Origin: Gemmatimonadota bacterium
Lineage (GTDB): Bacteria; Gemmatimonadota; Gemmatimonadetes; Longimicrobiales; Gaopeijiaceae
Direction of reading: 5' to 3'
NCBI GenBank assembly: GCA_029262115.1
Contig: JAJCZZ010000086.1
Coordinates: 1 to 54,894 of the forward strand
DNA: 54,894 nucleotides
Shown: positions 1 to 54,894 of the stretch, in pieces
Layout: each line of letters begins with the position of its first letter
Position numbering within the stretch: position 1 is the first letter of the stretch
Made by a program: the position numbers and the translations under genes
Notes under the pieces: generated by a model
Told to the model about the DNA's origin: nothing
What the model saw: only the letters and a program-made list of their open reading frames with translations
Database searches by the model: none

Positions 1-186
1 CGGCCCTGGGTCGTTGCTCCTCGACCCACGCCTTCGGCGCGGGTACCCCAGAGCGCTGCTATTCCTCGGGGGTACCCGAGTCCGCAGGACTTGGGTCGCG
101 CCTACCAGGGGGGTACCCGGGTCCGCAGGACCTGGGTCGCGCCTCGACCCTCTCTGTGGCTCGCGAACTTTCGCAACACCACACTA
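1..186 (-). mobile_element. Partial MITE copy with internal 33-bp repeats
   Basis: The segment matches, in reverse orientation, the complete MITE at 4457-4621. The shared blocks are 1-21, 54-68, 99-109 and 139-184. The visible end is the 17-bp inverted-repeat arm CTTTCGCAACACCACAC (168-184) followed by TAG, so the boundary lies in a CTAG context. Unlike the full copy it contains two 33-bp direct repeats (70-102 and 111-143) built around a GGGTACCC palindrome. The other end lies outside the window. It has no coding capacity. Confidence 0.7.
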
Positions 187-210
187 GATTCCCGGGGCCC
201 TGCCGGACGG

Positions 211-666
211 TCAGGTCCCGACACCGCCGGCCAGGTCGTTCCGCTCGACGAGAACCCGTCGCATGGCGATGGCATCCCGAAGCGCCAGACGAAGGAACTC
301 CGCCTCAATCGGCTTGACCAGATACGTGCGGGCCCCCTGGTCGATGCACTCGATGGCCAGGTCCGGAAGATCCAATCCCGTCAGCATGATCACCGCCATC
401 TCGGGGTCTCGGCTCATGGCCCACTTGAGGAATTCGCGCCCGGACATCCGGGGCAACTCGATATCGAGAAGGCAGACATCGAACCGTTCGGTTTCCAGCC
501 ACATGTCCGCCTCTTCGGCGGACGCGGCGACCTTGACCGAGTGCCCGAACCGGGTAATCAGCCGGTGGAGTGATTGGCGGATGTCGGCCTCGTCGTCGAC
601 GACGAGGATGCGGGCTTTGGTGCCGGCCCTGTTGACCACCTCCCGCCACCCCATGCGACCCGTCAA
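211..666 (-). CDS. Stand-alone response regulator receiver protein
   Basis: This is a single CheY-like receiver domain with no output domain. The acidic pair is in VVDDE (about residues 22-26), the phospho-acceptor aspartate is in CLLDIELP, the conserved threonine is in MLTGL and the conserved lysine is in LVKPI, so it looks competent for phosphorylation. It probably relays a signal from a histidine kinase encoded elsewhere, because none is in the window. The start shown is TTG at 666; an ATG twelve bases further in (654) is an equally good choice. It lies just downstream of the small membrane protein at 674-1039 on the same strand, so the two are probably co-transcribed. Confidence 0.85.
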   Translation of the reverse strand: MTGRMGWREVVNRAGTKARILVVDDEADIRQSLHRLITRFGHSVKVAASAEEADMWLETERFDVCLLDIELPRMSGREFLKWAMSRDPEMAVIMLTGLDLPDLAIECIDQGARTYLVKPIEAEFLRLALRDAIAMRRVLVERNDLAGGVGT

Positions 667-673
667 CGCCGTC

Positions 674-1039
674 TCATCGACTGTTCCTCATGTACTCGAC
701 ATCCTCCATTCGCCATAGCTCCAGGAGCGTCCGGTTGATCTCCGACGAGAGGTCGAAGGACGGACTGATTCGCTCCTGCTCCGCGGCGACGATCTCCACG
801 GCGGTCGAGTGGCTACCCTTCCCGATGGCCCAGCCGAGGGCCCCTGCGATCACGAATGACACGGCAAAGCCGCCGACCACCCGCCGCCCGCGATTCCGCC
901 GCTTCCGATTGACGGAGCGCTCGGCTCCACGGTCGGCCAGGTCGCCCACGCTTTCGATGCGCGGCGTCCGGCCCAACGATTTGGCCTGGCCGACCCCGCT
1001 CGGCCCACCCGGCCACTTTCCACGGATTTGATCGCTCAT
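674..1039 (-). CDS. Small single-pass membrane protein, unknown function
   Basis: I do not recognise the family. The protein is about 121 residues, with a basic, disordered N-terminus (NRKRRNRGRR near residue 50), one hydrophobic segment (roughly residues 58-75, VVGGFAVSFVIAGALGWAIG), then a short acidic tail. The charge pattern suggests a cytoplasmic N-terminus and an external C-terminus. ATG at 1039 is preferred over an ATG six codons upstream. The stop lies 7 bases before the start of the receiver protein, so it may be the membrane partner of that regulator. This link rests only on position. Confidence 0.55.
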   Translation of the reverse strand: MSDQIRGKWPGGPSGVGQAKSLGRTPRIESVGDLADRGAERSVNRKRRNRGRRVVGGFAVSFVIAGALGWAIGKGSHSTAVEIVAAEQERISPSFDLSSEINRTLLELWRMEDVEYMRNSR

Positions 1040-1151
1040 GCGTACCCGCCGTTGCAAGAACCCGACCGCTCCAGATCAAACGTAACGGGTGAGCAGCCTG
1101 AACGCCCCGATCCGCATTGTTCGGACGGTTCTACGAGGCGCCGACCGCGAC

Positions 1152-3002
1152 TCAGGCGAACACCGGTTGGTTCTTCGCCTTCGCGGCCTTCTTCCGCTGG
1201 TTCGGTTCGAGGATCCGTTTGCGCAGCCGGATGCCATCCGGTGTGACCTCGATCAGCTCGTCGTCCTGAATGAACTCCAGCGCCAGCTCGAGCGTGATCG
1301 CGCGAGGCGGCTCCAGCTTGATGTTCTCGTCCGACGATGTCGTCCGCATGTTCGTCAGCTTCTTCTCCTTGCAGACGTTCACGTCCATGTCGTCGGTCCG
1401 CACGTTCTCGCCGACGATCATCCCGCCGTAGACGGAGTCGCCCGGCTTGACGAACATCGTCGCGCGCTCCTGCAGGTTGAAGATCGCGAAACCCACGGCG
1501 TCACCCTGGCGGTCCGCCACCAGGACGCCGCGCGACCGACCCTTCAGTGTCCCCGCCCAGGGTCCCCATGAGCTGAACGTGTGGTGCAGGATTCCCTCGC
1601 CGCGCGTGTCCGTGAGGAACTCCGAGCGGTATCCGAAAAGCCCACGGGCCGGCACGCGGAAGCGCAGACGCGTGGTGCCGGAGTCGCCCATCGGCTTCAT
1701 CTCGGTCATCTCCGCCTTTCGCGGTCCCATCTTCTCGATCACGGTCCCGACGAAGGCGGTTGGTACCTCGACCACCGCCTCCTCGTACGGCTCCTCGAGC
1801 CCGTCCGGGCCCTTCCGAGTGATCACACGAGGACGGGAGACCTGAAATTCGAAGCCCTCACGCCGCATGGTCTCCATGAGGATGGTCAGGTGCAACTCCC
1901 CGCGCCCGCTCACGGTGAAGGTGTCGGGTTGGTCGGTGTCTTCGACCCGAAGCGCCACGTTGCGCTCAAGCTCCCTGTACAGGCGCTCGCGGACCTGGCG
2001 AGTCGTCACGAACTTCCCGGACTGCCCCGCGAACGGGGAGTTGTTGACGTTGAAGTCCACCGACAGCGTCGGTTCCTCCACCGCGATGCCCCGGAGTCGT
2101 TCCGGGTGGTCCGGATCGGTGATGGTCTTGCCGATCTCGACCCCGTCCAGCCCCGCGATCGCAACGATGTCCCCCGCGTGGGCGGACTCGACGTCGATCC
2201 GGTCGAGGCCCTTGAACGTGTACAGCTTGTTGACCCGTGAGTCCTCGATCTCGGCGGCGTCCTCGACCATGCCCACGGCCCCGAGGGGCAACATCGACAC
2301 CCGGTCACCCACCGTGACCCGACCGCGCTCGATCCTTCCGATCGCGATCCGACCGACGTAGGAGGAGTAGTCGAGCGTGGAGATCAACATCTGAAAGAGC
2401 CCGTCGACATCCACATCCGGAGCGGGAAAGTACGAGACGATGGTGTCGAACAGCGCGGTCAGATCCCCCGACCTCGTATCGGGATCGCGGCCCGCGTACC
2501 CGTCCCGACCGGACGCGTACAGGAACGGGGCGTCGAGTTGCGCGTCGGTCGCCTCCAAGTCCATGAAGAGTTCCAACACTTCGTCATGCACTTCGTGGAT
2601 CCGAGCGTCCGGACGATCGACCTTGTTGACCACCACCATCGGAAGGAGCCCCAACTCGAGCGCCTTGCGGGTCACGAAGCGCGTCTGAGGCATGGGTCCT
2701 TCGGCCGCATCGACCAACAGAACCACGCCCTCGACCATCCGGAGGATCCGTTCCACCTCGCCGCCGAAGTCCGCGTGCCCGGGGGTGTCGACGATGTTGA
2801 TCTTCACGTCGTTCCAGTGCACGGCGGTGTTCTTCGCGAGGATCGTGATGCCCCGTTCCTTCTCCAACGGGTTGGAGTCCATCACCCGCTCTTCGACGTT
2901 CTGGTTGTCGCGAAAGACCCCAGCTTGGCGGAACATCTGGTCGACGAGGGTCGTCTTCCCGTGATCGACGTGGGCGATGATGGCGATATTTCGGATCTTC
3001 AT
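1152..3002 (-). CDS. typA: Ribosome-associated GTPase TypA/BipA
   Basis: This is a full-length translational GTPase of 616 residues. G-domain motifs are in order: AHVDHGKT (P-loop, about residues 10-17), RGITI (switch I), [14 protein letters not shown] (switch II) and NKVD. They are followed by a beta-barrel domain II, EF-G-like domains III and V, and the C-terminal TypA-specific domain. TypA binds the 70S ribosome and acts in ribosome assembly and stress adaptation, especially at low temperature. The ATG at 3002 gives the canonical [17 protein letters not shown] start. It is divergent from the M20 peptidase, with 147 bases between the two starts. Length and motifs are normal for the family. 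Confidence 0.97.
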
Positions 3003-3149
3003 ACGGCCTGCTCGCCCGACCGGGCGTTAGTGGCAACGGTTCTGTACTACAGCCGTGAAAGATAACAGGAGTGTGGTCCTTCAGGGCTCCGCGCCCGTAG
3101 CTTCCGTCGGCCACGCCCACCTCCTCACACCCTTCTCCTGAGAGCCCCA

Positions 3150-4439
3150 ATGCACGGAATCGCACGAGCCACGATCGCCTTGATGCTGCTGCCACCGTCG
3201 CTGAGTGCCCAGGAGGCCTCAGCAGACATCGACCGGGAGGTTCGGGCGCTCGCGGACGAAGCGGCCATCCGTCGTGCCTTCGCAACCGTCGAAGAACTCG
3301 ATGCCTGGTCTACCGAGCTTCTGATTGAGCTGACGCAGATCCCCGCGCCGCCCTTCATGGAGGAAGTCCGGGGGCGACGCTTCGCCGATCTCCTGACCGA
3401 GTTGGGGGCGGACAGCGTCTGGACGGACGAGGTCGGGAACGTGATCGGACTGCGCAGGGGCCGTCGCGGCGGGCGAACGGTCGCGCTCGGCGGGCACCTC
3501 GACACGGTCTTTCCGGAGGGCACCGACGTGACCGTCCGACAGGTGGGCGACACCCTGTACGCGCCGGGCATCGGAGACGATACGCGCGGCCTGGTCGTCG
3601 TTCTGACCACCCTTCGGGCGATGGAGAGCGCCGGAGTCGAGACCGACGCGGACCTCTGGTTCGTCGGCGTGGTGGGTGAGGAGGGACTGGGCGACCTGCG
3701 CGGCATGAAACACCTCTTCCGCGATGGCGCGGACCCCATCGACGCCTGGATCGAAGTGGACGGCGGTGGTCTCGACCGGGTGGTGAGCATGGGGCTCGGG
3801 TCCGTTCGCTATCGCGTCAAGTTCCAGGGCCCCGGCGGGCATTCCTGGGGGGCCTTCGGCCTGGCGAACCCGGCCCATGCGCTCAGCCGGGCGGTCGGGT
3901 ACTTCCAGAACGTGGCGGACCTTCTTACCCGATCGGGGCCGCGCACCAGCTACAACGTGGGCGTCATCGGCGGCGGCACATCCGTCAACTCGATCCCTTT
4001 CGAAGTGTGGATGGAAGTCGACATGCGTTCCGAGAGCCCGGCCAGTCTGGACCGTATCGAGAGCGCCTTTCTGGCCGCAATGGATCGTGCCTTGGCGGAG
4101 GAGAACGGACTCCGCCGCCAAGGACCTCCCCTCACGGTCGACAAGGACAAGATCGGCGACCGCCCGTCCGGCGAGATGGATCCGTCGACCCCTCTGGTCC
4201 AGCGCGCGCTCGCGACCACCTCCGTCTTCGGCGTTCAGGGTGAGCTCGCCCGGTCGTCGACCGACTCGAACATCCCCATCTCGCTCGGAATCCCGGCCGT
4301 GACGATCGGACGGGGTGGTATCGGCGGAAACGGCCACGCCCCCCAGGAATTCTGGATCAACCGAGACGGGCATCTCGCCATCCAGCGGGCGCTCCTCCTG
4401 ACGGTCGCCGAGGCCGGGCTGACGGCGATCATTCCGTAG
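3150..4439 (+). CDS. Secreted M20-family metallopeptidase
   Basis: The N-terminus (about 20 residues ending in LSAQ) is a signal peptide, so the enzyme should be exported. The M20/M28 di-zinc motifs are present: GGHLDTVF (H116, D118), GIGDDTRG (bridging D143 or D144), VGEEGLGD (catalytic and ligand glutamates near 177-178), EVDGGG, and the C-terminal GNGHAPQEF histidine. The lid-domain motif GPGGHSWGAF is also visible. Family members hydrolyse short peptides or N-acyl amino acids (PepT/PepD-like); the exact substrate cannot be read from sequence. At 429 residues the length is normal. It is divergent from typA, and a MITE begins 17 bases after its stop. Confidence 0.9.
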   Translation: MHGIARATIALMLLPPSLSAQEASADIDREVRALADEAAIRRAFATVEELDAWSTELLIELTQIPAPPFMEEVRGRRFADLLTELGADSVWTDEVGNVIGLRRGRRGGRTVALGGHLDTVFPEGTDVTVRQVGDTLYAPGIGDDTRGLVVVLTTLRAMESAGVETDADLWFVGVVGEEGLGDLRGMKHLFRDGADPIDAWIEVDGGGLDRVVSMGLGSVRYRVKFQGPGGHSWGAFGLANPAHALSRAVGYFQNVADLLTRSGPRTSYNVGVIGGGTSVNSIPFEVWMEVDMRSESPASLDRIESAFLAAMDRALAEENGLRRQGPPLTVDKDKIGDRPSGEMDPSTPLVQRALATTSVFGVQGELARSSTDSNIPISLGIPAVTIGRGGIGGNGHAPQEFWINRDGHLAIQRALLLTVAEAGLTAIIP

Positions 4440-4456
4440 GGCGAGCGGGGTCCATC

Positions 4457-4621
4457 TAGTGTGGTGCTGCGAAAGTTAGCGAGCCACAGAGAGGGTCGAG
4501 GCGCCGGATCCTGGTAGGCGCGACGACGAGGAATAGCACCGCTCTTTCGAGGAGGAGCAACGACCCAGGGCCGGATGCATCGGCTCTCGAATGGCCGAGA
4601 CACTTTCGTAGCACCACACTA
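4457..4621. mobile_element. Complete MITE (IS630/Tc1-like, TA-flanked)
   Basis: The element is 161 bp (4459-4619) and is bounded by TA dinucleotides inside CTAG on both sides. The terminal inverted repeats GTGTGGTGCTGCGAAAG and CTTTCGTAGCACCACAC match at 16 of 17 positions. There is no open reading frame. IS630-family elements are known to insert at TA within CTAG and to duplicate TA, so this fits a non-autonomous derivative. The parent transposase is not in the window. A second, inverted and partly rebuilt copy forms the left edge of the window. Confidence 0.75.
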
Positions 4622-4628
4622 GCTATAA

Positions 4629-4720
4629 CTCGGAGGACGCGCAGCGATAACAGTGGCGGTCGGCGGCGATCCACCTCGGAGGGCGCGCAGCGATAACGGT
4701 GGCGGTCGGCGGCGATCCAC
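4629..4720. repeat. 46-bp tandem direct repeat (two units)
   Basis: Units at 4629-4674 and 4675-4720 differ at two positions (GGACGC/GGGCGC and AACAG/AACGG), and the first 11 bases of a third unit follow. They start 7 bases after the MITE end and lie upstream of the NmrA-like gene promoter. No protein-coding role is apparent. Confidence 0.8.
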
Positions 4721-4782
4721 CTCGGAGGGCGAACGCCATGCGCGCCGTGCGGCGGCCAGGCCTTCGTCCGGGATGACGGGCC

Positions 4783-4810
4783 TTGCGACGCTCAGGTCGA
4801 GCACTATAAT
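4783..4810 (+). promoter_or_regulatory. Sigma70-type promoter for the NmrA-like gene
   Basis: A -35 box TTGCGA (4783-4788) and a perfect -10 box TATAAT (4805-4810) are separated by 16 bp. They sit in an AT-rich island that contrasts with the GC-rich surroundings. A GGGAGGAG ribosome binding site follows just before the ATG at 4856, giving a leader of about 40 bases. Confidence 0.7.
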
Positions 4811-4855
4811 TCAACCTTCAATTATTCTCTATTCAGGAATCCCGGGAGGAGTCGC

Positions 4856-5812
4856 ATGTCCGAAAAAAAGATCATTGCCGTGGTCGGTGCCACCGGAGCG
4901 CAGGGCGGCGGGCTGGTCGACGCGATCCTGTCCGATCCCGACTCACCGTTCGCGGTGCGAGCCCTCACCCGCGACGCGTCCTCCGACCGGAGCAAGGCGC
5001 TCGCGGCTAGGGGCGCGGAGGTGGTCGAGGCCGACGTGAGCGACCAGGATAGTCTCGACCGTGCCTTTGCCGGCGCGTACGGCGCGTTCTGCGTGACGTT
5101 CTTCTGGGAGCACTTTTCGCCCGATCAGGAGGTCGCCGACGTCGGACGGATGGTCGCGGCCGCCGAGGCGGCGGATTTGAAGCACGTCGTGTGGTCGACG
5201 CTCGAGGACACGCGGAAGTGGATTCCGCTGGAGGACGACCGGATGCCCACGCTCGGCGAGCGGTTCAAGGTCCCCCACTTCGACGCCAAGGGCTCGGCGG
5301 ACGCGCTCTGGGAGGCATCCGAGGTACCCACGACCTTCCTGCTCACTTCGTTCTACTGGGACAACCTGGTCCACTTCGGCATGCACCCTCAACGCGGTGA
5401 GGATGGGGCGCTCGCGTTCAACCTGCCCATGGGCGACCGGAAGCTGCCCGGCATGGCCGCGCGTGATATCGGCCGATCGGCGTACGGCATCTTCCAGAAG
5501 GGCCCGGAGATGGCGGGGCGGCGGATCGGGATCGCAGGAGAGCATCTGAGCGGTCAGGAGATGGCGGAGGCGCTGTCCGACGCGCTCGGCGAGTCCGTGA
5601 CCTACAACGCCGTTCCGTTCGACGTGTACCGGTCGTTGGGTTTCCCGGGGGCCGACGACCTCGGAAACATGTTCCAGTTCAAGCATGACTTCGAACACGA
5701 CTTCCGGGCCGCCCGTCCGGTCGACCGGACGCGTGAGTTGAACCCCGACCTCATGACGTTCCGGGACTGGCTGGACGAGAACGCGCAGCGGATGCCGGTG
5801 GATCCTGCCTGA
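4856..5812 (+). CDS. NmrA-like NAD(P)-binding oxidoreductase/sensor
   Basis: The N-terminal Rossmann motif GATGAQGGG (about residues 11-19) is typical of atypical short-chain dehydrogenases of the NmrA/HSCARG type. These bind NAD(P) and act as redox-sensing regulators or reductases. The conserved central region (HVVWSTLED, then PTTFLLTSFYWDN) also matches that group. A classical catalytic YxxxK pair is not evident, which favours a sensor-like rather than a strongly catalytic role. At 318 residues the length is normal. A strong Shine-Dalgarno sequence (GGGAGGAG) fixes the ATG start, and a near-consensus promoter lies upstream. It appears monocistronic. Confidence 0.88.
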   Translation: MSEKKIIAVVGATGAQGGGLVDAILSDPDSPFAVRALTRDASSDRSKALAARGAEVVEADVSDQDSLDRAFAGAYGAFCVTFFWEHFSPDQEVADVGRMVAAAEAADLKHVVWSTLEDTRKWIPLEDDRMPTLGERFKVPHFDAKGSADALWEASEVPTTFLLTSFYWDNLVHFGMHPQRGEDGALAFNLPMGDRKLPGMAARDIGRSAYGIFQKGPEMAGRRIGIAGEHLSGQEMAEALSDALGESVTYNAVPFDVYRSLGFPGADDLGNMFQFKHDFEHDFRAARPVDRTRELNPDLMTFRDWLDENAQRMPVDPA

Positions 5813-5869
5813 GGGTTATCCGCGTGCGGTGGTCCTGCGAGACCGACCGGGCGGCCTGATGGCTCACGA

Positions 5870-6206
5870 ACCGCCGCGGCCGCGTTGCCGCAGGTGCTCC
5901 CTGAAGACAGGGGTGGGACGCGGTGCGCGTGAGCCAGAGGCTGACCAGAAGCCATCGTTTGCGAACGACACAATCTGGCGAACCGGACCGTCGCCTGGAT
6001 GGCGATACGGGTCTTCTGGGGGTTCACCACGACGTCCCCGGATTCCCTGACCAGCCGGACAAACTCGTCGAAGGTCGCCCGTACCTCGGACTGGCTCCCG
6101 TGGAAGTGGTGGTCGAGGATGTAGTTGGAGCAGGAGTGCCACATGTTCCGGTGACGAACCTGTGCCCGCACTCAGGGCACTCCCACAGGTCGTCGGTCAT
6201 GAGCAT
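5870..6206 (-). pseudogene. DUF5655-like protein, two frameshifts
   Basis: Three frames together spell one DUF5655-like protein. It starts MTDDLWECPECGHRFVT, shifts near 6149-6151 into RNMWHSCSNYILDHHF and on to PQKTRIAIQATVRFA, then shifts again near 5975-5980 into VVRKRWLLVSLWLTRTASHP. The order and spacing of these blocks match the family's MWHSC, QKTRI and RKRWL-LWLTR landmarks. The N-terminus carries a CPECGH half-zinc-ribbon. The C-terminal end is not recognisable. Two independent one-base shifts argue for real decay rather than a single sequencing error. The function of DUF5655 is unknown. The rest of 5813-6442 holds nothing I can identify. Confidence 0.65.
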
Positions 6207-6442
6207 CTCCGTGGTCGGTCGCTCCCGATATCGGTCGGTTGGACGTCGCGGGAAAGCATCGAGTCAGCTTCGAGCCCGTCACGAGCCTGATCCGGCGAAG
6301 CGCACGTCCATCCGTGCACGACACACGACTGGTCACCCCGCCGCCGGGCACCCATCGTGCGAACGGCCCATCTCCTTACCTTAGTTTCGCAAAGCCCGGC
6401 AGATGACCGGCACGAGCATACCATGAGAGCCCGAGGTAGAGC

Positions 6443-7375
6443 GTGGATCTGAGCACGGCCCTGAGCACGAGCATCGAGAAGTTCATCGGATGGGTGGAGT
6501 CGTTCGTCCAGCACCTGCCCGAGATCGTAATAGCCATCATCCTGGTGGCGATCTTCGCGTTCGTCGCGCGGTACGCGCGGAAGCTGACGAGGAACCTCAT
6601 CGGGCGAGTGACCGACCACGGCCCGCTGAAGTCCCTCGCGGGCACGGCCGCCTACCTGGCTGCGCTGGGTCTCGGCGTGTTCATGGCCCTCAGCGTACTG
6701 CAACTCGACACGGCCGTCACGTCACTGCTGGCCGGCGTCGGTATTCTGGGCCTCGCCCTCGGCTTCGCCTTCCAGGACATCGCGGAAAACTTCATTGCGG
6801 GCGTTCTGATCTCGATCCGGCGTCCGTTCACCGACGGCGACCTGATCGAAACGAACGGTCACTTCGGCAAGGTAGAGGGTCTCGATCTACGGGCGATCCA
6901 TCTCCGTAGCCTCGACGGGCCGCTCGTTCGGATCCCCAACGGCGACGTCTACGGGAACGCGCTGACGAATTACTCGCAGGCTGAGCACCGTCGCGTGGAC
7001 GTCGACTGCGGGGTCGCCTACGACACCGACCTCGACCGGGCCGCACAGGTCGCCAAGGAGGCAGTGGCTGCCGTGGACGGACGTGACGAGGCGAGAGACC
7101 CCGAGGTCTTCTGGACCGAATTCGGGGGAAGCTCGATCAACTTCGTAGCGCGCTTCTGGCTGGAAACGACCGGCCAGGCGGACTACCTGGCCGCGAAGAG
7201 CGCGGGAATCGTGCGGATCAAGAAAGCGTTCGACGAGGCGGGCATCGGCATCCCCTTCCCGATCATGACGCTCGACTTCTCGGACGCTGGAACGCGGACG
7301 TTGGACGAGCCGCTCCGCGCGTGGAGCGGGGGCGGTGGTGGTTCCGAGCCGGGGGCAAGCGGCGGGTCGGAGTGA
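6443..7375 (+). CDS. Small-conductance mechanosensitive channel (MscS family)
   Basis: The protein is 310 residues with three N-terminal membrane helices (about residues 26-46, 65-85 and 90-112). The third contains the glycine/alanine-rich pore-lining stretch GLALGFAFQDIAENFIAG typical of MscS TM3. The beta-domain follows (RRPFTDGDLIE, then VRIPNGDVYGNALTNYS), then the alpha/beta domain. It should form a heptameric inner-membrane channel that opens under hypo-osmotic tension. The start is GTG at 6443 with GAGG upstream. The last codons, ending in GGSEPGASGGSE, are encoded by the beginning of the minisatellite at 7361-7592, so the C-terminal tail could vary with repeat number. Confidence 0.93.
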   Translation: MDLSTALSTSIEKFIGWVESFVQHLPEIVIAIILVAIFAFVARYARKLTRNLIGRVTDHGPLKSLAGTAAYLAALGLGVFMALSVLQLDTAVTSLLAGVGILGLALGFAFQDIAENFIAGVLISIRRPFTDGDLIETNGHFGKVEGLDLRAIHLRSLDGPLVRIPNGDVYGNALTNYSQAEHRRVDVDCGVAYDTDLDRAAQVAKEAVAAVDGRDEARDPEVFWTEFGGSSINFVARFWLETTGQADYLAAKSAGIVRIKKAFDEAGIGIPFPIMTLDFSDAGTRTLDEPLRAWSGGGGGSEPGASGGSE

Positions 7376-7592
7376 GCGGCGAGGGGTCGAACCGAGCGGC
7401 GACGGGCGGGTCGAGCCGGAAGTGAGCGGCAGGTCGGAGTGAGCGGCGAGGGGTCGGAGTGAGCGGCGAGGGGTCGAGCCGGAAGTGAGCGACGGGTCGG
7501 AGTGAGCGGCGAGGGGTCGGAGTGAGCGGCGGCGGGTCGGAGTGAGCGGCGAGGGGTCGAACCGAGCGGCGACGGGCGGGTCGAGCCGGAAG
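7361..7592. repeat. Minisatellite, ~19-bp units GGGTCGGAGTGAGCGGCGA
   Basis: Degenerate units of about 19 bp run without spacers. A longer block of about 55 bp (from 7366) recurs almost exactly at about 7536-7591, showing higher-order duplication. It begins inside the mscS coding region and continues into non-coding DNA. Units contain many TGA triplets in one frame, so it does not extend a protein. Confidence 0.85.
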
Positions 7593-7670
7593 CAAGCTGC
7601 GGTACTCCGGACCTGCGAGGGTCGAGTCGCGCGGCTGACGGCGCCTCGCTGGTGCCGACGGCGCCCAACA

Positions 7671-7840
7671 CACAAAAGTCACCACTCGCGGACGCTTTTT
7701 CAGCCATTGGTGAGTTTTGTGCGCTGTAACGATACAACTCACCACTCGTTGCGCGGCGGCGGCATCGGTTGGTGAGTTGTGCGGAATAATTCGCGGAAAG
7801 TGCACACTCGTCTCTCCACGGTCATCCTCTGTGCACTTTT
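7671..7840. ncRNA. Three consecutive hairpins in non-coding DNA (possible structured RNA)
   Basis: Three inverted repeats follow one another. Hairpin 1 pairs CACAAAAGTCACCA (7671-7684) with 7708-7721, 13 of 14. Hairpin 2 pairs ACAACTCACCA (7734-7744) with 7770-7780, perfect. Hairpin 3 pairs AAAGTGCACA (7797-7806) with 7830-7839, perfect and followed by TTCTCC. Each left arm is followed by CTCG at or within one base of its end, and overall lengths shrink regularly (51, 47, 43 bases), so the units look related by duplication. Transcription and strand are unknown. The third could act as a terminator. No coding potential is seen around them. Confidence 0.4.
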
Positions 7841-8050
7841 CTCCGTAACGAGCCTACCCTGAGGCGCCGCAAGCGGAGTCTTTCGCCTGCGTCAAGCACG
7901 TCGGCTGCCCGCAGTACTCACTTCCGACTGCCCGTTTCTAGTCGTGCAAGCACGCGCCCACGCCTGCGCGACCAATCACCCGCGGACGCCGTGCTCACTC
8001 GGAGCGCCCGGTGGGCTGGCCTTCTCGGGCGTTCGGCGGCAGGTCGCTGC

Positions 8051-8305
8051 ACCGCCTCCGAGCGTCGGCGACCCACCCTTCCGTACCGCCTCCGAGCGTC
8101 AGCGATCACCCTTCTGCACCGCCTCCGGGCGTCGGCGACCACCCTTCCGCACCGCCTCCCGAGCGTCGGCGACCACCCTTCCGTACCGCCTCCCGGGCGT
8201 CGGCGACCACCCTTCCGCACCACCTCCGAGCGTCGGCGATCACCCTTCTGCACCGCCTCCGAGCGTCGGCGACCACCCTTCCGTACCACCTCCACGCGCT
8301 GCGTC
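8051..8305. repeat. Tandem array of eight 33/34-bp units
   Basis: Units begin at 8051, 8085, 8118, 8151, 8185, 8219, 8252 and 8285, with a consensus starting ACCGCCTCCGAGCGTCGGCG. Period lengths alternate between 33 and 34, which breaks every reading frame, so the array is not protein-coding. The flanking stretches 7841-8050 and 8306-8461 hold no recognisable gene. Confidence 0.85.
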
Positions 8306-8461
8306 ACCCTACCCTTCCGCCCGCCAACGGGCGCCTCCCTCTCGCCGCGCCTCAACGCGCTCGCGCGGACTGGACTGTGCTCCGCACTCCCAACGGTGGT
8401 GCGCATCTCATCCGCTCGCGCCTCGAGCCGCCTGCCAGCCGCCCTCACCCCTCCACCGCCC

Positions 8462-9487
8462 TCAGTCGTTCAGAACCCAGGCGAAGATGAGTGGCGCCAC
8501 GATGCTCGCGTCGGAGTTGATGTTGAAGCGAGGCGTTTCGGGGCCCTCCAGCTTGCCCCAGGTGATCTTCTCATTGGCCGGAGCACCCGAGTAGCCGCCA
8601 AAGGACGGTTGCGCGTCCGTGATCTGGGCGAAGTATCCCCAGAACGGGACGTCGGTCTTCAAGTCCTGGATAATGCAGGGTACGACGCAGATCGCGAAGT
8701 CCCCGGCGATTCCCCCTCCGATCTGGAAGAAGCCCACCGAGGGAGTCTCGCCGGCGCCGTGGTTGTCCATGTACCAAGTGGCCAGATCCTCGAACTGCGC
8801 CGTCCCGCTCTTCACGCAGTCGTGGCCGCCGACCCGTCCGGACATCACCGCGGCCGCGAAGATGTTTCCGGTGGTGGAGTCCTCCCAACCAGGGGCGTAC
8901 ACGGGGACGCCCATCTCCTTCGCCGCGATCATCCACGAGTGCTCGGGGGCGATCTGGTAGTGATCGGAAAAGGACGGGTCGTCGAGTACCCTGAAAAGGA
9001 AGTCGGCCGGGCTCAGCCGCTCGCCTCCTTCATACGCGTCGGACCAGAGCCGAACGAGCCGCTTCTCCAGGTGCCGCATCACCGTCTCTGGGATGCAGGT
9101 GTCCGTGACCCGGTTCATGCCCCTGTCGTACAGCGCCACCTCGTCGTCGGCCGTCAGGTCACGCCACGACTCGATGATCTCGTATTCGTCGTGCGCAACG
9201 AGGTTGAAGATGTCTTCCTCGAGGTTGGCGCCGGTGCACGAGATCGCGTGGACCTTACCGGTCCGAATCATCCGTGCCAAGCTGATCCCCAACTCTCCCG
9301 TGGACATGGCTCCCGCCAGGCTGACCAACATCTTCCCGCCGGCATCGATGTGGTCCTCGTACGCCTTCGCTGCCGCGACCGTCTCGCGCGCGTTGAAATG
9401 GCGGTAGTGGGTCTCCATGAAGTCACGCACAGCGGCCAATGCCGGCCTCCTGAGTATCGGGTCGGGTAACGAACGGGTCTCAGTCAT
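8462..9487 (-). CDS. Deoxyhypusine-synthase-like protein
   Basis: The 341-residue protein aligns by eye with the deoxyhypusine synthase family. Family blocks seen include MLVSLAGAMSTGELG (NAD-binding region), SCTGANLEEDIFNL, GVPVYAPGWEDSTTGN and the catalytic lysine motif ITWGKL (K312), equivalent to SWGK in eukaryotic enzymes. In eukaryotes and archaea the enzyme transfers aminobutyl from spermidine to a lysine of eIF5A. Bacteria lack eIF5A, and related bacterial proteins are thought to act in homospermidine-type polyamine chemistry or on unknown targets. ATG at 9487 is chosen because the upstream extension shows no family similarity. It is divergent from the zinc-ribbon gene at 9590, with about 100 bases between the starts. 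Confidence 0.88.
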   Translation of the reverse strand: MTETRSLPDPILRRPALAAVRDFMETHYRHFNARETVAAAKAYEDHIDAGGKMLVSLAGAMSTGELGISLARMIRTGKVHAISCTGANLEEDIFNLVAHDEYEIIESWRDLTADDEVALYDRGMNRVTDTCIPETVMRHLEKRLVRLWSDAYEGGERLSPADFLFRVLDDPSFSDHYQIAPEHSWMIAAKEMGVPVYAPGWEDSTTGNIFAAAVMSGRVGGHDCVKSGTAQFEDLATWYMDNHGAGETPSVGFFQIGGGIAGDFAICVVPCIIQDLKTDVPFWGYFAQITDAQPSFGGYSGAPANEKITWGKLEGPETPRFNINSDASIVAPLIFAWVLND

Positions 9488-9589
9488 TCGGGGTGCACAT
9501 TCTAAAGGCGATAGCCATTGGACGCCGCCCCCCACGCCGGGATACCTTTCTCGGGTCTCAGCCCCGGTCCACACCTCGACCCCGAGCGC

Positions 9590-10126
9590 ATGTTCCTCGT
9601 CTTCTTCATCGGCAGCACCGCACTCCTGATCAGCGTCGGCTCGGCCGTGGCCTACTACCGCACGCCGACGCGGACGTTCTGTCCGACGTGCGAGGCCAAG
9701 ACGTCACCGGTCCAGGGACCGGTGGTGCTCCGCCGCGCGCCGGGCCTCTCCTGGCGGTGGTGCGGTGCCTGCGGGTGGCAGGGAGTCGGACGGAAGGGTC
9801 CGGACTGGGTGGCGGGTCGACTCATGGCGCATGACTCCGGCTTCCACTGGGGCGAGGAGCGCTTCCCCGAGGACTTCGGATTCAAATGGCGCGTGGTCTC
9901 ACGAGAGAGCGAGCGGGCGCCGGAACCCGAACACCCCTCCGGATTCCGCTTCACCGCGCCGAACGATTCGGCTTCCGAACCGGCCTCCGGTGACACTGAA
10001 GACGCTCCTCCGCATCCGTCGGGCTTCCGGTGGTCGGGGGCAGCGGATCCCCTCGACGAGCCCGGGTTCCGGTGGCGGGGAAACGGGACGCCCTCAAACG
10101 ACTCAACGTCCTCCGGCGACGACTGA
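9590..10126 (+). CDS. Membrane-anchored zinc-ribbon protein with GF(R/K/H)W repeats
   Basis: I recognise no family. The 178-residue protein begins with one membrane helix (about residues 3-22). It then has two cysteine pairs, CPTC (31-34) and CGAC (58-61), spaced like a zinc ribbon. The C-terminal half is low-complexity and acidic, with five copies of a short aromatic motif: SGFHW (83-87), FGFKW (96-100), SGFRF (117-121), SGFRW (144-148) and PGFRW (158-162). Such spaced motifs often act as docking peptides, but the partner is unknown. ATG at 9590 places the membrane segment at the N-terminus; an earlier in-frame start at 9518 would add 24 unlikely residues. Confidence 0.7.
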   Translation: MFLVFFIGSTALLISVGSAVAYYRTPTRTFCPTCEAKTSPVQGPVVLRRAPGLSWRWCGACGWQGVGRKGPDWVAGRLMAHDSGFHWGEERFPEDFGFKWRVVSRESERAPEPEHPSGFRFTAPNDSASEPASGDTEDAPPHPSGFRWSGAADPLDEPGFRWRGNGTPSNDSTSSGDD

Positions 10127-10231
10127 AGCGGGATGAAGGCCCCGTTGGCGTTCGCACTCTCACCGACCCTGAGGGCGCTCGCGAAGGAGCGGGTGTAGGT
10201 CGAGAACGGTCCGCATTACGCCTCCGCGCGC

Positions 10232-11812
10232 CTACCGACCCTTTTGTAGCACCCTCCCCGACAGCGCGCCCGTGAACTCGCCGTCCGCCACCGCGGCCGT
10301 CCCGTTCACGAAGACCCACACCATTCCCTCGGCCAGTTGGTGCGGCGCTGTGTACTGCGCCGCATCCCGAACCTTGTCGAGGTCGAACACGACCACGTCA
10401 GCGGCCGCCCCGGGTCGGAGTGCCCCGCGGTCGGGCATTCCGTAGACCCACGCCGGAAGCGACGTCATGCTCCGGACGGCGTGGTCGAGCGGGATGACCG
10501 CCTCCTCCCGCACGTACACACGCAGTTTCCGCGGAAAGGCGCCGTAGCTACGCGGGTGGGGAACGCCTTCGTTCCATGGCACCAGATCTCCGTCGGACGA
10601 GGTCATGGTCCACGGCTGGAACATGAGCGTCTCGACGTCCGCGTCGCTCATGTTGAAGGAGACGATGCTCACCCTACCCTCCCGGATGAGGTCGGCCGCG
10701 GTCTCGATCGGGTCCTGGCGCCGCTCCTCCGCGAGGTCGCTGAGAAGCCGCCCTTCGATGGAGGGATCCGGCTCGTAGCGGCGGAACTGGATCCGGTCGG
10801 CCCCGCCCCGGCGCTCGAGACCGAGGACCATCCCCTCACGAATTCGCGCCATATCCGAAGGGCGGGACATCCGCGCCAGGAGGGAATCCCGTCCGCCGGC
10901 CTGGGACCAGCGTGGCAAAAGCGCGGCTTCCAGGCCGGTGGCGGATGCCGTGTACGGGTACTGGTCCGCGAAGACCTGAACTCCCTCCTCACGAGCCCGC
11001 TCGACCCGTGACACGATGGCGGCGCCGTACCCCCACACGAACGGACCCAGCGCCTTCACGTGCGTGAGCACTGCCGGAATCCCGGCGACGCGCCCGACGT
11101 TGATGACTTCGTCGACCGCGGCGATGAGTCCCACCGTATACGTGGACTCGTCGCGGTAGTGGCTCTGGTACGCACCGCCGAAGTCCGCCACCACCGTGGC
11201 CAGCGCCTCGATCTCCTCGGGCTTCGAGTACGCCCCCGGCACGTAGAACGTCCCGCTCGACAGCCCCCACGCGCCCTCTTCCATGCCGGTGCGGACCAGC
11301 GCCTTCATACGCTCGAGCTCCCGCGCGCTGGGGGCGCGGTCCTCCGTGCCGAGCACCTCGCCGCGAACGCCCCCATGCGACACGAACTGCGCGACGTTGA
11401 CGCCGAGCCCATCAGCCATCAGCTCGGAACGCTGCTCGGCCAGGTCGGTCGGTCCGCCCCCATCCGGGTTGGCGAAGATGGTCGTGATGCCCTGGGCCAG
11501 AAGCGGGCGCGCATGGCTCAGCCCCGGTGTGGCGAGCCCGCCTCCGGCGTGCGAGTGGGTGTCGATGAAGCCCGGGGCCACATACAGGCCGTTCGCGTCC
11601 ACCACCCGATCGGCGGAACGACCCGAGAGGTCGCCCACCGCCTCGACGCGATCACCCCGTAGGAGTACATCGGCACGGATCCAGGGATTCCCGCTCCCGT
11701 CGAGCAGGCGTCCACCGCGAATGAGGACCGTCTCCTGGGCGCTGACACCGGCCACCGCGAGCAGGACGACGAGCAGAACACCGACCAGGGAACCGAGCAG
11801 GGATCGCATCAT
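10232..11812 (-). CDS. Secreted N-acyl-D-amino-acid deacylase-like amidohydrolase
   Basis: The 526-residue protein starts with a signal peptide (hydrophobic to about residue 25, ending VSAQ). The amidohydrolase-superfamily TIM barrel follows, with the first metal motif DTHSH (84-88). Further histidine motifs include SHGG, QSHYRDES and VLTHVK. The C-terminal composite beta-sandwich ends with PGAAADVVVFD. This architecture is that of D-aminoacylases, which release D-amino acids from N-acyl-D-amino acids; many annotated members have other amide substrates. Export suggests scavenging of extracellular substrates. Start codons at 11812 and 11809 are adjacent. Length is normal. Confidence 0.88.
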   Translation of the reverse strand: MMRSLLGSLVGVLLVVLLAVAGVSAQETVLIRGGRLLDGSGNPWIRADVLLRGDRVEAVGDLSGRSADRVVDANGLYVAPGFIDTHSHAGGGLATPGLSHARPLLAQGITTIFANPDGGGPTDLAEQRSELMADGLGVNVAQFVSHGGVRGEVLGTEDRAPSARELERMKALVRTGMEEGAWGLSSGTFYVPGAYSKPEEIEALATVVADFGGAYQSHYRDESTYTVGLIAAVDEVINVGRVAGIPAVLTHVKALGPFVWGYGAAIVSRVERAREEGVQVFADQYPYTASATGLEAALLPRWSQAGGRDSLLARMSRPSDMARIREGMVLGLERRGGADRIQFRRYEPDPSIEGRLLSDLAEERRQDPIETAADLIREGRVSIVSFNMSDADVETLMFQPWTMTSSDGDLVPWNEGVPHPRSYGAFPRKLRVYVREEAVIPLDHAVRSMTSLPAWVYGMPDRGALRPGAAADVVVFDLDKVRDAAQYTAPHQLAEGMVWVFVNGTAAVADGEFTGALSGRVLQKGR

Positions 11813-11888
11813 ATGAGCCTATTCAGTGGATTCGTTCGGGGGCCCGATGTCGACGAGGTCGCGGAATTGCAGCGAACGAACGCTACCA

Positions 11889-14129
11889 TCATCGAGCCCC
11901 CAACTCCGTCAGAAAGACTCGGGCGTCGACGGCCTCTATCCCGTCTTCGTAGACGAACAGGGGGTTGATCTCGACTTCCGCGATGGCCGGAACGGTCCAG
12001 ATGGACTCCGCCACGGCCTTCACGGCGGAGACGACGCTGGCGAAGTCAGCCTTCGGCCGCCCACGCGCCCCCTCGAGAAGCGGGCCTATGGTCAGTTCAT
12101 CGAGCATCGCGCGATAATCGCTGTCGGATAGGGGGATCATCCGATGCGTCACGTCCCGCAGGACCTCCACCCACACCCCACCCGCCCCGACTGTCAGCAC
12201 CGGTCCTACATCCTGATCGCGACGTGCCCCGACGAGCAACTCGACCAGGGGCGGCCGGAGCATCGGGCCAACCAGGACGCCGTCGATCTCGGGCGGGTGC
12301 CCGTGTGCGGACAGCCATGCCGCCCCCGATGCGAGGATTCGGTCGAACGCGGACGCTGCGGCCTCAGGCGTGCGCACGTCCAGCACCACACCCCCGGCAT
12401 CGGTCTTATGGACGATCCCGGCCGCCACGACTTTCAAAGCGGTCGGACCGTTCAACGCAGCCACCGCCCGGGCCGCCTCATCGCGGGTGGAGCACAGCGT
12501 CGTCGCCCGAAACGGAAGGCCGAACCCCTGGAGCAACTCGCGACCCTCGGGCTCGGTCAACACGGTCCGTCCGTCGGCTCGGGCCGCAGTGACGGAGGGT
12601 GGCGCGGCGTGGGACTCGGCGTCGGGTGCGTCGGGCTCGGCGTCGGGCGCTCGCGGCTCGGCCTCGGGGGCGTCGGGCCCAGCGTCCGGCGCGTGCCGAC
12701 CTCGAGGAACCCATGCGGGTTTGGCGAGCGACTGCCCCCTCCGCCACACCTCGGCCGCACTTCGGCACGCCACCTCCAGAGACTCGACTACCGGCACCCC
12801 CCGGTCTCTGAGGACCCGAAGCGGAGCGCTGTCGTGGGACGCGTACATCGAGTGCATCACCAGCGCCTTGCCCGCTACGGACATGAGGGCCGGCATCCGA
12901 CCGGCCGCGTCCTCTTCGGCTTCGGTCAGGTCGGAGGAGAAGCGGATGCCGTACCCGCCAAACAGGCCGACGACGAGGACCACTCCGACCCCAGGGTCGT
13001 CCGCCAGGACCGCCAGGGCTTCGGCAAACACCCCCGGATCGGCGTCGGACGCACCCGCCAGGTCGACCGGGTTCCCCACCGCGGCGGCCCGTCCAAGCAG
13101 CGCCCGGAGTGCGTCACGCGTGTCGTCGGACAGCCGCGCCAGCGGAACGTCCAGCTCGGTCAGAGCGTCGGAGGCCAACGTGCCCTGCCCACCGCCGTCC
13201 GACAGGACGGCCACGCCCGTGCCTGGCGGTGCCGGCGGCTGGGTGGCGAGCGTCTCCGCTACATGGAGCAGTTCGTCCGTTCGCGAACACTCGACGACGC
13301 CGACCTGACGGAAGGCTGCCCGGAGGCGGTCGTACTCTCCCGCGACCGACCCCGTGTGCGAGCGGGCCGCCTCCTGCCCAGCCGAAGAGCGGGCGCCCTT
13401 GATCACGACGATCGGCTTGAGGCGGGCCACGCGCGCCGCCGCCTCCAGGAACGCGCGACCGTCCTGAAAGCCCTCGACGTAGGCGATGATCGCCGCCGTC
13501 TCCTCATGCTGGCCCAACCACTCCAGGTACTCCGCGAAGCCGAGGTCGGTTTGATTGCCGACGCCGATGACCACGGCAATGCCGATGGACGACCGCGCGG
13601 TCGCTTCGTTCATGAGCGACAGCGCCATATTGCCGGACTGCACGAGAAGGCTCAGTCGACCGGGGCGCACGCCTCGGGCTCCGATGAGGTTCAATCCCAA
13701 CGGCAGGTTGAGAAGGCCCGAGGTGTTCGGTCCGACCACGCGCACGCCGTTGGTGCGGGCCGCCTCCAGCAACGCGCGTTCGAGCGCCTCGCCCTCCTCG
13801 CCCGACTCCTTGAAACCGACGGCCAGTACGACTGCACCGCGGACGCCCGCGGCTCCGCATTCGGCCACGGTCGCGGGCACCGTCGATGCCGGCGTGCACA
13901 CCAGCGCCAGATCCGGAACGCCCGGCAGGTCACGGACGGACAGGAATACCGTCCGCCCCAGGAGTTCTCCACCCTTCGGGTTGACCGGATACACGTCCCC
14001 CTTGAAGCCGGACTCAGAGAGGGCCTTCAGCACCTGGAAGCCGCGCTTCCTCGGATCGGACGACGCACCCACGACCGCGATGGAACGTGGCGCAAGCACC
14101 GGGTCCAGGGGATGGCCGGATCGGCTCAT
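11889..14129 (-). CDS. ADP-forming acyl-CoA synthetase (fused alpha-beta)
   Basis: The protein is 746 residues. It has an N-terminal CoA-binding domain (SIAVVGASSDPRKRGFQV), two succinyl-CoA-ligase-like domains with the phospho-histidine region ARSHTGSVAGE, and a C-terminal ATP-grasp domain (from about residue 520). This is the NDP-forming acetyl/acyl-CoA synthetase architecture, which interconverts acyl-CoA, ADP and phosphate with acid, ATP and CoA. The linker before ATP-grasp is a run of APDAEP-like hexapeptide repeats (nucleotides about 12600-12710). ATG at 14129 is fixed by its 4-base ATGA overlap with the enoyl-CoA hydratase stop, indicating translational coupling. A longer reading frame upstream lies over the hydratase and is not used. 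Confidence 0.9.
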   Translation of the reverse strand: MSRSGHPLDPVLAPRSIAVVGASSDPRKRGFQVLKALSESGFKGDVYPVNPKGGELLGRTVFLSVRDLPGVPDLALVCTPASTVPATVAECGAAGVRGAVVLAVGFKESGEEGEALERALLEAARTNGVRVVGPNTSGLLNLPLGLNLIGARGVRPGRLSLLVQSGNMALSLMNEATARSSIGIAVVIGVGNQTDLGFAEYLEWLGQHEETAAIIAYVEGFQDGRAFLEAAARVARLKPIVVIKGARSSAGQEAARSHTGSVAGEYDRLRAAFRQVGVVECSRTDELLHVAETLATQPPAPPGTGVAVLSDGGGQGTLASDALTELDVPLARLSDDTRDALRALLGRAAAVGNPVDLAGASDADPGVFAEALAVLADDPGVGVVLVVGLFGGYGIRFSSDLTEAEEDAAGRMPALMSVAGKALVMHSMYASHDSAPLRVLRDRGVPVVESLEVACRSAAEVWRRGQSLAKPAWVPRGRHAPDAGPDAPEAEPRAPDAEPDAPDAESHAAPPSVTAARADGRTVLTEPEGRELLQGFGLPFRATTLCSTRDEAARAVAALNGPTALKVVAAGIVHKTDAGGVVLDVRTPEAAASAFDRILASGAAWLSAHGHPPEIDGVLVGPMLRPPLVELLVGARRDQDVGPVLTVGAGGVWVEVLRDVTHRMIPLSDSDYRAMLDELTIGPLLEGARGRPKADFASVVSAVKAVAESIWTVPAIAEVEINPLFVYEDGIEAVDARVFLTELGAR
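12600..12710. repeat. Coding repeat encoding PDAE-rich linker
   Basis: Imperfect units of about 18 bp (GCGTCGGGCTCGGCGTCG-like on the plus strand) encode APDAGP, APEAEP, APDAEP and similar hexapeptides on the minus strand. They form the flexible hinge between the ligase-like and ATP-grasp domains of the acyl-CoA synthetase. Unit number probably varies between strains. Confidence 0.75.
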
Positions 14130-14935
14130 TCGCCCGTGTACCTCGGCGGTCGCTTCTCGGCGACCGCCGCGACCCCTTCGGCCCAGTCGCTCGTCTCGAA
14201 CACCTCGAGCAAGGCCTCGGCTTCCATTCGAAGCGCCTCCCGACGTGGCACGGCGCCGGCGGGTCCGATGAGTTGCTTCGCGCGTGCGAGGGCAATCGGC
14301 GCCTTCTCCGCGAGCCGTCGGGCCAGATCGAGCGCCGTCGGAACCACCTCCTCCGAGGTCGTGGCGCGCCACGCTACACCCAGTTCGGCGGCTTCCCGGC
14401 CGGGGAAGAAGTCACCCAGGTAGATCAACTCCCGGGCCTTCACGACACCCACTCGCTCGGCCAGTGTGTAGACGGTCCCACCGCCCACGAAGGTGCCAAG
14501 CGAGATCTCGGGAAAGCGGAGCTTCGCATCGTCCGCCACGATCATGAAGTCGGCCGATAGAGCCATTTCGAGACCACCCCCAATGGCGTGACCGTTCACA
14601 GCGGCGACCACCGGAGTGGTCCCCATCTGAATCACTTCGTTCACACGCTGGGCGGTGTCGACGTATCGTGATCGTTCGTCCCCGGTCGGTGGGCTCTCTC
14701 CGTGCGCCTTCAGGTCGGCACCCACGCAGAACGCCCGCCCCCGGCCGGTGAGAACGATGCAGCGGACCGCGGGGTCCGAGTTGGCGCGGTCGAGATGGTC
14801 GAGCAGGGATCGGTAGAGCGGGAGGCTGACTGCGTTCAGGCGCTCGGGCCGGTTGAGCGTCAGCACATCGACGGCACCCTCACGTCGATGGAGGACGGGC
14901 GCGTCGGAGGCAGGTGAGGCTGGTTCGACAGACAT
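14126..14935 (-). CDS. Enoyl-CoA hydratase/isomerase (crotonase family)
   Basis: The protein is about 269 residues. Crotonase landmarks are present: LNRPERLNAVS, the first oxyanion-hole region GRGRAFCVGADLKA and the second, NGHAIGGGLEMALSADFMIVADDAKLRFPEISLG. The active-site glutamate is likely the one in FPEISLG; the equivalent of the first hydratase glutamate is less clear, so it may be an isomerase or another crotonase activity. It acts on acyl-CoA thioesters in fatty-acid or aromatic-acid breakdown. ATG at 14935 is preferred to an ATG nine codons upstream. Its stop overlaps the start of the ADP-forming acyl-CoA synthetase, so the pair forms one acyl-CoA operon. Confidence 0.9.
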   Translation of the reverse strand: MSVEPASPASDAPVLHRREGAVDVLTLNRPERLNAVSLPLYRSLLDHLDRANSDPAVRCIVLTGRGRAFCVGADLKAHGESPPTGDERSRYVDTAQRVNEVIQMGTTPVVAAVNGHAIGGGLEMALSADFMIVADDAKLRFPEISLGTFVGGGTVYTLAERVGVVKARELIYLGDFFPGREAAELGVAWRATTSEEVVPTALDLARRLAEKAPIALARAKQLIGPAGAVPRREALRMEAEALLEVFETSDWAEGVAAVAEKRPPRYTGE

Positions 14936-14978
14936 TCGTGTCGGTGTAGGAAGGTGACGCATCGGCCCCGCATCGTCG

Positions 14979-15045
14979 GATGGTACCCGACGTTCCGGGG
15001 GCCAGACGGATCCGATGGTGCCCGACGTTCTCGGGGCCAGACGGA
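14979..15045. repeat. 32-bp direct repeat pair
   Basis: Units at 14979-15010 and 15014-15045 (GATGGTACCCGACGTTCCGG-type start) differ at a few positions. They lie in the 250-bp intergenic region between the divergent hydratase and ABC-class ATPase genes. Confidence 0.8.
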
Positions 15046-15065
15046 ATAGTAGGTTGGTGGCCTGT

Positions 15066-15174
15066 TCCGCCAGGGTGGGGGTGCCAGCCGGGTTGCTCGT
15101 CCCTCAATACTCATCGGGCGGCTCCGTCCGCCAGGGTGGGGTGCCAGCCGGATCGCTCGTCCCTCAATACTCAT
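15066..15174. repeat. 48/49-bp direct repeat pair ending at the RBS of the ATPase gene
   Basis: Units at 15066-15114 and 15127-15174 both run from TCCGCCAGGGTGGGG to CCCTCAATACTCAT. The second ends one base before the GGAG ribosome binding site of the ABC-class ATPase. Any expression control of that gene must pass through these repeats. Confidence 0.8.
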
Positions 15175-15185
15175 GGAGATGCCGC

Positions 15186-16889
15186 TTGCGAAGTCAGCAT
15201 GACCTGGACGAACGGATCCGGGAGATCGACGGACGCGGGTACAAGGCGTACCGGGCGCTGGGTGGGAGTTGGCGATTCGACTTCTTCGACCTGCACATCG
15301 ACTACGTGCAGGGCGACCCGTTCGCCTCGCCTTCGCGGGTGCGCGTCACGCTGGAGCCTGACGCGGTCGGCCTGGCCGGACCTGCCTTCCGCTCGGCACC
15401 GAGGAGGCTCGGCGTCGCGGCGCTCCTGGCCCGCATGTTCGCCGTTGGCGCACAGGCCGTCTCGGAGAGGCGCGGGAGCGGAAAGAGCGGCCGTATCCGC
15501 ATCGACGCTCCGGCGCAGACGGTCATGCCCCAGACCGCGGTCCAGGTCGACCCGAGCGGTGCCGTCGAAGCGCGCTTCCAGGTAGGACTTCCCGCCGCAG
15601 GCAGGCGCGTGCTCGGAGCGGAGGCGTCCGAGCTTCTGCTGGAAGTCGTGCCCGATCTGGTGAGTTCGACGCTGCTGGCCGCGGCGCACGACGCCGACCT
15701 GATCGAACGACACGCGGCCACCAACGAGGACGCGGAGCACCTTCGGTCCGCGCTCGACGGGCTCGAGCTTCTCGCGTTCGTGGCGGACGGCGCCGTGCTG
15801 CCCCGCAGGAGCGGAGTGGACGATCGCCCCCTCCCCGACCGAGTGGTTCCGTTCTGTTCGCCTCCCTCCCTGCGGACGGACGTGAACCTTCCCAACGCCG
15901 GCCCGATCACGGGGATGGGGCTGCCGCGTGGGGTCACGCTGATCGTCGGGGGCGGCTTCCACGGGAAGAGCACTCTTCTGCGCGCCATCGAGTCCGGCGT
16001 CCACAACCATCGCCCCGGAGATGGACGTGAATACGTCGTGAGCGTCCCGGACGCGGTCAAGGTCAGGGCCGAAGACGGCCGATCCGTGGCCGGGGTCGAC
16101 ATCTCCGGCTTCATCGACGGCCTGCCGCTCGACGTCGACACCCACTCCTTCTCCAGCGGGAACGCGTCAGGGTCGACGAGCCAGGCCGCCGCCATTGTCG
16201 AAGCGCTCGAATCCGGCGCCCGCGCCCTGCTCGTGGATGAGGACACGAGCGCGACCAACTTCATGATTCGCGACCGGAGGATGCAGGCGCTCGTCCCCCG
16301 GGAAGGGGAGCCCATCACGCCGTTCATCGATCGGGTGCGGACGCTCTACGACGATCTGGGCATCAGCAGCGTGCTGGTGCTGGGCGGGAGCGGCGACTAT
16401 CTGGACGTTGCGGACACCGTTGTGCTCATGCGCGACTACGTACCCGAGGACGCGACCGCGGAAGCGCACCGTATTGCCCGGGAATTCCCGACGGGCCGCC
16501 TGAGCGAGAGCACGGGCCCCCTGACGCCGCCGGCGACCCGCCGACCCGCCTCCGGATCGATCCGCGTCAGGCGCGGACGAAAGAGCCTGTACCTGAAGGT
16601 GCCCGGCACCCGAACGCTCGTGCTCGGCGAGGAAGACGTCGACCTCGTGGCGGTCGAGCAGATCGCGTCGGCGCAACAGGTTCGAGCGATCGGCCGGGCT
16701 CTCGCTTGGATAGCGAACCGAATCGACGGTCGGCGAACGACGGTGGACCTTCTGGACGCGGTCGAGGAGGCCATCGCGAACCATGGGTTGGACGCGCTCG
16801 ACTCAAGGAAGTCCGGCGATCTGGCAGGCTTTCGACGCCATGAACTGGCCGCCGCAATGAACCGGCTGCGCACTCTGCGAGTAGATTAG
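15186..16889 (+). CDS. ABC-class P-loop ATPase (PF09818-type), soluble
   Basis: The 567-residue protein matches the predicted 'ATPase of the ABC class' family. Walker A is GGGFHGKST (about residues 254-262), a signature-like FSSGNASGSTSQAA sits near 320, and Walker B is ALLVDEDTSATNFM near 348. There are no transmembrane segments, so it is not a transporter subunit; the family's function is unknown and a nucleic-acid role is only suspected. I chose the TTG at 15186: GGAG lies 7 bases upstream and family similarity begins immediately after. An in-frame extension back to 15015 would translate non-coding direct repeats and is unlikely. Confidence 0.85.
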   Translation: MRSQHDLDERIREIDGRGYKAYRALGGSWRFDFFDLHIDYVQGDPFASPSRVRVTLEPDAVGLAGPAFRSAPRRLGVAALLARMFAVGAQAVSERRGSGKSGRIRIDAPAQTVMPQTAVQVDPSGAVEARFQVGLPAAGRRVLGAEASELLLEVVPDLVSSTLLAAAHDADLIERHAATNEDAEHLRSALDGLELLAFVADGAVLPRRSGVDDRPLPDRVVPFCSPPSLRTDVNLPNAGPITGMGLPRGVTLIVGGGFHGKSTLLRAIESGVHNHRPGDGREYVVSVPDAVKVRAEDGRSVAGVDISGFIDGLPLDVDTHSFSSGNASGSTSQAAAIVEALESGARALLVDEDTSATNFMIRDRRMQALVPREGEPITPFIDRVRTLYDDLGISSVLVLGGSGDYLDVADTVVLMRDYVPEDATAEAHRIAREFPTGRLSESTGPLTPPATRRPASGSIRVRRGRKSLYLKVPGTRTLVLGEEDVDLVAVEQIASAQQVRAIGRALAWIANRIDGRRTTVDLLDAVEEAIANHGLDALDSRKSGDLAGFRRHELAAAMNRLRTLRVD

Positions 16890-16938
16890 TCACGCGCGAC
16901 GTGTCCGCGCGACGTACACCGAGAAATCCGAGGTCGAT

Positions 16939-19710
16939 ATGCGCATGACGACGAGCCGTGTTCCGCTGTACCTGATTCTGTCGGCCACCCTCGCCGCTCC
17001 ACCGCCGTCGCTCCAGGCGCAGCAGGCCACTGCCCAGCTCCAGCCTGTGACGACGGTGGAAGGGATCACCGAGTATCGCCTCGAGAACGGACTGAGGGTC
17101 CTTCTCTTCCCGGACCCGTCCAAGCCGCAAACCACTGTCAACATCACATATCTGGTGGGGTCGCGGCACGAGGGGTACGGAGAGACGGGCATGGCGCATC
17201 TCCTGGAGCACCTCCTCTTCCAGGGCACCCCCGACCATCCCGACATCCCCCAGGAACTCACCGAACGCGGCGCATCCCCGAATGGGACGACGTGGTACGA
17301 TCGGACCAACTACTTCGAGATCTTTCCTGCCAGCAGCGAGAATCTGCGGTGGGCGCTGGGCCTGGAAGCCGATCGGATGATCAACTCCTACGTGTCGGCC
17401 GAGGACCTGGCGTCGGAGATGACGGTGGTCCGCAACGAGATGGAGTCGGGCGAGAACAGTCCGCGCGGCATCCTGATGGAGCGGGTGCTGTCGACCGCGT
17501 ACCTGTGGCACAACTACGGCAAGAGCACGATCGGCGCCCGCTCGGACGTGGAACAGGTGCCGATCGAACGGCTCCAGGCCTTCTACCGGAAGTACTACCA
17601 GCCGGACAACGCCATTCTCATCGTGGCGGGCCAGTTCGACGAAGAAGAGGCGCTCCAGACGATCGTCGACGAGTTCGCGATGATCCCCCGACCGGAGCGC
17701 ACCGGGTACGATATCCTCTACCCCACCTACACGGACGAGCCGACGCAGGACGGCGAGCGCACGGTCACCCTTCGGCGGGTCGGGGACGTGCAGGTGGTCA
17801 TGCAGGCCTACCACGTGCCCGGCGGGTCGCACCCCGACTTCGCTCCGGTGGAAGTCCTGTCGTGGATTCTGGGAGATTCGCCCTCGGGTCGTCTGTACCA
17901 GGCCCTCGTCGAGACCGAGTTGGCGACGTCCGCCGGAAGCTTCGCGTTTCAGTTGAAGGAGGCGGGCCCCCTCATGTTTACGGCGTCCACGCGACCGGAC
18001 GGGGATCTGGATGCGGCCTGGCAGGGCATGAACGAGGTGCTGGAGGGAGTGCGCACGCGTCCGATCACCGGAGACGAGGTTGAGAGGGCCCGCCGCGCCC
18101 TTCTGGCGTCGATCCAGCAGCAGTTCAATTCGTCGGTGGGGATCGCCCTGCAGCTCTCCGAGTGGGCCGCCATGGGAGATTGGCGGCTCTTGTTCCTCCA
18201 TCGTGACCGGCTCGAGGCCGTGACCGCGGACGACGTGAACCGGGTCGCTCAGGCATACCTCAAACCGTCGAACCGGACCGTCGGACTCTTCCGTCCGACC
18301 GAGTCACCCGACCGGGCAACCATCCCCGACGAACCCGATGTGACGGCTATGCTGGAGGGCTACACGGGTCGGGCGGCCGTCGCCCAGGGCGAGGCCTTCG
18401 ACCCATCGCCAGCCAACATCGAGTCGAGGACGGAGCGCTTCACGCTGAGCAACGGGATGAAGGTGGCGCTCCTTCCCAAGTCGACCCGGGGCGCGACGGT
18501 CATCGCGCGGCTCAGGCTCCAGTTCGGAGACGAGGAGAGCCTGACCGGCCGGACCGGTGCGGGCGACATGGCCGGGTCGATGTTGATGCGAGGTACCACC
18601 GAGCGGAGCCGGCAGGAGATCCAGGACGACCTGGACCGACTGCAGGCGTCGGGAAGCGTGGGCGGAAGCGCGACGACCGGCACGGGTCAGTTCCAGACCA
18701 TCCGAGAGAACCTCGCGGACGTGCTCCGACTCATGGCCGAGCTCGTGCGCCGGCCGGCGTTTCCCGAGTCCGAGTTCCGGTTGCTCAAGGAACGGCGGCT
18801 GGCTTCCATCGAGGAGAACCTGTCCGAGCCGCAGGCGCTGGCGGGGATCACCTTGCAGCGGCACATGAGTCCGTGGCCGGCAGGGCACCCCCTCTACACA
18901 CCGACGCTCGAGGAGTCGATGACGAGTCTGGCGGCAATCGACCTGGATGAGGTTCGCGCGTTCTACCGGGACTTCTACGGCCCCCAGTCCGGAAACATCG
19001 TGATCGTCGGGGACTTCGACGCGGCAGAGGTCCGCCAGCTTCTCGAGGAGGAGTTCGGTGATTGGCGGAGTCCGCACCCCTACCAGCGAATCGCCACTCC
19101 CTTCAGGGCCGTGGAGGCTGCGGATGTCGTCATAGAGACGCCCGACAAGGCCAACGCCATGTTCCTGGCGCAGCAGAACTTCGAGATCACCGACAGCCAT
19201 CCGGACTACCCGGCGCTCGTGCTAGCGGGGTACATGATCGGCGGAGGGGTTCTCAACTCGCGTCTTTCCAAGAGGATCCGCACGGAGGAGGGGCTGAGCT
19301 ACGGTGTCGGCGGCAACATCGGAGCCCACCCGGTCGACCCGGTCGGGCAGTTTTCCGCTGGAGCGATCTACGCGCCGGAGAACCGGGACGCCCTCGAGGC
19401 GGCGTTCTTCGAGGAGTTGGAGAAGGTGCTCGCCGACGGCTTCACGGCCGAGGAAGTGGCCGCGGCCAAGCAGGGCTGGCTCGAGTCGCAACAGTTGATC
19501 CGGGCGCAGGACGGCAGTCTGGCCGGCAACCTGTCGTCGAAGCTGTACTTCGACCGGACGTTCGACTACGACGCGAACCTCGAAGCGAGCGTGCGTTCGT
19601 TGACGCCCGCTGACGTCAACGCGGCCATCCGGCGGCATCTCGACGTCAAGGCGATCACGGTCATCAAGGCGGGCGACTTCAGTCCGTCCAACCGCCCGGT
19701 GGGCCTCTGA
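16939..19710 (+). CDS. Exported double M16 zinc peptidase (pitrilysin/insulinase family)
   Basis: The protein is 923 residues with a signal peptide ending near QAQQ (about residue 28). The first M16 unit carries the inverted zinc motif HLLEH (87-91) with the downstream glutamate in VVRNEMESGEN. A second M16 module begins near residue 490 (RFTLSNGMKVALLP) but has no HxxEH, so it is the usual inactive half. Such fused proteins form a clamshell that degrades peptides in the periplasm. It lies 49 bases after the ABC-class ATPase, on the same strand. GAGG upstream supports the ATG at 16939. Confidence 0.93.
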   Translation: MRMTTSRVPLYLILSATLAAPPPSLQAQQATAQLQPVTTVEGITEYRLENGLRVLLFPDPSKPQTTVNITYLVGSRHEGYGETGMAHLLEHLLFQGTPDHPDIPQELTERGASPNGTTWYDRTNYFEIFPASSENLRWALGLEADRMINSYVSAEDLASEMTVVRNEMESGENSPRGILMERVLSTAYLWHNYGKSTIGARSDVEQVPIERLQAFYRKYYQPDNAILIVAGQFDEEEALQTIVDEFAMIPRPERTGYDILYPTYTDEPTQDGERTVTLRRVGDVQVVMQAYHVPGGSHPDFAPVEVLSWILGDSPSGRLYQALVETELATSAGSFAFQLKEAGPLMFTASTRPDGDLDAAWQGMNEVLEGVRTRPITGDEVERARRALLASIQQQFNSSVGIALQLSEWAAMGDWRLLFLHRDRLEAVTADDVNRVAQAYLKPSNRTVGLFRPTESPDRATIPDEPDVTAMLEGYTGRAAVAQGEAFDPSPANIESRTERFTLSNGMKVALLPKSTRGATVIARLRLQFGDEESLTGRTGAGDMAGSMLMRGTTERSRQEIQDDLDRLQASGSVGGSATTGTGQFQTIRENLADVLRLMAELVRRPAFPESEFRLLKERRLASIEENLSEPQALAGITLQRHMSPWPAGHPLYTPTLEESMTSLAAIDLDEVRAFYRDFYGPQSGNIVIVGDFDAAEVRQLLEEEFGDWRSPHPYQRIATPFRAVEAADVVIETPDKANAMFLAQQNFEITDSHPDYPALVLAGYMIGGGVLNSRLSKRIRTEEGLSYGVGGNIGAHPVDPVGQFSAGAIYAPENRDALEAAFFEELEKVLADGFTAEEVAAAKQGWLESQQLIRAQDGSLAGNLSSKLYFDRTFDYDANLEASVRSLTPADVNAAIRRHLDVKAITVIKAGDFSPSNRPVGL

Positions 19711-19760
19711 GCGGCTCGAAGAGCCCCGCGGTTCGAGAAGGCTTTCGGGAGGACGAGACT

Positions 19761-21518
19761 CTGACCGCCCCGCCGGGCCCGACGACGGTGCCGGGCCTGG
19801 GAGAGGGCGTGCCCGAGTTGCTGGAGGCGGGCGTCGCCGACGACGCTCCATTCATGGTCGAGGGAACGGTCGCGTCCGCCGCGGGACGGGAGAGGGGGGG
19901 CCTCTCGTCGATCTGGATCGGCGGCGCCGTGGTCGCACACGACCTCGGCGTGGTGGACAGCGTAGCGGTCAACGTCATGGTGTCGCCCGGCCTGATGCGC
20001 CGTGAGCTCGTCGTCGCCGGTCGGACACTCGGAGAGACGGTTCTCGTGGCGCCCACGCTCCCTCTCCTGGCGTACCAGCTCAGGGTTCCTCCGAACGGCG
20101 CGAACTCTCCGCCTTCCACGCTCACCGTCACGCTGTTACCCGGCGCGTCCAGCGGGCGCTTCCGCGTGACTGATGGCTCGATCGTCGTCGACGGGGACGC
20201 CCAGACCGTCCTGACCACCACGCCGCCGCTCGAGTGGTCGATCGAACAGAGCCCCGGGCGCGGGCTGGTGGCGCGGGCGGAGATCCCGCCATCCACGGAA
20301 GTCCCCCTCTCGTACACCGTGCTCATTTCCGCGGGAGAGGACGTCCGCGTTCGTACCGCTCTGAGGGCCGGCGCTCACCTCGCGGCCCACGAGCGCCGGG
20401 CGACGTCGCCGCCCGACTCGGACTTCGAGGTGCGGTCGGGTCACCCGACCATCGACGACGCCGTCGGGTGGGCTCACTCGAGGGTGTCCACGGCGCTCCA
20501 CCGAGCGGAGCAGCCCTCTTCCATCGACGAGCTGGTGGTGACCGGCCTGGGCGCCCTGGCTGCCGCCGATATCGACGCCGCGCACGAGGCGCTGACCGCG
20601 GCGCGCGAGATCGCCGCCCCGGGCGACCCGCTACCGGTCCTGCTGGCGGCGCGCATCACCTTGACCGGCGGAGACACCCGACCGGCGGAGCGGGCGCTGG
20701 AGGACGTCCAGGCTCATCCGTTGGAGGGCGACGGTCTGCTCCGCGCCGAGAGTCTCCGGAGCCTGGCGGACGCCGTCGCGTACGCCGCTTCCGACGATGT
20801 CGTCGCGCGGCTCAGGGAGGTCGCATCAATACGGCCGGCGGCAGGCGGTGGCGTCAAGCTGCCCATGGCGGGTCAGGCCCTGGTCGACCCGGGCGATCCG
20901 ACCGACCTCATCGCCTGGCTCCTCGCATCGGGTGGTGGCAGAGAGCCCACGGGTCGGATCCCGGATCCCTTGGCCGCGTGGGTGGCGAGTCGCCAAGGCA
21001 ATGCGCTCGAGGCGTGGCAGCTGTGGCGGGGGACGCTCGACCTCGGCCTGGGCGCCCATCCCCACGGACGGGGGTCGTGGGACGATGCCGCCGCAACATC
21101 CGGGCGCGCCGGGGCCGGGCTCGTGATTGCCACACTCGTCCACGGCATCCTCGGATGGCACCCCGACGCCCCGATGGGCCGGGCGACCTTCTCGCCGGTC
21201 CTTCTCGGGCACCTCACAAAGCTCGATATCGAGGGTCTGTTGGTCGGAGATGTGCGGATCGACCTGGCGTACCGACGCGAGGGGTCGACCATCCGGTACG
21301 CGCTGAACCCCCGATCCGGGAAGGCTCCGCCCCTCCTGGTCTTTTCGCCGCTCGTACCTGGGCCAGTCCAGGAGGTCTCGATGGATGGTCAGGCCGTCGA
21401 GGCCGACGCCGCGGTTCAGGACCACGGGCACCGGCTCTCCTTCCAATTCGCGCTCGACCGCCCACGCGAGGTCCTCATCCGACTGGCTGAAGGCGAGCCG
21501 GGTCCCGACTCGCACTGA
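19761..21518 (+). CDS. Six-hairpin-glycosidase-like protein, possibly degenerate
   Basis: The approximately 585-residue protein has a beta-rich N-terminal third and an alpha-helical centre. Its C-terminal tail (HGILGWHPDAPMGRATFSP, then VEVSMDG-like strands) resembles the end of amylo-1,6-glucosidase, alpha-L-rhamnosidase and other six-hairpin glycosidases. I cannot identify a catalytic acid pair, and the helical part is shorter than usual, so it may be a non-catalytic or divergent member. The start is uncertain: GTG at 19788 is the first standard codon. A CTG at 19761 sits 8 bases after GGGAGGA and is better placed for initiation, so I list that one. It follows the M16 gene by 50 bases and is probably in the same operon. 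Confidence 0.6.
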   Translation: MTAPPGPTTVPGLGEGVPELLEAGVADDAPFMVEGTVASAAGRERGGLSSIWIGGAVVAHDLGVVDSVAVNVMVSPGLMRRELVVAGRTLGETVLVAPTLPLLAYQLRVPPNGANSPPSTLTVTLLPGASSGRFRVTDGSIVVDGDAQTVLTTTPPLEWSIEQSPGRGLVARAEIPPSTEVPLSYTVLISAGEDVRVRTALRAGAHLAAHERRATSPPDSDFEVRSGHPTIDDAVGWAHSRVSTALHRAEQPSSIDELVVTGLGALAAADIDAAHEALTAAREIAAPGDPLPVLLAARITLTGGDTRPAERALEDVQAHPLEGDGLLRAESLRSLADAVAYAASDDVVARLREVASIRPAAGGGVKLPMAGQALVDPGDPTDLIAWLLASGGGREPTGRIPDPLAAWVASRQGNALEAWQLWRGTLDLGLGAHPHGRGSWDDAAATSGRAGAGLVIATLVHGILGWHPDAPMGRATFSPVLLGHLTKLDIEGLLVGDVRIDLAYRREGSTIRYALNPRSGKAPPLLVFSPLVPGPVQEVSMDGQAVEADAAVQDHGHRLSFQFALDRPREVLIRLAEGEPGPDSH

Positions 21519-21590
21519 ACTGCGCCGGGCCCGGAAACCCAGAAGGTCTCCGAGCCTGGCGCAATCGATCGGAGCGTCTGTCGCTCGTTC

Positions 21591-21818
21591 CTAACTCCTC
21601 TTCCGGCGCTTCCGCTTTGGCGGATCCGGCACACCCTCCAGGAAGCCCCGCTCCCGCAACAAGCCCCACAGAACGGTCTCGCGATCCGCGAGCGTCGTGC
21701 GGCTGATGGTGCGTGCCAACTCGACCCGATCAGGCTCGGACACATCATCGAGAACGTTGATCGGGGCGCCGTAACGCAGCAAAATACGTTTGGCGTCGAC
21801 GGATACGGAATCGCTCAC
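21591..21818 (-). CDS. Small conserved-looking protein, unknown function
   Basis: The product is 75 residues with a GTG start (MSDSVSVDAKRILLRYG) and a strongly basic tail KRKRRKRS. No family is recognised. The same frame is open upstream to 22790, but that stretch lies opposite the membrane protein at 21954-23240 and has the composition of a shadow frame, so only the short form is credible. It could bind nucleic acid through the basic tail; that is a guess. It is convergent with the glycosidase-like gene and divergent from the membrane protein. Confidence 0.5.
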   Translation of the reverse strand: MSDSVSVDAKRILLRYGAPINVLDDVSEPDRVELARTISRTTLADRETVLWGLLRERGFLEGVPDPPKRKRRKRS

Positions 21819-21953
21819 TTCGTCCCCTGGGTCCAGATGGTGCCGCTCGGGCGGGACCTGTGCGGCCCCGCTGGAGCACGTCCGAGAGGCTGCGTCGGGC
21901 GTGCGTAAAGTCGGCCAATGATAATAAGATAGGGAATATCGGTAAACGTCCGT

Positions 21954-23240
21954 TTGGTGACCGACGGTGAACGCCTCCTCCCACATGGCGTGTCCTTGAA
22001 GCGTCCGTTCGTATCGTTCGTTTTTCTCGTCGTCCTGCCCACCGCGGCGGCCATGGCCACCTGTGTGACCATTTCCCGGCGGGCCTGGAGCGACGTCCAC
22101 AGGCGCTCTCACGACCGGGTGGCGGCCATCGTCCTCGCCGCCGTGGATCAGGAGTTGGCACGCGCCGGAAGCCGTGCGTTGGACGTCGCGGCGCCGGTCC
22201 CGAATCCCGACCCGTCCGACCCGTCCGTACAGCGCGCGCTCAGCGGAGACACGGTTCGCGGCTACCGCCCCACCCAGGCGGGCGTCGAAGTGCTGGTGGT
22301 GGTCGGCGGGCGGGATGGAGGTCCCGTTCGGGTGGGAAGCGCGGCCGTCGACACCCTGTTCGCCAGCCGCCTGGGACGCGCGACAGGGTATGCGACGGCG
22401 GTGTATGGCGGAGGGCGGCGGTGGGCCGGGAGCGGGCCTACGGCGGGCGGACCTGCCCTTCCCGACGAGGTATCGCTCCCTGGCGAAAGTACCGGAGCGA
22501 TGGATATGGCCGGTGGGGTCTTCCGCTACACGGCGGATGCCTCCGCAAGCACCGCCCCGGCGCCTCCCTCGGCGCTTGGAGCCCTCGCGGTGCCGCGCGT
22601 GCAGCCTCCGGATGTCCTGGCGCGGCCGGTCGCCCTGGTGTTGGGACTGCTCCTCCTCTTCTCCACGCTCGCGGCATGGATCCAACTGACCCGACCACCG
22701 GCGTCCCGGCAGGTACGGACGCCCTCCCACGTGTCGTTCGGAGTCCTGGCCCTCATCCCGCTGCTCGCGACGATCGGGCTGGCCAGTCATCTGGACCGGC
22801 GGCTGAGGTCACAGTTCGACGAAGCCGGCAGACGTGATCTCACGCGGGCTCTTTCGGCAGCAACGGTTCAGGGACTGACGGACTCGCCGCACGCGGTCCG
22901 CCAGCTCACCTCTTTCGACGCGACCCTCACCCAGCGCGGGTCCCTGGTCGCGAGCACGGTCGAGTCGCCTCCACCGGCGCTCGTGGACCTGCCGACCCCA
23001 CCGCCTTCGTTCACGTCGACCGGCACGTTCGAGGTCGGTGACGGAGAGTGGATCTATGCGGGCATGCGTCACGGCGAGGGCGGCGCACTGGTTCTCACCA
23101 CGCCGTCCGAACGACAGCGACTCAAACGATTTCGGACCACGGCGGGTCTTATCGCGGGGCTGCTCGTCATCTGGGTGACGGTGGTGGCGGTCGTCGGATT
23201 CAAACGACCAAGCGCTCGGCCGCAGAGTCCCAACAGCTGA
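21954..23240 (+). CDS. Multi-pass membrane protein with two extracytoplasmic domains, no output domain
   Basis: The 428-residue protein has a first membrane helix near residues 18-38. An external domain of about 190 residues follows, then two adjacent helices (about 222-245 and 258-275), a second external domain and a last helix (about 395-417). This duplicated helix-domain-helix plan resembles CHASE/Cache-type sensors of histidine kinases or cyclases, but no cytoplasmic signalling domain follows. It could be a sensor subunit with a separate partner. The start is uncertain: GTG at 21954, or GTG at 21990 which places the helix closer to the N-terminus. An AT-rich stretch upstream (about 21918-21943) may hold the promoter. 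Confidence 0.6.
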   Translation: MVTDGERLLPHGVSLKRPFVSFVFLVVLPTAAAMATCVTISRRAWSDVHRRSHDRVAAIVLAAVDQELARAGSRALDVAAPVPNPDPSDPSVQRALSGDTVRGYRPTQAGVEVLVVVGGRDGGPVRVGSAAVDTLFASRLGRATGYATAVYGGGRRWAGSGPTAGGPALPDEVSLPGESTGAMDMAGGVFRYTADASASTAPAPPSALGALAVPRVQPPDVLARPVALVLGLLLLFSTLAAWIQLTRPPASRQVRTPSHVSFGVLALIPLLATIGLASHLDRRLRSQFDEAGRRDLTRALSAATVQGLTDSPHAVRQLTSFDATLTQRGSLVASTVESPPPALVDLPTPPPSFTSTGTFEVGDGEWIYAGMRHGEGGALVLTTPSERQRLKRFRTTAGLIAGLLVIWVTVVAVVGFKRPSARPQSPNS

Positions 23241-23261
23241 TCGCTCTCGCGACGCCTTCCC

Positions 23262-23678
23262 TCAGTTCATCCGTGCGTCATCGTCCGACAGGATTGGACC
23301 GATCGGAGCCCGCAGGTGGAAGCGTGGAATCTCTACCCGGAACTGCTCCCCGTCAGGCCGTTCGAAGGTGTAATACCCTTCCATGAAGCCCAGCGGGGAC
23401 CGCAGAACACAGTAGCTGCGATACTCGTGAGACTGGCCCGGCCGAAGGAAGGGCTGTTGGCCCACGACGCCTTCACCATCGACCTCGGTGTCTTCCCCCG
23501 CAGAGTCGTGGATACGCCAGTGCCGAAACAGCAACTGTGCCGGCGTCGTGCCTTGGTTCTCCATCTCGACGTCATAGGAGAACACGAACGTATCGTCGGC
23601 CGGATCGGAGTCCGCCAGCGAGAAGACCGGAGCGACCCGGACGAGGATTCCGTCGGCTGGAGTGGGCGGGGTTACCAT
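23262..23678 (-). CDS. apaG: ApaG protein
   Basis: The protein is 138 residues and consists of the single ApaG immunoglobulin-like beta-sandwich. Family motifs are VFSYDVEMENQG, QLLFRHWRIHDSAG, GEGVVGQQPFLRPGQ and MEGYYTFERPDG. The last includes the glycine-rich pocket thought to bind pyrophosphate-type ligands. ApaG is linked genetically to Co/Mg resistance and dinucleotide metabolism in enterobacteria, and its fold is shared with F-box proteins. Length is normal. It is convergent with the membrane protein upstream, with 21 bases between the stops. Confidence 0.93.
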   Translation of the reverse strand: MVTPPTPADGILVRVAPVFSLADSDPADDTFVFSYDVEMENQGTTPAQLLFRHWRIHDSAGEDTEVDGEGVVGQQPFLRPGQSHEYRSYCVLRSPLGFMEGYYTFERPDGEQFRVEIPRFHLRAPIGPILSDDDARMN

Positions 23679-23932
23679 GTACGGAGGTTGGGAATAGCCG
23701 AACCGGCCAGGATATCAGCGCTCATTCACTGGGGGGTGAAGGGGCCGCACGAGCTTCAAGAATGGCATTGGCTCAATAGTACACCCCCGAGGGCGTGCAG
23801 CCCAAGGAGCTTCGTTCGGTTCTTCGATGATGTCGCGTGAGGGGAGCAATCGTAACCGCGCGACTGGTCTCGTGAAACGGGCGACGGGTAGCTCGGGTCG
23901 ACGGCGGAGCAAGGCGGAGATTAGCTTGAGGC

Positions 23933-24613
23933 ATGCCCGACTCCACCGAACGCCTTTCCCGCTCCGTAGAGGACTTCCTCAAGGCTATCTATGGGATATC
24001 GGAACAGGGCGGGACGGCGTCCACCAGCGCCCTGGCCGAGGCGCTGGACATCCAACCCGCATCCGTCACAGGCATGGCCAAGCGTCTGGCGGAAAGCGGT
24101 CTGGTGGAGCACGTGCCGTATCGAGGAGTTCGCCTCACCCCCGAGGGCGCTCGCCAGGCTCTGAAGGTTCTCCGGCGGCACCGCATTCTCGAGAGCTATC
24201 TCTGTGATCGCCTCGGGTACTCGTGGGACGACGTGCACGACGAGGCGGAGCGGCTCGAACACGCGGTCTCCGACCACTTGATTGAACGCATGGCGGCCGC
24301 CCTCGAGTTCCCGAACTACGATCCGCACGGGACCCCGATTCCGACGCCGGGCGGAGAAATCGAGGCGACCGACTTCTCGACCCTCGCCGATGCCGCGCCC
24401 GGGGCGGAGGTTCGCGTCCGCGCCGTGCAGGATGAGGATCCCACGTGGCTGCGCTCCATGGAGGAGCGGGGGCTCACGCCGGGTACCCGACTGACGGTCG
24501 GGCGGACGGAGGCAGATGAAAGCCTGACCGTACTGGTGGAAGACGATGTCGGCCCCACGGAGGTCGGCCGTGACATGGCCCGGCGGATCTACGTGGTGCC
24601 GGACAGTGACTGA
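23933..24613 (+). CDS. DtxR/MntR-family metal-dependent repressor
   Basis: The protein is 226 residues with three modules. The first is an N-terminal winged helix-turn-helix (SRSVEDFLKAIYGISE to VPYRGVRLTPEG). The second is a metal-binding dimerisation domain (HRILESYLCDRLGYSWDDVHDEAERLEHAVSDHLIERM), which carries the conserved E, H and D ligands. The third is a C-terminal FeoA/SH3-like domain (from about residue 150). This three-domain plan fits iron- or manganese-responsive DtxR/IdeR-like repressors. Its stop overlaps the start of the uridine kinase by 8 bases, so the two are translationally coupled. Target genes are not visible in the window. Confidence 0.92.
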   Translation: MPDSTERLSRSVEDFLKAIYGISEQGGTASTSALAEALDIQPASVTGMAKRLAESGLVEHVPYRGVRLTPEGARQALKVLRRHRILESYLCDRLGYSWDDVHDEAERLEHAVSDHLIERMAAALEFPNYDPHGTPIPTPGGEIEATDFSTLADAAPGAEVRVRAVQDEDPTWLRSMEERGLTPGTRLTVGRTEADESLTVLVEDDVGPTEVGRDMARRIYVVPDSD

Positions 24614-25256
24614 GACGGTCGTTCTCGGCATCGCGGGCGGCACGGGCTCCGGCAAGAGCACCGTCGTGCGCAAGGTACGCCGCCTCGTTGGACCGGGCCG
24701 CGTATCGGTGCTCCACCACGACGCGTATTACCTCGACCGCTCGGACCTCGAACGGGGCGTACGGGACCAGGTGAACTTCGACCACCCGAACAGCCTCGAT
24801 ACGACGTTGATGCGCGAGCACGTCGACATGCTTCTCGCGGGCAACGAGGTGGGGGCACCCGTCTATGACTTCACGACGCACTCGCGCACGGAGGGCTCCG
24901 CGCGAGTCCGGCCGAGGCCTCTTCTGATTCTGGACGGTATCCTCATCCTGGCGGACGAACGACTTCGTGACGTGATGAACCTCAAGGTGTTCGTGGACAC
25001 ACCATCGGACGTCCGACTGATCCGACGCATACGGCGGGACACCCGCGACCGGGGCCGCACCACCGCGTCGGTCATCGAGCAGTACGAGAAGACGGTCCGG
25101 CCAATGCACGAAGAGTTCGTCGAACCGAGTCGGCGTCACGCCGACTTGATCGTGACCGAAGGAGGTCACAACCGCGTCGCGATGGATCTCCTCCTCCGGA
25201 GGATCGAAGCGCTGGTCGGCCCCACTCTCCCACCGCCCCCGGTCCTTCAGTCCTGA
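24606..25256 (+). CDS. udk: Uridine kinase
   Basis: The protein is 216 residues and starts at GTG 24606, inside the last codons of the DtxR gene. The P-loop is GGTGSGKST (about residues 9-17). The family motifs HHDAYYLDRSDL (substrate-binding aspartate and tyrosines), FDHPNSLDTTLM, PVYDFTTHSR and the RRIRRDTRDRGRT lid region are intact. It phosphorylates uridine and cytidine to UMP and CMP in pyrimidine salvage. A longer start at 24546 would overlap the repressor by 68 bases and is unlikely. The pairing with a metal repressor is not a standard arrangement. Confidence 0.93.
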   Translation: MTETVVLGIAGGTGSGKSTVVRKVRRLVGPGRVSVLHHDAYYLDRSDLERGVRDQVNFDHPNSLDTTLMREHVDMLLAGNEVGAPVYDFTTHSRTEGSARVRPRPLLILDGILILADERLRDVMNLKVFVDTPSDVRLIRRIRRDTRDRGRTTASVIEQYEKTVRPMHEEFVEPSRRHADLIVTEGGHNRVAMDLLLRRIEALVGPTLPPPPVLQS

Positions 25257-25331
25257 TCGAGAACACGCGTGCCCCGGTCGACGGCGGCCGCCCGCGCCCA
25301 GCTACGACCGGCCGGCCTGAGCCCCCCCCGC

Positions 25332-26429
25332 TCAAGAACCCGGCCGAACCACCGCTTTCGTCACGCGCAGAGCCGCCACATCGGCCAACGCCTGGTTGGT
25401 CTCCTCCAGCGCGTAGTGCCCCCCGACGATCCGCCGGAACGGGAGGGCCTCCCGGTGGCGCGCGAAGACCGCCAACGCACGAACCAGATGATGGAAGTCC
25501 GTTCCCCACTGCCCGCGAATGTCCACATGCTTGCGGTTGATGCGGGTGTGGGGATTCAGGGAGGTCTCTCCGACGTCGGTATAGTGTCCGGCCACGACGT
25601 ACGTCCCCCCGTCACGAACGAGGGTGAGGGCCTCGTCGATCGCGGACGGATGGCCGGCCGCCTCGATGACGACGTCGGGCCCCCGACCGTCCGTCCACCC
25701 CATGATGGCGGCGGCTCGCTCGTCCACGGTCGTCGCGGTCACGTCCCAACTGGCGTCCACCCCCATGTCGGTCGCCAGGGCCAGCCGTGCTTTGGGGGCG
25801 CCGATCATGAGGACGCTCGCCGCCCCCGAAAGTGACGCGAACGCAGCGGCCGACAGACCGACCGGACCGGAGCCCTGGACCAGAACGGTGTCCCCGAGCC
25901 GGACGCCCGCACGGTCGACAGCCGCGAATCCCGTGAAGAGCCCGCACCCGCCACCGATGACGTCGTCCGCGTCGAGTCCTCCGGTGAGCTTCAGGACACG
26001 CACCCCCGGCTGCAGGTAGATACGCTCGGCCCATCCCCCGTACGGACCGTCGTGAGCCGAGTAGGTGATCCCGTACACCTTCCTCGACGGACACCGGTTC
26101 GGCTGCCGACCCACGAGGCAGTGCCAGCACGCGTTGCAGACCTCGTGAACATCGAGGAAGGTCACGACGTCACCGACTCCCAGGGGCCGACCGAGCGCGT
26201 CGTGGGAGACGCCCGGCGCCTCGAGGACCCGGCCCACGCTGACGTGGCCCGGGACGATCGGGTACGGGACGCCGGCCAGGCGGCCGTGGTGCAGATGCAC
26301 ATCCGTGCCGCACACCTCGGAGGCCACTGTCTCGATCAAGACACCGCCGGTCTCGACGACCGGGTCGTCCAACTCCCAGAGTTCCAACGGCTCTCCCGGT
26401 GCGGTCATGACGGACGCGCGAATCGGCAT
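25332..26429 (-). CDS. Zinc-dependent medium-chain alcohol dehydrogenase-like
   Basis: The protein is 365 residues. The catalytic zinc region is CGTDVHLHHG, followed by GHVSVGRV. The structural-zinc cysteines are in CNACWHCLVGRQPNRC, and the Rossmann motif is VLVQGSGPVGLSAAA. It fits the threonine-dehydrogenase/sorbitol-dehydrogenase side of the MDR superfamily; the substrate is unknown. The ATG at 26429 shares one base with the stop of the lipoprotein gene (TGATG), so it is the third gene of the TonB receptor operon. A longer in-frame extension back to 27125 lies over the lipoprotein and is a shadow. Its place in a transport operon suggests it oxidises an imported alcohol or sugar alcohol, by inference. 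Confidence 0.88.
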   Translation of the reverse strand: MPIRASVMTAPGEPLELWELDDPVVETGGVLIETVASEVCGTDVHLHHGRLAGVPYPIVPGHVSVGRVLEAPGVSHDALGRPLGVGDVVTFLDVHEVCNACWHCLVGRQPNRCPSRKVYGITYSAHDGPYGGWAERIYLQPGVRVLKLTGGLDADDVIGGGCGLFTGFAAVDRAGVRLGDTVLVQGSGPVGLSAAAFASLSGAASVLMIGAPKARLALATDMGVDASWDVTATTVDERAAAIMGWTDGRGPDVVIEAAGHPSAIDEALTLVRDGGTYVVAGHYTDVGETSLNPHTRINRKHVDIRGQWGTDFHHLVRALAVFARHREALPFRRIVGGHYALEETNQALADVAALRVTKAVVRPGS

Positions 26430-27385
26430 CAATTTTCTCCCGACATGGTTGTGCGAGTTGGAGATCCCAACGGGCAGGGCGTCACTCCATCGGGTCGCGC
26501 CGAAGAGACCACCACGCTGAAACGGCGAGCGATGGTGCTGGCGAACACCCCCGTGCCATCGCCTCGAACACTTGGGACGCGGACCTGCCCGGAAGGATTG
26601 AAGTTTCCGCCTCGGACCCAGTTGACGTAGTTCCGGTCGGCGGCCGTGATGGTCACGGCGGCCTCGACCCTCGCGGCCAACCCCTGCTGAAGGGCCACGG
26701 CAAGGTCCTGGTCGAGCTCGAAGCGGTTGAACAGTCCGAACTCGCCCGGAAACGTGATGGTCGTATCCGCTGCGGATACGGACAGGCCGAGCAGGTAGAG
26801 GGGATCGTCCTCGGGCGGCACGTCGATACCGATCGGTGCGTACGCTGCGGTCATGTTGAAGAGCAGCGCTTCGTTGATGTACGCCCACGACCCGACGGCC
26901 CGAGTCCACGAAACGGGCAGCGGCGTGTTCGGGGGCAACCAGCAACCGTCGCCGACACCCACAAGGGAAAAGGCCCCGGGAACCACAGACTGGCTCTCCA
27001 GGACGCCCCCGTCGGGCAGGTCGATCCGGAGCGTCAGCGTGTCCCCGGCCTGGAGCCGTCCGACCGCGACCGGACTCGCAAAGTGGCAACTCCCCGTTCC
27101 CTCTACCGGGGTCGTGACCACGCACTCAGCGATGTCGGTTTCCGCGAGTTCCAGGGTCAGCCCATCGGTCCGGCGTACTGAAACGCGCGCTCCGGGGACC
27201 GGGGCGGACGTGCCGGCGGCGGTCAGCGTCCGGTGCAGGAACGCGGTGACTCGCTCGCCCATCTGGACGTGCACTTCGGCGACCACGACGTCCTCGGGGT
27301 CGACGAGGGTGATCTCTTCGAGTGTGCACGACGAAGTGCCTACGAGCAAGAACGCGCCCACGACCGTGAGGCGTCGACCCGTCAT
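26429..27385 (-). CDS. DUF4249-like outer-membrane-associated lipoprotein
   Basis: The protein is 318 residues with a lipoprotein signal ending in VGTSSC (Cys20 as the lipidated residue). The N-terminal beta-rich domain and its position directly after a TonB-dependent receptor match the DUF4249 proteins that accompany such receptors; the assignment is by context and general pattern, not a diagnostic motif. It probably binds substrate at the cell surface or periplasm for the receptor. The ATG at 27385 shares one base with the receptor stop (TGATG), and its own stop shares one base with the dehydrogenase start. All three should be made from one message with coupled translation. Confidence 0.7.
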   Translation of the reverse strand: MTGRRLTVVGAFLLVGTSSCTLEEITLVDPEDVVVAEVHVQMGERVTAFLHRTLTAAGTSAPVPGARVSVRRTDGLTLELAETDIAECVVTTPVEGTGSCHFASPVAVGRLQAGDTLTLRIDLPDGGVLESQSVVPGAFSLVGVGDGCWLPPNTPLPVSWTRAVGSWAYINEALLFNMTAAYAPIGIDVPPEDDPLYLLGLSVSAADTTITFPGEFGLFNRFELDQDLAVALQQGLAARVEAAVTITAADRNYVNWVRGGNFNPSGQVRVPSVRGDGTGVFASTIARRFSVVVSSARPDGVTPCPLGSPTRTTMSGEN

Positions 27386-29763
27386 CAGAACCGCACCTCG
27401 AGCCCGACCGTCGGCAGAACCGGAAACATCGAAATGCCGGACCGCGTCGGAGGTTGCTCGCTGTACTGGAAGAAGTAGAAGAGCACGTTCTTCTGGTTGT
27501 ACACGTTGAGAAGACTGACGTATGGCGTCAGCGATCCCCATGACTTCTCGATCTCTTTTCGTGCGCTCACGTCGAGACGGTGGTACCACGGGTACCGCGA
27601 GCCGTTGCGGTCGCCGAGAAGGACGGCGTACCCGCCGAGGGCGTCGGTTTCGTCCCGGGCACCCGCCCACTCGAGACGACCCTCGTTCTGCACGAAGCGT
27701 GGCGAATAGGTCGCGTACGACCCGAGTGGTCGCGTGTACGGCGTGCCGCTACCCACGTTCCACCGGAGGCCGCCCTGCCATCCTCCGGGAATCGGGTATT
27801 GGAGGACGAGATCGATGTCGATCTGCTTGTCGAAGATCGGCGAGTATGTGACTTCAGGTCGGGTCACGAAAGGAGATAGCGGGTCCTCGAACGTGCGCCG
27901 CGCCCTCAGCCATGAGACGGCCACCCACCCGTTCACATCCCCGTTTTCCCTGCGGACCAGTAGATCCGCTCCATACGAGCGGCCGCGGCCGGTAAGGATG
28001 TCGTCAGAGTCGCTGTTCGGGTCGTCCGCCGGGTTGAACGACACGACGCCGTCGAAGTCCCGGAGGTAGGCCTCGGCCGACACGAACCAGTTTCCGGAAG
28101 GATACCCTTCCACGCCAAACTGCACTTGATCGGATACCACGTGCGGCGCCCTCGAACCGGCCAGCACCCACACGTCCAACCCGAGTGGCAGTTCCTCATC
28201 TCGAAGCGAGTGAAGGAACTGTGTGTACCGTCCCGCGGCAACCTTGATCGCGCCGTCGCCGCCGGAGAAAAAGCGCTTCAACGCGACGCGGGGCGCGGGT
28301 TCGACCACCGTTTCGCCGGGGCTTGGGTGCCAGGCGTCGAGGCGCAGTCCGACCTCCGCGAGCCACGCTCTCGGCCGATTCCAGGACGCCTGGCCGTAGG
28401 CGCCGAACAACGCGCCCGTTCCGGATCCCTGTCCGAACTCCGTCCCGCCCGACGCGAAGAGGTTGTCGTACGACAGCCGCTGGGCTTCCCCACCCGCCTT
28501 GAAGCGCCATGCCGGCGTCGGTCGCAGGTCGATATCGGCGCGGACCTGCGCCTGCTGGACCTTCGATCGGAAATCGGTATCCCCGAAGTCCGGGAAGGTC
28601 AGGCCGGACGCAAAGCTCGAGGCATTGGCGCGGACGTCCACGGAACCACCACCGTCCCGGGGGCGGGTCCAGCGAATGCCGGCCAGATCGTTGCCCCAGC
28701 TCCAATCGATCCGGAGCGGAAAGTCCTCGGCGTCCAACCGCGTCAGATCGAGAACGTCGTTTCCGGAATACGCGTTCACGAGGATCCGATCGCCCCGCTT
28801 CGTCCACCCTTCGACCACACCCTGCAGGTCTGTGAGGTGGTAGGGGAACTCGAACACGGGCTTCAGCAGAACGTCGAAGTAGGACCTCCGAGCAGAAAAG
28901 CGCCACCGGAGATTCGAGTGCCCCAGCGACTCGGCCAGAGAGGTTGGCAGGCCGCCACCCACGGCAACGCGAGTGGCGAGAACCGAGACACCCGCGTCAA
29001 CTCGGAAGTCGCCGTCGCCCGCGTCGCTTTCGATCGACAGGACCGACGACACACGGCCCCCGTACTCCGCCGGGAATCCCCCGGACAGGAGCTCGGCGCG
29101 CTCCACCATGTCGGCGTTGAACACCGAGAAGAAGCCGCCCAGATGGAACGGGCTGAAGATCGGGACCCCGTCGAGAAGGATCAGATTCTGATCGGCCGAG
29201 CCTCCACGCACGTGATACGATGCGGAGAAGTCCGATGTGGACACGACGCCGGGAAGGACCTCGACCGCTCGAAGTGGGTCCGGCTCCGCGACACCCGGTA
29301 CCATCTTGAGGTCCTCCAGCTTGAGCTCGCGGATGGTGGCCCCTCCCACCTCTTCGAAGCGGATCCGCTCCCGACTGCGCTGAGCCCGCACTTCGATTCC
29401 TTCCACGGCCACCGCCCGCCGCGGCAGGATCAGTTCGACCACCTCCGTGCCTCCCCCGCCCACCACCAGCGGTTGGCCGACTTCGCCGTATCCGAACCCC
29501 GATGCGCGGAGAGTGAACGTACCGGCGGCCAGTCCAACCAGGCGGAAGAAGCCGAGCCGGTCCGTCTCCGCGGCCGCCACCCGGGTGTCCCCCGACCGGA
29601 TCTCGACCAGCGCGCCGAACACCGCGGCCCCTTGGTCGTCTCGCACGCGCCCCTCCACGGCGGCTTCCTGCGCCGTCAGCGGGGCCGCAAGGGCCACGGC
29701 GAGCAGAGACGCGCGCGCCAGCGGCCCCCACGGTCCGCCCCACCCTCCATTCCAGTTGGTCAC
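27385..29763 (-). CDS. TonB-dependent outer-membrane receptor
   Basis: The protein is 792 residues. A signal peptide (to about residue 31, LTAQ) is followed by a carboxypeptidase-regulatory-like beta domain (AVEGRVRDDQGAAVFGALVEI). Next comes the plug (LEDLKMVPGVAEPDPLRAVEVLPGV, then SYHVRGGSADQNLILLDGVPI and LLSGGFPAEYGGRVSSVL), then a 22-strand-type barrel ending in a C-terminal hydrophobic strand with terminal F (VGLEVRF). It should import a large substrate across the outer membrane using TonB energy. The substrate is not predictable. The start is GTG at 29763. It is the first gene of the three-gene operon with the lipoprotein and the dehydrogenase. Confidence 0.92.
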   Translation of the reverse strand: MTNWNGGWGGPWGPLARASLLAVALAAPLTAQEAAVEGRVRDDQGAAVFGALVEIRSGDTRVAAAETDRLGFFRLVGLAAGTFTLRASGFGYGEVGQPLVVGGGGTEVVELILPRRAVAVEGIEVRAQRSRERIRFEEVGGATIRELKLEDLKMVPGVAEPDPLRAVEVLPGVVSTSDFSASYHVRGGSADQNLILLDGVPIFSPFHLGGFFSVFNADMVERAELLSGGFPAEYGGRVSSVLSIESDAGDGDFRVDAGVSVLATRVAVGGGLPTSLAESLGHSNLRWRFSARRSYFDVLLKPVFEFPYHLTDLQGVVEGWTKRGDRILVNAYSGNDVLDLTRLDAEDFPLRIDWSWGNDLAGIRWTRPRDGGGSVDVRANASSFASGLTFPDFGDTDFRSKVQQAQVRADIDLRPTPAWRFKAGGEAQRLSYDNLFASGGTEFGQGSGTGALFGAYGQASWNRPRAWLAEVGLRLDAWHPSPGETVVEPAPRVALKRFFSGGDGAIKVAAGRYTQFLHSLRDEELPLGLDVWVLAGSRAPHVVSDQVQFGVEGYPSGNWFVSAEAYLRDFDGVVSFNPADDPNSDSDDILTGRGRSYGADLLVRRENGDVNGWVAVSWLRARRTFEDPLSPFVTRPEVTYSPIFDKQIDIDLVLQYPIPGGWQGGLRWNVGSGTPYTRPLGSYATYSPRFVQNEGRLEWAGARDETDALGGYAVLLGDRNGSRYPWYHRLDVSARKEIEKSWGSLTPYVSLLNVYNQKNVLFYFFQYSEQPPTRSGISMFPVLPTVGLEVRF

Positions 29764-29904
29764 TCGATGTCGCTCGTTTCGTCTCGGTTGGTCGATCGCC
29801 CGGTTCTTCGATTGTTCGGTACTTCGCGACCGCGGTACAATCTAGACCCGGACCCACGGCGACCCCGCACCCAGACACTCTTCTAACACCACATTGGATA
29901 CCCC

Positions 29905-30900
29905 GTGCACCGCTCCGCCCCACTCAGCCGTCTTGCCGCGTGGCCTCGCCAGCGCTTCGCCCATCTCCCTACTCCGCTGGTCGCGGCACCCCATCTACGC
30001 GCCAGCCTCGGAGCCGACTGCCCCGAGATTCTGCTGAAAATGGACTCCGAGACGGGGTGCGCCCTGGGGGGCAACAAGGTGAGGAAGCTCGAGTTCGAGC
30101 TCGCCCCCCCGCGACTGAGCGGGACGACGTGCCTGATCACGTCGGGTGGTCCCCAATCCAATCACTGTCGGGTTACCGCGGGCGTGGCCGCCCGACTCGG
30201 ACTCGAATGCGTGCTCGTCCTCAACGGGCCGGTCCCCGAGGAGCCGAGAGGAAACGCCTATCTCCATCGGCTGTTCGGCGCGCGGATCCGTTCGGTGCAG
30301 AGCCGAGAAGAGCGGGATCCCATGACGCGGACGGTCGCCTCCGAAATCGAGGCCAGCGGCGGCCGCCCGCTCATCGTCCCGTTGGGCGCCTCGACGGCCG
30401 TGGGCACGCTGGGGTATGCCGACGCGTTCGTGGAATTGGCCGGACAGCTCGACTCGCTCCCACCCACGGACCGGACGTGGATTTTCCTGTCCGCGTCGTC
30501 GTGCGGAACCGTCGCCGGCCTCCTGCTCGGAGCGTCCCTTCTGGGCCGATCCGACATCCGGTTGGTCGCCGTGAGCGCGGACGTCTCTTCGTTCGACCTA
30601 CGACTTGAGGCCCTCCGTCTCGCGCGCGAGGGGGGCCAGCTGTTGGGATTCACCGGCGAGCTCCTCGAGACCGGCCTCGCCGCCGCGGACGAGTTCGTCG
30701 GGCGTGGGTACGGCGTCCCAACGCGCGCATCGGAGGAGGCCCTCCATCGGTTCGGTACGACCGAAGGCGTGGTGCTCGACCCGGTCTACTCGGCGAAGGC
30801 CGCCGCAGGAATGATCTCGTGGTTGCGAAGAGGTGCGGCCCGGACCTCGGACCGTGTGGTTTTTCTACACACCGGGGGACATCCGGCCCTCTTCGCGTAA
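29905..30900 (+). CDS. D-cysteine desulfhydrase/ACC-deaminase-like PLP enzyme
   Basis: The protein is 331 residues and belongs to the fold-type II PLP enzymes. The Schiff-base lysine is K58 in ALGGNKVRKLEFE. The asparagine/serine pocket is SGGPQSNHCR, and a GTVAG phosphate-binding loop follows (SASSCGTVAGLLLG). The order and length match D-cysteine desulfhydrase (DcyD) and 1-aminocyclopropane-1-carboxylate deaminase. D-cysteine desulfhydrase releases pyruvate, ammonia and sulfide. The two activities are separated by a few active-site residues that I cannot resolve without alignment. The start is GTG at 29905, with a weak ribosome site. Confidence 0.85.
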   Translation: MHRSAPLSRLAAWPRQRFAHLPTPLVAAPHLRASLGADCPEILLKMDSETGCALGGNKVRKLEFELAPPRLSGTTCLITSGGPQSNHCRVTAGVAARLGLECVLVLNGPVPEEPRGNAYLHRLFGARIRSVQSREERDPMTRTVASEIEASGGRPLIVPLGASTAVGTLGYADAFVELAGQLDSLPPTDRTWIFLSASSCGTVAGLLLGASLLGRSDIRLVAVSADVSSFDLRLEALRLAREGGQLLGFTGELLETGLAAADEFVGRGYGVPTRASEEALHRFGTTEGVVLDPVYSAKAAAGMISWLRRGAARTSDRVVFLHTGGHPALFA

Positions 30901-30940
30901 CCGCGTGGCGAGGCTCCCTGCCCCGGGGTATGTTGCCGCC

Positions 30941-31969
30941 ATGTCTGACACTGTAGCGCTGCTCCGACAGGTCCCCCTGCTCCGCAACCTCCCTCTGGCG
31001 CACCTCGAGAGATTCGCCGAACGGACCCGCGTGCTCGACGTCAAAGCGGAGCACGACATCGTCGAGATCGGCACGCCGGGTCGCTGCTTGTACCTCATTC
31101 TGTATGGGGCCGTTCGTGTCCTGTACCCGTCGCAGAACAGCGACTTCGAGTTGGCGCGCCTCGGCCCCGGCGACTTCTTCGGAGAAATGGCGCTTCTCAA
31201 CGACAAGCCGCGGAGCGCCACGGTAAGGAGCCTGGATGACGTCCGCCTCCTTACCCTCGACAAAGAGGACTTCGGGGCGGTGGTGGCCCAAGAGCCGCGC
31301 CTCGCGCTCGAGTTGCTGGAGTCGATGTCGGTGAGGATCCGCAACGCCGACGAGCAGATCAGCGGCCTCAGCGACCAGGCCATGGAGGACCCGCTCACCG
31401 GTCTGGCAAACCGCCGGGCGTTCCGCCAACGCATGGCGGAGGAGGTCGATCGGGAGCGCCGCTACGGCACGCCGTTCGCCCTCGTGCTGGCGGACATCGA
31501 CAACTTCAAGGCGGTCAACGATACGCTGGGCCACGATGCAGGTGACGCGCTACTGGTCTGGGTGGCGCGAATCCTCAGCGAGCACACGCGCGCCTGCGAC
31601 GTCCCGTGCCGCATCGGAGGACAGGAGTTCGCCGTCATCTGCCCGGCCAATACGGCAGTCACGGCGCGAGTGGCCGCGGAGCGACTCGTGGGGCTGGTCG
31701 GCGGCGCCAATACCCCCCTTCAGCACGGTGCCAACCTGACCATATCGGCCGGATACGCATGTTTCCCCGAACATGCCCGCACCTACCAGCAACTGTACCT
31801 GCTGGCCGACTCCGCGCTCTCCCGGGCCAAGGAGTCAGGACGAAATACCGCCGTGGGAGCCGATCCCACGTTGGACACGACGCTCGAGGTCGAGGCCGAA
31901 CCCGACGACCGAGTCTCAGCCGAACCACCCGCTGAGACGGCTCAGGGCACCGAGGAGATCGGGCTCTAG
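30941..31969 (+). CDS. Cyclic-nucleotide-binding protein with degenerate GGDEF domain
   Basis: The protein is 342 residues. An N-terminal cNMP-binding domain (about 10-125) keeps the phosphate-binding cassette FFGEMALLNDKPRSATV. The GGDEF domain (about 150-315) has DPLTGLANRRAF and a metal-binding DIDNFK (185-190). However, the signature reads GGQEF (226-230), replacing the catalytic acidic residue with glutamine. The inhibitory-site motif RxxD is intact as RACD (217-220), exactly five residues before GG. The likely role is a receptor that integrates cAMP-like and c-di-GMP signals rather than an active cyclase; residual activity cannot be excluded. ATG at 30941 starts the cNMP domain. Its last 54 bases overlap the convergent ligD gene. 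Confidence 0.85.
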   Translation: MSDTVALLRQVPLLRNLPLAHLERFAERTRVLDVKAEHDIVEIGTPGRCLYLILYGAVRVLYPSQNSDFELARLGPGDFFGEMALLNDKPRSATVRSLDDVRLLTLDKEDFGAVVAQEPRLALELLESMSVRIRNADEQISGLSDQAMEDPLTGLANRRAFRQRMAEEVDRERRYGTPFALVLADIDNFKAVNDTLGHDAGDALLVWVARILSEHTRACDVPCRIGGQEFAVICPANTAVTARVAAERLVGLVGGANTPLQHGANLTISAGYACFPEHARTYQQLYLLADSALSRAKESGRNTAVGADPTLDTTLEVEAEPDDRVSAEPPAETAQGTEEIGL

Positions 31970-34447
31970 CTCCAAGACCACTGCGAGTGGGTCTGTCCCC
32001 ATTTGCTCCATGCGCTCTGGGACCGAACGAATCGAGTGCTGGGCGATGGTCAGCTCGTCGTTCACCTCGCTCCACGCCAGTGGGGCTGAGACCGGGGCAC
32101 CCGGCTTGGGTCTCACCGCGAAGGGCGCGACGAGAAGCCGCCCATGGCCGTTCTGGACGAAGTCGATGTAGACCTTTCCGTCCCGTCGTTCCGGGTTCCG
32201 AGTCAGTGTGGCGATGTCCGGCCGCTCGGCCGCGACGACGCGCCCGAGAAGCTCACCCAGCGTGCGCGATTGCTCGTAGGTCAGCTTTCCGCCCAACGGC
32301 ACCAGGACGTGGATTCCCGACGAGCCGCTGGTCTTCGCGAGCGTGGGGAGACCGATCTCCTCGCCGATCTCGTGGATCGTACGGGCAATGGCCACCACGT
32401 CGGTGAACGGTGCCTCTTTCGGATCCAGATCGAGGACGCACCAGTCCGGCTGCGCCAGGGTGTCCACGCGGCTGGACCAGACATGCAGGGGAATCGTGCC
32501 CAGGTTGATGACGTAGAGGAGGGATTCGAGGTCGTCGGCCACGAAGTAGGACAGCTCGCGCTCCGAGCCCTCGCTCCAGACCGTAACGGTCCGGATCCAC
32601 TCCGGGGCATACGGGGGGGCGTCCTTCTGGAAGAACGACTTCCCGTGGATCCCGTCCGGATAGCGCGTCATGACCAGGGGTCGGTCCCGCAGGTAGGGCA
32701 GCATCCACGGAGCGATCTGGCGGTGATACTCGATCAGATCGCCCTTCGTGTATCCATCCTCCGGCCAGAAGGTCTTGTCGAGATTCGTGAACGCGACGTT
32801 CCGCTCCGGGGGGCCCTGCATGGCGGGAGGCGGCGTATCGGCCGAGCCGGATTCGGCAGAGAGCTCTTCGGTGTCCTCCACGAGGCAGTCCTCGGGCGGC
32901 TTGTCGTCGCGCAATCGAACAAAGGAGGCCTGGCGTACCAGACCCGCGCCCGTCAGCTCCTTGTACTTGACCTCCGCCACGAGCTCGGGCGCCATCCAGT
33001 GGTGCGGCGCCCCACGTGGAGCCTCGCCTTCCGTGCACGGGCAGTCCTCGATCTCGAGGAGCGCCATGCGGTCGAAGTAGTCCCCAAGCTGTGCGTCCGT
33101 GAAGCCCGTGCCGACGCTTCCCATGTACCGAAGAGTATCCCCGTCGAACTGACCGAGATGCACGGCGCCAAAGCCCGATCTCGACCCCTTCGGCTCGGTC
33201 CATCCGACTACGACGAAGTCGTCGACCTGGACGGTGCGAACCTTGACCCAATGCGTCGAGCGACCGCCACGGTAGAGCGAGTCCTCTTTCTTTCCGACAA
33301 TCCCCTCGAGACGCATCGACTGCACATGCTGGTACAGCGCCCCGCCCTGGACGGCCACATGGTCGGAGTAACGGATCGGGCCCGTTGTCGGGAGGATATC
33401 CGCCAGGAACGCCTTTCGCTCCAACAGGGGCATCCCCCTGAGATCGAAGCCTTCGACTCCCAGCAGATCGAAGGCGTAGTAAACGGCGGGCGACTCGACC
33501 GAGGCACGCAGTGCATCGGCCCGGTTCAGGATTCGCCCGCGCTTCTGCAGCCGGGAAAACGATGGGAGGCCCGTCGCGTCGTTGACCACCACTTCGCCAT
33601 CGATCACGAGCGACTCGTACGGAAGGCCCCGCACCGCCCGCGCGATCTCAGGGAACGTGTGCGTCATGTCGTGACCCGCCCGCGAGCGAAGAAACGGCTC
33701 TCGCTGGCTCCGCTCCGCCAGCAGGCGGTACCCGTCGTACTTCAACTCGAAGATCCATCCCTCCCGAGAGAACGAGAGTTCTTCGTTGGTGGCCAGCATC
33801 AGCTTCACGTCCGATGCCCGGACATCGCGGCGACGGGCTCCCGCTGCAGCGACCCGCTCCGCCAACGCATCCGCGATCTCGTCGGCTCTTGGAAACTCCA
33901 TGACGGTCAGTCCCGAGTATATCGAATCGTCCGGGTAGTCCTCCGTGCCCTTCGTCCCGTCGAGGTACGCGTCTCGTTCCTTGATGAGCAGCCAGGAGTT
34001 TGGAGCCTGCTTCGTCTTCACGAGCGTCCACTTCCCGAGCAGCTTGTGACCCCTCAGTTCGAAGAGGAGCTTTCCGGAGACCAGGCCCGCGTGGGGATCC
34101 TCCAGAGGCACCCACACCCCCCGGTCCCACACGATCATCGCGCCCGCACCGTACTCGCCTTCCGGTATCACGCCTTCGAATTCCGCGTACTCGAGCGGAT
34201 GGTCCTCCGTCTGCATTGCGAGGCGTTTGTCTGCCTGGTTCGGCGATGGGCCTTTGGGGACCGCCCATGACAGCAGGACGCCGTCCAGCTCGAGACGCAG
34301 ATCCCAGTGAAGCGCCCTCGCATCGTGCTTCTGCACGACAAAAACGCTGCCGCCCACAGGAACTTCCCCACCGAAGGGTTCCGGTGTCCGGGAAGCCTTC
34401 CGCTTGGCGCGGTAGGCTTCAAGACGTTCGTCTCTAGGCGATGGCAT
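31916..34447 (-). CDS. ligD: ATP-dependent DNA ligase D (PE-ligase-polymerase)
   Basis: The protein is 843 residues with three domains in order. The first is a phosphoesterase (QKHDARALHWDLRLELDG, about 39-56). The second is an ATP-dependent ligase with nucleotidyl lysine K236 in ELKYDGYR and later motifs IDGEVVV and RLEGIVGKK. The third is a primase-polymerase domain (from about residue 555; FTNLDKTFWP, metal-binding CVLDLDP, KTSGSSGIHVLVPL). It performs end processing, gap filling and sealing in bacterial non-homologous end joining. The usual partner Ku is not in the window. ATG at 34447 is chosen; upstream codons show no similarity. Confidence 0.95.
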   Translation of the reverse strand: MPSPRDERLEAYRAKRKASRTPEPFGGEVPVGGSVFVVQKHDARALHWDLRLELDGVLLSWAVPKGPSPNQADKRLAMQTEDHPLEYAEFEGVIPEGEYGAGAMIVWDRGVWVPLEDPHAGLVSGKLLFELRGHKLLGKWTLVKTKQAPNSWLLIKERDAYLDGTKGTEDYPDDSIYSGLTVMEFPRADEIADALAERVAAAGARRRDVRASDVKLMLATNEELSFSREGWIFELKYDGYRLLAERSQREPFLRSRAGHDMTHTFPEIARAVRGLPYESLVIDGEVVVNDATGLPSFSRLQKRGRILNRADALRASVESPAVYYAFDLLGVEGFDLRGMPLLERKAFLADILPTTGPIRYSDHVAVQGGALYQHVQSMRLEGIVGKKEDSLYRGGRSTHWVKVRTVQVDDFVVVGWTEPKGSRSGFGAVHLGQFDGDTLRYMGSVGTGFTDAQLGDYFDRMALLEIEDCPCTEGEAPRGAPHHWMAPELVAEVKYKELTGAGLVRQASFVRLRDDKPPEDCLVEDTEELSAESGSADTPPPAMQGPPERNVAFTNLDKTFWPEDGYTKGDLIEYHRQIAPWMLPYLRDRPLVMTRYPDGIHGKSFFQKDAPPYAPEWIRTVTVWSEGSERELSYFVADDLESLLYVINLGTIPLHVWSSRVDTLAQPDWCVLDLDPKEAPFTDVVAIARTIHEIGEEIGLPTLAKTSGSSGIHVLVPLGGKLTYEQSRTLGELLGRVVAAERPDIATLTRNPERRDGKVYIDFVQNGHGRLLVAPFAVRPKPGAPVSAPLAWSEVNDELTIAQHSIRSVPERMEQMGTDPLAVVLELEPDLLGALSRLSGWFG

Positions 34448-34590
34448 GCTGGCGAGGATAGAGCGGTGGGGGCGAGGCGCAACAGGCTCCCAGTGACTTC
34501 TAACGTCCGAGCGCCTCCGCAAAACCGCCGCACACCTCGCTCCAAGACCTCCGGCTCGAAGGCGGCTGACCGATTGCGCATGAGCATCGT

Positions 34591-34623
34591 GATGCGTATC
34601 GTACTAATGTAATAATGCGCATC
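34591..34623. promoter_or_regulatory. Inverted repeat upstream of VapBC-like genes
   Basis: GATGCGTAT (34591-34599) and ATGCGCATC (34615-34623) form an 8-of-9 inverted repeat in an AT-richer patch that may include the promoter. GGGGGAG follows as ribosome binding site before the ATG at 34634. Toxin-antitoxin operons of this type are usually autoregulated by the antitoxin at such palindromes, so an operator is plausible. Confidence 0.45.
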
Positions 34624-34633
34624 GGGGGAGATC

Positions 34634-34879
34634 ATGCCAAAGAAACGCTTGAATATCACTATCGACGCCGATGTGGTTGAACGCGCCCGTCGGTACACCC
34701 GTCGCCACGACACCAGCATTTCCGGGCTCGTAGGCGAGTTCCTCGCTCACCTACCGGATGGTGATGGGTCTGGAGCCGAGGATCTCTCGCCCACTGTAAA
34801 ACGCCTGCTCGGCGTGGCAAGGGGAGGTCCGGACCGAGAGGACTACCATCGCCATCTTCTCGAGAAGTACGGCGTGTGA
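34634..34879 (+). CDS. Ribbon-helix-helix-like antitoxin (VapB-type, DUF6364-like)
   Basis: The 81-residue protein begins with KKRLNITIDADVVERARRYTRRHDTSISGLVGEFL. This is the beta strand plus two helices of a MetJ/Arc-type DNA-binding fold seen in DUF6364 antitoxins. The C-terminal part should fold onto the toxin. A strong GGGGGAG ribosome site precedes the ATG. Its stop overlaps the GTG start of the PIN-domain toxin by 4 bases (GTGA), the normal antitoxin-first arrangement. It probably represses the operon through the inverted repeat upstream. Confidence 0.85.
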   Translation: MPKKRLNITIDADVVERARRYTRRHDTSISGLVGEFLAHLPDGDGSGAEDLSPTVKRLLGVARGGPDREDYHRHLLEKYGV

Positions 34880-35283
34880 AGCTCCTCCTCGACATCAACG
34901 TCCTCCTTGATGTCTTGCTCCAACGGGACCCGTGGGCGGAACCGGCTGCCACCCTTCTGTCAAAGGTCGAGCGAGGCGAGGCCGCCGGATTCGTGCCAGG
35001 GCACACGATCACCACCATCCACTATGTCGTCTCCCGGGGCAGGGATCGTCAGTCAGCCGCCGAGGCCGTCACGGATCTTCTTCGCTTCCTGGAGGTTGTC
35101 CCCATTGAGAAGGCCGACTTCCACCAAGCTTTGATTCTCCCAACAGATGATTTCGAGGACGCCGTTCAAGCGGCCGCCGCCTTGAAGGTTGGGGCAGACT
35201 ACATCGTGACACGGGACGAGAAAGGGTTCGGCGGGCTCTCAATTCCATCCGTGAACTCCGGCGAAGTCCTCTCTCTCTTCTGA
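34876..35283 (+). CDS. PIN-domain ribonuclease toxin (VapC-type)
   Basis: The 135-residue protein starts MKLLLDINVLLDVLL, giving the first PIN aspartate (D6). The later acidic residues lie in DDFEDAVQAAAALKVGADYIVTRDEKGF. These form the metal-dependent active site of PIN ribonucleases, which cut tRNA or other RNAs when released from the antitoxin. The start is GTG at 34876, overlapping the antitoxin stop. The module is intact, while the DNA directly after it is a graveyard of broken toxin and transposase genes. Confidence 0.9.
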   Translation: MKLLLDINVLLDVLLQRDPWAEPAATLLSKVERGEAAGFVPGHTITTIHYVVSRGRDRQSAAEAVTDLLRFLEVVPIEKADFHQALILPTDDFEDAVQAAAALKVGADYIVTRDEKGFGGLSIPSVNSGEVLSLF

Positions 35284-35362
35284 CTGTCTCAGGGGACGTG
35301 GCAACGGTAGGCACCCCGCTCGCGATTTACGCGATGCCAAGGTCGAACGGCTGACACGACCC

Positions 35363-35580
35363 CTACTTCGGTCGGCCGAGCCTGAGCCTAAGCCCGATGC
35401 GATCCCTCTCGCTGACCGAGAAGGCGCCAGGCAGTTCGTCAACGTGATCAGCAATGGCCGTAGCGGCTATCCGCGTCTTATCCGCTGCCTCGATGCCGTC
35501 CAGGCGAACCAACACGATGCCGTGGTGGATTCGACCCTGACGAAACACCAAGTCGCCGAACTGCGGATTCGGTGTGCCGG
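35363..35580 (-). pseudogene. Truncated DUF5615 (PIN-like) toxin
   Basis: The minus strand encodes the C-terminal half of a DUF5615 protein: FGDLVFRQGRIHHGIVLVRL, then DELPGAFSVSERDRI. In intact relatives this is preceded by about 50 residues with catalytic aspartates, ending in a D-x-DF-type motif. Here the sequence in front of FGDLVFRQ becomes unrelated at about 35575, where the IS110-like relic lies on the other strand. The gene is therefore broken at its 5' side and is unlikely to make an active toxin. No antitoxin is seen beside it. Confidence 0.6.
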
Positions 35581-35582
35581 GG

Positions 35583-35753
35583 GCCTGGAAGTGTCAGCAT
35601 CGGCTCGACACACTCTTCCACCGGCTCGCCGCCAAGAAGCCCAACCAGGTGGCTGCCACCGCCGTCGCCCGTGAGATGGTCGGCTTCCTCTAGGCTGTGC
35701 TCCGTGACATCGACGTCGCCCACCTCAACACGGAGGTGAGCGCCGCCGCCTGA
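35583..35753 (+). pseudogene. IS110-family transposase C-terminal relic
   Basis: One frame reads RLDTLFHRLAAKKPNQVAAT, then AVAREMVGFL, then a TAG stop (35691-35693), then AVLRDIDVAHL, ending at TGA 35751. This pattern (R-L-x-A-KK, then V-AVARE-GF-WA) is the C-terminus of IS110/IS116 transposases. The TAG stands where the family has tryptophan. Only the last approximately 55 codons remain, so it is inactive. IS110/IS1111-type elements include members known to target integron attC sites, which fits the attC-like site about 600 bp away. From 35754 to 36160 I see no gene. Confidence 0.5.
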
Positions 35754-36164
35754 GCCAACACGAATCCAGGGGAGTCCCGGGGCACGATTTGGAGAACGCC
35801 CCCGAAACGTTCTATGAGAGCGATCGTCAAGGGCGGGCTTCGCCCCGTCTGATCGCTGGTGGGTATTGCACTTGGCGATCAGCCCCATTGAAGGTTGGTC
35901 GCACGAGGTCGTGGGCTCGGTTCGGGTGGGCGGACTGGTCTTTTTCCGCATTGTTCTCCTCGCTCAGCTCAAGGGGCCTCTAGACGTTATGGGGTCCGGC
36001 TTTTCGCCCAATCCCGCGTATAGACTCCGGCCAGCTCCCGACGAATCCGTCTCCTGGTGCTCTGGGCCCTCGGTCCAACCACCGTATATCAGCAGGATTC
36101 ATCGTCGAAGACGCCCCGGGCTCCCCACTCGCGTTTCAACAAACTTGACAGGGCCCTTCCATAT

Positions 36165-36196
36165 TAACGTTCCGAGGGTGCCGACGTGGCCCGGCA
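36165..36196 (-). repeat. 32-bp end sequence, inverted copy of 36469-36500
   Basis: TAACGTTCCGAGGGTGCCGA and the next 12 bases are an exact reverse complement of the right end of the attC-like site at 36344-36503. It probably represents the end of a second, otherwise lost site in opposite orientation, or the left terminal repeat of a 336-bp element. No matching partner R box is found between 36197 and 36343. Confidence 0.7.
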
Positions 36197-36343
36197 AGCG
36201 TCGGGGGACCGGGGTAGGCTACCGGTGTCCTCGGAATGGATGCGAAGTGGAGGACCGCGCGTCGACTTCTCTCGGCTCGGCATGACGAGGCACCGCGAGA
36301 ATCGGTGGCGATCAAGCATCGCAGGCGTGCGCTGACCCGCTGC

Positions 36344-36503
36344 GCCTAACACAGTGCCGTGCCGCCTGCGCTCGCGGGGCTCGCTCCGGGGAACATGGCC
36401 CTCTACCATGTTGGGAGGGTCGGCGGAGCAGTTGGGCTCACGCAGAATCGGTCGGACGGCCAGTATTGTGCCGGGCCACGTCGGCACCCTCGGAACGTTA
36501 CAG
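36344..36503 (+). other. attC-like integron recombination site
   Basis: The site starts with an R''-type box GCCTAAC (36344-36350) and ends with GTTACAG (36497-36503), close to the GTTRRRY consensus and preceded by GGAAC. Inner boxes GTGCCG (36354-36359) and CGGCAC (36482-36487) are complementary, with a palindromic-prone centre of about 120 bp. The end resembles the GAACGTTAG-type ends common in environmental attC sites. An IS91 element begins 20 bp further right. No integrase gene is in the window. Confidence 0.5.
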
Positions 36504-36523
36504 GACATGGCCTGGGACGGAAA

Positions 36524-38341
36524 GGAAATCCAACCGGGGTCGGTCCCGGTGGAACCGAACGTGACGCGGTCCGCGCGTGCGGCGCAAGCGAGTTCGTCGT
36601 GTCGCGGGCCGGGGGTCTTGAGGGGGTGCTCGACGCGAGTCGCGGCGGATGCGGGTCTGCGTCGGCGGGATGCGGGGTTGGGCAGCACGAGCGTATGCGG
36701 CGGCCCGCCCACGGAGGGTTGAGCGTTTCAGGCGCTCCAGGTTCCGTCGTCCCCGGGCAGGCTCTGATCGAAAGGGTCGGGTCCGGGGGTCGCGTGGTTC
36801 CCTTGGCTCCCGTGATCCCAGAGGGAGGGCGGGTCGACCGCGAGCAACTCGGTCTGCGGCGGGCCCCGTGCCGGACTGATCGGGGGCGGGTGCTCCGGGA
36901 TACGCAGGTGTCGCAGGATGGGCCTGACGACGACGGGGTCGGTGAGGAAGGCGAGGATGCGCATCTCACCGTGGCAGGCGGGGCAACGGAGGGGGTGCAC
37001 CTCGTCGATCCGCGCGAGCAGCTGTGCCCACCGACGTCGGGGGCCGCGGTCGGGTGCGTGGCCGCAGGTGGGGCCGGCGTCGTCGGTGGCCCCGTCGGGT
37101 GGGTCGCTCCCAAGGTCCTCACGCCCGTAGCGGGTGGCCTCTCTGCGCCACGTAACGTTAGGGCCGAAGACGCCGTGGTAGCGGTGCCGGTGGACGCGGG
37201 GCGGTGGAATCAGGCGCGCGAGCCGATACGAGCAGCTCAAGGGGGCTGAGGCGGACGCGGGTGCGTCCGTCGTGTGCGGGGCGGGGTAGTTCGTAGAGCA
37301 GACGGGCATCCGAGGAACTCAGCGGTACCCGCGTCGACTCGGGCCGAAGACGATGCAGCGCCAAGGGTGGGCGGGCACAGTACCGTAGCAGGCGCTCGAG
37401 ACCGGCGCGGTCGTGGGCGGCGATCCGCACCGAGCCGTCGAGGCTGAAGCCCCCGGTGCCGCGCCACGTGAGCATGTCCTCGGCGGCGTCCTCGGGGAGC
37501 AGGCCGCGACGGACGTAGAGCTGCAGGATGCGACGCTGCAGGATCGGCGTCAGAGCCCGCGCACGCTCGGCGTCCATGTCTGCGGAGGGTCGGAATCGCA
37601 GCGGGGCGTCTGCGTCTTTAAGGCACCGTGCGAACAGCCCATCGGTGACGGCGAGATGGAAGTGTGGGTGCGGATTCAGGGCCGAGCCGAAACGGTGCAG
37701 GAAGGAGACTGCGCCGAGCCGGGCATCCTTCGGAAGGGGACCCCGCACCGATCCCCGGAGTTCACGTCGAATTGCCCGAAGCAGGATGCGCAGCATCGCC
37801 CCCGCCAGCTCCGAGTCCCGCATCAGTTGCGGCCGTAGACGCTTGGGGACGGACAGCACCCACTGCCGCATCGGTACGCCAGGCACGACGGTGTCGCTCA
37901 GGTGCGCGGCGACCTCGGCCATGCGTCGGTTGGTGCAGGAAGGGCAGACGCAGCGTCCCTTGCAGCTGAAGGCCACGAGCCGCTCTTGGCGGCAGTCGGT
38001 GCAGCGTGCCCGAGCGAACCCGAACGCGAGGATCCCGCAGGTGAGGTAGCGGCGAAACTCGTGCTCGGTCCAGACCGGGAGGTAGGTCATCTCGTCCGCC
38101 TCGGCCATTGCGAGGTAGGTCTCCAGGTGATGCTGCACGACCTGGTAGAGCGGCGTGTCCTCCGACCGCCGACGCCGATACACGGGGGATGGCGTGAATC
38201 CGGATTGGTCGGGACGGCCGGGCGGAGCCAGTCCAGCAGGACGAGTCCAGCGCTGGGTCGGTCTGGAGCGAGGTCGGGACGGCATCCGAGACCGTCACAG
38301 TGCGGTTCGGGCGCTGGAATCGGTATTCGGGACAACCCACC
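36524..38341 (-). mobile_element. IS91-family insertion sequence, copy 1 (defective)
   Basis: Boundaries come from comparison with copy 2: both share GGAAATCCAACCGGGGT at the 3' end (36524-36540 here) and lose similarity after GGGACAAC near 38341. The length is about 1.8 kb. It carries one transposase gene with a frameshift. Its right edge interrupts an ADOP permease gene, and its left edge lies 20 bp from an attC-like site. IS91 elements move by rolling-circle transposition and make no target duplication. Confidence 0.8.
36728..38285 (-). pseudogene. IS91 transposase, one-base frameshift
   Basis: The first frame (38285 to about 37230) encodes the N-terminal zinc-binding domain (CTDCRQERLVAFSCKGRCVC, then PSCTNRR). 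It also encodes the HUH relaxase motif in NPHPHFHLAVTDGLF. Relative to copy 2 there is one extra base near 37230, after LELL. The continuation RLARLIPPPRVHRHRYHGVF, with the C-terminal zinc motif PLRCPACHGEMRILAFLTD, is in another frame that stops at 36728. The catalytic tyrosine region lies in the frameshifted part, so the protein should be inactive. Confidence 0.85.
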
Positions 38342-39747
38342 GCGCGCCGGCATCGGGAAGGCAGTCGGTGATCACCACCGGTGGTTTCGATGGTGACGGA
38401 GTAGATCGTCCATGCCCTCGATCTCCCATGTCGAGAAGTAGGGTGGTGAGGAGGAGCCGGGCGAGGGCCAGACCCAGGAGCCCCCCAACCAGGGTGACCG
38501 CGATACCTTCGACGACGAAGGGACGCCGGAACGCGCTGCCAGCGCCCAAGACGATGCGCACGGTGGACTCGGTCCGTCGTCCCGCGGCTCGAGCCCGGAA
38601 TAGATTCGCCACGTTGGTGACGGCGATGAGGACCACGCACAGAGCCACCCCCCACAGCATCCAGAGCGAGCGACCGACCCCGTCGAGCACCGCCTCCTTC
38701 AGCGGCGTCACTACGGTGGCCATCTGCATGCTCTCGATCTCCCCGGCCGTGATTTCCCCGGGGAACGCGGCGGGAAAGCTCCCGACGGCCCCGCGGAGGG
38801 CGTCGTCGAGGGTGCCGCCACCTCCCTCCGCCCGTCGGCCTACCGAGCGGTAGGTGAAGCCGCCGAAGGGAGCCCCCGACGCGTCGAAGGCGAGGGGTGT
38901 GATGAGATCCGCCTCGCCGAAGGGGAGTCGGAAGCCGGCCTGGAGCACCCCGACCACCCTGTGGGACCGCCCATCGACCGTGAGGGTCCGGCCGACGACC
39001 TCACCACCCCCGAACGCGGTCCCCCAGAGGTCGTGGGTCAAGAGCGCGACCGGCTCCGCTCCCGGTCGCGCGTCTGACTCGTTCAGGGTCCGGCCCACGG
39101 CAGGCACGGCTCCCAGGATCTGCAGGACGGATGGGGTCGACTGGGCGGCCGGGATCCTTCGGCGCCAGTCGAGGGCGGACAGGTCCACGTGGCCGGGTTG
39201 ATAGAGTCCGAGCGCGTCGAGCTCGTCGATCTCGCGGTCGAAGTGGGCGAAGGTGCCGAGGGACAGGCCGAACGCCTCGATGCCCATCCCGGGCGCCGTG
39301 AAGGTGAGCTCGACGAGACGGTCCGCCTCGGGATAAGGGAGGGCCCGAAGGGCGATCCGCTCCAGGAGGGTGAAGAGGACGAGCTGCGTCGACAGGCCCA
39401 CGGCCACGGTGCTGGCGACGGTGAGCGTGAAGAGCGGTGATCGGGCCGACGGCTCGGAGCGACGTGCGCATGTCGCTCCACCCGCCGCGGGCCCAGGAGC
39501 CGGACCCGCGCCGCCGAGCCCAGCGGGCCACGGTGTCCCGCCACGCCGCCCCGATGGCGCCGCACAGTCCGATGCACGCCCGTGTCCAGAAGGCCACGCG
39601 CCGCAGACTCGAGGGCCTCTCTCCGAGCTCCTCCCGATGCCTCCGGCAGGTCTCCAGGATCTCCCGGGCGTACTCTTCTTCGATGGGGCCCGGGAGCCCG
39701 CGGAGAAGCGTCCGGAAGACGCCGAGGCCGAATCGGTCCAGGCTCAT
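38342..39747 (-). pseudogene. ADOP-type ABC permease, frameshifted and truncated by IS91
   Basis: The N-terminal cytoplasmic part (MSLDRFGLGVFRTLLRGLPG) and the start of the first membrane region are in one frame. Near 39430-39450 the coding sense moves to a second frame (SARSPLFTLTVASTVAVGLS). That frame continues through the MacB periplasmic core (VGRTLTVDGRSHRVVGVL) and part of the first FtsX block (ALCVVLIAVTNVANLFRARA). Similarity ends at the IS91 boundary near 38341, leaving about half of the usual 800-900 residues. GGAGG lies 10 bases before the ATG at 39747. A near-perfect palindrome lies upstream at 39832. Confidence 0.85.
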
Positions 39748-39831
39748 TGTGCACACCTCCGCCGGAGGGTGGGCCGGCTCCCGGGCGCCGCGGTCCGGCC
39801 GCCTCGACTCCGGTGAGGATCACGCGGCGAT

Positions 39832-39852
39832 ATATGTGGATGAGCCACATAT
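39832..39852. promoter_or_regulatory. Palindrome, candidate PadR operator for the truncated permease
   Basis: ATATGTGG (39832-39839) and CCACATAT (39845-39852) form a perfect inverted repeat with a 5-bp centre, in an AT-rich patch. PadR-family repressors often bind ATGT...ACAT-type palindromes. It lies between the disrupted permease (minus strand) and the PadR gene at 40028 (plus strand). Confidence 0.55.
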
Positions 39853-39989
39853 CTACAACCCGACACCGCAACCCGCTCGGGAGCTCGCACCTTCTCCCAC
39901 TCGTGCGCGCCGGCGTCCCCTAGATACAGTAGGTCGAGGCCGCGTCGAGCCTGAACCGTGCCGGGGAACCTCGGACGGTCCACCCGGGT

Positions 39990-40008
39990 TACTACACAAA
40001 ACGTAGTA
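39990..40008. promoter_or_regulatory. Inverted repeat directly upstream of padR-ADOP operon
   Basis: TACTAC (39990-39995) and GTAGTA (40003-40008) are perfect arms around ACAAAAC. The site ends 19 bases before the GTG start of the PadR gene, so a protein bound there would cover the promoter or the ribosome-loading region. Autorepression by the PadR protein is the simplest reading. Confidence 0.5.
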
Positions 40009-40027
40009 TCAACTCGGAGGTGCCAGC

Positions 40028-40387
40028 GTGCCCAAGGACTCCACCACAGGCCTGACCAGAGTAGAACTCAGGATCCTGCTCACCCTTCTTGATGGGCCGC
40101 TGCACGGCCATGCCATCAAGACCGAAGTGCGACGCCGATCCGACGGAGAGGTGGAGCTCGGGCCGGGCACGCTGTACGGGGCCATTGATCGCCTGGAGCG
40201 CCGGGGATACCTCACGCCCGACGAGCCTCCCCGGCCTCCCCAAACGGGACGAGAGCGGAGGAGGCGCTACGTCGCCATCACACCTCGAGGCGTGGATGCC
40301 GCGCTCGCCGAGGTCGAAAGCGTCGATCGCCTGCTAAGCTTCGCTCGGGCCAAGATGCGAGCCGCCGATTTGAAAGGCACCCCCTGA
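40028..40387 (+). CDS. PadR-family transcriptional regulator
   Basis: The 119-residue protein is a winged-helix PadR regulator. Its motifs are LLTLLDGPLHGHAIKTEV, the DNA-contacting LGPGTLYGAIDRLERRGYL, and the wing with RRRRYVAITPRG. It is short, lacking the long C-terminal coiled domain, as is typical for PadR proteins next to ADOP permeases. The start is GTG at 40028 with GGAGG 7 bases upstream. Its stop shares one base with the permease ATG (TGATG), so the regulator and the permease are translationally coupled. Confidence 0.93.
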   Translation: MPKDSTTGLTRVELRILLTLLDGPLHGHAIKTEVRRRSDGEVELGPGTLYGAIDRLERRGYLTPDEPPRPPQTGRERRRRYVAITPRGVDAALAEVESVDRLLSFARAKMRAADLKGTP

Positions 40388-43038
40388 TGGGTCTGGAGCG
40401 GAAAAGAAGCTGGAGTCGGATCCTATTCCATGGCGTGCTACGACTGTATCCGCGGCGGCTGAGAACGATGGCCGCCGAGGAGATGGCGGAGGAGTTCGAG
40501 GAGGATGTCGAGCGGGCGTCCCGGACCGGTTGGCTGGCCCTGGCACGCCTCGTCCTGGTCCATTTACCGATGGACATCGTGCGAGCCCACCGGCTGGTCG
40601 ATGGGCCACCTGCCCGTCGGGGGAGCCTGGCGTCCGCGATGGACGGGAGGCGCCAGGATGTCCTCATGGCTCTTCGGTCCCTGTGGCGGAACCCTGGCTT
40701 CGGGATCCTCACGGCCGGGACCCTTGCCCTGGGAGTCGGCGCCGTCACCAGCGTGTATGCGGTGGTGGACACGGTCTGGCTCGAGGAGCTGCCCTTTCCC
40801 CAGGCCGATCGCCTCGTAGCGCTGTGGAGTGTGGACCGCGCCACGGGCGTCCGAGATCAGTTTTCGATCCCCGAGTACATGGACTACGCGGATCGAGCCG
40901 CCACCCTCGGAGCCGTGGGAGCCTACGACGTCAGTCGCGAGACGCACACCGGGGAGGGTCGTCCACCGCGCCGACTCCGGGCCGCGTCGCTGTCGCACTC
41001 GCTCGTAGGGCTCCTGGGGATCGAGCCCTCCCTCGGCCGTGTCTTCCGGTTGGAGGAGGATGTGCGGGGCGGGCCCCGGGTCGTGCTGGTCAGCGACGCT
41101 TTCTGGCGTAACGAGCTCGGGGCCGACTCCATCCTGGGAGACGTGCTGCTCCTCGGCGGCCGCACTCACCGCGTGATCGGCGTCCTGCCGCCGGGCTTCG
41201 CATTCCCCGACGACGACATCGATGTGTGGCGGCCACTTCGTGAGGATCGCGAGGCGTTCTCCCGGCGGGGTCGATACGTGTCGATGGTCGCCCGCATGTC
41301 GGACGGGGCCGACCTGAGCACGGTCCGGAGTGAGCTCCGGCGGATCGCGGGAGAGCTCGAGTCCGACATGCCCGAGTACAACTCCGGGATGACCGCGACC
41401 GCCGAGCCCCTCCGTACGACCCTCGTGGGGGAGGCCGGTCCGGTCCTGCTGCTCCTGGCCGGTGGTGTGGTATCACTCCTGATCCTGGCGTCGGCCAACG
41501 TCAGCAATCTCCTGCTGGCTCGCACCCTCCGCCGACAGGGCGAGATTTCGGTCCGGGCCGCGATCGGTGCCGGTCGAGATCGGCTCCTGACTCAGCTCCT
41601 CACGGAGAATCTGGTGCTCTTCGCTCTGGGTGGCGCCCTGGGGGGCGCTCTGGCGGCCGGGGCGGTGGAGCTGATCCAACGAGCCGAGTGGCTGACCGCA
41701 TTCCGCATCTCGAACCTCGCGTTCGACGTACGGGTCTTCGCCTCGAGCCTCGGGGTGGCGGGTGTCGCCGGACTGACCTTCGGCCTCCTGCCGGCCTGGC
41801 GTGCGGTTCAGCGGGACCCGGGGCTTGGGTTGACTTCCCGCCGAGGACCGGGACGCGCCGGACGCCTCTCGGACTCGCTCGTGGTGGGGCAGACGGCTCT
41901 GGCAACCCTCCTCCTCATCGGCAGCGCACTCCTGACCCGCACGGTGGTCGAGCTCGAGGGGACCGATCCCGGATTCGCCTACGGAAATCTGGTGAAAGTG
42001 GACATCTCATTGCCGTCGGTGAAGTATCCCGTCTCGATGCGGACCTTCCCCGAGTGGACCGAGGTCCACGACTTCTACGATCGGCTCGACCGCCGGCTTC
42101 GCGCAGTCCCGGGCCTCGCCGGCTTCGCAATCGGTTCAAGCCATCCTATGGAGAGCCGCTTCGGACGCATGCGCTTCAGCCTGGAGAGCGGGGTCGAGGA
42201 CGGGGGCGAGGAGCAGGCGAACATCCGTACTGTCTCTCCCGACTACCTCGATGTCGTCGGCATCGGAGTCGTCGGCGGCCGATCCCTCGAGAGAACGGAC
42301 CGTCTCGGGAGCGCGCCGGTCGCGCTCGTCAATCAGGCGTTTCAGGCGGCGTTCCTTGGGCCCGGGTCGCCGCTGGGACGGATGGTGACGATCCTCGGTC
42401 GTGAGGCGGAGATCGTCGGCGTCGTCGAGGACATCCGCACCGACGGCATCCAGGTGCCCCCGACGCCGACGATCTACCGCCCGATCTCCCAGTCTCCCCG
42501 CGAGCTCGTGTCCATCCTGGTTCGGACCGAGGCGGCGGATCCGCGGGGGGTCTTCCCGGAGCTGCGTGAGGCCATCTGGGATGTCGAGCCGGACCTCCCC
42601 CTCGACGGCCTGGAGACGCTTGCCGCGGTCCGGAGTCGACAGTTGCAGGGCCCCCGGCTCCGGGCCGCTGCGGTGACACTCTTCGCGCTGATCGCCGGAC
42701 TCCTTGCGGCGGTGGGAACCTCGGCCGTCTTGGCGTTCTCCGTGGAACGACAGCGCCGGGAGATCGGCGTCCGGATGTCTCTGGGGGCTTCCCGGAGTCT
42801 CGTCGTCCGCTCCGTCCTACTCCGCGCCGCACTCCTCGCCGGTGCCGGCGCCCTACTCGGACTCGTGCCTGCGCTTCTCGCGGCGCGCCTAGCCGAGCGG
42901 TTCCTCTACGGAGTTCCGGCCTCGGATCTTCCGAGCTTCCTGGTCGGACCGTTCCTGCTTCTGGCGATCGCCCTCCTCGCCGCCATGATCCCGGCGATCC
43001 GCGCGGCCCGCATCCCCCCGGCCGATGTCCTCGGCTGA
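40387..43038 (+). CDS. ADOP-type ABC transporter permease (MacB/FtsX)
   Basis: The 883-residue protein has the ADOP layout. A cytoplasmic N-terminal segment of about 90 residues (YPRRLRTMAAEEMAEEFEED) comes first, then a MacB-like periplasmic core after the first helix (NPGFGILTAGTLALGVGAV). An FtsX block follows (VVSLLILASANVSNLLLART, IGAGRDRLLTQLLTENL), then a second periplasmic core, and a second FtsX block ending RAARIPPADVLG. There is no ATPase domain, and no nucleotide-binding subunit lies next to it. ADOP permeases are abundant in Acidobacteria and Gemmatimonadota and are thought to move peptides, lipids or toxic compounds; the substrate is unknown. Confidence 0.92.
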   Translation: MGLERKRSWSRILFHGVLRLYPRRLRTMAAEEMAEEFEEDVERASRTGWLALARLVLVHLPMDIVRAHRLVDGPPARRGSLASAMDGRRQDVLMALRSLWRNPGFGILTAGTLALGVGAVTSVYAVVDTVWLEELPFPQADRLVALWSVDRATGVRDQFSIPEYMDYADRAATLGAVGAYDVSRETHTGEGRPPRRLRAASLSHSLVGLLGIEPSLGRVFRLEEDVRGGPRVVLVSDAFWRNELGADSILGDVLLLGGRTHRVIGVLPPGFAFPDDDIDVWRPLREDREAFSRRGRYVSMVARMSDGADLSTVRSELRRIAGELESDMPEYNSGMTATAEPLRTTLVGEAGPVLLLLAGGVVSLLILASANVSNLLLARTLRRQGEISVRAAIGAGRDRLLTQLLTENLVLFALGGALGGALAAGAVELIQRAEWLTAFRISNLAFDVRVFASSLGVAGVAGLTFGLLPAWRAVQRDPGLGLTSRRGPGRAGRLSDSLVVGQTALATLLLIGSALLTRTVVELEGTDPGFAYGNLVKVDISLPSVKYPVSMRTFPEWTEVHDFYDRLDRRLRAVPGLAGFAIGSSHPMESRFGRMRFSLESGVEDGGEEQANIRTVSPDYLDVVGIGVVGGRSLERTDRLGSAPVALVNQAFQAAFLGPGSPLGRMVTILGREAEIVGVVEDIRTDGIQVPPTPTIYRPISQSPRELVSILVRTEAADPRGVFPELREAIWDVEPDLPLDGLETLAAVRSRQLQGPRLRAAAVTLFALIAGLLAAVGTSAVLAFSVERQRREIGVRMSLGASRSLVVRSVLLRAALLAGAGALLGLVPALLAARLAERFLYGVPASDLPSFLVGPFLLLAIALLAAMIPAIRAARIPPADVLG

Positions 43039-43495
43039 CCCTCGCGGAGGCGGGCTTCGGGCTCTCCTCCTGGCGCTCGTCGCGGTAGGCGCCGTCGGTC
43101 TGCTGGTCGAGCTTCTTCTGCTGGAGCATTGGCTCGTGCGCCCTCAACTGATTCCTCTGGCGACCCTCATCTGCATCCTCTTCGCGACCGTCTTGGTCTG
43201 GAAGCGACCGAACCCGAGGCTGCTTCGAGTCTTCCGGGGCGTCATGATCTGGACGGTCCTGGCCGGGTCGGCCGGCATCGGCTTCCACCTCCGTGACAAC
43301 CTGGCGTTCGAGCGAGAGATCGCTCAGGAGGCGTCACCCGTATCGGTGCTGGCCGAGGCGGTGCGGGGGGCAACGCCGCTTCTGGCGCCGGGCAGTCTCC
43401 TGCACCTGGGCCTCGTCGGTCTCGCCTTCACGTACAAGCATCCGGGTCTTCGACGACACCTTAGCCATTCAACACGCAACAAGGAGCATCCATGA
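43025..43495 (+). CDS. Small four-helix membrane protein, unknown function
   Basis: The 156-residue protein has four hydrophobic stretches, at about residues 12-33 (ALLLALVAVGAVGLLVELLL), 42-60, 70-88 and 118-137. No family is recognised. It starts inside the end of the permease gene (14-base overlap), and its stop overlaps the next gene by 4 bases (ATGA), so it belongs firmly to this operon. It may be an accessory subunit of the permease or a separate inner-membrane enzyme; there are no catalytic motifs to choose between these. Confidence 0.7.
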   Translation: MSSADPRGGGLRALLLALVAVGAVGLLVELLLLEHWLVRPQLIPLATLICILFATVLVWKRPNPRLLRVFRGVMIWTVLAGSAGIGFHLRDNLAFEREIAQEASPVSVLAEAVRGATPLLAPGSLLHLGLVGLAFTYKHPGLRRHLSHSTRNKEHP

Positions 43496-44022
43496 AGGTT
43501 CGACATCTGCTGCCCGTTCTCGCCATCCTCGTCGGTTCGTCCTGCGGCGACGCCGAGCCGAGCGATCAAGCCCGCGCGGAGGGGATTCCGGCCGCCGAGC
43601 CCGAGGACGCCGTGCCCTCGGAGCGGGACCTGACGGCCGTCCCCGCCGAGGCCGTCCTACTCGATCCCACCGAAGCGGATCGCTCCGAGCTCCTGGCTGT
43701 GGATGGCCTGGACGAGGCGAGCGTCGAGGCTCTGATCGAGGGGCGACCCTACGACAACATGCTGGAAGTCGACTCGGTTCTGGCCCAACTACTGAACCCG
43801 CCGGGGAGGGAGCGGATCTACGCCGCGGTATGGAAGCCCCTCGATCTCAATCGGGCGTCGGGAGAGGAGATCCTACTGATCCCGGGTGTCGGCCAGCGGA
43901 TGGAGCACGAGTTCGAGGAGTATCGGCCGTACCGGGCCATGGCCGAGTTCCACCGGGAGATCGGCAAGTATGTTGACGACGCCGAAGTGAGGCGACTGGC
44001 CCGGTACGTGGAGCTGAGGTGA
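43492..44022 (+). CDS. Lipoprotein with two helix-hairpin-helix domains (ComEA-like)
   Basis: The 176-residue protein has a lipoprotein signal ending VGSSC (Cys18). An acidic linker is followed by two helix-hairpin-helix units. The first is LLAVDGLDEASVEALIEGRP. The second is LDLNRASGEEILLIPGVGQR, the latter very like ComEA and other HhH proteins that bind DNA without sequence specificity. A lipid-anchored HhH protein in a permease operon is unusual; ComEA itself is a membrane-anchored DNA receptor. The start overlaps the previous gene's stop (ATGA), and its own stop overlaps the next start (GTGA). Confidence 0.75.
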   Translation: MKVRHLLPVLAILVGSSCGDAEPSDQARAEGIPAAEPEDAVPSERDLTAVPAEAVLLDPTEADRSELLAVDGLDEASVEALIEGRPYDNMLEVDSVLAQLLNPPGRERIYAAVWKPLDLNRASGEEILLIPGVGQRMEHEFEEYRPYRAMAEFHREIGKYVDDAEVRRLARYVELR

Positions 44023-45110
44023 GGAAAAGAAGTCGAGGGAAGACGATGACCACTGAGAGGAGGATGACGATGATGACGATGATGACGAAGACGTTCGGGC
44101 GAATGGCGACGCTGGCCCGGGCCGGGATGGCGCTCGCGGTGGTCGCGGGCCTCGGTTCTGCCCCCGTCCAGGCCCAGACTCTGATCGAGACGGAGCTCAG
44201 GCAACGGATCGACGCCGAAGGAGTCGAGGCGGGGATCTCTTGGTACCAGGAGCAGCAGGCCGATGACGAGACAGGAGCGTGGATCGGCGACGGCCCCGAT
44301 GCCTTGCTCGTCGTAGGCGACGAGCTTCGCGAAGAGGGTCGGGGACGCGACGTATTGGCACTGGGCCACATGGCCATCGAGCTCCACCCCGACGACGTGC
44401 GGCTACATCGACTCCACGGCGACGGCCACCTCCTGGTGGAGGAGACCCGTGAGGCTGTCCAGGCGTACCAGCGGGCCCTCGAGATCGACGAAGCCCACCA
44501 GCCGGCTCAGGACCGGTTGGCGGAGCTGTGGGGCGCGCCGGCTCCTCGGCCCCTGGGCGACCTGGTGGCCGAGGCGAATGATGAGGGGGGCTTTCTCGCC
44601 GCCCGCGACCGGTTCTTCGCGTTGAAGCGGGGCTTCGACCAGACCGGGGCGTACGATTTCTCGCCGTCGGGCGTCCTGTTCGAGGTGCGTCGACTCCTGG
44701 AAGAAGATCGGATGAACGATGCACTCCTCCTGGCGGAGGTCAATCGAGCGGTCAATCGTTATACCAGCACGACGTATCTCATGGCGGGTGAGGTGGGCCT
44801 GCTGGGGCCGGATCCCCTCTCCACGTCGTTCTCCTTCCGGGGGGCTCGGACCGTTCACGAGACCCTCGAGGAGCGAGGGAGAAGTCTACAGGAGTGGATG
44901 GCGGAGCTGCATGAACGCCAGCCAGCCGCGACGGAAGAGTCGTTGCGTGTGGAGATGGACCATGCCCGGGCCCACGTCGTGCGGGGTGAGGACGAACTCG
45001 CTCGAGACATCTACCGCCGGATCCTCGAGATTGACCCTACGCACCGGGAAGCCCGGGAAGGTCTCCGACTGGTGGGAGGCTCACCTCCCGACGTTGCCGG
45101 TGGCCGATAG
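44019..45110 (+). CDS. Exported TPR-repeat protein
   Basis: The 363-residue frame begins at GTG 44019. The true start may be one of several internal ATGs in the repetitive ATGACGATGATGACG stretch (44046-44093), which precedes a signal peptide ending VQAQ. The mature part has tetratricopeptide-like repeats: around residues 90-160 (ALGHMAIELHPDDVRLHRLHG, QAYQRALEIDEAHQPAQDRL) and again near the C-terminus (ARDIYRRILEIDPTHREAREG). TPR proteins scaffold complexes. As the last gene of the cluster it may link the permease and the HhH lipoprotein in the periplasm. 45111-45401 holds only the regulatory region of the next operon. Confidence 0.75.
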   Translation: MRKRSRGKTMTTERRMTMMTMMTKTFGRMATLARAGMALAVVAGLGSAPVQAQTLIETELRQRIDAEGVEAGISWYQEQQADDETGAWIGDGPDALLVVGDELREEGRGRDVLALGHMAIELHPDDVRLHRLHGDGHLLVEETREAVQAYQRALEIDEAHQPAQDRLAELWGAPAPRPLGDLVAEANDEGGFLAARDRFFALKRGFDQTGAYDFSPSGVLFEVRRLLEEDRMNDALLLAEVNRAVNRYTSTTYLMAGEVGLLGPDPLSTSFSFRGARTVHETLEERGRSLQEWMAELHERQPAATEESLRVEMDHARAHVVRGEDELARDIYRRILEIDPTHREAREGLRLVGGSPPDVAGGR

Positions 45111-45294
45111 GCCGCTGTCGAGGCCGCGTCAGTTCTGGTCGTTTCGGTCGGGGGCGGGGCCCGCAAGCTCCCGTCGTCGAACCGGACCCAGCCTGCGTCC
45201 TTCAGGTGGCCCATGGCGCTGGAGGCGAGACGGATGTTCGAGCGTGACCGTTCCTCGCTACGGACAAGCGACGGGGAGGGATTCCGTTGCCGTC

Positions 45295-45328
45295 TATCAT
45301 GGTGACTGATATATTCGTTACCATGATA
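45295..45328. promoter_or_regulatory. Perfect 9-bp inverted repeat upstream of second padR gene
   Basis: TATCATGGT (45295-45303) and ACCATGATA (45320-45328) are exact complements with a 16-bp AT-rich centre (ATATATT inside). The site lies about 75 bases before the PadR start. The arms differ from those upstream of the first PadR gene, so each regulator probably has its own operator. Confidence 0.55.
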
Positions 45329-45401
45329 CTTGCACACCTGCACCCCGCGCTCACCCGTGCACCAGGACGCCGGTGGCCAAGGGGCTTCTACAGAGGTGCC
45401 T

Positions 45402-45758
45402 ATGGCCGAGGATGAGAATGCGCAGGGGAATAGCCCGCTGACGCCGGCGGTCTTCCACACGCTCTTGGCCCTGGGGAGAGAGCCCATGCACGGGTACGCC
45501 ATCATGCGAGCCGCGGCGGAGGATTCCCAAGGAGCGGTCCGACTGGGCCCTGGCACTGTCTATGGGTCCTTGGACCGCATGGAGGATCTCGGGTTGGTGG
45601 AGGAACTCCCCGGGGAGGCGGCACGCCGTGGGGAAGACCGGCGCCGGAAGTACTACAGGATCACCGGTCGGGGCCGCGTCGCGTTGGAGCGCGAGGCGGG
45701 TCGGTTGACCCGTTTGGCCGAACTGGTGCGAGCCCAACGAATCGCGCCCGCCGGCTGA
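45402..45758 (+). CDS. PadR-family transcriptional regulator
   Basis: The 118-residue protein carries the PadR winged helix: FHTLLALGREPMHGYAIMRA, LGPGTVYGSLDRMEDLGLVEEL and the wing RRRKYYRITGRG. ATG at 45402, with GAGG upstream, is preferred over an in-frame start at 45330 whose extra residues show no family similarity. It lies 7 bases before the second ADOP permease, in the same operon. The strong inverted repeat at 45295-45328 is the likely autoregulatory operator. Confidence 0.92.
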   Translation: MAEDENAQGNSPLTPAVFHTLLALGREPMHGYAIMRAAAEDSQGAVRLGPGTVYGSLDRMEDLGLVEELPGEAARRGEDRRRKYYRITGRGRVALEREAGRLTRLAELVRAQRIAPAG

Positions 45759-45765
45759 CGGGGAC

Positions 45766-48507
45766 ATGCGTCTCCTCGTCTGGCTCAGTGGCGTCTTCGT
45801 GGGCGTTCTCCTGCGGGTCTACCCCGCACGATTCCGCCGGAGGTTCGATGGGGCGGTGAGGGCGGCGTTCGAGGACGATGTGGACAGGGCGGCAGGTCGG
45901 GGAGCAGCGGCTGTGCTTGGAGCGTGGGTGAGGATGCTCGGAGACGCGCTGCGCTCGGCGCCGGCTCAGTGGAACCGCGTGGGGCGGGACCACCGGACTT
46001 CGGGAGGGGGGATGAGGACGATGAGAATCGACGACGTGACGAGAGAGCTGGTCCACGCGGCACGGTCGCTGTGGAGCCGCCCACGATTTCTGACTGCGGC
46101 GGTCCTGACCCTCGGCCTTGGGATTGGGGCGGCAGCGGCAGTGTTCAGTGTGGTGAACGGAGTGCTCCTCCAGGGTCTTCCCTACGAGGACCCTGATCGC
46201 CTCGTCATGGTTTGGAATCGGCTGGAAGGCGAAGGGGAGAGGGTCCAGAACTCTGCACCCTCCTTCCTCGACTATCAGGCCGGCACCGAAGGCTTCGAAG
46301 GCTTCGCCGCGATCTCAACCGTGACTTCGAATCTCACGGGCGATGGGTATCCGGCCCTGGTCACGACCGCGGCGGTAACGCCGAACCTCTTCTCGATGCT
46401 GGGCGTCGAGGCCGCCCTGGGACGCGTTCTGCTGGAAGAGGATGCTGTGGCCACCGTGGACGGCGGCCAGGCCCCGGCCACTGCGTCGGGGCGGCTCGTT
46501 CTGAGCCACGACCTCTGGCAGTCCCGCTACGGGGGAAGCGGTGACGTGGTGGGCCGCACGGTGGGGCTCAACGGCCAGCCGGTGGAGATCGTCGGGGTCC
46601 TTCCTCCTGGTTTCCGGATCCACCTTCCGCCGGAAACAGGCGTCCCGCCCCGAGTGGACGGCTTCGTCGTGATGAACACCAGTCGGTTCGCCCGGCTCAC
46701 ACGGCGGGTTCACTGGGTCACCGTCCTGGCGAGACTCCAGCCCGGTGTCACCCTGGACCGGGCGCAGGATGAGATGAGCCGCCTGGCCGCCGAGGTCCGC
46801 TCCACCGACGAGTACCATGCCCGAGCGGGAGTCGAATTCGAGGTGGTGCCCCTGGAGGAGGACCTGGTCAGGGATGCCCGCTCAGTACTCTTCGCCTTCG
46901 CCGTGGCCGTCGGACTGGTCCTGTTGGTCGGCTGCTCCAACGTCGCGAATCTGGTGATCCTGCGGACCGCCGAGCGGGAGGGCGAACTGGCGGTGCGGAC
47001 GGCACTGGGCTCGGGCCGCGCCCGCCTCCTCTTGTCCCTCCTGATGGAGAGCGCGGTCCTGGGAGCGCTTGGATGCGGCCTGGGAATCCTGTTGGCACAC
47101 GGCGGGCTGGAAGTCCTTTCCACACTGTCAGCCGCCGACCTTCCGCGTATAGAAGAGGCAACCATGGACGGGCGTGTCCTCGGGTTTTCCCTCCTCCTTT
47201 CCATCGTCGCGGCCCTCGGCGTCGCCGCCGTCGCAACGCTCCAGTTCTCCTCGCCGGATCCGGCGGCGGCCCTCCAGAGGTCCAGGCGCGGGCGCGGTGG
47301 GGGCTCGTCTCGTGTCCGGTCCATCCTGGTGGTCGGACAGATCGCGTTTTCACTTGTCCTCCTCCTCGGCGCCAGCCTGACGCTCCGGACCGTGCGGGAG
47401 CTGCAAGCTGTGGACCCGGGCTTCGAGGCCGGCCCAGTGGAGACGTTCTCGGTGAGCCTTCCGTCGACGACCTACCAGCCGGATCGGGATGAGACGCAGC
47501 GGGCGTTCGCGGAGATCTCGGACCAACTCCAGATGATGCCTCGGGTGAGGCGTGTGTCCGCGGTCTCCGACTTCCCCCTTACCCCCGGCGACGAGTCCGG
47601 AGGATGGGCATTGGATGAGGGGGACGATGAGGCGTGGGACCTGAACCGCGCCTCCTATCGAGCAGTGCTGCCAGGATACCTGGAGATCATGGGGATCGAC
47701 CTGCTGGCAGGGCGGACGATCGAAGAGCAGGACGGGGAGTATGGCCGACCCGTGGCCGTGGTGGACGAGGCTCTGGCCGCCAGGGCTTGGGGCTCCGGCG
47801 ACGCCATTGGGCGAACACTCGTGATCCAGCGCTTCCGGGAGGACCAGCGCGGGTTCGAGCGAGTGCCGGCGGAGGTCGTGGGGATGGTGAGTCACGTACG
47901 CCAGGAGACCCTCGACGCGGAGGGCCTGCCAGGGGTCTATGTCCACCTTGTGCAGCGGTCGCGCCCAACCATGACCTTCGCCGTGGAGGCGGCCGGCGGA
48001 ACCGGAGGCCTGTCCCCGGACGAGGCCCGGACGATCGTGGCGGCCGTCGAGAGCGAAGCGGCGGTCCACGACTGGCGCCCCCTCAGATCCTACCTCGACG
48101 AGGCCCTGGCCCCGAGCCGCCTCGTCCTGTCCCTGACGACCGTATTCGCGGTTCTGGCCCTCGCCCTGGCGGTGGTCGGGCTCTTCGGAGTTGTCTCCTT
48201 CGCCGTCACGGCCCGTACCAGCGAGATCGGGCTCCGCATGGCGCTCGGTGCCCGTCGGGAAGATGTCGTGGCGCTCGTGGTAGGAGGCGGGGCACGCCTC
48301 GCGTTCCTCGGTGTGCTCGTTGGGGGAGGGATGGCCCTCGTCCTGGCCCGCGTGGTGCGCACTGAGCTCTATGGTGTGCCCTCCATGGATCTGGGGACCC
48401 TGGCAGCCGCAACGGGGGTCCTCCTGGCCTCAGCCCTGGCCGCCAGCCTCCTCCCCGCGCTGCGAGCCACCCGGATCCGTCCCCGCGACGCCATCAGCGG
48501 AGAGTAG
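45766..48507 (+). CDS. ADOP-type ABC transporter permease (MacB/FtsX)
   Basis: The 913-residue protein has the same ADOP plan as the permease at 40387. It has a short N-terminal cytoplasmic region (LLRVYPARFRRRFDGAVRAA), a first helix (AAVLTLGLGIGAAAAVFSVV), MacB cores (VVGRTVGLNGQPVEIVGVL) and two FtsX blocks. The first block is LVLLVGCSNVANLVILRTAE; the second is VVGLFGVVSFAVTARTSEIG. The protein ends ATRIRPRDAISGE. The two proteins are only loosely similar, so they are not a recent duplication. No ATPase partner is adjacent. The substrate is unknown; regulation by the preceding PadR gene is likely. Confidence 0.92.
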   Translation: MRLLVWLSGVFVGVLLRVYPARFRRRFDGAVRAAFEDDVDRAAGRGAAAVLGAWVRMLGDALRSAPAQWNRVGRDHRTSGGGMRTMRIDDVTRELVHAARSLWSRPRFLTAAVLTLGLGIGAAAAVFSVVNGVLLQGLPYEDPDRLVMVWNRLEGEGERVQNSAPSFLDYQAGTEGFEGFAAISTVTSNLTGDGYPALVTTAAVTPNLFSMLGVEAALGRVLLEEDAVATVDGGQAPATASGRLVLSHDLWQSRYGGSGDVVGRTVGLNGQPVEIVGVLPPGFRIHLPPETGVPPRVDGFVVMNTSRFARLTRRVHWVTVLARLQPGVTLDRAQDEMSRLAAEVRSTDEYHARAGVEFEVVPLEEDLVRDARSVLFAFAVAVGLVLLVGCSNVANLVILRTAEREGELAVRTALGSGRARLLLSLLMESAVLGALGCGLGILLAHGGLEVLSTLSAADLPRIEEATMDGRVLGFSLLLSIVAALGVAAVATLQFSSPDPAAALQRSRRGRGGGSSRVRSILVVGQIAFSLVLLLGASLTLRTVRELQAVDPGFEAGPVETFSVSLPSTTYQPDRDETQRAFAEISDQLQMMPRVRRVSAVSDFPLTPGDESGGWALDEGDDEAWDLNRASYRAVLPGYLEIMGIDLLAGRTIEEQDGEYGRPVAVVDEALAARAWGSGDAIGRTLVIQRFREDQRGFERVPAEVVGMVSHVRQETLDAEGLPGVYVHLVQRSRPTMTFAVEAAGGTGGLSPDEARTIVAAVESEAAVHDWRPLRSYLDEALAPSRLVLSLTTVFAVLALALAVVGLFGVVSFAVTARTSEIGLRMALGARREDVVALVVGGGARLAFLGVLVGGGMALVLARVVRTELYGVPSMDLGTLAAATGVLLASALAASLLPALRATRIRPRDAISGE

Positions 48508-50587
48508 GGATCGATCCTGCCGGCTGGCAGGGCGTCGCCGAGCCGCAGCGGAGGCCTTGGAGGGAGGATGTTGGGAATAGCACCGGTCTTGAGAACCGGC
48601 GGGCGCAAGCCCTCGTGGGTTCGGATCCCACCCCCTCCGTGAAGGCGGGCTCGGTAGTCTGCCCACGCCCGGCGGCGAGCGCCTTTCGCCGCGACAGCTC
48701 CCAAAGCCGCGCGCGTCTCCGCGCCGGAAGCAAGCCGGCGGTGGTCAGGCAAGCGACGAGGAGCGTGACGCCGACGGCGCCCAAGACGAGGGTGAGGACA
48801 TCTCTTTTCGCCCTTCGGGAAATCCAACCGGGGTGGGCGTGCTGAAGAGGACCAACGTGGTGAGGCGATTCGGCACAGCGCGAGGGAGGTCTGCGGTCGT
48901 GAGCGTGGGTATCCGGTGGGTCGGGCGAGCGTCGGTACGGGCGGATGCGCACGAGCGTCGAGATGATGCGCGGATGGGCGGCGGGTGCACAGGCGGCGGC
49001 TGAGCCCGGGTGCGGTGGTGTTTCAGGCGCTCCAGGTCCCGTCGTCTCCGGGGAGGCTCTGATCGAAGGGATCGGACCCCGGGGCCGCATCGCTCGCGTG
49101 TCCCATGGCGAAGGCGGATCGAGGGCGAGTAACTCGGTCTGCGGCGGGGCTCGTGCGGGCGCGACGGGCGGTGGATGCTCCGGGGTACGGAGGTGTCGGA
49201 GGATGGGCCGCACGACGGCCGGGTCGGTGAGGAACGCGAGGATGCGCATCTCACCGTGGCAACTCGGACACCGCAGGGGGTGGACCTCGTAGACACGGGC
49301 GAGGAGCTGGGCCCAGCGACGGCGAGGGCCGCGGTCGACCCCGTGGGCGCATGGGGCGTCGGGTACGGGGCGGTCGAGGTCGGGCCCGGAGCCGGGGTCG
49401 AGTTCGTCCACTTCGTCACGCCCGTAGCGCGTCACTTCCCTCCGCCACTTCGCGTTCGGGGCGAAGACCCCGTGGTAGCGGTGCCGGTGCACCCGCGGCG
49501 GAGGAATCAGGCGCGCGAGACGGTCGAGGAGTTCGAAGGGCGAGAGCCGGATCCGGGTGCGTCCGTCCCGAGCGGGCCGCGGCAGCTCGTAGACGAGCCG
49601 GGCGTCGGGCGAGCTCAGCGACCGCTTGGACGGCTCGGGGCGAAGGCGATGCAGCGCGAAGGGTGGGCGGGCACAGTACCGAAGCAGCCGCTCGAGCCCG
49701 GCCCGGTCGTGCGCTGCGATCCGCACCGACCCGTCGAGGCTGAAGCCGCCGGTACCCCGCCATGTGAGCATGTCGGCCGCGTCCGCTTCCAGCAGGAGCC
49801 CGCGACGGACGTACAGCCGCAAGATCCGCCGCTGCACGATCGGCGTGAGGGCCCGTGCGCGCTCCGCGTTCAGGTCAGCGGCAGGCCGAAATCGCAGCGG
49901 GGCGGCATCCTCGTCGTGGTCACGCGCGAACAGCCCATCGGTAACTGCGAGATGGAAATGAGGATGCGGATTCAGGGCCGAGCCGAAGCGGTGCAGGAAG
50001 GAGACGGCGCCCAGGCGGGCATCCTTGGGAAGGGGGCCGCGCACCGAGACCCGAAGCTCGCTGCGAACCGCCCGGAGCAGGATACGAAGCACCGCGCTCG
50101 CCAGCTCAGCGTCTCGCATGAGGTGCGGCCGCAGCCGCTTGGGCACGGACAGCACCCATTGCCGCATCGGTACGACCGGAACGACGCCGTCGCTCAGGTG
50201 TGCGGCGACCTCGGCCATGCGCCGGTTGGTGCACGAGGGGCAGACGCAGCGTCCCTTGCAGCTAAAGGCCACGAACCGCTCCTGGCGGCAGTCGTTGCAG
50301 CGCGCCCGAGCGAACCCGAACGCCAGGATCCCACAGGTGAGGTATCTCCGGAATTCGTGCTCAGTCCAGGGAGGGAGATGCGCCACCTCGTCCGCCTCGG
50401 CCATCGCGAGGTAGATCTCCAGGTGATGCTGGACGACCTGGTAGAGGGACGTCTCCTCCGGCCGCCGACGCCGGTAGACGGGGGACGGCGTGAAGCGGGA
50501 GCCTGACCGGTGGGGCCGCTCCGGGAGCGGTGGGCCACCGGAACGCGTCCAGCGGTGGGTGGGTCGGGACGGAGACCGGGGCAACAT
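48494..50587 (-). CDS. IS91-family HUH transposase (C-terminus reads through)
   Basis: The protein has an N-terminal zinc-binding domain (CNDCRQERFVAFSCKGRCVC, then PSCTNRR), the HUH motif NPHPHFHLAVTDGLF, a helical core and a C-terminal zinc motif PLRCPSCHGEMRILAFLTD. It is a Y2-type rolling-circle transposase. Compared with copy 1 the natural end should be near residue 505-510 (about 49060); a one-base shift there removes the stop. The frame then runs through the IS end, the permease fragment and the tRNA-like sequence to 48494, adding roughly 190 meaningless residues. The conserved part appears intact, so activity is possible but uncertain. Confidence 0.85.
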   Translation of the reverse strand: MLPRSPSRPTHRWTRSGGPPLPERPHRSGSRFTPSPVYRRRRPEETSLYQVVQHHLEIYLAMAEADEVAHLPPWTEHEFRRYLTCGILAFGFARARCNDCRQERFVAFSCKGRCVCPSCTNRRMAEVAAHLSDGVVPVVPMRQWVLSVPKRLRPHLMRDAELASAVLRILLRAVRSELRVSVRGPLPKDARLGAVSFLHRFGSALNPHPHFHLAVTDGLFARDHDEDAAPLRFRPAADLNAERARALTPIVQRRILRLYVRRGLLLEADAADMLTWRGTGGFSLDGSVRIAAHDRAGLERLLRYCARPPFALHRLRPEPSKRSLSSPDARLVYELPRPARDGRTRIRLSPFELLDRLARLIPPPRVHRHRYHGVFAPNAKWRREVTRYGRDEVDELDPGSGPDLDRPVPDAPCAHGVDRGPRRRWAQLLARVYEVHPLRCPSCHGEMRILAFLTDPAVVRPILRHLRTPEHPPPVAPARAPPQTELLALDPPSPWDTRAMRPRGPIPSIRASPETTGPGAPETPPHPGSAAACAPAAHPRIISTLVRIRPYRRSPDPPDTHAHDRRPPSRCAESPHHVGPLQHAHPGWISRRAKRDVLTLVLGAVGVTLLVACLTTAGLLPARRRARLWELSRRKALAAGRGQTTEPAFTEGVGSEPTRACARRFSRPVLFPTSSLQGLRCGSATPCQPAGSIPTLR
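48559..48639 (+). tRNA. tRNA-Ser(UGA)-like sequence with defective D-arm
   Basis: The acceptor arms GGAGGG (48559-48564) and CCCTCC (48633-48638) pair. The anticodon stem CCGGT/ACCGG encloses a 7-base loop CTTGAGA with anticodon TGA. A long variable arm GGGCGCAAGCCC and a T-arm GTGGG-TTCGGAT-CCCAC are present, as in bacterial tRNA-Ser. The D-arm is shortened and cannot fold normally (81 rather than about 88-90 bases), and no CCA is encoded. It is more likely a tRNA relic or insertion scar than a functional gene. Confidence 0.45.
48652..48808 (-). pseudogene. C-terminal fragment of an ADOP-like permease
   Basis: On the minus strand, directly against the end of IS91 copy 2, the translation DVLTLVLGAVGVTLLVACLT, then TAGLLPARRRARLWELSRRK, resembles the last helix and PARRAARVDPMxALR-type tail of ADOP permeases. 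Nothing upstream of the helix remains. It has the same strand as the truncated permease on the far side of the other IS91 copy. The match is short, so the assignment is tentative. Confidence 0.4.
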
Positions 50588-50641
50588 CCAGAACCGTCAC
50601 CGCCCGTATCGGGCGCTGGAATCGGCCTTCGGGACAACTCA
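48818..50641 (-). mobile_element. IS91-family insertion sequence, copy 2
   Basis: It shares both ends with copy 1: GGAAATCCAACCGGGGT at 48818-48834 and GGGACAAC near 50641. Its length is almost identical (about 1.82 kb) and its orientation is the same. The transposase frame is open through all conserved domains. Sequence divergence between the copies is clearly visible, so they are related elements rather than a very recent duplication. Together they bracket about 10.5 kb of permease genes. Confidence 0.85.
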
Positions 50642-50845
50642 CGGTGCATCGGCACACTGTGCCCGAACGGCTGCCCAGCTAGGTGCTGACTACCAGCGGC
50701 GTCGATTCTGGCACGGTAGCTCCGTTCCCCGGACCAAATCTCCTATGTGGAAAGATCTGAACGCTATTAGGAAAAGAATGAGCCTGGGTTCGGGGCTGGG
50801 CGCTCAGGTTGTCCGACCCGACCCTGTTCGACCCCTGTAGGGGAA

Positions 50846-51178
50846 TCAGCTCGCCGCTGTCACCGGACCGTCGCTCAGGGCCCTGGCCAGGTCCTTCCGT
50901 GCAGCGCCGAGCTTCAGGAGCGACTTGACCAGGAGGTCGATCGAGACGCTCGGATCGGCCGCTTCCATCTTGGCCACCCTCGACTGGCTCGATCCTACGA
51001 TCCGGGCCACCTGCGTCTGATTCAGGTGCCGCTCCAGGCGCCTGGCCCTGAGGTCCTGAGCCAGGGCCAGCTTCATCTCGATGAAGTCGGCCTCGGCATC
51101 CGACAGTTCGAGGAAGTCTCGCGCATCGCCGGTCTTCCATCCGGCGGCTTCGAGCTTCTTTCTGGTCTTGGTGTCCAT
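50846..51178 (-). CDS. XRE-family antitoxin (HigA-like)
   Basis: The 110-residue protein has a C-terminal XRE helix-turn-helix (RLERHLNQTQVARIVGSSQS, then RVAKMEAADPSVSIDLLVKSLLKLGA). The N-terminal region should contact the toxin. It follows the toxin gene by 11 bases, with a strong GAGGAGGAG ribosome site; toxin-first order is typical of HigBA. Together with the toxin it probably represses its own promoter at the inverted repeat 51540-51559. From 50642 to 50845 I see no gene. Confidence 0.88.
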   Translation of the reverse strand: MDTKTRKKLEAAGWKTGDARDFLELSDAEADFIEMKLALAQDLRARRLERHLNQTQVARIVGSSQSRVAKMEAADPSVSIDLLVKSLLKLGAARKDLARALSDGPVTAAS

Positions 51179-51189
51179 GGCTCTCCTCC

Positions 51190-51531
51190 TCAGCTGTCCC
51201 GGACGCTTCGGTAGACCCGAAGTCGTTCCCTACAGACCTCGATCACCCTCTTCGGTGTTGCCCGGGTCTTCTTCTTGAAGACCTCGAGAATCACGATGGC
51301 GTCCGCATCGACGTAGTACATGATTCTCCAGGTCACGTCCTGATCAACGATCCGGAGCTCGTGACACCCTCCCCCGACCGAGGCCATCGGCCGCGAATAA
51401 GGGAGGAAGAGCTTCTCGCCCTGTTGGAGCCGCCGAAGAAGGAAGCCCACTTCGAGCCGAGCTTCGTCGGAGAATGGAGGGGTCTTCACCTCTCCGGACA
51501 GCCACACCAGAATCTTGTCGTCTGGACTCAT
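51190..51531 (-). CDS. RelE/HigB-like toxin (Gp49 family)
   Basis: The 113-residue protein matches phage-derived Gp49-like/HigB toxins. Landmarks are EVGFLLRRLQQGEKLFLPYS, the core SVGGGCHELRIVDQDVTWRI and the C-terminal VILEVFKKKTRATPKRVIEV. The K-K-T...P pattern holds the basic catalytic residues of ribosome-dependent mRNA interferases. It is the first gene of the minus-strand pair with the XRE antitoxin. Its start is 8 bases from a perfect palindrome. Confidence 0.9.
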   Translation of the reverse strand: MSPDDKILVWLSGEVKTPPFSDEARLEVGFLLRRLQQGEKLFLPYSRPMASVGGGCHELRIVDQDVTWRIMYYVDADAIVILEVFKKKTRATPKRVIEVCRERLRVYRSVRDS

Positions 51532-51539
51532 GGAGTAGT

Positions 51540-51559
51540 ATATGTCACAAGCGACATAT
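51540..51559. promoter_or_regulatory. Palindromic operator candidate of the HigBA-like operon
   Basis: ATATGTC (51540-51546) and GACATAT (51553-51559) are perfect arms with a 6-bp centre. The site lies immediately upstream of the toxin ATG at 51531. XRE antitoxins bind such short palindromes for autoregulation. Confidence 0.6.
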
Positions 51560-51614
51560 GTTCCAGCGGGAGCGTTCGGTCAACCGGCTGAACTGGTGAG
51601 CGTGGCTCAACTTC

Positions 51615-51775
51615 CTATAACAGAATGTTGCCGGCTCCGCGGCCGCTTCGTGTCCGCTCCGGCCTACATGGCCCGACGCTCTTGTGGCGCGCGAACGAAG
51701 TGGCGCTCATTCTCCGGGAGGCGGCTTGTGAGCCCGCAGATGGTGGGCCACGTCGGCAACACAAGAACGTTATCT
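51615..51775. other. attC-like integron recombination site
   Basis: Outer boxes CTATAAC (51615-51621) and GTTATCT (51769-51775) enclose perfectly complementary inner boxes TGTTGCCG (51626-51633) and CGGCAACA (51754-51761). They are separated by unpaired spacers of 4 and 7 bases and a variable centre of about 120 bp. This R''-L''-L'-R' layout is the attC signature. It sits between two minus-strand toxin-antitoxin modules. The TTCCTATAAC end is shared with the site at 52520. Read on the minus strand, it follows the DUF4258/DUF2283 pair, as an attC follows its cassette gene. Confidence 0.55.
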
Positions 51776-51805
51776 GAAGTGAGCCTGCCGGCCGGCCGGT
51801 ACTTC

Positions 51806-52075
51806 TCAAGCGGCTTGGAGAGGACCGAGTTCAGTAGGATCGGGGCGACCCAGCCCCAAAGAGTCGAATACGCTCAGAATTGCCTCGACTCTGACCGCCC
51901 CTGGATTGACCACCTCGATACCCAGCGGCTCATCCGCATGATCGAAGTCGACGAGTAGGTCGTCGCCGATCTCCTCCGTGCGGACGGCTTTCTCGCCCGG
52001 ACGGTGCCGGAGGTAGATGTAGGCCGCGAACGGGCGACCCTTCCGGTACGTCACCTGGATCGACAAAGCATTCAT
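51806..52075 (-). CDS. DUF2283-like protein, partner of DUF4258 (putative antitoxin)
   Basis: The 89-residue protein has the DUF2283 pattern: YDxxxDxxYI-like AAYIYLRHRPGEKAVRTEEI, then DDLLVDFDHADEPLGIEVVN and a C-terminal L-x-L helix. DUF2283 genes are usually found right after DUF4258 genes and are considered the antitoxin half. The ATG overlaps the DUF4258 stop by 4 bases, so the two are translationally coupled. It ends 30 bases from the attC-like site. Confidence 0.8.
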   Translation of the reverse strand: MNALSIQVTYRKGRPFAAYIYLRHRPGEKAVRTEEIGDDLLVDFDHADEPLGIEVVNPGAVRVEAILSVFDSLGLGRPDPTELGPLQAA

Positions 52076-52299
52076 TGGGCTTCTCGTGCGTACGCTGTCA
52101 CGACGTAAAGGGCTCGCTCATCTTCGTCCGGCTCAATCACGACTCTCCATTCTATACCCCTTAGCCTGGCCGAAACGATCCACCGACCCACTCGGCTTGA
52201 TCGCTCGACGGACCTCGCTACGTCGAGCATCTCACGGAGATCCAGTTCGCTGAATCCCCGTTCCTCCATGCGAATCTCAACATGAGAGGTGAACGCCAA
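52072..52299 (-). CDS. DUF4258 protein (putative toxin)
   Basis: The 75-residue protein begins with TSHVEIRMEERGFSELDLRE and continues with EWRVVIEPDEDERALYVVTA. These are the DUF4258 landmarks: the R-x-xERG motif, and a later strand VVTAY. Family members are predicted RelE-like or BrnT-like toxins paired with DUF2283. It is the first gene of the pair. From 52300 to 52519 no convincing gene is seen. Confidence 0.8.
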   Translation of the reverse strand: MAFTSHVEIRMEERGFSELDLREMLDVARSVERSSRVGRWIVSARLRGIEWRVVIEPDEDERALYVVTAYAREAQ

Positions 52300-52519
52300 C
52301 TCTCAATCCCACCACTCGGGTCGCTCCACGCAAGCTTCCTCTCGAAATCGGCATGCCCAGCTTCAGATGCCTCCACCCCTCTACTACGGTTGGGGAATCA
52401 TACGACTGGAACCCATCCGCTACGCCAAGTACCGGCTCCTCCCCGGACGTGCCCGGCCGAAGATTCCTGCTGAGACCGCCTGAGCCCACCCAACCGCCAT
52501 CCCTGGTCGGGCTCATTTC

Positions 52520-52618
52520 CTATAACGTTCCAGGGTTGCCGACGTGCCGAAGGCATGTCCCGGAGCGAAGCGGAGGGCAAGGGCGCGTAGCGCCCGACGC
52601 GGCAACCCGTTGTTACGC
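52520..52618. other. attC-like integron recombination site
   Basis: This 99-bp site has outer boxes CTATAAC (52520-52526) and GTTACGC (52612-52618). The inner boxes GGGTTGCCG (52533-52541) and CGGCAACCC (52600-52608) are perfectly complementary, with spacers of 6 and 3 bases. The centre contains further pairing, such as GGGCGCGTAGCGCCC. On the minus strand the site starts GCGTAAC and ends GGAACGTTATAGG, matching the end of the site at 36344-36503 (GGAACGTTACAGG). It lies between DarG and the DUF4258 gene, as expected at a cassette boundary. Confidence 0.6.
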
Positions 52619-52799
52619 GGAGTCGAATTCCTCCGCCCGGTGGCCGTGCTTAGCAGGGCTCGCTCATCCCCCGTCACGAATGCCATCCGTACCACCACAT
52701 GAATGAACAAGGTCAATTCGAGTTTCGCCCCCCAGCGTCGACCAACATGGGGCGTAGGGGTGCGTCCTCACTCATATCGCCGGACCGTCCGCGAACTGC

Positions 52800-53858
52800 T
52801 CAGGCTCGCTCTGCGACCTCGTCCCCAATCCATCCCCGCTCTTCGAGGACTTCCTGTGCCAGCAAGATCTGCCGTTTCGTAAACTGCTCCTTACGGCTGC
52901 CCCAGTCGTACGTACGTCGGATCACCTCGTCCGCCGCGCGAGCGTCCTCGTGCGTCATGACCCAGTGGACAGTGGCCAGCAGCTCCAAGCCGAACGGTGA
53001 TTCGAATCCCTCGACGAGTCGTGCCACACGCTCGAACCGCTCGCTCGTCCCCGGGCGCTCATCGAGAAGTGCGCGCGCGTCCTTGATTGCTCCGGGTACA
53101 AGCTCGACCTCCTTGTCGGGCTCGTCGCCGCCCGCCCCGTAACCCGTTACGTAGTACCCCTCGATCGCGCTCAGTACGTGGCGGAGGTTCTCCGCGTAAG
53201 GACCGAAGGGTCCCTTCGACAGCCGCAGTCGAAGAGGCTCTCCAGCCTCCTGCATGAAGTACATCAGCTTGTGCACCTCGAGGAGTGTGACCGAAGGATC
53301 GAGTAGGCCATCCAAGTACCGCCGTATGAGCCCAACGAGGGCGGCTCGACCGGGGGTCATCTTCGGCACCTTCTTGCTCCGACGCCCACGGCCCTGCGCC
53401 GGGACGCCGCTAGGTTCGAACACGATGACACGCACATCGCCGATGCCTCCGAGGCGCTCATCGATCCGCTTGCGGACTTGGGCCCAATCCAAGCCGCCGA
53501 GGCCCGCACCCAGCGGAGGCACGGCAATGGACTGGATCTCGCGGCTGTGAATCTCTTTAGCCAGCGCCTCGAGACCAGCCTCGATGTCTTCGATCCGGGA
53601 CTTGCCGCGCCAGTGGCGTTTGGTCGGAAAGTTGATGATGTACCGCGGGCCCGTCAGCTCGCGTGTCTCGAAGACGAACATCCTGCCCGGCTGCACCTTC
53701 TCCCTCCGACACGCTGCCGCGTAGGCCTTAAAGTTCTCGGGCCACACCTTCTTGAACTGGAGCGCGATGCCGCGGCCCATGACGCCGACGCAGTTCACCG
53801 TGTTGACCAGCGCCTCGGCTTCCTCGGCGAGGATATCGCCCGTCTTGTACTCGATCAT
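52800..53858 (-). CDS. darG: DarG antitoxin (macrodomain ADP-ribosyl hydrolase)
   Basis: The 352-residue protein has an N-terminal macrodomain (about 1-155) with VNTVNCVGVMGRGIALQFKK and PPLGAGLGGLDW, the ADP-ribose-binding loops. The C-terminal domain (LLEVHKLMYFMQEAGEPLRL, GPFGPYAENLRHVLSAIEGY) resembles the DarG region that binds and blocks DarT. DarG removes ADP-ribose from thymidine in DNA and neutralises the toxin. ATG at 53858 gives the standard MIEYKTGDIL start. It follows darT by 17 bases. It appears complete, unlike its toxin. Confidence 0.92.
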   Translation of the reverse strand: MIEYKTGDILAEEAEALVNTVNCVGVMGRGIALQFKKVWPENFKAYAAACRREKVQPGRMFVFETRELTGPRYIINFPTKRHWRGKSRIEDIEAGLEALAKEIHSREIQSIAVPPLGAGLGGLDWAQVRKRIDERLGGIGDVRVIVFEPSGVPAQGRGRRSKKVPKMTPGRAALVGLIRRYLDGLLDPSVTLLEVHKLMYFMQEAGEPLRLRLSKGPFGPYAENLRHVLSAIEGYYVTGYGAGGDEPDKEVELVPGAIKDARALLDERPGTSERFERVARLVEGFESPFGLELLATVHWVMTHEDARAADEVIRRTYDWGSRKEQFTKRQILLAQEVLEERGWIGDEVAERA

Positions 53859-53875
53859 CGCAGCGCCTCCATTCG

Positions 53876-54527
53876 TCAGAAGTACCACTCCCGCCGCACT
53901 TCGACCGGGGGCCGATGGGACGCATTCGCGGTCATCTGGGCGGCTTGGGCCCTCACGGCCGGGGATGCCACACCGATCCGCTCGACGAGATCGAAAGGGA
54001 ACCGCTCATGGACTAGGAACTCCGCCTGCTTCCCTTCCCTCACGTCCGGCGTACTGAAGTCCGTCGCCTTGATCGCCTCCCAGTTCAGGTCTGCGAGCTC
54101 CTCCGCGCGAGCGCGGAACTCAGCGTAGTACGCCCCCGCATTCGAGAGCGAGAAGGCCCAAGGTGTGCCGTTCACGTCCGCCCAATCGATCACGGCCCTC
54201 AGGGTCGGCTTCAAGATGGACGATCGGCCCCTGCCCTCCGCGATATGCCAGCTCAGGATGATTGGCGCGATGAATCACGTACAGCATGATCGATCGCGCA
54301 CAGAAGTAGAAGGGCACGTAGTCCCCGACGGTCGTCTCGGGATGACAGGAGACGGTGATCTTCTCCATGCGACGTCGCTTAATGGTAGACATCCCGACGA
54401 CTTGGGTGGCGGCACCGCTCGCCAGGATCTGCCGGTCCGACAGCAACTCACCGCCTGCAAGGATTCCAGCGAGGTTCTCCACGTGGGTGATGTGGTAGAT
54501 CTTCGGCGTTGCTGGCGGATCGGTCAT
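53876..54527 (-). pseudogene. darT: DarT DNA ADP-ribosyltransferase toxin, single frameshift
   Basis: Two frames together make one DarT of about 216 residues. The N-terminal part is YHITHVENLAGILAGGELLS, VGDYVPFYFCARSIMLYVIH and QGPIVHLEAD. It then shifts by one base into LRAVIDWADVNGTPWAFSLS, with EGKQAEFLVHERFPFDLVER holding the catalytic glutamate. The joint is a CCC run (54202-54204 on the complement): removing one C restores LEADLRAVIDWAD. DarT modifies thymidine in single-stranded DNA and DarTG systems defend against phage. The frameshift may be genuine inactivation, phase variation in a short C run, or an assembly error. Confidence 0.85.
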
Positions 54528-54794
54528 GGGGGTGGATCGCTGTCATGACGGCCTAAGTTCTCGGGAGCCGCCGATAGCCCGACTCCGGCGCCGCAACAGG
54601 ACACCCGTCGTCAGGCAGGCACGCCAGCTCGAGTCGTACCGAAGATACGCCGAACCAGCGATGGCCGTCAACGCAGCAACTTGCGGGTCACTCGATGACT
54701 GAGAGTCCCGCGCCAGCGCATTTCCCCGAGACAAAGCCGGTCCCATGCCGTCCCACCCCGGTCGAGTTCGATGCCGCGTAACGAATAAGGATTG

Positions 54795-54852
54795 TTTCCA
54801 CACTCTACACGCGAAAGCATGCGGGGTCGAGGATCTGGAGAGTGTGGAAACG
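54795..54852. repeat. Perfect 13-bp inverted repeat near the window edge
   Basis: GTTTCCACACTCT (54795-54807) and its exact complement (54840-54852) enclose 32 bases. The strength and the palindromic TGTGGAAAC end suggest a mobile-element terminus, recombination site or hairpin. No T-run follows, so a simple terminator is unlikely. From 54528 to 54794 I see only the probable promoter region of darT and no convincing gene. Confidence 0.65.
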
Positions 54853-54894
54853 ATCTGTTGTGCTGAACCGCTTCGGGAGGGGTGGGTTGGGAGG

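Follow-up and report, generated by a model that had tools for sequence, protein, structure and literature searches.

The two adjoining genes at positions 43025-44022 (+) of the DNA stretch analysed here (54,894 nucleotides, in the following called the window) form a real unit, which is tightly coupled and conserved across several phyla. They code for a four-helix membrane protein (termed TM) and an exported helix-hairpin-helix protein (termed HhH), and the interest of the locus lies in this cassette rather than in the chain of five genes of which it is a part. The window joins three different histories: those of a PadR-ADOP operon, whose family is massively expanded, of an old TM-HhH cassette with an undescribed function that is probably related to redox, and of a lineage-specific TPR gene. 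For the conserved pair in combination with a redox role, we regard the case as evenly balanced.

Gene Organization of the Locus

An ORF check of the window recovered all five genes of the original prediction at their assigned positions on the forward strand, and the family matches agree with the order and identities proposed there. The first gene (40028-40387) codes for a PadR-family regulator of 119 amino acids, which matches PF03551 with 45.8 bits (cut-off 27) and stays below the cut-off of the model TIGR03433 padR_acidobact (50.1 vs. 101.8 bits). It is followed by the gene for an ADOP-family duplicated MacB/FtsX permease of 883 amino acids (40387-43038), scoring 695.5 bits over residues 89-882 against TIGR03434 (cut-off 622.3). 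The conserved pair consists of the genes for TM (156 amino acids; 43025-43495) and HhH (176 amino acids with two HhH modules, exported and probably lipidated; 43492-44022), and the last gene (44019-45110) codes for an exported TPR protein (TPR_14, 33.7 bits, cut-off 23.5). The PadR, ADOP and TPR genes lie outside the conserved unit.

The claim that every junction overlaps is borne out for the first three of them, as seen from a TGATG at 40387, a 14-bp overlap at 43025-43038, and an ATGA at 43492. The GTGA at the junction of the HhH and TPR genes is real only if translation of the latter starts at GTG 44019, which would place some 36 residues ahead of its hydrophobic signal-peptide stretch. The ATG at 44070 is preceded by an AGGAGG 6 nt upstream and yields a normal signal peptide; judged by these features, it is the likelier start codon, and the overlap at the last junction is therefore probably wrong.

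Some further features of the window surround these genes. Just upstream, a mobile-element scar is recorded by an IS91-family transposase gene (Zn_Tnp_IS91 plus Y2_Tnp) adjoining a shortened ADOP gene at 37158-39407 (-), and a second PadR-ADOP pair is located directly downstream of the TPR gene at 45402-48507 (+), the ADOP protein of which is 37% identical to the first one. A DUF6364-PIN pair at 34634-35283 (+) represents a probable type II toxin-antitoxin system, and a DarG-like macrodomain protein is encoded at 52800-54527 (-) together with a DarT-like ORF, which may be shortened or frameshifted, because its match covers only profile positions 1-95 of 201.

Conservation of the TM-HhH Pair

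The neighbourhoods of about 120 HhH loci were read, leaving 111 distinct ones after removal of duplicates; partners were counted from profile hits in all frames, with heuristic gene calls. A TM gene adjoins the HhH gene in 74 of these 111 loci, and the two share their strand in every case; the locus counts are not independent, because many of them come from MAGs and related species. TM lies upstream in 68 of the 74 pairs. The gap has a median of 4 bp, with an overlap or a distance of at most 10 bp in 41 of 72 pairs, which makes the ATGA junction of the window a typical one for this family. The pairs occur in Gemmatimonadota, Acidobacteriota, Rhodothermota, Bacteroidota, and Myxococcota. Among 298 genomes of the phylum, HhH is present in 52 of the 57 that contain TM (Fisher p 2e-28, with kinship ignored). 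Relatives of HhH as such were found in 22 of 59 close genomes, in 88 of the 298 genomes of the phylum, and at 416 confirmed positions across GTDB genomes; the 80 best of these belong to Gemmatimonadota, Acidobacteriota, Rhodothermota, Bacteroidota, Myxococcota, Gammaproteobacteria, and KSB1. The suspicion that a double HhH protein made together with a four-helix protein is not a recognised combination has thus led to a conserved, undescribed pair. In the literature collection that was searched, no paper turned up on HhH proteins with ferric reductases or on PadR with ADOP, and the papers on flavinylation do not mention helix-hairpin-helix proteins.

The cassette usually stands alone or is joined downstream of varying genes. 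A 4-bp overlap of TM with its upstream neighbour is seen for many unrelated genes. Genes overlapped by TM code for multihaem cytochromes (L053, L055, L082, L085, L091, L171, L179), PQQ dehydrogenases (L069, L078, L080, L088), other proteins (L070, L172), a MacB permease in L124, and ADOP in the window. Since such upstream overlaps are a habit of the cassette, the overlap with the ADOP gene says little about a shared function. In the tree of TM sequences, which is based on few columns and contains many weak forks, the window TM groups with that of G001, a member of the same genus (SH-aLRT 99; 59% identity). The pair of this genus sister has a divergent gene upstream and neither ADOP nor TPR alongside, while the genes downstream, named by eye, resemble those for an ECF sigma factor with its regulator and for a receptor of the TonB type. 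Another copy of TM-HhH is located on contig C106 of the genome to which the window belongs; it faces the gene for a cytochrome c-beta-barrel fusion as well as one for a multihaem cytochrome. A PadR-ADOP pair is found about 1 kb beyond this copy on the opposite strand, with one gene in between, which is unsurprising because the ADOP genes are so many.

Genes Specific to the Window

The set of PadR and ADOP genes in this genome represents an extreme expansion, with 133 PadR matches, including the one in the window, and at least 67 ADOP genes above the cut-off, found on scoring 67 of 199 candidates. The sequences closest to the window ADOP are only 33-37% identical, in the own genome and in the sister genome alike, which leaves no ADOP orthologue through which a linkage could be passed on. 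An orthologue of the TPR protein is absent from 59 related genomes, where the best matches reach about 30 bits and cover short TPR stretches; by this sequence comparison, the gene is lineage-specific. An ADOP gene within 600 bp of HhH occurs in the window only, and none was found within this distance in the other 110 distinct loci, which essentially amounts to the absence of linkage in the relatives. Because of two MacB-type permeases, the window is not entirely alone in having a permease link: one adjoins the pair in L124 (a Rhodothermales bacterium), overlapping TM by 8 bp, and a MacB/FtsX permease gene lies behind HhH in L060.

The idea of one system made of five genes, whose order is kept neither across the 111 loci nor in the genus sister, is not upheld by these data. 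The association of PadR, ADOP, and TPR with the TM-HhH pair very probably is a local accident, the pair itself being what is conserved.

Properties of HhH

HhH carries a signal peptide or a lipobox, as judged by motif. The proposed lipid anchor is plausible but not certain: the window protein has a GSSC lipobox with Gly at -3, the protein of the genus sister a canonical LAAC, and a loose lipobox is present in about 30 of 72 homologues, the remainder having ordinary signal peptides. The two HhH modules are seen in a structure model in which residues 53-176 reach a pLDDT of about 98, and homologues score well in HhH models; the Pfam HhH matches of the window protein itself remain below their cut-offs (18.7 vs. 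24 and 18.5 vs. 27 bits), while the homologue in L054 scores 62.1 bits with HHH_3, well above the cut-off.

The nearest folds are those of ComEA (2duy and 8dss, Z 8.7 and 8.2), PsbU (Z 6.2-6.7), and GspK/XcpX. Neither the comEA model TIGR01259 (13.2 bits, cut-off 152.35) nor that of type II secretion protein K/GspK (PF03934; 12.9 bits, cut-off 24.2) recognises the protein as a member. The mature protein is strongly acidic with a charge of -19 and a pI of 4.36, compared to a family median of 4.62 among 71 homologues.

The second module contains the signature RMxHEFEEYRPY (residues 136-147; 43897-43932, +), where ComEA 2duy has LARRIVEGRPY. H139, E140, F141, E143, and Y144 of this signature are near-invariant whatever the membrane partner, and together with K159 they reach 100% in the partner classes with TM, PepSY_TM, and ferric reductase. 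The occurrence of the same signature with all partners suggests one common interface or site.

Properties of TM

TM belongs to no Pfam or NCBIfam family. The structure model (pLDDT 90.8) contains helices at residues 6-32, 39-60, 64-99, 105-114, and 120-136, and fold searches returned only generic four-helix bundles and no solved relative. Over 42 sequences, G25, E29, L30, H35, Q41, P44, G84, H88, E98, G115, P118, A121, P122, and G132 are invariant. The two histidines, His35 after helix 1 (43127-43129, +) and His88 at the periplasmic end of helix 3 (43286-43288, +), are both located near the membrane edge; with the N-terminal Arg taken as inside, the model predicts them near the periplasmic face. 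No cofactor motif is present in either TM or HhH.

A relation to the membrane proteins that occur elsewhere beside HhH was not detectable: none of 14 TM members matches PepSY_TM (PF03929) or Ferric_reduct (PF01794) at E values up to 1, and TM shows no similarity to the profiles of the PepSY_TM and ferric-reductase partners. Several assignments were tried and rejected. Profile comparisons with ferric reductases, PepSY_TM, and DUF6644 proteins gave probabilities of at most 2% for TM being a divergent member of these. Its identification as an M50B peptidase relied on one weak match of a single member (E 0.0066; 16.6 vs. 26 bits), with the rest of the family lacking it, and a DsbB/VKOR-like thiol-quinone protein was suggested only by weak fold matches (6wvf, Foldseek E 3.6; DsbB 2zuq, Z 7.9) and is contradicted by the absence of any invariant cysteine from the 42 sequences.

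Exchange of the Membrane Partner and Neighbouring Redox Genes

In the loci without TM, its place beside HhH is often taken by another membrane protein, which is PepSY_TM in 12 and a ferric-reductase/MsrQ-like protein in 10 of the 111 loci. Two of the three partner types never occur together in any of the 111 loci, and 15 loci contain none of them, several of these lying at contig ends. Both PepSY_TM and the MsrQ-like proteins are membrane cytochromes that carry haem b and share the core that binds it (PMC11334425), and PepSY_TM proteins are known as ferrisiderophore and possibly copper reductases (PMC13038864). In gammaproteobacterial HhH loci, the partner is a Ferric_reduct domain, either alone or fused to an FMN dehydrogenase. 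Such a fusion with an FMN-dependent dehydrogenase adjoins HhH in a Woeseia MAG (L140:3879-5627) and is a candidate for a single-chain carrier of electrons from the cytosol to the periplasm. In another gammaproteobacterial MAG (L105:4270-9282), the HhH and ferric-reductase genes are situated amid genes resembling, by eye, those for molybdenum-cofactor biosynthesis, a context hinting at a molybdoenzyme as acceptor.

Redox proteins are also encoded next to some of the TM-HhH pairs. In Acidobacteriota, PQQ dehydrogenase genes overlap or adjoin TM. A cytochrome c domain fused to what is probably a beta-barrel of the outer membrane, and after it a pentahaem cytochrome, are encoded at L045:8713-11447 (C106:12497-13546 onward in the own genome) and likewise in L053, L055, L057, L059, L171, and L179. 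In its cytochrome half, the fusion resembles small c-type cytochromes, and the pentahaem protein shows a weak MtrC/MtrF-like match and no solved relative at E 0.01; by analogy to Cyc2, the two proteins may form an outer-membrane electron conduit. Of 27 sampled genomes containing both the fusion and HhH, 6 have them no more than 6 kb apart, compared to about 0.08 expected by chance. These cases represent five genera, including that with the C106 copy, and the same arrangement is seen in a sixth genus (G030). Any gene with a CxxCH motif is found within 4.5 kb in 23 of 95 HhH loci, and such genes make up 34 of 661 (5.1%) near HhH vs. 16 of 524 (3.1%) farther away (p 0.05). The general enrichment of cytochromes near HhH is therefore weak, and only the specific pair of cytochrome-barrel fusion and multihaem protein is convincing. 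The window itself contains no such CxxCH gene.

Proposed Function and Alternative Explanations

From the exchange with known cytochromes, we infer haem binding and electron transfer by the TM and HhH proteins, and a redox role of the pair appears to us roughly as probable as its opposite. TM would be a compact membrane electron carrier with a haem b or quinol site that involves His35 and His88 near the periplasmic face, while HhH would be its exported partner, docking on TM via the conserved RMxHEFEEYRPY surface and, in a PsbU-like manner, on a periplasmic redox acceptor or donor. This acceptor probably varies, as HhH is paired elsewhere with PepSY_TM, with ferric-reductase/MsrQ-like proteins, or with the barrel fusion and the pentahaem cytochrome. 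In the window, the cassette would have been joined behind one of the many PadR-ADOP operons, with the lineage-specific TPR gene following, and PadR may control the pair there because of co-transcription. Against a redox role, neither protein has a cofactor motif, TM resembles neither of the cytochrome partners in profile nor any solved structure as a relative, its histidines are at the membrane edge instead of mid-membrane as in PepSY_TM or MsrQ, and most of the pairs have no adjoining cytochrome gene. That TM itself holds haem is somewhat doubtful. The more far-reaching proposal that TM is an unrelated minimal transmembrane cytochrome or quinol conduit, repeatedly exchanged with PepSY_TM and MsrQ-like proteins, and that HhH is a general periplasmic partner linking any of them to interchangeable redox proteins, is put forward with still more reserve.

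The strongest competitor of a redox role, tentative in itself and on the improbable side, is that HhH acts as a redox-neutral adaptor or assembly factor stabilising different small membrane proteins, with TM being structural and free of cofactors and the exchange of partners reflecting docking. The nearest folds of HhH include PsbU and GspK, which are protein-docking proteins, HhH contains no cofactor motif, and many TM-HhH pairs have no redox neighbour, all of which would fit an adaptor; yet known families of haem-b cytochromes account for two of the three partners that replace one another, and the invariant His, Glu, and Gln residues on the periplasmic side of TM exceed a purely structural need. 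A chance chain of overlapping unrelated genes, co-transcribed with a conserved pair of non-redox function, would agree with the highly variable neighbours of the pair, but does not explain why TM and two cytochrome families replace each other without ever occurring together, and is considered very improbable.

Two further readings were weighed, the second of which had been suggested originally for the locus. The five genes might be a real unit in this lineage, serving as a PadR-controlled envelope pump in which the ADOP permease cooperates with TM, the lipoprotein HhH, and the TPR protein. The three overlapping junctions, which imply coupled translation, and the MacB-type permeases in L124 and L060 speak for such a pump, which we still regard as unlikely: the gene order is absent from the other 110 of 111 loci, that of the genus sister included, the 4-bp overlap of TM with unrelated upstream genes is a cassette habit, ADOP and PadR genes are extremely abundant in the own genome, and the TPR protein is an orphan. 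The other reading, a ComEA-like handling of DNA or another polyanion in the envelope, draws on ComEA as the closest solved fold and on the PGVG hairpin kept in HhH. It is disfavoured to the point of being highly improbable by the acidity of the protein, its conserved HEFEEY in place of the LARRIVEG of ComEA, and the lack of any comEC gene noticed beside the HhH loci read; the acidic character and the comEA score far below the cut-off make DNA binding by HhH unlikely.

Helix-hairpin-helix folds are best known for binding nucleic acids. If the redox reading of the pair holds, HhH modules would be used instead for electron-transfer complexes, providing the docking in electron transfer within the periplasm, and the TM family would be directly testable for haem or quinone. 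The pair merits attention because HhH has more than 400 relatives in GTDB genomes and because its other half, which belongs to no family, is swapped for two established families of haem-b cytochromes. The locus also gives reason for caution, in that overlapping genes in ADOP-rich genomes should not be taken as one machine.

Relation to Known Systems

The two upstream genes of the window belong to the known ADOP-PadR systems (TIGR03434), whereas TM and HhH are outside of their usual neighbourhood. HhH shares with ComEA (TIGR01259; PDB 2duy, 8dss) the exported HhH_3-type modules, but differs from it in scoring far below the family cut-off, in its acidic nature, its tandem modules and its RMxHEFEEYRPY signature, and in being paired with a membrane protein other than ComEC. 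PsbU, the 12-kDa extrinsic protein of photosystem II, docks on a membrane redox complex and is, like HhH, an exported and cofactor-free HhH protein; there is no photosystem II here, however, and the sequence match of HhH reaches E values of only 0.14-0.8. The likeness of HhH to ComEA and PsbU in fold is real, but a fold does not show a function. As for TM, the PepSY_TM cytochromes (FoxB, CrpH) and the MsrQ-like/ferric-reductase proteins share its position beside HhH and the possession of conserved histidines (PMC11334425, PMC13038864), whereas TM differs from them in its four helices, its two edge histidines, and the lack of detectable homology. A precedent, by analogy, is provided by DUF4405 and FezC, the latter possibly a homodimer, which were small undescribed membrane proteins near redox genes and were later shown to bind haem b (PMC11334425).
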